25,699 nucleotides of DNA from a virus, in IMG/VR virus record IMGVR_UViG_3300042515_000121, positions 1 through 25,699 of that record; one strand, written 5' to 3'. Position 1 is the first letter of the stretch, and each line of letters starts with the position of its first letter. Below are positions 1 through 25,699 of the stretch, one piece after another. Under the pieces are notes generated by a model, which was given only the letters and a program-made list of their open reading frames with translations, was not told the DNA's origin and searched no databases. The translations under genes were made by a program, and so were the position numbers.

Positions 1-60
1 ACTGGAGTCAATCATCGCCTCAATCAAGGCTAACATTATCTGTACTGTCTCTTTAGTCAT
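1..60 (-). CDS. Partial leftward ORF, N-terminal 20 codons only
   Basis: A leftward reading frame starts at the ATG complementary to 58-60 and stays open to the left edge. It gives MTKETVQIMLALIEAMIDSS and then runs out of the window. The start is supported by a near-perfect Shine-Dalgarno: the minus strand reads AGGAGG eight bases before the ATG. The visible part looks like an amphipathic helix. Nothing identifies a function, and the gene may be short or long. It would be the last visible member of the leftward gene group that begins near 2222. Confidence 0.55.
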   Translation of the reverse strand, partial: MTKETVQIMLALIEAMIDSS

Positions 61-118
61 CTTCCTAACCTCCTACAATGCCGTTTAAACGCGTTTTAAG
101 GTACCTACAATCGATTTT

Positions 119-598
119 CTATTCGAAGGTGTTTTCAGACATCACCGGAAACGTCTCAGGCTTTATTTGCCTAAATTGTATAGCCCTTATTTTGTACATG
201 AAACGACTAATCTTTTCTTGTCTAGCCCTGACATAGTCTTTAAGTCTTCCTCCTAATTCTTCTATCTCATCATCAGACCATAGTTTACGTTGTTTTATAA
301 GCTTCGCTTCATAGTAGGACTCTAAGTATTGTAGTCTTTCCATAGCAGTAAACAATTTCCTATCTCCTAATGCTGCGTTGCAATCCATACAGCAGGGCAG
401 TAAAGCACATGGTATACTATGCTTCTTCCTGTAATCATAGTCTAGATTGTCCATAGACGACAAAGGCGGAACATGATCTAATGACGAAGCAGGATCGGCA
501 CAATAAAAACAAAAATATCCTTCATTCAAGAATAGTCTTTTATACTTGTGACCATGTAACTTATTTAGTCTTATCCTTTCCTTTGATTTTGCTGACAT
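119..598 (-). CDS. HNH endonuclease-like protein
   Basis: This 159-residue protein has the elements of a zinc-stabilised HNH (beta-beta-alpha metal) nuclease: CFYC at residues 30-33, the DHVPP core at 41-45 supplying the catalytic histidine H42, and CMDCN at 70-74 with the second cysteine pair and the conserved asparagine. The rest (about 80-159) is charged and helical. I start it at the ATG at 598 rather than the in-frame TTG at 613, because AGGAG lies five bases upstream of the ATG and overlaps the longer version. HNH proteins in phages can be homing or free-standing endonucleases, or packaging partners of terminase. Here the gene lies in the leftward accessory group, away from terminase, so a selfish or host-DNA-directed nuclease is more likely. 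The specificity cannot be read from the sequence. Confidence 0.75.
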   Translation of the reverse strand: MSAKSKERIRLNKLHGHKYKRLFLNEGYFCFYCADPASSLDHVPPLSSMDNLDYDYRKKHSIPCALLPCCMDCNAALGDRKLFTAMERLQYLESYYEAKLIKQRKLWSDDEIEELGGRLKDYVRARQEKISRFMYKIRAIQFRQIKPETFPVMSENTFE

Positions 599-607
599 AG
601 TGGCTCC

Positions 608-630
608 TAGCAACTTGTAAAGTGTTGCTA
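608..630. repeat. 7-bp inverted repeat, possible operator for the HNH gene
   Basis: TAGCAAC at 608-614 and GTTGCTA at 624-630 form perfect 7-bp arms around a 9-base centre. The element overlaps the last base of the proposed -10 box and the predicted start of the HNH transcript. It could be a repressor operator, or a small hairpin at the 5' end of the mRNA. Confidence 0.4.
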
Positions 631-640
631 TTGTACCACA
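630..640 (-). promoter_or_regulatory. Candidate extended -10 promoter for the HNH gene
   Basis: On the minus strand the sequence reads TGTGGTACAAT. This is a TGn extension followed by TACAAT (five of six bases of the consensus), with the same GTGTGG lead-in as the strong rightward promoter at 6771-6782. There is no good -35 hexamer, so activity would rest on the extended -10. The start would fall near 623, giving a leader of about 25 bases before the ATG at 598. Confidence 0.4.
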
Positions 641-657
641 CTAAACTTACATGATAC

Positions 658-858
658 TTACATTAGAGCCTCTTCGATGCCTTGTAGAGCCTCTAATTGC
701 TTTTGCTTTTCTGTGGTTTTCTTCAATGCTTTAGGACTAACCCAGGTATAACTAGGAAAAGGCCATCGAGGATCGCCAGCATAGCGTATACAGACTAAGC
801 CTTCAGTATCAGGACCTTGGACAATCTCACATGGTTGATCATTGAATGTTAAGCTCAT
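658..858 (-). CDS. Hypothetical small phage protein (66 aa)
   Basis: The protein is MSLTFNDQPCEIVQGPDTEG and onward. It has a beta-rich N-terminal half with aromatic residues (WPFPSYTWVSP around 32-42) and a lysine/glutamate-rich helical C-terminus. I do not recognise the family. Translation is well supported: the ATG at 858 has AGGA about eight bases upstream, and it overlaps the stop of the preceding leftward gene (ATGA-type coupling), so the two are probably made together. An early accessory role is only inferred from position. Confidence 0.6.
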   Translation of the reverse strand: MSLTFNDQPCEIVQGPDTEGLVCIRYAGDPRWPFPSYTWVSPKALKKTTEKQKQLEALQGIEEALM

Positions 859-1085
859 TTGGTAATCCTGTATTGTTTCCTAAACTCTATGGTATCAAGA
901 TCGGTAAAGGTTTCCCTATAGTGTTCTGCTAATTCAGAATCAGATAGGTTATTGAACCCACCTTCAGATAAGAATCGAACAATTTCATCATAGACCTCTG
1001 GGAACTTTACAGAGGCAACAGCATAGTCTAATTCTCTCTTAGTACAATCATAGAGTATTTCAGACTTCTTCAGTATGGTTGTCAT
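855..1085 (-). CDS. Hypothetical small phage protein (76 aa)
   Basis: This is a soluble, helical, acidic protein with no membrane segment, beginning MTTILKKSEILYDCTKRELD and containing FPEVYDEIVRFLSEGGF near its middle. The ATG at 1085 is preceded by AGGGG at a good distance. The stop overlaps the next leftward gene by a few bases, and the gap to the gene upstream is only three bases, so it sits inside a compact leftward operon. No motif allows a functional call. Confidence 0.6.
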   Translation of the reverse strand: MTTILKKSEILYDCTKRELDYAVASVKFPEVYDEIVRFLSEGGFNNLSDSELAEHYRETFTDLDTIEFRKQYRITK

Positions 1086-1088
1086 GGT

Positions 1089-1259
1089 CTAATCCCCTGA
1101 TAAGTCAACAATGGGGTTGATAACGTATTCTGTCAATTCTGAAGTCTCAGCATACTCTTCTGCCTTCGCCAGTGTATCAAATCGATCTAGGTGTGTGAGA
1201 CCTGAATACTCAGGGTATCTATAGGTTAACAAGTAACCGACAATCTTATAGTTTTCCAT
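1089..1259 (-). CDS. Hypothetical small phage protein (56 aa)
   Basis: Translation of the minus strand from the ATG at 1259 gives 56 residues beginning MENYKIVGYLLTYRYPEYSG and ending in VDLSGD, with a TAG stop. AAGG lies six bases upstream of the ATG. The gene fills the space between two neighbouring leftward genes with gaps of three and seven bases, which supports it being real despite its size. The central part (about 22-44: THLDRFDTLAKAEEYAE) looks like a small alpha/beta fold. It recalls the many tiny phage proteins whose sequence mentions an argument being passed across a row, but I cannot assign a family. Confidence 0.6.
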   Translation of the reverse strand: MENYKIVGYLLTYRYPEYSGLTHLDRFDTLAKAEEYAETSELTEYVINPIVDLSGD

Positions 1260-1266
1260 GATAGCC

Positions 1267-1476
1267 TTACTTTATAACGGTAGCATCTTCTGGTGGTTTA
1301 ATGTTATCTGGATCTTGAACTACAAATCGATTAGATATCCTGATAGCAGTTGCACAGATGCGTATTGATTCAATAAACTCGTTCATTTCGTAACGATTAG
1401 TAAATGTTCTATACCACCAAACACCCCCAGGACGCTCATAATTTGTCGGAAGAAAAGCAAAAAATACTTGTTTCAT
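1267..1476 (-). CDS. Hypothetical small phage protein (69 aa)
   Basis: The protein begins MKQVFFAFLPTNYERPGGVW, is rich in aromatic residues at its N-terminus, then has a helix (about 29-45) and ends PPEDATVIK. The hydrophobic start is too short and too interrupted to call a signal peptide. AGGGG lies six bases before the ATG at 1476. It is packed within seven to ten bases of its neighbours on both sides, so it is almost certainly co-transcribed with them. Function unknown. Confidence 0.6.
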   Translation of the reverse strand: MKQVFFAFLPTNYERPGGVWWYRTFTNRYEMNEFIESIRICATAIRISNRFVVQDPDNIKPPEDATVIK

Positions 1477-1485
1477 GTTAAACCC

Positions 1486-1572
1486 CTATAGTGATAAGAA
1501 AATCATTGCAGCATACAGTGCACCGAACAATGCACCACCTAGGACTAAGACAACATCATTTGACTTTGACAT
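1486..1572 (-). CDS. Tiny single-span membrane protein (28 aa)
   Basis: The minus strand from the ATG at 1572 encodes 28 residues: a short polar head (MSKSND), then a continuous hydrophobic stretch with small residues (VVLVLGGALFGALYAAMIFL), then SL and a TAG stop. That is one complete transmembrane helix with a GGxxxG-like small-residue face, a pattern that favours helix packing. AAAGGG lies six bases before the ATG. The frame fits exactly between the Gp88-like gene (three-base gap) and the 69-residue gene (ten-base gap). I infer a real small inner-membrane protein. It could modify a host membrane complex, act in superinfection exclusion, or assist lysis; the sequence does not decide. Confidence 0.5.
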   Translation of the reverse strand: MSKSNDVVLVLGGALFGALYAAMIFLSL

Positions 1573-1574
1573 GA

Positions 1575-2222
1575 TTAACCCTTTGCAAGTTTAAGTCTGA
1601 TAACTTTGGACATTTTTTGACCATGGGCAGCATAACCGATAACTGGGATTGATTTGTCCCAGCACTTCCGACAACCTTTACACTTACCGCCTTGTTGATA
1701 CGCTGGGCATACACTGATGCTATCATCATTGTAGGATTCTGCAATAGTGCTGGACCATGGTGCATCGAGTACCTCGCCTATAACAGAATCCGATGACCTA
1801 CGCACCACAACATTCGGCAATGCATCCATTTGTTCTAAGATCGATTGATACTTAGGAAACTTGTGCATTCTAGTCGGTAACCAATGTTTACACCAAGGTG
1901 TACGTTTCATGACCTCGAGCATTTTCTCTGCAAGCTTGATTGTGTACATGTCGCCAGAGTCAAACCAACGGAAGTATCTATCTGAATCTAAGGCTTGTAC
2001 CATGTCATCAACCCAATCATCACGCTGCCAATCTTCCTTGTTGTGTTCTCTTGGTGCTTTAACATTAGGGTATAAGTAGTTGCCAGTGGTTGCATAACAG
2101 CCCTTGCAGGCATCAACTAATTCCCCAGTGTAAACATTGATACTACCTGAGCAAGTATCTAAAGCTTGTAAGCTCCATGAGCGTATGCCATCAAGCTTGC
2201 TAGTGATTGATAATTTGAGCAT
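1575..2222 (-). CDS. Gp88-like cysteine-rich phage protein
   Basis: The 215-residue protein matches the pattern I know from the phage 'gene product 88' family: SLQALDTCSG near 17-26, then ACKGCYATTGNYLYP at 38-52 and REHN at 58-61. It has a cysteine group C24, C39 and C42, and a second group at the C-terminal end, C172, C181, C184 and C187 (CKGCRKCW). RWFDSGD at 85-91 is another conserved-looking block. Seven spaced cysteines suggest bound metal or an iron-sulphur cluster, and the family is sometimes compared with radical-SAM-type folds. The biochemical role is not established. I start it at the ATG at 2222 because AGGAAA lies seven bases upstream; an upstream ATG at 2285 would add 21 residues that overlap the promoter. 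It is the first gene of the leftward unit. Confidence 0.7.
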   Translation of the reverse strand: MLKLSITSKLDGIRSWSLQALDTCSGSINVYTGELVDACKGCYATTGNYLYPNVKAPREHNKEDWQRDDWVDDMVQALDSDRYFRWFDSGDMYTIKLAEKMLEVMKRTPWCKHWLPTRMHKFPKYQSILEQMDALPNVVVRRSSDSVIGEVLDAPWSSTIAESYNDDSISVCPAYQQGGKCKGCRKCWDKSIPVIGYAAHGQKMSKVIRLKLAKG

Positions 2223-2256
2223 GGTTGTTTCCTGGTTTGTTTGTTGCGATGTGTTA

Positions 2257-2285
2257 ATACTAATCAAGTGTTTTTGCATTGTCAA
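2257..2285 (-). promoter_or_regulatory. Candidate leftward sigma-70 promoter
   Basis: On the minus strand a perfect TTGACA (complement of 2280-2285) is followed after 17 bases by TAGTAT (complement of 2257-2262), four of six bases of the -10 consensus. The transcript would start near 2250, giving a 28-base leader that contains the AGGAAA site of the Gp88-like gene. It is the only good candidate for driving the leftward gene group as a whole. Confidence 0.5.
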
Positions 2286-2366
2286 TTGGCTTTGCAGTGT
2301 ATCCGACGAACGGCAGACAATCCATGATAAACGGTAACGTTGTTCGAATACAACAGTTTAGGTTAT

Positions 2367-2382
2367 TGTTTCACGTGGAACA
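2367..2382 (-). promoter_or_regulatory. parS-like centromere site (ParB binding site)
   Basis: The 16 bases TGTTTCACGTGGAACA read TGTTCCACGTGAAACA on the minus strand. That is an exact match to the published bacterial chromosomal parS consensus TGTTNCACGTGAAACA, which ParB binds and uses as a CTP-dependent loading site. A 15-base specified match is not expected by chance in a 25.7-kb window (of order 1 in 20,000 assuming equal base use). No parA or parB gene is visible here, so either the host ParB or a phage ParB encoded elsewhere would be the partner. Confidence 0.7.
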
Positions 2383-2409
2383 TCTGCACAGTCTGCACAG
2401 TCTGCACAG
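2383..2409 (+). repeat. Three tandem 9-bp repeats (TCTGCACAG)
   Basis: TCTGCACAG occurs three times back to back with no mismatch (2383, 2392 and 2401), beginning one base after the parS-like site. The 9-bp period is near one helical turn. Copies recur at 2486-2503, and the core recurs in inverted orientation at 2827-2862. Confidence 0.8.
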
Positions 2410-2485
2410 TCTTAGACAATGATAAGGTGTATCTATGTGGTCAATAAAGTATCCCTATGTGGTGCTCCATCGATACACTCTTGTG

Positions 2486-2503
2486 CCTGCACAGTCTGCA
2501 CAG
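2486..2503 (+). repeat. Two further copies of the 9-bp repeat
   Basis: CCTGCACAG at 2486-2494 and TCTGCACAG at 2495-2503 continue the family found at 2383-2409. They lie just before the first 39-bp iteron. Confidence 0.75.
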
Positions 2504-2508
2504 ACTCA

Positions 2509-2625
2509 ATTGTCATCCTAACGACAATCTATGATTTCATATAATGTATTGTCGTCGTAGTGACAATCTATGACTTTGTATATTGAATTGTCATCCTAGC
2601 GACAATCTCTATTGTATTCTGTATA
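2509..2625 (+). repeat. Three tandem 39-bp iterons with internal inverted repeat
   Basis: Three units start at 2509, 2548 and 2587, exactly 39 bases apart. Each opens with ATTGTC, then eight bases close to RTCSTARY, then GACAAT, so every unit carries perfect 6-bp inverted arms, followed by CT. The second half of the unit is A/T-rich and less conserved (CTATGA in units one and two). Dyad plus fixed spacing points to cooperative binding by a dimeric DNA-binding protein: a replication initiator, partition protein or repressor. It is not a CRISPR, since the intervening parts are also related and short. Confidence 0.8.
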
Positions 2626-2628
2626 CAG
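2619..2628. repeat. 10-bp perfect palindrome CTGTATACAG
   Basis: A perfect palindrome at the tail of the third iteron, followed by another GTATAC half. It could be a repressor site. It is too short in the middle for a LexA box. Confidence 0.3.
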
Positions 2629-2785
2629 TATACGACATAGGGGGAGGGGTCTGTGTTGTAGTGTAAATGTTGTGGTGCTACCTAGCCTTAAAAAAAGCTA
2701 AAATGGAAGTCTCTAAAGACTAAACAGTCTATCTAATAATATCTAATAAAATCAATAGCTTAGTAATAAAGCCTCTGCGGAGCCT

Positions 2786-2850
2786 CTGACACCATGTAAA
2801 TGGAGTCCCGCCATAGCCTCTAAAGACTGTGCAATCTGTGCTGGTGTCAG
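2786..2850. repeat. 9-bp inverted repeat pair flanking 47 bases
   Basis: CTGACACCA at 2786-2794 is exactly complementary to TGGTGTCAG at 2842-2850. The arms could form a long-loop stem or bind two protein dimers that loop DNA just upstream of the rightward promoter. Confidence 0.45.
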
Positions 2851-2866
2851 TACAGTCTGTGCTGGT
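2835..2866 (+). promoter_or_regulatory. Paired 11-bp sites upstream of the rightward promoter
   Basis: TCTGTGCTGGT occurs at 2835-2845 and again at 2856-2866. The copies are 21 bases apart, two helical turns, and the second ends 14 bases before the -35 box. Placement on one face of the helix suggests an activator or repressor site for the 2881 promoter. The CTGTGC core is the reverse complement of the GCACAG core in the 9-bp repeats further left. Confidence 0.5.
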
Positions 2867-2880
2867 TAAAAAGAAACAAC

Positions 2881-2909
2881 TTGACAAAACTTAAAAAATA
2901 TGCTATAAT
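2881..2909 (+). promoter_or_regulatory. Consensus sigma-70 promoter for the terminase-portal operon
   Basis: TTGACA at 2881-2886, a 17-base spacer, and TATAAT at 2904-2909 with a TGC extended -10 directly before it. All twelve hexamer bases match consensus. The start would be near 2916, leaving a leader of about 160 bases before the small terminase gene. Confidence 0.85.
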
Positions 2910-2959
2910 ATACCCTTCTATGTAGAAACGATGAACAGACGATGTACAAACAATAAATA

Positions 2960-3003
2960 AAACTTACTTTATACTTACTACATACTAACTTCATACTGAC
3001 TAC
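2960..3003 (+). repeat. Four 11-bp tandem repeats in the terminase leader
   Basis: Units start at 2960, 2971, 2982 and 2993, each close to AWACTNACTWC and exactly 11 bases long, about one helical turn. They lie about 75 bases before the small terminase start, where packaging (pac or cosB-type) sites bound by the small terminase are found in several phages. Confidence 0.6.
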
Positions 3004-3076
3004 ATTGTAGAGATACATAAAATTATATACACCCTAAAGTCCTGCTTTCAGCAGAGAAACTATATAGAGGGATCTG

Positions 3077-3562
3077 ATGTCAGAAATTAAAATTACTTCT
3101 CCTACTGAGGATTGTTCGCTACCTTCATCGGTCAGCCAGGATGTCTTGGCAGTCAATGAAGAGAAGAAAGTGCCTGCGAAAAAGAAGAGATCTAGAGGTC
3201 GTCCTAAGAAGGAAGAAGTACAGAAGTACATTAAGAGAGAGAAAAGAGGTAGACCACCAGGAGAAGCAGCAAGGATTAAAGAGTTCACTGCTTCGCTGTT
3301 GCTGACACACTCTAATGCGATTATCAGAAAGATAGTACATAAAGCTCTTAATGATGAAGATAAAGATCAAATGGCTGCTTTAAAGCTATGTATTGATAGA
3401 ATGTTACCAGTGTCTTATTTTGAAGACAAAGGTGGTGGTGGAGGGGCTAAAGCAATCACTATAAACATTACTGGTGTTAACGACAAACCAGTTGAGATGA
3501 TTGAACATGATCCTGTAGACGTTGAGACTACACTAATTGATTACGATAAAGAAGAAGAATGA
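3077..3562 (+). CDS. terS: Terminase small subunit
   Basis: This 161-residue protein directly precedes and overlaps the large terminase gene, the usual position for the DNA-recognition subunit of the packaging motor. The N-terminal third is acidic and then strongly basic (EEKKVPAKKKRSRGRPKK). It contains two AT-hook-like cores, RGRPKK at 40-45 and RGRPPG at 57-62, which would bind the minor groove of A/T-rich DNA. Residues about 65-115 form the helical part, with DQMAALKLCIDRMLPVSYFE, a signature I know from phage small terminases (a helix ending in DRMLP). The C-terminus is acidic. AGAGGG lies five bases before the ATG. The likely target is the repeat-rich leader just upstream. Family membership is inferred from context plus motif. 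Confidence 0.8.
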   Translation: MSEIKITSPTEDCSLPSSVSQDVLAVNEEKKVPAKKKRSRGRPKKEEVQKYIKREKRGRPPGEAARIKEFTASLLLTHSNAIIRKIVHKALNDEDKDQMAALKLCIDRMLPVSYFEDKGGGGGAKAITINITGVNDKPVEMIEHDPVDVETTLIDYDKEEE

Positions 3563-4815
3563 GTAATTTGACGGTATCTCTTCTTCCTTGGCAGCAAGAG
3601 GTCTTCAAAGATCCAGCAAGGTTTAAGATCATCGCTGCTGGTAGACGTACAGGTAAATCAAGGTTAGCTGCTTGGACATTGATTATTGAGGCTCTACAGA
3701 CTGAGAAAGGTCATGTCTGGTATGTAGCCCCAACACAGGGACAAGCTAGGGATATTATGTGGTCTACGCTGTTAGAGCTAGGCCATACAGTGATCAAGGG
3801 TAGTCATGTCAATAACATGCAGATTACGTTGATCAACGGTGCAATGATATCGCTAAAGGGTGCTGACAGACCAGAGACTATGCGTGGTGTTAGTTTGAAG
3901 TACTTAGTGATGGATGAGTACGCAGACATGAAGCCACAGGTGTTCGAACAAATCCTTAGACCTGCTTTAGCGGATCAGAAGGGTAGAGCAATGTTCATTG
4001 GAACACCAATGGGTAGGAATCACTTTTATGAATTGTACAAAGTAGGTGATTCAGGTAAAGATAAAGATTACAAGTCTTGGCACTTCACTAGCTTTGATAA
4101 TCCATTGTTAGATCCTTTAGAGATTGAAGCAGCTAGAGGTTCGATGTCTAGCTTTGCTTTTAGACAAGAGTTTATGGCTTCGTTTGAGGCAGCACAGTCG
4201 GAGATCTTCAAAGATGAATGGATTAAGATCAGTGAAGAAGAGCCGGAAGAAGGTAACTACTTTATTGCGGTGGATCTATGTGGTTTCAGTGATTCATCTC
4301 AGACGAATCAAACGAAGAATAAAAAGCTTGATGACACAGCGATAGCTATTGTTAAGATTAATACTAAAGGCTGGTGGGTTGCTGACATTCAACACGGTAG
4401 ATGGGATGTCCGAGAAACAGCAGTGAGGATTCTAAAGGCTGCAAAGGACTACAGAGTTAATGCAGTAGGGATTGAGAAAGGTTCACTGAAGAATGCAGTG
4501 ATGCCTTATATGAATGATTTGATGAGAAGATTAAATTATTATCCTCGCATTGAAGAGCTAACACACGGTAATAAGAAGAAAGCAGATAGGATTGTTTGGT
4601 CATTACAGGGGCGCTTTGAACACGGTAGGATTGTGTTGAATGAAGGTGATTGGAATAATAAGTTTGTAGATCAACTTATGCAGTTCCCTGATCCTAAGAC
4701 ACATGATGACTTAATTGATGCGTTAAGTTACATTGACCAGATTCAAGTAGCGGATTGGAATCAGAATCTGGACCAAGAAGAGTATGAAGTCCTAGACACT
4801 ACGATAGGTTGGTGA
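3559..4815 (+). CDS. terL: Terminase large subunit (packaging ATPase-nuclease)
   Basis: This 418-residue motor powers DNA translocation into the prohead and cuts the concatemer. The ATPase domain shows Walker A AAGRRTGKS at 26-34, Walker B YLVMDE at 115-120 and the coupling motif GTP at 148-150. The RNase H-like nuclease domain shows FIAVDL (D239), a DDT pair at 258-260, GIEKG (E306) and HDDLIDALSY at 382-391 with its metal-binding aspartates. All key residues are present, so the enzyme should be active. At 418 residues it is shorter than T7 gp19. It overlaps terS by four bases (ATGA) and is followed at once by portal, consistent with translation coupling in one operon. Confidence 0.95.
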   Translation: MSNLTVSLLPWQQEVFKDPARFKIIAAGRRTGKSRLAAWTLIIEALQTEKGHVWYVAPTQGQARDIMWSTLLELGHTVIKGSHVNNMQITLINGAMISLKGADRPETMRGVSLKYLVMDEYADMKPQVFEQILRPALADQKGRAMFIGTPMGRNHFYELYKVGDSGKDKDYKSWHFTSFDNPLLDPLEIEAARGSMSSFAFRQEFMASFEAAQSEIFKDEWIKISEEEPEEGNYFIAVDLCGFSDSSQTNQTKNKKLDDTAIAIVKINTKGWWVADIQHGRWDVRETAVRILKAAKDYRVNAVGIEKGSLKNAVMPYMNDLMRRLNYYPRIEELTHGNKKKADRIVWSLQGRFEHGRIVLNEGDWNNKFVDQLMQFPDPKTHDDLIDALSYIDQIQVADWNQNLDQEEYEVLDTTIGW

Positions 4816-4817
4816 CA

Positions 4818-6752
4818 ATGAAATTTGAATCTGAAATCTCTCCTCAGAATGCTCTTGTAGCATTTGTTATGGATCGATGTAACGATTGGCGTAACTACAG
4901 AGATGAAAACTTCCTAGAGCGTTGGGACGAGTATGAACGTCTATGGCGTGGTCTTTGGGCTGATGAAGATAAGACCAGAGGCACTGAGCGTTCTAAACTG
5001 ATTTCACCAGCACTGCAGCAAGCAGTAGATAACAAACAAGCTGATCTAGAAGAAGCTGTGTTCGCTAAAGGTGTGTTCTTTGATATCAGTGATGATGTCA
5101 GTGATCAAGATAAGACAGACGTTGAAGCCATGAAGTCTTTGTTGTCTGAAGACTTTAAGAAAGATAAAGTACGTAAGAACATTGGTCAAGTTATGACCTT
5201 AGCTGAGGTCTATGGTACTGGTATCGGTGAACTGATTGTCAAACAAAAGAAGAACCTAGCACCAGCAACACAGCCTACAGCACAGCCTGGACTGAGGATG
5301 ATCGGTGTCAATACATCGTACAGAGTGTCCGTAGACTTAAAACCAATCAATCCACGTAACTTCTTAATTGATCCTAACGCAACAAGCATTGATGATGCGA
5401 TGGGTTGTGCTATTGAAGAGTATGTCGGAAGACATGCTGTTATCAAAGGCATGGAAGATGGTGTTTATAAGAAAGTAGCGATTGGTGATGCTTACTTAGA
5501 TACAGATCTAGAGCCTAATCAGGATCTAACATACTATCAACAAGACAAAGTACTCTTACTTCGTTACTATGGCTTAGTACCTAAGAAGCTACTAGAAAAC
5601 CCTGAAGATAGTACAACAACAGACGATGAACTCTATTCAGAGATGGTAGAGGCTCTTATCGTTATTGCTAACGGTGAAGTACTCCTAAAGGGTGAAGAAA
5701 ACCCTTTCATGATGCAAGACAGACCTGTTGTTGCCTACCAAGCTGATAGCGTTCCTGGTCGTTTCTGGGGTCGTGGAACGGCTGAGAAGGCCTACAACAT
5801 GCAAAAGGCTGTAGATGCACAGATTCGTAGTCATGTAGACTCATTAGGGCTTACAGCAGCCCCTATGATGGCTATAGATGCCTCTAGGATGCCTCGTGGA
5901 CAGAAGTTTGAGATACGTCCTGGTAAGAATATTCTTGTTAATGGTAACCCTCAAGAGATCCTACAGCCCTTTAAGTTCGGTGTTACAGACAAAGCTAACA
6001 TCGAAACAGCTCAAATCTTTGAAAGAATGATGCTACAGGCTACAGGAACCCTTGACACAGCTAATTTACCAGCTCAAGTCAGTGGTGGAGACGCAGCAGC
6101 AGCTGGTTTAGCAATGGCTGTTAGCGGTATCATCAAGAAAAACAAGCGTTCATTGGTTAATTTCCAAGAAGATTTCCTTATTCCGTTCGTTCAAAAGGCT
6201 GCATGGCGCTATATGCAGTTTGCACCAGAGCGTTATCCTGTAAAAGACTTTGAATTTATCCCAACAGGTACGCTAGGTATGGTTGCTAGAGAGTTTGAAC
6301 AGGCTCAAATGATGGCAATGATGTCTACACTAGGACCAAACAGCCCTATTGTACCGTTATTGCTACAAGGTATCGTTGAATACTCGTCATTACCTAACCG
6401 TGAAAGCCTATTACAGCAACTTCAGCAACTAACACAACCTAATCCTGAGCAACAACAGGTTCAAATGCAGGCTACACAGCTTCAATTAGCGGATGCACAG
6501 GCTTCTGTACAGGAAAAACAAGCTAGAGCACAGAAAGCTACAGCAGAGGCTCAGAAAGCCGCTATGGAGGCTCAATTGATGCCTGAGAAGCTTAAAGTTG
6601 ATGTAGTACAGGCAGCCTCTACTAACATTGATGACCCTAACAGAGAGTTTGAAAGACGTGTAAAGATTGCTGAACTACTACTTAAAGAAAAGGACATTGA
6701 CAATAAGCTAAACATTGTCAAAGAACAAAGTAAACAAGATATGATGAATTGA
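4818..6752 (+). CDS. Portal protein (head-tail connector)
   Basis: This 644-residue protein would form the dodecameric ring at the head vertex through which DNA enters and leaves. Evidence: position directly after terL, the size, and the typical portal body with a stretch near 335-400 (AVDAQIRSHVDSLGLTAAPM and onward, IRPGKNILVNG) that I recognise from podovirus portals. Residues about 535-605 are a glutamine/alanine-rich coiled coil (QMQATQLQLADAQASVQEKQ), matching the long helical barrel that some podovirus portals project into the head. I start at the ATG at 4818. The in-frame TTG (4809) and GTG (4812) would give a few more residues but are poorer starts. AGGT lies upstream, and the stop of terL is two bases before the ATG. 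Confidence 0.9.
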   Translation: MKFESEISPQNALVAFVMDRCNDWRNYRDENFLERWDEYERLWRGLWADEDKTRGTERSKLISPALQQAVDNKQADLEEAVFAKGVFFDISDDVSDQDKTDVEAMKSLLSEDFKKDKVRKNIGQVMTLAEVYGTGIGELIVKQKKNLAPATQPTAQPGLRMIGVNTSYRVSVDLKPINPRNFLIDPNATSIDDAMGCAIEEYVGRHAVIKGMEDGVYKKVAIGDAYLDTDLEPNQDLTYYQQDKVLLLRYYGLVPKKLLENPEDSTTTDDELYSEMVEALIVIANGEVLLKGEENPFMMQDRPVVAYQADSVPGRFWGRGTAEKAYNMQKAVDAQIRSHVDSLGLTAAPMMAIDASRMPRGQKFEIRPGKNILVNGNPQEILQPFKFGVTDKANIETAQIFERMMLQATGTLDTANLPAQVSGGDAAAAGLAMAVSGIIKKNKRSLVNFQEDFLIPFVQKAAWRYMQFAPERYPVKDFEFIPTGTLGMVAREFEQAQMMAMMSTLGPNSPIVPLLLQGIVEYSSLPNRESLLQQLQQLTQPNPEQQQVQMQATQLQLADAQASVQEKQARAQKATAEAQKAAMEAQLMPEKLKVDVVQAASTNIDDPNREFERRVKIAELLLKEKDIDNKLNIVKEQSKQDMMN

Positions 6753-6753
6753 C

Positions 6754-6782
6754 TTGACAAATTAAAAAAAGTGTGGTATAAT
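6754..6782 (+). promoter_or_regulatory. Consensus sigma-70 promoter before the scaffold-capsid genes
   Basis: TTGACA at 6754-6759, 17-base spacer, TATAAT at 6777-6782, with TGG as extended -10. All hexamer bases match consensus, and the A-rich spacer resembles that of the 2881 promoter. Transcription should begin at about 6789-6790, exactly at the ATG of the next gene. Confidence 0.85.
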
Positions 6783-6789
6783 AACAACA

Positions 6790-7035
6790 ATGGATCAAGT
6801 AAAACTTACAAAGTACTACGAAGAACGATTTGATTTAATGAGTCATCCAGGATGGAAAACACTTCTGGAAGACGCTAAAGAATACAGAAACGCTGTTGCT
6901 GACATTACAACCATCTCTGATGGTAATGAATTGCAAGAGCGTAAAGGTCAAATTAAAGCTTTAGATTGGCTCCTGACGATGGAACAAGTCTGGGAAAAAG
7001 CCTACGAGGATATAACGAATGAGATTAATGAATGA
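6790..7035 (+). CDS. Hypothetical protein between portal and scaffold (81 aa)
   Basis: A small acidic helical protein (MDQVKLTKYYEERFDLMSHP, later ALDWLLTMEQVWEKAYEDI). Similar-sized proteins sit between portal and scaffold in many marine-type podoviruses, with no known role. Its start is odd: the ATG lies seven bases after a perfect -10 box and has no Shine-Dalgarno, so the transcript from 6754-6782 would be leaderless. The next in-frame ATG, residue 17 at 6838, has no well-spaced ribosome site either. It could also be translated from read-through mRNA of the portal operon. It overlaps the next gene by 17 bases. Confidence 0.75.
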   Translation: MDQVKLTKYYEERFDLMSHPGWKTLLEDAKEYRNAVADITTISDGNELQERKGQIKALDWLLTMEQVWEKAYEDITNEINE

Positions 7036-7258
7036 TTTTCAATGCGAAGATGGACATCTAAGCGAACACTTTGTTGATCATTCTGTTGAATATGTGCAAT
7101 GCCCACATTGTGACAAACTAGCTTATAGACAACTAGCAGCACCGAGAAGCAAACTAGAAGGTATCACTGGAGCTTTTCCAACTGCTTATAGTCGATGGGC
7201 TACGGTTCACGAACAGGCAACTAAAGTAGCAAGATCTAAGTCCTTTTATGAAGGGTAG
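7019..7258 (+). CDS. Small zinc-ribbon protein
   Basis: 79 residues with C9, H13, C28 and C31 (CEDGH, then CPHC), a treble-clef or zinc-ribbon arrangement like the FmdB-type regulatory proteins. The C-terminal half (KLEGITGAFPTAYSRWATVH and on) is a block I associate with small phage proteins next to head genes. GAGGA lies eight bases before the ATG at 7019, which supports this start over the second ATG at 7028. It overlaps the preceding gene by 17 bases. It could bind nucleic acid or act in head assembly; its position before the scaffold gene favours a morphogenesis link. Confidence 0.7.
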   Translation: MRLMNDFQCEDGHLSEHFVDHSVEYVQCPHCDKLAYRQLAAPRSKLEGITGAFPTAYSRWATVHEQATKVARSKSFYEG

Positions 7259-7311
7259 CTTAGATTCCTTTTAATTCCTAACAATTGGGTTATCCCGACT
7301 AGGAGAAGCAG

Positions 7312-8088
7312 ATGGCTGAATTTGTAGATTCTATTGATGATGTACAAGACGAGTTTCAAGCTGAAGAAGTAAAGGCTGAAGCTCCACCAACACCTGAAGA
7401 ACCAGCGATCCCTGAGAAGTATAAGGGTAAATCACTGGATGACATTATTAAGATGCATCAAGAAGCTGAAAAGCTTATTGGTCGTCAAGCACAGGAAGTT
7501 GGTGAAGTACGTAAACTCGCTGATGAACTCATCAAGAGACAAATCACACCACAGGAACAACCTGTTAAAGCCGTCGAAGATGATACTGACTTCTTTGCCG
7601 ATCCTGTTAAGGCAGTAAATAAAGCGGTTTCCTCCCATCCAGCAGTGATGCAAGCCCAGCAAGCAGCAGCACAAATGGCTAGGATGCAAACAGCAAACAG
7701 GCTAGCTCAAACACATCCAGATTATACTCAAGTGATCGCTGATCCAGAGTTTGCTGGTTGGGTTAATGAGTCACCTGTTCGTCAGAGACTCTACGCAGCA
7801 GCAGATAAGCAGTTTGATTTTGATTCAGCAAATGAGTTGTTGTCTAACTTCAAAGCACTGAAGAAAGCTAAACAGGACACTGTTCAGCAAGCAGCACAGC
7901 AACTACAGGATCAACGTAATCAAACACTAAAAGCAGCTACCGTAGCCGTTGATGGCGCTACTGGTGAAACGAGCAAGAAAATATATCGTCGAGCAGATCT
8001 TATTCGGCTCCAAATGACTGACCCTGAGCGTTATATGTCCTTACAAGATGACATCATCTCAGCATATAACGAAGGTAGGGTCCGATAA
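7312..8088 (+). CDS. Scaffolding protein
   Basis: A 258-residue, highly charged, helical and glutamine-rich protein placed directly before the capsid gene, where podovirus scaffolds are encoded. The acidic N-terminus is followed by IPEKYKGKSLDDIIKMHQEA (34-53), a block shared by many phage scaffolds, then coiled-coil segments and a basic C-terminus (KIYRRADLIRLQ and onward, ending NEGRVR). Basic C-terminal helix-turn-helix ends of scaffolds, as in P22, contact the coat protein. It would guide prohead assembly from inside and then leave. AGGAGAAGCAG precedes the ATG, a strong ribosome site suited to high expression. Confidence 0.85.
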   Translation: MAEFVDSIDDVQDEFQAEEVKAEAPPTPEEPAIPEKYKGKSLDDIIKMHQEAEKLIGRQAQEVGEVRKLADELIKRQITPQEQPVKAVEDDTDFFADPVKAVNKAVSSHPAVMQAQQAAAQMARMQTANRLAQTHPDYTQVIADPEFAGWVNESPVRQRLYAAADKQFDFDSANELLSNFKALKKAKQDTVQQAAQQLQDQRNQTLKAATVAVDGATGETSKKIYRRADLIRLQMTDPERYMSLQDDIISAYNEGRVR

Positions 8089-8108
8089 CTTAACTTAAAG
8101 GACTTAAA

Positions 8109-9083
8109 ATGGCATCAGCAGCTTATCCTGGAGGTAGTTCCTCCATTGTTAACAAGACCAATGCGGATAAATTTATCCCAGAAATTTGGTCAGACGAAAT
8201 CATCGCTTCCTACAAAAAGAATCTTGTTATGGCGAACCTCGTCAACAAGATGACGATGCGTGGTAAGAAAGGTGATACGCTTCATATTCCTAGCCCCACC
8301 CGTGGCGCAGCCTTCGCTAAAGCAGCTAACACTGCTGTTACGATTCAGGCTAACGTTGAGTCAGAAGTACAGGTCAGCATCAACAAGCACTACGAATACT
8401 CACGCCTCATCGAGGACATCGTTGAAGTTCAGGCGCTTGCTTCGCTTCGTCGTTTCTACACGGAAGATGCTGGTTACGCTCTTGCTACCCAGGTTGACAG
8501 CGATCTTATCCAGATCGGTCGTCTCTTCCAAGGTACTCACGCTGCTGGCGCTACTGGCGACTACAGTGTGTCCGGTACGTCTACTGCCTTCATCGGCGGT
8601 GATGGCACTACAGCCTTCGTAGGCGGTGCTGGTGCTGGTAACGCAACTGCATTGACTGACGCAGCAATTCGTCGTTCGATCCAGCGTCTTGATGATGCTA
8701 ACGTTCCTCAAGATAGCCGTTACTTGGTGATTCCTCCTGTTGCACGTAACACCCTCATGGGTCTTGCTCGCTTTACTGAGCAGGCTTTCGTTGGTGAGCA
8801 GGGCAACAACAACACCATCCGTAATGGTCAGATTGGTGATGTGTACGGTGTTAAAGTGTTTGTTTCTAGCAACGCTGACACTGCTTATAGCTCGTCTGGT
8901 ACGGCTCCTCGTGCTTGCTTGATGTTCCACAAGGACTCCATGGTTCTTGCAGAGCAAATGGCTGTTCGTTCGCAAGCTCAGTACAAGCAAGAGTACCTTG
9001 CTACGTTGTACACTGCTGACACCCTCTACGGTGTTGCAGAGCTTCGTAACGATGCTGCTGTTGCCTTGATCATTCCAGGCTAA
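8109..9083 (+). CDS. Major capsid protein
   Basis: A 324-residue coat protein of the HK97-fold type found in T7-like and related podoviruses. The opening block has NKTNADKFIPEIWSDEI, followed by MTMRGKKGDTLHIPSPTRG, both typical of this coat family. The middle segment near 145-180 is rich in glycine, threonine and alanine and probably forms a surface loop; the C-terminus has VAELRNDAAVALIIPG. AAAGGA lies six bases before the ATG. By eye the gene uses more C- and G-ending codons (ATC, AAG, TTC, CGT, CTT) than the genes around it, as expected for the most abundant virion protein. It follows the scaffold by 20 bases and is followed by a terminator. Confidence 0.93.
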   Translation: MASAAYPGGSSSIVNKTNADKFIPEIWSDEIIASYKKNLVMANLVNKMTMRGKKGDTLHIPSPTRGAAFAKAANTAVTIQANVESEVQVSINKHYEYSRLIEDIVEVQALASLRRFYTEDAGYALATQVDSDLIQIGRLFQGTHAAGATGDYSVSGTSTAFIGGDGTTAFVGGAGAGNATALTDAAIRRSIQRLDDANVPQDSRYLVIPPVARNTLMGLARFTEQAFVGEQGNNNTIRNGQIGDVYGVKVFVSSNADTAYSSSGTAPRACLMFHKDSMVLAEQMAVRSQAQYKQEYLATLYTADTLYGVAELRNDAAVALIIPG

Positions 9084-9093
9084 AAGCTACAAT

Positions 9094-9123
9094 AAAGGGG
9101 ACTACTTCGGTGGTCCTCTTTTC
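9094..9123 (+). terminator. Intrinsic terminator with C(UUCG)G loop after the capsid gene
   Basis: A 12-bp stem (9094-9105 with 9110-9121, including two G-U pairs) closes on a UUCG tetraloop with the stabilising C-G closing pair. The 3' side ends in TCTTTTC. The A-run on the left arm pairs with the T-run, so the hairpin could also serve minus-strand transcription, though that direction has no genes here. Confidence 0.8.
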
Positions 9124-9136
9124 ATAAGGTCACATC

Positions 9137-9295
9137 ATGGTTACTTTTCGTTGTAAGTGGTCTAATAACTTAATGAATGTTGAGTATGAATACGACATTG
9201 AACAAATGCGTATCCATCCTGACTACGAAGAAGTAAAAGAAGAAGAGAAAAAAGTAGAATCTAAGAAGGTCGCTAAAAACGCTAAAGAGGACTAG
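9137..9295 (+). CDS. Hypothetical small protein after capsid (52 aa)
   Basis: The ATG at 9137 opens a 52-residue frame (MVTFRCKWSNNLMNVEYEYD and so on). It has a beta-strand-like start and a highly charged Glu/Lys tail ending KKVAKNAKED, and a TAG stop two bases before the next gene. AAGG lies about eight bases upstream. It sits between the terminator hairpin and the first fibre gene, so it would be expressed by read-through. The small MR-like unit HPDYEEVKE in the middle has no known match. It may be a capsid-associated or fibre-linked minor protein, but this is only position-based. Confidence 0.65.
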   Translation: MVTFRCKWSNNLMNVEYEYDIEQMRIHPDYEEVKEEEKKVESKKVAKNAKED

Positions 9296-9297
9296 AC

Positions 9298-11658
9298 ATG
9301 GCGGTTAAGATCAAAGGATCTTCTACAGCAGGGTCAGTACCTACCTCACTAGAGAATAGACAATTAGCCGTTAACACAACGGACAAGAAACTCTATGTTG
9401 GTGATGGTTCTGCAGTCCAAAAGATTGTTGGTTCTTTAGGGAATCAAGAATCTAATGCTGTGGCGATTACTGGTGGTACAGTCACAGGCATCACAGACCT
9501 AGCCATTGCTGATGGTGGTACTGGTGCTTCTGATGCAGCTACTGCTAGAACTAATTTAGGTGTTCCTTCAACGACAGGTAGTGGTGCTAGCGGTACTTGG
9601 AATATTAGTGTTACAGGTACAGCAGCGTCAGCATCAACAGCTACCACTGCAACCAATGTTTCTGGTACCGTAGCTATTGCTAATGGTGGTACAGGAGAAA
9701 CAACAAAGACTAATGCATTTGATGCACTAGCTCCAACAACAACCAAAGGCGATATCATCGTACATAATGGTAGCGACAATGTTCGTTTACCTAAAGGTAC
9801 TGATGGTTATGTGCTTGCTGCTGATTCTGCTGAAGTATCAGGTCTAAAGTGGCAAGCAGTAGGTGGTACAGTATCTTCAGTTGCGATGACTGTGCCAACA
9901 TTCTTAAGTGTTTCCGGCACTCCAATAACTTCCACTGGTACTTTCGCTGTTAGCTATTCAGGCTCTGCACTGCCTGTAGCTAATGGAGGTACGGGTTTAA
10001 CTGCTTTAGGCACAGCAGGACAAGTTGTTCGTGTTAATTCAGGTGGTACTGCTTTAGAGTACGCAACCATTACTGGTACAGGTACAGTTACAGAAATAAT
10101 TGCTGGTACTGGTCTTAGTGGTGGTACGATAACAACAGCAGGTACGATTGCATTAGCGAACACAGCAGTTACTGCAGGTTCTTATGGTTCAGGTTCTCAA
10201 GTAGCAACCTTTACTGTAGATGCACAAGGTAGGTTAACGTCAGCATCGAACACATCTATTACTCCTACAGGTATCGGTGCTGTCCCGTCAACAAGGACCA
10301 TCTCAGTTGGAAGTGGTCTGACCGGAGGAGGTGATCTTAGTTCTGATCGTTCTATCGCCCTGACCAACACAGGCGTTACCGCTACCAGTTATGGTAGTAC
10401 ATCTCAAGTAGCTACATTCACAGTTGATGCTCAAGGACGTATCACTGCTGCATCGAATGCATCGATTACACCAGCAACTATTGGTGCTGTACCTACATCA
10501 CGTAGTATTAGTGTAGGCACTGGATTGTCCGGTGGCGGTGATCTGACAACAGATCGTACGATTACGTTAGCTAATACAGCCGTTACAGCAGGATCATACA
10601 CTAACGCTAACATTACAGTTGATGCACAAGGTAGGATCACTGCAGCCACTAGCGGTACATCAGGCGGTGTAACCTCGGTAACAGCTTCAGCTCCTTTGTT
10701 ATCTTCTGGTGGTGCTACACCTAACATTACTTTAGACTCTGCTGTACCTATTAACAAAGGTGGTACTAACGCAACCACTGAAGCCGGTGCTAGAGCTAAC
10801 CTTAATGTACCTACAAGAACTGGTGGTGATGCTTCAGGTACATGGACCATTGATATCACTGGTACTGCATCAGCAGCAACTTCAGCAACAACAGCAACCA
10901 GTGCTACAACAGCAACTAACTTAGCTGGTGGTGCTGCTAATCGTATTCCTTATCAAAGTGGAGCAGGTAACACTGTATTCCTAGCAGCTCCAACAACATC
11001 AAATACATATCTTAAGTGGGATGGAAGTGCACTAGGATGGGCTACTGTTAGTGGCTCTGGTGGTACAACAACTAATGCAGCTACATTCTCTAGTGGTGGT
11101 GGAGACTCTCCAACAGTAACCTTTGATGGATCTGTAGCAAGAACCATTAGCTACAACACGGTAGGTGCTCCTTCAATCACAGGTGCCAACGCTACAGGTA
11201 CTTGGGGTATTGATATCACTGGTTCTTCAGGATATACAGCAGCAATCCTTGGTGGAGCAGCTAATCGCATTGTTTATCAGAGTGGATCTGGTACAACAAC
11301 CTTTGCTACAGCACCGACAACATCAAATACGTACCTTAAGTGGAATGGAACAGCCTTTGCTTGGGATACACCATCAGGTGGTTCTTCAACAACAGGTACA
11401 TCAGCACAGTTACTAGCTAATGATGGCTCTGGTGGCTTTGCTAACGTTACGGTAGGATCAGGTCTTAGTTATTCTTCTGGTACATTGACAGCTACTGGAG
11501 GCGGTGCTGGTGGCCCTATTCTAGAGTCTCAAATACTTATTTCTTCAAACGTAACACTAACAAGTAATACTAACGGACTATCTGTCAGCCCTGTAACAGT
11601 AGCGGCTGGTTTTGCAGTTACAGTCCCAGACGGACAATCTTGGATGGTATTAGGGTGA
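9298..11658 (+). CDS. Repeat-built tail fibre or appendage protein
   Basis: The 786-residue protein is nearly all Gly/Thr/Ser/Ala with the IANGGTG and ARTNLG repeats typical of phage fibres and collar proteins. The N-terminus (KIKGSSTAGSVPTSLENRQL and YVGDGS at 34-39) resembles virion-attachment ends of fibre proteins. A larger unit of 68-69 residues repeats at about residues 270, 338 and 407 (each with GTGLSGGGDL-like and VDAQGRITAAS-like blocks). A pair of units near 545-560 and 660-680 share AANRIxYQSG and TSNTYLKW. The C-terminus ends in a hydrophobic VTVPDGQSWMVLG, a common trimer-capping motif. Probable trimeric beta-helix. It would help recognise the host surface. Confidence 0.85.
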   Translation: MAVKIKGSSTAGSVPTSLENRQLAVNTTDKKLYVGDGSAVQKIVGSLGNQESNAVAITGGTVTGITDLAIADGGTGASDAATARTNLGVPSTTGSGASGTWNISVTGTAASASTATTATNVSGTVAIANGGTGETTKTNAFDALAPTTTKGDIIVHNGSDNVRLPKGTDGYVLAADSAEVSGLKWQAVGGTVSSVAMTVPTFLSVSGTPITSTGTFAVSYSGSALPVANGGTGLTALGTAGQVVRVNSGGTALEYATITGTGTVTEIIAGTGLSGGTITTAGTIALANTAVTAGSYGSGSQVATFTVDAQGRLTSASNTSITPTGIGAVPSTRTISVGSGLTGGGDLSSDRSIALTNTGVTATSYGSTSQVATFTVDAQGRITAASNASITPATIGAVPTSRSISVGTGLSGGGDLTTDRTITLANTAVTAGSYTNANITVDAQGRITAATSGTSGGVTSVTASAPLLSSGGATPNITLDSAVPINKGGTNATTEAGARANLNVPTRTGGDASGTWTIDITGTASAATSATTATSATTATNLAGGAANRIPYQSGAGNTVFLAAPTTSNTYLKWDGSALGWATVSGSGGTTTNAATFSSGGGDSPTVTFDGSVARTISYNTVGAPSITGANATGTWGIDITGSSGYTAAILGGAANRIVYQSGSGTTTFATAPTTSNTYLKWNGTAFAWDTPSGGSSTTGTSAQLLANDGSGGFANVTVGSGLSYSSGTLTATGGGAGGPILESQILISSNVTLTSNTNGLSVSPVTVAAGFAVTVPDGQSWMVLG

Positions 11659-11664
11659 TACAAT

Positions 11665-12414
11665 ATGTCTAAACTTAAAATTCAGGGTAACGCTTCTGGG
11701 ACAGGGACAACAACCGTCCAATCTGCCAATACCAGCAGCAACACAACCTTTACGCTTCCTGGCACAGACGGTAGTCCTAATCAGTTTCTACAGACTGATG
11801 GTTCAGGCAACTTAACCTTTGCTACAGGACTAACCTCTGGCGGTGCGTTAGGTACACCATCGTCAGGTACGCTCACAAACTGTACAGGCTTACCAGTAAG
11901 TACAGGTATATCTGGCCTTGCAGCTAACGTAGCTACCTTCCTAGCCACGCCATCGTCTGCAAACTTAGCAGCAGCGCTTACGGATGAGACAGGTACAGGT
12001 GCTAATGTCTTTGCTAATACACCTACCTTAGTAACTCCGATCTTAGGAACACCTACATCGGGTAACTTATCTAACTGTACGGTAGATGGTACTAACAAGG
12101 TTGGTTATATCGGCGCTCCACAGAGCACGAATACGACTGTGGCTGCAAGCGATGCAGGTAAGCATATTTACTTCACTGGTGGCTCTACAGCAACCCTTAC
12201 GGTAAACACAAACGCAACTACGGCGATTGATGTCGGTACAACGATCCTTGTCGTTAATAACAACTCTGGAAACCTTACGATCTCTGGTGCTGGTGTTACC
12301 TTTCAGTTAGCTAACGGTGCTACGGGTAACAGAACAGTGGCGACAAAGGGAATGGCTACCTTACTTAAGGTTGCTACGGATACGTGGTATGTCTCTGGTG
12401 CAGGAGTGACCTAA
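11665..12414 (+). CDS. Second tail fibre-like protein
   Basis: 249 residues, of the same low-complexity style as the previous gene. It opens [20 protein letters not shown], which resembles short fibres of cyanophages, then has [11 protein letters not shown] and several TPTSG or TPSSG repeats. The C-terminal half (from about 150: [20 protein letters not shown]) looks like a compact beta domain, ending in [22 protein letters not shown] lies before the ATG at 11665, seven bases after the previous stop. It probably forms a separate tail appendage or the tip of the fibre encoded upstream. It could also be a split part of that fibre, but each has its own start, ribosome site and complete C-terminus. 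Confidence 0.75.
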
Positions 12415-12415
12415 T

Positions 12416-14383
12416 ATGGCTGGTGCATTAAGTGCAATGATTGCTGCTGCCTTTGCTGGTTCAGGGGGCGGCGGTGGTGGCTACACCGTCATCCAAACCT
12501 TTACAGCTACCTCTACGTGGACATGCCCTGCTGGGGTGACAGAGGTTGAGTATTTGGTAGTGGCTGGCGGTGGGGGTGGTGGATCAGATATTGGCGGCGG
12601 TGGCGGAGCCGGAGGATTTAGAACTGGAACGGGATTAGCTGTATCCACTACAGGTGGAGATGGTAACGGAAACTACACGGTTACTGTAGGGGCTAGTGGT
12701 AGTGCTGGATCTGGCGGCAGTTCCAATCCTGGCGGTACTGGTGGAAATTCTATTTTCTCAACTATCACCTCTGCTGGTGGTGGTGCAGGAGGTATAGGCG
12801 GTCCGTCTCCTGGCGCTGGCGGTTCTGGCGGTTCTGGTGGCGGCGGCGGTGGGTATGGAACCACGCAAGCTGGTGGCCCTGCATCAACTTCACCTTCGGG
12901 GCAAGGAAGTGCAGGTGGATCTGGTGTTAGATCTTCAGCAAGCAATGGTGCGGCTGGAGGTGGTGGTGGAGCTAATACCTTATCAGGATCAGGAAGTAAC
13001 GGTGTAACAAGCCCATCAGTTATAGGTGGTAATGGTGGAGCCGGTCAAACCGGCCCTTCATTTGCGTCAGGATACGGTGTAAGTGGTGTATTTGCAGGCG
13101 GTGGTGGTGGTGGCAGTTATTCTGGAACTGCTGGAACAGGGGGTACAGGTGGCGGCGGTAACGGCGCAAATACTAATAACCCTGGAACTCCGTTGGGTAA
13201 TGGCTCTCCTGGGACAACAAATTCAGGTGGTGGCGGTGGTGGCGGTGGTGGGTATTTTGGCGCTGGCGCAGCAGGCGGCTCCGGTATCGTCATCCTAAAG
13301 TACACCGTACCATCACAAACGACCTTCGTATTCAAAGGCACGACTACGTGGAAATGTCCTACTGGTGTGACCTCTGTTGACTACCTTGTGGTTGCGGGTG
13401 GTGGGTCAGGCGGCTCAAGAATTGGTGGAGGTGGCGGTGCAGGTGGGTTTAGAACGGGGACTGCTTCTATAACTGCTAATAACGATTACACCATCGTTGT
13501 TGGAGGTGGGGGTGCTGCTGTTGTTTCAACTCCGGGAACGCAAGGTATTAATGGCAGTAATTCATCTTTTTCTGGGTCAGGTATTTCAAACGACCCGTCT
13601 ATTTCAAATGCCTCCGGTACGGCTTCTTCAATATCAGGAACGACATTAACTGTTGGTGGGACAGTAACAAATACGTTCTATGCTGGGATGGTTTTATCAG
13701 GTACAGGCGTTGCAAGTGGGACATTCATTACAGCCTACGGCACAGGAACAGGCGGCGCAGGAACATACACAGTTAACGTAAGTCAAACTGTTTCTAGCAC
13801 AACTATTACCGGGTCTTTAAGTGGTATCAACGCTTTTGGCGGCGGTGGTGGTGGTGCTTACGTTGGATCATCTGGTCAAGCTGGTAAAAATGGTGGTTCC
13901 GGTGGTGGTGGAGCATATAGCGGAAGTGGGACAAATGCGGCTGGTTCAGGCAATACCCCATCAACAACACCGAGTCAAGGTAATAGCGGCGGGTCTGGTG
14001 GAACTGGCACATCTTATGCAGGCGGTGGCGGTGGCGGCGCTGCTTCGTCCGGTGACCCTGCAACGGGAGCAAATGCCGGAGGAAACGGTGGCGCAGGAAG
14101 TATTGGGCCTAGCTTTGCTTATGGTTATGGCAAAAGCGGAGATTCTGCATCAGGCTCAGGAAACTATTTTGCTGGCGGTGGCGGTGGTTCAGCGGGAACT
14201 AGTGGAGCTGGTACTGGCGGTACAGGAGGTGGTGGCGCAGGCTCCGTAAGCAATAATAATGCTACCAGTGCGGCTGCTTTTACAGGGTCTGGCGGTGGTG
14301 GAGCAAGAAATAACACTGATGTTTCAAATGTAACATCAGGAGCAGGCGGCTCCGGTATCGTAATCATCAAAATCAATCAATAA
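12416..14383 (+). CDS. Glycine-rich adhesin with a duplicated domain
   Basis: This 655-residue protein is dominated by runs of glycine, serine and threonine. It contains two versions of the same module. The first begins near residue 23 ([20 protein letters not shown], then [11 protein letters not shown]) and the second near residue 305 ([20 protein letters not shown], then [11 protein letters not shown]). Each module ends in GGSGIVI. The second carries an insertion (about 380-470) of serine/threonine-rich sequence. Such glycine-rich modules are common in phage adhesins, and in gp38-type tips they form polyglycine-II helix layers with variable loops that touch the receptor. The same architecture is inferred here. 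It follows the previous gene by one base, so it is translated with it. Codon choice is visibly richer in GGC/GGT. Confidence 0.8.
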
Positions 14384-14384
14384 C

Positions 14385-14639
14385 ATGACTACAAAAACAT
14401 ATCGCTTCCTAGGAATAGACACAGCTATGCACCTGCTTCGTCCGGGTGCTAAGTGGGAAATCTCTAACAACGTATTCACACGTTGGGATGATCCGAGACC
14501 TTGTCCGAGTATCGAAGAGGTCTATTGGGTGATAGACAAGATCAAGGAGTTTGAGGACAGCATCCCTACGATTTACACCGACGAGCAACTCAAAGAGATA
14601 AGCATCAAGCAAAAGGAAATCGAAGATGCAATTGCATAA
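14385..14639 (+). CDS. Hypothetical protein next to the adhesin (84 aa)
   Basis: MTTKTYRFLGIDTAMHLLRP and on: a small protein with LRPGAKW near 18-24, then W-D and PCPSIEEVYWVIDK, then a charged helical C-terminus. It resembles small proteins with LRPxxxW and PTxxEV-type blocks that follow tail-fibre genes in other phages (the XkdW-like group); I offer that as a likeness and not an assignment. It has no clear Shine-Dalgarno. Its ATG lies one base after the adhesin stop, so it probably depends on termination-reinitiation. It overlaps the next gene by 14 bases. A role as fibre assembly helper is inferred only from location. Confidence 0.6.
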   Translation: MTTKTYRFLGIDTAMHLLRPGAKWEISNNVFTRWDDPRPCPSIEEVYWVIDKIKEFEDSIPTIYTDEQLKEISIKQKEIEDAIA

Positions 14640-15228
14640 TCTCTTTCCGACACCTGTTGGATTTGCTGAGTTAGGTCGCCCCTTGTCCGATGAGGAGTTG
14701 TTCTTCATCCGTGAGCTACAGACAAGGCCTAATCAAGGCAACACCACAAGCACTGATAATTTCGTACTTCGTAGCCCTGTACTGACAAACCTACGTTCGT
14801 TTATCGAGGATGCTGTCGGAGAATACTTCAAGTCCACAGTCAATCCTAAGCACAATGTAAGCCTGAGAGTCACGCAAAGCTGGTGCAACTACTCAGAGCA
14901 AGGTCAGTACCACCACAAACACGCTCATCCTAATAGTTACATCTCAGGTGTGTTCTATGTTCAGACCAACCCTGATGACAGGATTTACTTCTACAAAGAT
15001 GGCTGGCAGCAGATCAAGTTCCCTCCTGACCAGTGGAACCCGTATAACTCTGAGAGTTGGTGGTTTGAGGCTTATGCAGGCAGGCTGATTCTCTTTCCTT
15101 CTTCGCTCACACATATGGTTCCTGAAGTCAAGGGCGACGACACAAGAATCTCACTCAGTTTTAATACCTTTCCTGTCGGTGTCGTCGGGGAAGAGATGGA
15201 TTTAACAGGCTTAAGGCTGGAGGCGTAA
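14626..15228 (+). CDS. 2-oxoglutarate/Fe(II)-dependent oxygenase (phage TIGR02466-like)
   Basis: 200 residues with the pattern of the phage and cyanophage 2OG-Fe(II) oxygenase group. The block YHHKHAHPNSYISGVFYVQT covers 95-114, with the iron-binding H99 and H101 (HxHP in place of the usual HxD). The distal histidine is H163 (SLTHMVPEV), and R174 followed by SLSFN fits the 2-oxoglutarate-binding strand. These enzymes hydroxylate protein or nucleotide substrates; the substrate here is unknown. Its place amid the adhesin genes suggests it could modify a fibre or another virion protein, an idea not proven by sequence. AAGGAA precedes the ATG at a good distance, and the stop overlaps the next start (TAATG). 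Confidence 0.85.
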   Translation: MQLHNLFPTPVGFAELGRPLSDEELFFIRELQTRPNQGNTTSTDNFVLRSPVLTNLRSFIEDAVGEYFKSTVNPKHNVSLRVTQSWCNYSEQGQYHHKHAHPNSYISGVFYVQTNPDDRIYFYKDGWQQIKFPPDQWNPYNSESWWFEAYAGRLILFPSSLTHMVPEVKGDDTRISLSFNTFPVGVVGEEMDLTGLRLEA

Positions 15229-15590
15229 TGGCTCACTTCGCAAAGATTGATGAAAACAACATCGTCACGCAGGTTGTCGTTGTTGATAACAAGGACACTT
15301 CAGACGCTAGCGGTGTTGAAAAAGAACACATTGGTGCTGCTCATCTTGAAAAGATTCTCGGTGGAACGTGGAAGCAGACAAGTTATAACGGCAACATGCG
15401 TAAGAACTACGCAGGGATTGGCTACACTTACCGAGCAGACATTGACGCCTTTGTGCCGCCTAAGCCCTTTGCTAGCTGGCTTCTAAACGCTAATGCTCAG
15501 TGGGAAGCTCCAGTAGCAATGCCCACAGACGGTAATATGTACACATGGGATGAAGAAGCAGTCAATTGGGTAGAGGTTAATAATGGCTAA
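15228..15590 (+). CDS. Conserved phage protein of unknown function (cyanophage type)
   Basis: 120 residues beginning MAHFAKIDENNIVTQVVVVD. It also has LGGTWKQTSYNGNMRKNYA, then IGYTYRADIDAFVPPKPFAS and a W-rich C-terminus. I recognise this as a protein family commonly seen in the tail-fibre region of T4-like cyanophages and environmental phages. The MAHFAKID N-terminus with VTQVVVV looks like a beta domain. The TAATG junction with the oxygenase gene and GGAGG five bases before the ATG make this start firm. It could be a small fibre-attachment or adhesin-associated protein, but no activity is known to me. Confidence 0.75.
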   Translation: MAHFAKIDENNIVTQVVVVDNKDTSDASGVEKEHIGAAHLEKILGGTWKQTSYNGNMRKNYAGIGYTYRADIDAFVPPKPFASWLLNANAQWEAPVAMPTDGNMYTWDEEAVNWVEVNNG

Positions 15591-16146
15591 CGTCCTTAAT
15601 GCAGCTACCGCTGGAACCTCGATCACGTCTGACAACACAGACATTCTTGAGGTCAAGACCGGAGGTACGCTAGCACTTACGATTTCCTCTGCACAGGCTG
15701 CAACCTTTGCTAAACAACTCTCTCTAGCATCCACATCCTCGCAGATCGGTGCAAAGCTGCAAGGTGTTGTTGAGACAATCACGGTATCAGCAACAGCAGC
15801 AACAGGTACGATTAACTTTGACACGACAACCCAAGGCGTTCTGTACTACACAACCAATGCCTCTGGGAACTTTACAGTTAACTTCAGAGCATCTTCTGGT
15901 ACGTCACTGAATACCGCAATGGCGACCGGAGAAGTCTTAACCTGCGCCTTCTTAGTAACTAATGGAAGCACTGCTTACTACAACTCTGCGGTGCAAGTAG
16001 ATGGTTCATCGGTTACACCTAAGTGGTTAGGTGGTACTGCTCCTACTGCAGGTAATGCTAGCTCGATAGACGTTTACTCTTACTCCATCATCAAGACAGG
16101 ATCGGCAGCATTTACTGTCTTAGCTAGCCAATCCAGGTACGCATAA
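15583..16146 (+). CDS. Putative minor tail or fibre protein
   Basis: 187 residues, opening MANVLNAATAGTSITSDNTD. It is Thr/Ser/Ala-rich and beta-strand heavy, with TGTINFDTTTQGVLYYTTNA (about 78-97), then NFTVNFRASSG and YNSAVQVDGSSVTPKWLGGT. The same kind of protein occurs in the appendage regions of cyanophages; it is a structural-type fold without catalytic motifs. The ATG overlaps the preceding stop by eight bases, AGAGG precedes it, and its own stop is shared with the next gene (TAATG), so it belongs to one translational unit with its neighbours. A virion appendage role is an inference. Confidence 0.65.
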   Translation: MANVLNAATAGTSITSDNTDILEVKTGGTLALTISSAQAATFAKQLSLASTSSQIGAKLQGVVETITVSATAATGTINFDTTTQGVLYYTTNASGNFTVNFRASSGTSLNTAMATGEVLTCAFLVTNGSTAYYNSAVQVDGSSVTPKWLGGTAPTAGNASSIDVYSYSIIKTGSAAFTVLASQSRYA

Positions 16147-16805
16147 TGCCTGTACTAGAAGCATTAGGAGGTGGCTCTGTCAGAGGCTTTGGCCCAGGTG
16201 CTCGTAATCGCTTTGGACCGTCTACCATTGGTGAGTTCTGGGAAGGTGGCTACTACGCAGGACAGATCTCCTTTGGTGGTAATACCTATTACCTACTTGT
16301 CTCGCCTAAGTCATCGGGTGAGAACGCGTCTATCAACTACAAGACCTCTGCAACCTCAGACTCTTTAGGTTTATCTTCCTACGATGGGGCGACTAACACA
16401 GCCGAATTAGATTCATCTACCTACCCTGCTGCTCAGTGGTGTGCCGCACTAACAATCAACGGTTACTCAGATTGGTATCTACCTGCTCTCTACGAATTAG
16501 AGATCTGTTACTACAACCTAAAGCCTACAACGGCATCGAATGTAACGACTGTAGGAAGCAACTCCTACGCAGTGCCATCAAGAGGTTCTAATTACACAAC
16601 AGGAACGCCTGCACAGACTTCTGTGGCTGCATTTCAGTCTGGTGGTTCTCAAGCCTTTTCAACAACACTAAGGACTTGGACCTCTACCAATCCTGGTGTA
16701 GGTTTGACAACAGCGACGAGGATTGACTTTATAGATGGAGGTCAAGCCAACAACGCTAAGAATCAATCCTTAGTTGTAAGAGCCATTCGTAAAGTAGCCG
16801 TATGA
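16146..16805 (+). CDS. DUF1566 / C-type-lectin-like receptor-binding protein
   Basis: 219 residues. An N-terminal Gly-rich anchor (GGGSVRGFGPGARNRFGPST) resembles the attachment ends of short phage tail proteins. It is followed by a domain whose centre has YPAAQWCAALTINGYSDW at 93-110 and YLPALYELEICYYNL at 111-125, the hallmark of DUF1566 (Lcl C-terminal) domains, which have a C-type-lectin or sulfatase-modifying-factor-like fold. The end has SLVVRAIRKVAV, the arginine-rich closing strand typical of that fold. In phages this domain often tips appendages and binds host sugars or proteins. There is no reverse transcriptase or template repeat nearby, so diversity-generating retroelement targeting is not supported. 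Confidence 0.75.
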   Translation: MPVLEALGGGSVRGFGPGARNRFGPSTIGEFWEGGYYAGQISFGGNTYYLLVSPKSSGENASINYKTSATSDSLGLSSYDGATNTAELDSSTYPAAQWCAALTINGYSDWYLPALYELEICYYNLKPTTASNVTTVGSNSYAVPSRGSNYTTGTPAQTSVAAFQSGGSQAFSTTLRTWTSTNPGVGLTTATRIDFIDGGQANNAKNQSLVVRAIRKVAV

Positions 16806-16841
16806 GGCTCCTTGTTAGGCAATTAAAGAAAGGTATCTGAA

Positions 16842-17045
16842 ATGGCATTGCAAGCTGATGAGCAAGTTAAACAGTTAGGCGATGCCGTATCAATCCTTAC
16901 TGTTGTCGGTACGTTAGCTGAGTTATTACCTGCTATAGCTGCTGTGCTAACAATTCTATGGACTGCTATCCGTATATGGGAAACAGATACAGTACAGTGT
17001 ATGTTCAAAAAAAAGGAGAATAGAAATGCCAATGGTCGGGAATAA
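16842..17045 (+). CDS. Putative holin or small inner-membrane protein
   Basis: 67 residues: a polar N-terminus (MALQADEQVKQLGDA), then a long hydrophobic stretch at about 15-46 (VSILTVVGTLAELLPAIAAV, then LTILWTAIRIWE) broken by Glu27 and Pro30, then a basic C-terminus. Such length, and the IWTxIRIxETxTVQ ending, recall small class II/III-type phage holins. The span may be one kinked helix or two short ones. AAAGG precedes the ATG. It starts a new mini-cluster after a 36-base gap, and its end overlaps the next gene by 20 bases. No endolysin is visible in this window, so lysis function is unproven. Confidence 0.6.
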   Translation: MALQADEQVKQLGDAVSILTVVGTLAELLPAIAAVLTILWTAIRIWETDTVQCMFKKKENRNANGRE

Positions 17046-17178
17046 AAAGTTTCCTTACACTGCTAAGGGTAAGAAAGCAGCAGAAGAGTATGCATCAAAG
17101 TCAGCAAAGAAGATGCATGAGAAGAAAGAATCAAAAACAATGAAGGCTAAAGAGCGTAAGATGGGTTATCCATCATGA
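17026..17178 (+). CDS. Small basic phage protein (50 aa)
   Basis: An ATG at 17026 with AAGGAG upstream opens 50 residues: MPMVGNKKFPYTAKGKKAAE, then a lysine-rich helix and ending MGYPS. The MPMVG and FPYTAKG opening is one I know from short proteins in podovirus genomes next to the tail genes. It is strongly basic (about 16 lysines and arginines), which would suit binding to DNA or membrane phosphate. It overlaps the holin-like gene by 20 bases, and its stop overlaps the next start (ATGA). The role is unknown. Confidence 0.7.
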   Translation: MPMVGNKKFPYTAKGKKAAEEYASKSAKKMHEKKESKTMKAKERKMGYPS

Positions 17179-17333
17179 AGCAGAAACCTGCTAAAGTTGG
17201 AAAAGTAATGCGAGAGTATAAAGAAGGAACACTACACAGTGGTAAAGGTGGTCCTGTTGTTAAATCTCGTAAGCAAGCAGTTGCCATTGCTTTGTCTGAA
17301 GCTGGTATGACTAAACCTAAGAAGAAGAAATGA
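17175..17333 (+). CDS. DUF6496-like small basic protein (52 aa)
   Basis: 52 residues opening MKQKPAKVGKVMREYKEGTL, then HSGKGGPVVKSRKQAVAIAL and ending with five lysines. This is the pattern of the DUF6496 family: a KVMxEYKxGxLxSG block and a RKQAxAIALSEA block, with no known activity. The protein is highly basic. It overlaps both neighbours by four bases (ATGA at each end), so the three genes 17026-17587 must be translated in a coupled way. It is common in phages and also in bacterial chromosomes. Confidence 0.75.
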   Translation: MKQKPAKVGKVMREYKEGTLHSGKGGPVVKSRKQAVAIALSEAGMTKPKKKK

Positions 17334-17587
17334 AAGATTCTAGGCTAGAAAAAGCTGGTGTATCTGGTTACAACAAACCTAAACGTACACCTTCGCATCC
17401 TACTAAAAGTCATGTCGTTGTTGCTAAAGAAGGTGATCAGATAAAGACTATTAGGTTTGGTCAACAAGGTGTTTCAGGCTCTCCAGAAGGTTCTACTAGG
17501 AATAAATCATTTAAGGCTCGTCATGCAAAGAACATCGCTAAAGGTAAGATGTCCGCTGCATACTGGGCTGATAAGGTGAAATGGTAA
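17330..17587 (+). CDS. Conserved basic phage protein (85 aa)
   Basis: 85 residues opening MKDSRLEKAGVSGYNKPKRT, with SHPTKSHVVVAKEGDQIKTI, then FGQQGVSGSPEG, and ending in HAKNIAKGKMSAAYWADKVK. I recognise the blocks (RFGQQG, ARHAKNIAKGKMSAAYWA) from a conserved family near the tail genes of marine-type podoviruses, but no biochemical activity is known to me. It is basic like its two neighbours. The ATGA overlap with the previous gene, and the TAATG at its own stop with the next gene, put it inside a tight operon. Confidence 0.7.
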   Translation: MKDSRLEKAGVSGYNKPKRTPSHPTKSHVVVAKEGDQIKTIRFGQQGVSGSPEGSTRNKSFKARHAKNIAKGKMSAAYWADKVKW

Positions 17588-18237
17588 TGGCTACTTATTT
17601 AGACTGTGTTAATGGCGTTCTCTTGCGTATGCGAGAGAGTACTGTATCGACAGTGATACAGTCTGACTATTCGTACCTTATCGGTGCAATGGTCAATGAA
17701 ACTAAACGTGAGATCGAAGATGCTTGGAATTGGTCTATCTTACGTACAACCAAGACAATCAATACAGTTAACGGTACTCAGAATTACGCTATCACAGGTA
17801 CATCATCACGGACAAGACTATTAAAGGTCTACATACCTACACTTAAGCGTGATCTTGAGCAAGCCTCACAGGATCAAATGCATGCTTGGGTGAACATGCA
17901 AGGTACAGTCACTGGCGGTCCTCAGTATTTCTCCATAGGTAACAGCAACACCAGCGATGAGATTACGTTAGATCTATGGCCTATACCTGATCAAGCGTAT
18001 GCAGTTAAGGTTGACTGTGTTGTACCACAAGCTAATTTAGTTAATGATCTTGATGTTATCTATGTACCTTCAGAGTTAGTAATACAAGGTGCTTATCTAC
18101 GTGCTATCAATGAACGTGGAGAAGATCAAGGTAGATTGTCTGATCAACAGAATGATCTTTATAGGAAAGCTGTAGCTACGTACATTGCTATTGAATCAGC
18201 TAGGTACGAAGATGAAATAACTTGGAACTGGGTATAA
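17587..18237 (+). CDS. Head-to-tail adaptor (tail tubular A / gp4-like)
   Basis: About 216 residues. The N-terminal half has DCVNGVLLRMRESTVSTVIQ, then MVNETKREIEDAWNWSILRT, the ring-forming helices typical of the adaptors that sit below the portal in T7 (gp11) and P22 (gp4) type virions. The C-terminal half is beta-rich with VTGGPQYFSIGN and a short helix. I choose the ATG at 17587 over 17581 because it forms a TAATG overlap with the preceding stop and has AAGGTGA seven bases upstream; the earlier ATG would leave almost no spacing. It directly precedes the hub protein, as in other podovirus tails. Confidence 0.8.
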   Translation: MATYLDCVNGVLLRMRESTVSTVIQSDYSYLIGAMVNETKREIEDAWNWSILRTTKTINTVNGTQNYAITGTSSRTRLLKVYIPTLKRDLEQASQDQMHAWVNMQGTVTGGPQYFSIGNSNTSDEITLDLWPIPDQAYAVKVDCVVPQANLVNDLDVIYVPSELVIQGAYLRAINERGEDQGRLSDQQNDLYRKAVATYIAIESARYEDEITWNWV

Positions 18238-19781
18238 TGGCTGCTCCTATTAGACCTGTTAGTCTTGTTGCTCCAGGCTTCTATGGATTAAATACTCAAG
18301 ACTCTCCTATCACGTTACCTAAAGAGTTTGCTCTTAGGGCAGAGAATGCAGTGATTGACCAGTATGGTCGCATAGCTGCTCGTAAGGGTTGGGTAACTGT
18401 TAATACCACTGCTGGTTACAACAGCACAGAGCCAACACTATTACATGAAGTTGTTAAGAAAGCTGGTACTACAGAGATTGTCAGTATCGGTAACAACAGG
18501 ATCTACACTGGTACAACAACACTGACTGAAGTCTACAATGGTTCAGCTACGTGGACTGCTCAGTACTGGAAAGCAGTAAACTTTAATGATAATACTTACT
18601 TCTTTCAACGAGGACATAACCCACTGATCTATGACCATGTTGCTAATACTTGGGGATTAGTGTCAGCACATCCTGGCTATTCAGGTACAGTACGGTTAGG
18701 TAATGAAGTCTTAGGTGCTTATGGTCGCTTATGGGTAGCGGACACAACCACTGATAAAACAACTATCTGGTGGTCAGATACACTATCAGGTATGAAATGG
18801 TCTGGTGGTGCTAGTGGTTCCATCAGCATAGAAACTGTACTAACCAACGGTACTGATAGCATCGTAGCCTTAGCAGGGTTTAATGGCTTCTTAGTGATCT
18901 TCTGTAAGAAGACTACGATTATCTATTCTGGTGCTGATGGCGATCCTACATCAGATCTTAAGCTTGTAGAAGTTATTGATGGTGTTGGGTGTACCGCTAG
19001 AGATTCAGTACAGGATGTTGGATCAGATATCTTATTCTTGTCTGATACTGGTGTTCGTAGCCTTGGTAGACTTATTCAAGAGAAGTCAGCACCATTATTT
19101 GATATCTCAAGGAATGTCAGAGATCAATTAATACTTGACGTATTGTCAAATAACGATTATGATAACATCAAGTCTGTCTTTCATGAGCGTGAAGGTTTCT
19201 ATCTTCTGACATTACCGACAAGAGGTATTACATACTGTTTTGATCTGAAGCAACGTCTTCAGGATGCTTCTTGTAAAACAACTCAGTGGATGTTCGCACC
19301 TAAATCATTGCTTTCTACACGCAGTAGAGAACTCTATTTAGGTCGAGAAGGCTACATTGGTCGCTATGCAGGTAACAGAGACAATGGTAATAGCTTCAGG
19401 TTCTTGTACTATACATCACACTTAGATGCTGGTGATTCGTCTATCATCAAGATACTTAAGAAAGTAAACACACTCACTGTTGGTGGTGCTGGTACTAACG
19501 TATTCCTAAAGTGGACTGTAGACTACGGTACAGACTATCGTAGTGCTCTATGGACATACCCTAATGTTGTTCGCTCTGAGTACAACGTATCTGAATACAA
19601 CATTGCTGAATACAATGCTGGTATCACTATCAACCCAGTACCTAAACAGTTTCAAGGATATGGTCAAACCATTGGTGGTGCTGGTAGAGTGTTTCAGTTA
19701 GGTATCGAAGCTGATATTGGTAATGATTCTTTTTCTGTTCAACAAATGGATATTTTTGTTAAAGCAGGTAGGACAATCTAA
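18237..19781 (+). CDS. Tail hub / nozzle protein (T7 gp12 or P22 gp10-like)
   Basis: 514 residues opening MAAPIRPVSLVAPGFYGLNT, then QDSPITLPKEFALRAENAVI and a repeating pattern of W/G-rich strands (NNRIYTGTTTLTEVYNG, TWGLVSAHPGYSG and so on), consistent with a beta-propeller body. Size and position after the adaptor match the hub or nozzle of short tails, the piece through which DNA leaves and to which fibres attach. The in-frame TTG at 18222 would add five residues; the ATG at 18237 with a TAATG overlap is preferred. No enzymatic motif is visible, and there are no membrane segments. Role by position and overall pattern; the family is not certain. Confidence 0.8.
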   Translation: MAAPIRPVSLVAPGFYGLNTQDSPITLPKEFALRAENAVIDQYGRIAARKGWVTVNTTAGYNSTEPTLLHEVVKKAGTTEIVSIGNNRIYTGTTTLTEVYNGSATWTAQYWKAVNFNDNTYFFQRGHNPLIYDHVANTWGLVSAHPGYSGTVRLGNEVLGAYGRLWVADTTTDKTTIWWSDTLSGMKWSGGASGSISIETVLTNGTDSIVALAGFNGFLVIFCKKTTIIYSGADGDPTSDLKLVEVIDGVGCTARDSVQDVGSDILFLSDTGVRSLGRLIQEKSAPLFDISRNVRDQLILDVLSNNDYDNIKSVFHEREGFYLLTLPTRGITYCFDLKQRLQDASCKTTQWMFAPKSLLSTRSRELYLGREGYIGRYAGNRDNGNSFRFLYYTSHLDAGDSSIIKILKKVNTLTVGGAGTNVFLKWTVDYGTDYRSALWTYPNVVRSEYNVSEYNIAEYNAGITINPVPKQFQGYGQTIGGAGRVFQLGIEADIGNDSFSVQQMDIFVKAGRTI

Positions 19782-19993
19782 TGAGTAACTATACTAAGAC
19801 AACTAACTTTGCATCTAAGGATACACTACCGTCTGGTAATCCTAGTAAGATTATCAAAGGTACTGAGATTGATACCGAATACAACAACATCGCCAGTGCT
19901 ATTACATCCAAGGCTGATGTTGCTTCCCCTACTTTTACTGGTACAGTGACGCTTCCTACGGGTGGTGTTGTGTACGATGACGGGACTTACTAA
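19781..19993 (+). CDS. Short fibre-like protein (70 aa), mini tail-fibre N-terminus
   Basis: 70 residues opening MSNYTKTTNFASKDTLPSGN, with KIIKGTEIDTEYNNIASAIT, and ending SPTFTGTVTLPTGGVVYDDG. This is the kind of N-terminus that begins full-length phage fibres (a virion-binding KGTEIDTEYN block plus the SPTFTGT repeat of fibre shafts), but here it stops after one shaft unit. It overlaps the hub gene with TAATG. Either it is an independent small appendage or a plug-like protein, or the shaft and tip were lost. The stop is clean, and the next gene begins three bases on with an unrelated sequence. Confidence 0.7.
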   Translation: MSNYTKTTNFASKDTLPSGNPSKIIKGTEIDTEYNNIASAITSKADVASPTFTGTVTLPTGGVVYDDGTY

Positions 19994-19995
19994 TC

Positions 19996-22539
19996 ATGGC
20001 AATTCCATCAGCAGTCTATACCTCTGCTTGGGCTACTTACTCACCAGCTCAGAAGATCGCTGCTTTTAATGCAGCAGGCACTACAGTTGAAGAATTGGCA
20101 GGTGCTGGTGTACCTCAGTCTGATATCTCATGGATGCTGTCTAACGGTTATGCTCCTCCAGCTGCTCCAGCACCTATTCAGTCATCAACAAACAACGTTA
20201 CTACACAGGTAGCAGAGCCAGTATATCAAGAGCCTGTTTATTCAGAGCCTACGTACTACGAACCTGCTCCAGCTCCTTATACACCACCTCCTGCTCCTGC
20301 CCCAACGACTTATAATCTATTAGGTCTTACATGGGATCCAGCAGCATCGTTAGGTACTAAACAAGGTTACATTGATACCTTGCTTAGTCAAGGTAAAACA
20401 CCAACACAGATTCGTAGTGCTATCTCAGCTATTGCACCTAATACAACACCTCAAGAGTTTTCTTTGTTAGGTGTATCGCCTTTGATGACTGATCAGGCGA
20501 TTATGAATAGCTACATGGTTCCTCAGAATACGTTAGATTCTGTTGTCAACAACCTTGTTAATAACTTAAATACTAGCGGACAAACCATTGCTCAAACAGC
20601 TAAGACTTATGGTTTAACTGCTGAGGATTTGTCAGGCCTTACTGGTTTACCTGTCTCACAGGTTAATCAATTCTTCTTAAATGCTGGTTTACCACAAGGC
20701 ACGCTACTTACTGGATCACTAAGCCCTACAACAGGTACTAATCAAAACATTGTTCAGTTAGGTACTGGTGAAGATAGGGTTATTGAAAAAGCTATTGGTG
20801 TTCAAGGCGATAAGATTGTTGTTCAGCAGTACGATGCCTATGGTCAACCTATGGGTACTCGTCTTGCTAGTCCAAATACACCAGAAGGTCAAGGATGGTT
20901 ACAAGCTCTAGGTATTACTGCTGCTGCTTTATTAGGAGGTAGTTTATTAGGTGGAGAGGCAGCAGCCACTGGAGGTGCTACTACTACTGGTGGTGCAACA
21001 GCCACTGGTGGTACAGCATTAGGAGGCGCTGAAGGTGGTTTGCTTAGTGGTGCTGGTGGCACTACAGCTGCTACAGGAGGTACTACAGCAGCCACAGGAG
21101 GTACTCTTTCAGGTACAAGCCAGCTTGTCGTTTCTTCTACTGCATTACCTACAACGACTACAGGAACTACATTAGGAACTCTTGGTGGTGGTTTATTGAC
21201 AGGTGCAGCTGTAACTGGAGGTGGTGGTACAACTACGACAACAACTTCAACACCGACTTCTGTAGCTGGTAAAACATTACCATCAGATTGGAATAACTAT
21301 ACACCACAACAAAAGATAAGTTGGTACAACACAAATGGTATTACTCCTGCTGATTTAACTGCTGCTGGTGTTGATCAAGCAACATTAGATTGGATGAGCG
21401 CTAATGGCTACACAGGCACAGCAACAACACCTGTAGTTGGTACAACTCCGACAACAGGCACTACAGCAGGAACAACAACTGGTGGTTTACTGAGTGGTAT
21501 TACTCCTTCTACTATTAGTTCTTTATTGACAGGAGTTGTTGGTGGCTTAACAAATACAAGTGCTCAGAATGTCTTAGGTGGTTTGATTAGTTCTGGTGCT
21601 AATTTAGCTATGGTTCAGGATGCTGCTGATAAATTACGTCAGCAAGGTCAGCTAACACAAACTGAATACACCAACTTAGCTAATCGTTTAGGTGGTCAGT
21701 ACAATACACTAGGAACGACAGCATCTAACATGGTCGGTGATTTTACACCTTATGGTGTTACTGGCTCATTGTTTGGTACAACCTATAATCCATCTACTAA
21801 TACAGTTAACACAGCCTTGACTGAAGATGCTAGAGCAATGTATAATCCCTTTGCTGTAGCTGCAATGCAGTCAGCACAGGCTGCGAACATGACTAACGTT
21901 GATCAGTTAAGTAGGGATTACTACAATAAACTATCAGCATTGTCAGCACCAGAGATTGAACGTCAGCGTCTTGCTACAGAAGCTAGGTTACGTTCTCAAG
22001 GAAGATTAGGTGTAAGTGGGTCTTCTTTTGGTGGTTCTTCTCCTGAATTGTTAGCTCAAGAACAAGCCATTGCACAGCAACAGCTTCAACGTGAGTTGCA
22101 GTCCAGACAGGCTGCTTTAGGTGAGCGTGGTACGTTACTTGGACAGGGTGTCACAGCACTACAACCTATCCAGAATCTAACACAACAGCAGCTAGCGCAG
22201 GCACAGCTTAGTGGTCAGTTAGGACAGCAAGCAATGGCTGGTAACATAGCACAAACTAATGCTTATCTACAACCATCAATGGCTGGTTTAACTGCTCAAG
22301 GTAATCTTCAAAGTCTTGGTTTAGCAGGTAATCTACAAGCACAACAGGAAGCCTTAGCTGGTTTGTTGTCATCAAGACAGAATGTAGCTAATCAAGTATT
22401 AGGTACAAGTGGTACATCTAATTTGTTTGGAAACTTATTAGGTAATATACTTAATCCTAATGCCGCTGGTGCTATTAATAGTGCTGGGTTTGGTACTGGG
22501 CTTGGTTATGGTAATCAAGACATCGGATTGTTTATCTAA
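19996..22539 (+). CDS. Large putative internal virion / ejection protein
   Basis: 847 residues with three parts: an N-terminal region with a helix-rich repeat (W12-Y53) and Pro/Ala/Gln-rich linkers, a central Gly/Ala/Thr low-complexity region (about 305-425), and a helical, glutamine-rich C-terminus with ARLRSQGRLGVSG near 663-675. The N-terminal unit recurs at 432-473 (WNNYTPQQKISWYNTNG and so on), and a weaker copy lies at about 205-233. The Q-rich C-terminus, and the position between hub and further large proteins, match the internal virion proteins of podoviruses that form a conduit for DNA ejection. The N-terminal repeats could bind peptidoglycan or self-associate. No lysozyme or transglycosylase motif is seen. 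Confidence 0.7.
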   Translation: MAIPSAVYTSAWATYSPAQKIAAFNAAGTTVEELAGAGVPQSDISWMLSNGYAPPAAPAPIQSSTNNVTTQVAEPVYQEPVYSEPTYYEPAPAPYTPPPAPAPTTYNLLGLTWDPAASLGTKQGYIDTLLSQGKTPTQIRSAISAIAPNTTPQEFSLLGVSPLMTDQAIMNSYMVPQNTLDSVVNNLVNNLNTSGQTIAQTAKTYGLTAEDLSGLTGLPVSQVNQFFLNAGLPQGTLLTGSLSPTTGTNQNIVQLGTGEDRVIEKAIGVQGDKIVVQQYDAYGQPMGTRLASPNTPEGQGWLQALGITAAALLGGSLLGGEAAATGGATTTGGATATGGTALGGAEGGLLSGAGGTTAATGGTTAATGGTLSGTSQLVVSSTALPTTTTGTTLGTLGGGLLTGAAVTGGGGTTTTTTSTPTSVAGKTLPSDWNNYTPQQKISWYNTNGITPADLTAAGVDQATLDWMSANGYTGTATTPVVGTTPTTGTTAGTTTGGLLSGITPSTISSLLTGVVGGLTNTSAQNVLGGLISSGANLAMVQDAADKLRQQGQLTQTEYTNLANRLGGQYNTLGTTASNMVGDFTPYGVTGSLFGTTYNPSTNTVNTALTEDARAMYNPFAVAAMQSAQAANMTNVDQLSRDYYNKLSALSAPEIERQRLATEARLRSQGRLGVSGSSFGGSSPELLAQEQAIAQQQLQRELQSRQAALGERGTLLGQGVTALQPIQNLTQQQLAQAQLSGQLGQQAMAGNIAQTNAYLQPSMAGLTAQGNLQSLGLAGNLQAQQEALAGLLSSRQNVANQVLGTSGTSNLFGNLLGNILNPNAAGAINSAGFGTGLGYGNQDIGLFI

Positions 22540-22548
22540 GGATTAAAG

Positions 22549-23802
22549 ATGGCACAGCAACAAAGTTTATTTGGTCCTAGTATCTATGATATTCAACAAG
22601 AACAGATGCAACAGGATCAAGCTAATGCGTTAGCACAAGCTAGGTTAACACCTTACCAAAGTATCAGAGCTGGTATGGGTATGGCTGGTACACAGGCTGG
22701 TAGAGCTATTGGTGGGTTATTCGGTGTAGAAGACCCAAGGCTAAAGGAAGCCTCTGCAAGACAAGAATTAAAGAATAGTATCAGTGCTCAGTGGGATGGA
22801 CAAGACCCTGTAGAAGCTTACAGGATCATGGCTAGAGAGGCTACTCGTTTAGGGCTAACACAAGAGGCTATAGCGGCTGCTGCACAGGTTAAACAGGCTG
22901 AAGAGGCTAAGGCTAAGACAGGTATTGAAGAAGAAGTTAAAAAAGCACAGATTGGTAAGTATGGTGCTGAAACAACAGCAGCGGAAGCTAAAGCAGAGGC
23001 TGCTAGGAGAGAAAAAATAACATCACCTTTCGGTAAGGTTGATCCCGATAAGTTTACACCAGAAAGCCTTGATAAATTCCAACAATCAGGTAACTATAAA
23101 GATTTAGTTCCAGCCGACCCAACAAAGTACACCGATCCTTATATGTCTACAGGGGCTGATGGTAGGCCTATTCTTGTTCAAAAAAACTTAAGAACCAATC
23201 AAGTTGAACCTGTTGATAAATCTTCTACAGTTAATGTCAGTGCTACGGCAATGTCTAAACAAGATGAGGGTATTAATAAAGCTAAAGTAAAAAGGCTTGA
23301 TGATTTAGAAAACTCTGCTGTTGCTGCTGATTCAGTACTTACTAATGTAAACGCTATTAGCAGTGTTCTTAACAACGCATTCACTGGCGTAGGTGCTGGT
23401 GTAGCTCTTAAGGCAGGTCAGATTGCTAATGCCCTTGGTGTGCAGGTTACCGGCACAACAGAATCTGAACAATTAAATCAATTGTTGGCTAAGTTAGCTC
23501 AAGGACAGGCTAGAACACTTCCTGGTTCCTTGTCAGAAAAGGAATTGATGTTCTTAAGAGAAGCTATTGGTACTGGTGGTATGACAAAGCAAACACTACA
23601 GGCTATGCTTCGTCGTATGCGAGAAGATGCTATTTCTGATAAAGAAGCATACAAAGATGCTTTTAAGTTTCAACAAGGTGGCGGTAATCTTAATAATTAT
23701 GACTTTGCTGAATCACGAACAAAAGCAAGGAGCACTGCAAGAAGGATATCTGATTTGTTAGAAAAAGCTACTCCAGAGCAACGTAGACAATTAGGATACT
23801 AA
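22549..23802 (+). CDS. Putative internal virion protein (417 aa)
   Basis: 417 residues, opening MAQQQSLFGPSIYDIQQEQM, mostly helical with coiled-coil stretches (KQAEEAKAKTGIEEEVKKAQ near 110-140), then LAQGQARTLPGSLSEKELMF and a charged C-terminus ending KATPEQRRQLGY. AGGATTAAAG lies directly before the ATG, and there are nine bases after the previous stop. Position between two other large helical proteins, and the size, fit the second internal virion protein of a three-protein ejection apparatus (as in T7 gp14-gp15-gp16). The sequence itself gives no catalytic site. One helix near residues 45-62 is Gly/Ala-rich, possibly membrane-active on ejection. Confidence 0.65.
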   Translation: MAQQQSLFGPSIYDIQQEQMQQDQANALAQARLTPYQSIRAGMGMAGTQAGRAIGGLFGVEDPRLKEASARQELKNSISAQWDGQDPVEAYRIMAREATRLGLTQEAIAAAAQVKQAEEAKAKTGIEEEVKKAQIGKYGAETTAAEAKAEAARREKITSPFGKVDPDKFTPESLDKFQQSGNYKDLVPADPTKYTDPYMSTGADGRPILVQKNLRTNQVEPVDKSSTVNVSATAMSKQDEGINKAKVKRLDDLENSAVAADSVLTNVNAISSVLNNAFTGVGAGVALKAGQIANALGVQVTGTTESEQLNQLLAKLAQGQARTLPGSLSEKELMFLREAIGTGGMTKQTLQAMLRRMREDAISDKEAYKDAFKFQQGGGNLNNYDFAESRTKARSTARRISDLLEKATPEQRRQLGY

Positions 23803-23803
23803 G

Positions 23804-25699
23804 ATGGCGACAGGTCTTTCACCAGCAGAATTAGAAGAGCTAAAAGGTCTTCTTGGTACTCAAGGACAACAAACACCTCAACCTACTTCTGTTATGGAAG
23901 GTGCTAAGCAACCAGGAAAAACATTTGGTGATATTGCACTAGAGGCTTTACCTGATGTAGCTGGACTAGCTGGTGGTGTTATTGGTGCAGCTACGACAAG
24001 ATCTCCAGCAGGTATGGCAGCAGGTAGAGCATTAGCTCAACAGGCTGTAAGAGGTGTTATTGGGTCTGGTATTGGTGCAGCAGGTGGTACGGCGTTAGAA
24101 GCTGGTATTAAGTCTGCAATGGGTATGCCAGAGCCTTTAACAAAGACAGCAGCAGACATGTTGTCTAATTCTGTTACTAATATGGCTTTGGATGCTACTG
24201 GTAACGTAGTCTTTAACATGCTTGGTAAAACTTTCCGTGTTACTAAGGATGCAATGACTAAGGCTGGTGTACTTCCTCCTATGGATGCTTCAGCTCAAGA
24301 ATCTAAGAGGGTTGCTCAAGAGCTACTACAGAAGTATGGTGGTACTTTAACAGAGTACCAAATCACTGGATCAACAGGTGCTAAAGTCAGAGAAGCAGTT
24401 GCTCGTAGTGGTTTGTCAGGACAAAGTACATTTGATAAATTAGCTGAAACAAACCTTAATGCTTTAAGACAAGAAAGAGATACGATCTTAGAAAGTGTAG
24501 CGTCTGACGCTTTACCTGCTTTACAGGCTGGTCAAGGTGTTAGAGATGTTGTGCAGTCAGCAAACACAAGATTGTCAGAGCTTGTTCAACCTTTTTACGA
24601 ACAAGAATTACCAGCAAGAGGGTTTAACGTTGGTGTAAACTTAGCTCCTATAAAGTCTAAAGCTTTTGAATCATTGAAGAGGGCTGAAAAACTTACTGAG
24701 ACAGGTGATCCTGCTACTGTATATGGACCTGATGTCGCTAGGGTGCTAAATGACATCAGTAATATTTCTGCTGATGTATCTTTTGCAGAAGCACATCAAT
24801 TAAGATCTATTCTAAACAATCGTCTACGTGATCTTAAAGTAGAAGTAGGTAAGAATAGTCCTGTAGTTGCTGAGCTGTCTAAAGCAACCAAAGCCATCGA
24901 TGATGCAATGGACACAGCAGCAAAACAAATGGACCCTGATTTGTTAGCTCGCTACCGTGGTACACAACAATTCTACAAAGAATCATTAGAAAAACTATTT
25001 CCTGATACTGTCCTTAAGATCCTTGTTAAAGAACCAGAAAGAATTGGTGAAGCTATTTATAGGTCAGGTAATCAGTCTGAGATTAGGGCCATTAAAGATG
25101 CTTTAGCACAGGCTAAGAAGATTGATCCTGCTTTAGATAGTACCGCTTTACAACAAGCATTGAATAGAGGTTATGTAGAATCTTTCCTAGGCGAACAAGG
25201 TGCTGAGAACACGCTTAAAGAGTTTGTTGCTATAGGCGATAAACTTAGAAAAGATCCTAAGTTTAAGCGTACCTTTGAAGAAGCTCTAAGCCCTGAAGCA
25301 CAAAACAGTATCAAAGCACTTAGTTCTACAGCAAACATTAGCTCTAAAACACCAGGATCAGGTTTGTCATTGTTTGTTGCAGGTAAACAAGCTGACGCAG
25401 TATCCTCATTTGCAGCTCTTGCAGGTACTGGTGTTGCCTTTGCTCAAGATCCTTTACTAGGTGCTGCTGTTGGTGCTGGTGTTCTTATCACTCCAAAGAT
25501 CTTAGCAAAGATTGCTACCAACCCTAAAGCAGCTAGTCAGTTAGCTGGTGTTGAAAAAGAGATTAGTAAGGCTGGTATGACAGGTGCTGCAGCAGCTAAA
25601 CTACTAAAGATATACAATGATGCTAAGGTAACTACGTCTGATTTTGGTGAAGCACAGCCTGCAACACAAGATCAACCACCTCAAGGTTTAACACCTCAA
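23804..25699 (+). CDS. Third large internal virion-type protein, C-terminus beyond the window
   Basis: An ATG at 23804, one base after the previous stop, opens a frame that stays open for 632 codons to the right edge. AGGATACTAAG precedes the ATG. The N-terminus (MATGLSPAELEELKGLLGTQ) is polar. Hydrophobic Gly/Ala-rich stretches occur at about 47-100 (DVAGLAGGVIGAA, then GVIGSGIGAAGG), a long coiled-coil middle follows (about 160-500), and a second hydrophobic stretch lies near 532-562 (SSFAALAGTGVAFAQ, LLGAAVGAGVLI). Two membrane-active regions flanking a helical body fit a DNA-ejection protein that inserts in the host envelope. No transglycosylase motif is visible in the part shown; the missing C-terminus may hold one. 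Confidence 0.75.
   Translation, partial: MATGLSPAELEELKGLLGTQGQQTPQPTSVMEGAKQPGKTFGDIALEALPDVAGLAGGVIGAATTRSPAGMAAGRALAQQAVRGVIGSGIGAAGGTALEAGIKSAMGMPEPLTKTAADMLSNSVTNMALDATGNVVFNMLGKTFRVTKDAMTKAGVLPPMDASAQESKRVAQELLQKYGGTLTEYQITGSTGAKVREAVARSGLSGQSTFDKLAETNLNALRQERDTILESVASDALPALQAGQGVRDVVQSANTRLSELVQPFYEQELPARGFNVGVNLAPIKSKAFESLKRAEKLTETGDPATVYGPDVARVLNDISNISADVSFAEAHQLRSILNNRLRDLKVEVGKNSPVVAELSKATKAIDDAMDTAAKQMDPDLLARYRGTQQFYKESLEKLFPDTVLKILVKEPERIGEAIYRSGNQSEIRAIKDALAQAKKIDPALDSTALQQALNRGYVESFLGEQGAENTLKEFVAIGDKLRKDPKFKRTFEEALSPEAQNSIKALSSTANISSKTPGSGLSLFVAGKQADAVSSFAALAGTGVAFAQDPLLGAAVGAGVLITPKILAKIATNPKAASQLAGVEKEISKAGMTGAAAAKLLKIYNDAKVTTSDFGEAQPATQDQPPQGLTPQ

Follow-up and report, generated by a model that had tools for sequence, protein, structure and literature searches.

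Interchangeable arrays resembling host-regulator binding sites in a hypervariable intergenic slot of uncultured tailed phages

The window, by which we mean the whole 25.7-kb stretch of DNA analysed, is a fragment of an uncultured tailed phage. A leftward gene of the GP88 family is followed by a 0.8-kb intergenic region, one of only a few long non-coding tracts, and then by rightward genes for a small basic protein, the terminase large subunit (terL), portal, capsid and tail. The intergenic region and its borders contain the following features.

1575-2225, minus strand: GP88-family gene, the first leftward gene (Pfam PF17338, 1.4e-27)
2257-2285, minus strand: predicted leftward sigma-70-type promoter, TTGACA-17-TAGTAT
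2367-2382, no strand: parS-type site TGTTTCACGTGGAACA, an exact match to the parS centromere
2384-2412, plus strand: 9-bp direct repeats CTGCACAGT left of the cassette; similar repeats recur in relatives
2487-2506, plus strand: second block, of CTGCACAG repeats, seen in the sequence
2509-2625, plus strand: cassette type A, three 39-bp units (2509-2547, 2548-2586 and 2587-2625)
2509-2528, no strand: dyad 1, ATTGTCATCCTAACGACAAT, of the pattern ATTGTC-N8-GACAAT
2548-2567, no strand: dyad 2, ATTGTCGTCGTAGTGACAAT, of the same pattern
2587-2606, no strand: dyad 3, ATTGTCATCCTAGCGACAAT, of the same pattern
2636-2649, plus strand: CATAGGGGGAGGGG, the fixed right border of the slot; a similar G-run occurs in some more distant relatives
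2773-2811, plus strand: conserved anchor CTCTGCGGAGCCTCTGACACCATGTAAATGGAGTCCCGC / CTCTGCGGAGCCTNNGANACCATGTNAATGGAGTCCCGC, between the slot and terL (pattern match, 104 viral stretches)
2881-2909, plus strand: predicted rightward sigma-70-type promoter, TTGACA-17-TATAAT (12/12)
3077-3562, plus strand: basic protein with AT-hook-like motifs, encoded upstream of terL (AT_hook match under the curated cut-off)
3559-4815, plus strand: terL (PHROG 2, 7.1e-45)

Judged by its position, the basic protein is a candidate terminase small subunit, and the conserved anchor may perhaps serve in packaging or transcript processing. An HNH/endonuclease VII-like gene at window positions 119-613 is present in some relatives and absent from others. 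Left of parS, at 2320-2366, lies a GATGAACGGTA...GTTGTTCGAAYACAAC dyad that is conserved in most relatives and is possibly a further binding site. A full-length relative encodes a primase-helicase, a DNA polymerase, an exonuclease, thymidylate synthase and ribonucleotide reductase; no integrase was found among the scanned proteins, and the gene set is of lytic type. The window has no DNA-level match to cultured phages, to which its terL and capsid bear only remote similarity. The type of LexA box and the regulators discussed below suggest a Gamma- or Betaproteobacterial host.

The earlier note on this DNA had described three units exactly 39 bp apart, each with ATTGTC and GACAAT arms separated by eight bases, and the units indeed start at 2509, 2548 and 2587, with spacings of 39 and 39 bp. 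The whole window contains exactly three copies of the pattern ATTGTC-N8-GACAAT, all within the array at 2509-2625, and 200 local shuffles of the window yielded zero triples of 6-8-6 dyads with even spacing and identical arms. The 18 loci with this array supply 53 units, 18 of them distinct. None of the 12 arm positions varies among these units, conservation averages 0.84 in the dyad centre and 0.70 in the filler, and the spacing is 39 bp in 35 of 35 unit intervals, a fixed period like that of iterons. The filler of the third unit, CTCTATTGTATTCTGTATA, is mostly sequence of the slot's conserved 3' flank and not a third filler copy; the conserved element is the 20-bp dyad rather than the 39-bp unit. 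Because the arms are invariant and the period fixed while the filler drifts, the array appears to be of a protein-binding type, which supports the earlier proposal of selection for protein-binding geometry. Compared with shuffles, the array region has a modest folding advantage (z -2.4), which the dyads account for; an RNA element was rejected, since the region has no Rfam match and the dyad arms show no compensatory changes. In viral contigs, the dyad motif is nearly confined to this phage group.

Relatives were gathered via terL and via the conserved anchor right of the slot, giving 95 distinct anchored loci, of which 91 keep the right border and were classed by cassette. The slot has a fixed position, directly left of CATAGGGGGAGGGG and between divergent promoters, and its content is highly variable. 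Cassette A, with 1-5 copies of the dyad, is present in 18 of the classed loci. Type B1 consists of five or six TGTGGATAA boxes, type B2 of TTATCCACA boxes in the opposite orientation, and type D of TGAGAATCATTCTCA boxes, to which a Fur-like set, type C, is related; type N+C has an additional pair, CTACTAGATATAGTGG and ACACTATATGTAGTGG, type E has 10-11 bp direct repeats, and 14 loci make up a remaining 'other' type. Cassette types are scattered across the terL tree. Fifteen pairs with terL more than 99.5% identical (99.5-99.9%) carry different cassettes, at a slot identity of 54-66%, and in 59 pairs a shared cassette is more alike than terL (for example, 98% versus 82-86%), from which it follows that cassettes move between phages. 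This exchange of slot content is also why most relatives lack both dyad and period, the features by which the earlier note would have judged the array, and only the 18 loci of type A keep the two together, so that the check proposed there comes out mixed.

Several further arrays were seen in individual loci. A more distant relative (L047) has five TGTGGATAA boxes in this slot, roughly 1.27-1.41 kb upstream of terL, and a parS site, GTTTCACGTGAAAC, lies in their midst. The intergenic region upstream of terL in L038 contains a repeated perfect palindrome, TTAGTCATGACTAA, with the fixed tail CAGATGC, possibly another regulator array, and the slots of L058 and L061 carry GC-rich arrays of TACGCG/GTGTGCG-type repeats.

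Many cassettes resemble the sites of named bacterial regulators. Types B1 and B2 fit the DnaA box consensus TTATCCACA; 39 exact DnaA boxes are followed by another after 2 bp, this gap being the commonest, and 2 bp is the box spacing preferred by DnaA in E. coli (PMC11317965). The NrdR pair comprises 16-bp boxes with 15 bp between them, a central AT and conserved G-C pairs, features reported for NrdR boxes, among them the 15-bp separation in E. coli (PMC12176259, PMC9110341). When 94 Gammaproteobacteria were searched with the pattern of this pair, five genomes matched, three of them at ribonucleotide reductase genes. In 56 bacterial genomes, the cassette D sequence adjoins genes for FTR1, FeoB, TonB receptors and an Rrf2 regulator, and this proximity of the host copies to iron-uptake genes is what Fur boxes would show. 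The slot of more distant relatives contains TGCACY-N5-GGTGCA in tandem. This pattern occurs at 11 sites in 75 genomes (0 for the reversed control), located at ntrB-like kinases (five), at the glutamine synthetase gene glnA and at a nitrate-type binding protein, a placement that fits NtrC. The Fur, NrdR and NtrC motifs were thus each checked independently at bacterial host genes. Some relatives carry TTGGCAY-N5-TTGCW in the slot, which we take to be a sigma-54 element; likewise, the SOS-type boxes are presumably LexA sites and the E repeats presumably OmpR-like, the latter having no host match in 56 genomes.

To gauge motif enrichment, 175 distinct slot regions were compared with terL coding DNA, left coding DNA and shuffled slot, given below in this order. 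DnaA boxes were found in 133 of the 175 slot regions (0/1/2 in the controls), RpoN sites in 48 (0/3/0), NtrC sites in 34 (0/2/2), parS within 1 mismatch in 56 (0/1/0), SOS-type boxes in 30 (0/0/1), Fur boxes in 90 (18/10/16) and the NrdR pair in 5 (0/0/0), and the window's own dyad was likewise enriched over all three controls. Since the panel was partly post hoc, several motifs having been spotted by eye beforehand, and the loci are kin by descent, these numbers are a measure of strength rather than a formal probability, a reservation that does not extend to the host-gene checks. Some of the RpoN matches come from a single inherited flank to the right of the G-run, and the 8 loci with at least two sites provide the firmer count. 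No enrichment in the 175 slot regions was seen for CRP, FNR, ArgR, TyrR, PurR, MetJ, Rex, Zur, MatP or CpxR, and 43 of them are devoid of any panel motif. Orientation is free (DnaA 56/77, RpoN 22/26). The full relatives that were examined show parS, NrdR, NtrC and RpoN sites and cassette A nowhere but at or next to the slot, and parS and SOS-type boxes recur adjacent to slot cassettes.

The ATTGTC-N8-GACAAT dyad itself gave 16 matches in 84,980 GTDB species genomes, against about 15 expected by estimate, and in 369 Gammaproteobacteria it did not exceed the reversed control; neither scan found a host regulon for it. Since several other cassettes of the slot match host-regulator sites, the protein bound in the window is probably a host-encoded dimeric regulator recognising this dyad. 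A 22-base exact match to dyad 1 and filler, beside a pdif-like site on an A. baumannii plasmid (L179:1545-1566, NZ_CP087327; E 0.4), is probably due to chance.

The earlier note had read the repeats, together with the nearby parS-like site, as a combined origin/partition locus or a multi-operator switch. The parS site is exact, although it lies 126 bases to the left of the first dyad and not 127. A ParB-family gene (PF02195), which a ParABS system of the phage's own would include, was absent from 8 of 8 records checked, and the repeats are replaced wholesale by DnaA, Fur/NrdR or other arrays at 99.5-99.9% terL identity, so a dedicated origin/partition locus is rejected. A more general replication origin, in which host DnaA would unwind an A-rich stretch next to a DnaA-box array and a GC-rich border while other arrays recruit other initiators, is suggested by the many relatives with DnaA boxes immediately left of the G-run and A-rich DNA to its right. 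We nevertheless consider it rather unlikely, because Fur, NrdR, NtrC and sigma-54 are not initiators and yet share the slot, and the full relative has its own primase-helicase and DNA polymerase. Slightly less probable still is a roadblock or insulator, in which a tightly bound array of host proteins by parS would restrict how far host ParB, or some other tracking process, spreads towards the late operon. It would account for interchangeability and orientation independence, and RepA, acting as a roadblock, can attenuate ParB-mediated silencing (PMC7333895); against it, 8 of 12 type B2 loci and 14 of 14 'other' loci have no parS match.

The main rival, to which the origin and the ParB roadblock are inferior, is host control of phage promoters. 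Host regulators bound at the slot would repress or activate the flanking divergent promoters, making early or late genes responsive to iron, nitrogen, dNTP level, DNA damage or replication state. The slot does sit between divergent sigma-70-type promoters, and host PhoB acting on cyanophage promoters offers a precedent (PMC10976474), whose authors caution that boxes predicted in phage genomes are unreliable without binding tests (PMC10976474). Among relatives, a similar promoter is predicted leftward in 43 and rightward in 51, at median distances from the G-run of 304 and 253 bp respectively, but both -35 elements there are more than 200 bp from the slot's right border, neither overlapping nor closely flanking it. 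Moreover, sigma-54 and DnaA sites occur in either orientation and regulators of opposite effect swap for one another, all of which makes such control improbable, if worth serious attention. Tandem dyads between divergent promoters also resemble phage operators, so the 39-bp dyads might instead be sites of a phage-encoded repressor, in the style of an immunity region. Among the genes followed (the leftward region and full relatives, with small ORFs covered in part), none tracks the cassette, as an initiator of iterons would, and none is a repressor matching the operator type; together with the host-like sites in many cassettes and the lytic-type gene set, this leaves the idea very improbable. 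The switch proposed earlier stays a candidate, weakened by the distant promoters and by the lack of a cassette-linked gene among those examined. Finally, the very fast swapping beside a putative packaging region could be that of a neutral recombination hot spot accumulating repeats, which we find barely credible given invariant arms and exact periods amid drifting filler and strong enrichment limited to specific regulators.

Free orientation, distant promoters, interchange of opposite regulators and the failure of any followed phage gene to track the cassette favour binding for its own sake, and decoy action is the most likely reading of the mechanism. The slot, its arrays, their fit to DnaA, Fur, NrdR, NtrC, sigma-54 and ParB sites and their rapid swapping are apparent at the level of sequence; multiple sites for DnaA, Fur, NrdR, NtrC and RpoN in relatives are what a decoy array would look like. 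We propose, with a confidence just short of even, that the window's array is one of the cassettes occupying a hypervariable slot, and that these cassettes bind host regulators and titrate them in the multicopy phage genome. Host DNA-binding regulators would occupy the arrays and, as the genome with its 3-6 sites multiplies to present hundreds of sites, would be drawn from their host targets. Titration of NrdR or Fur may derepress ribonucleotide reductase or iron uptake, that of DnaA may starve chromosome initiation, and other arrays may disturb nitrogen control or segregation, presumably to the benefit of the phage. Regulators in E. coli have been titrated with synthetic decoys supplied in tens to hundreds of copies (PMC7826281). 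It counts against decoy action that a pure decoy would have no need of a place between divergent promoters, although long non-coding tracts are scarce. Nothing matching phage decoys of host regulators was found in the open-licence literature.

The broader proposal, which we put forward a little more tentatively, is that a widespread phage group has a recombining slot whose arrays for host global regulators (DnaA, Fur, NrdR, NtrC, sigma-54, LexA, ParB and others) are protein-free DNA decoys rewiring host physiology. If so, phages manipulate their hosts through non-coding DNA sponges for master regulators, traded as modules, a counterpart to protein-based host takeover, and the binder-orphan cassettes, including that of the window, point to regulators important in infection. 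Under the rival readings too, swapping of host-regulator arrays at more than 99.5% terL identity calls for explanation.

DnaA boxes, a GC cluster and an unwinding element make up a bacterial oriC, and the DnaA-box version of the slot similarly has boxes by a G-run and an A-rich stretch; DnaA boxes are, however, found in some cassettes only, and the likeness is one of sequence. Iteron plasmid origins share tandem exact-period repeats beside parS, whereas the slot has no ParB gene (8 records) and no cassette-linked initiator among the genes followed, and sister phages carry DnaA, Fur, NrdR or NtrC sites in its place. The locus datA is a DnaA reservoir. Like datA and synthetic decoy plasmids in E. 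coli (PMC7826281), the slot offers tandem sites away from promoters on DNA that becomes multicopy; it differs in being natural, phage-borne and swapped between regulators, and titration would here be its presumed effect. PhoB-bound cyanophage promoters (PMC10976474) likewise place host-regulator sites within a phage genome, but in that case the sites are located at the very promoters under their control, whereas the slot arrays lie away from both predicted promoters and differ among near-identical phages.
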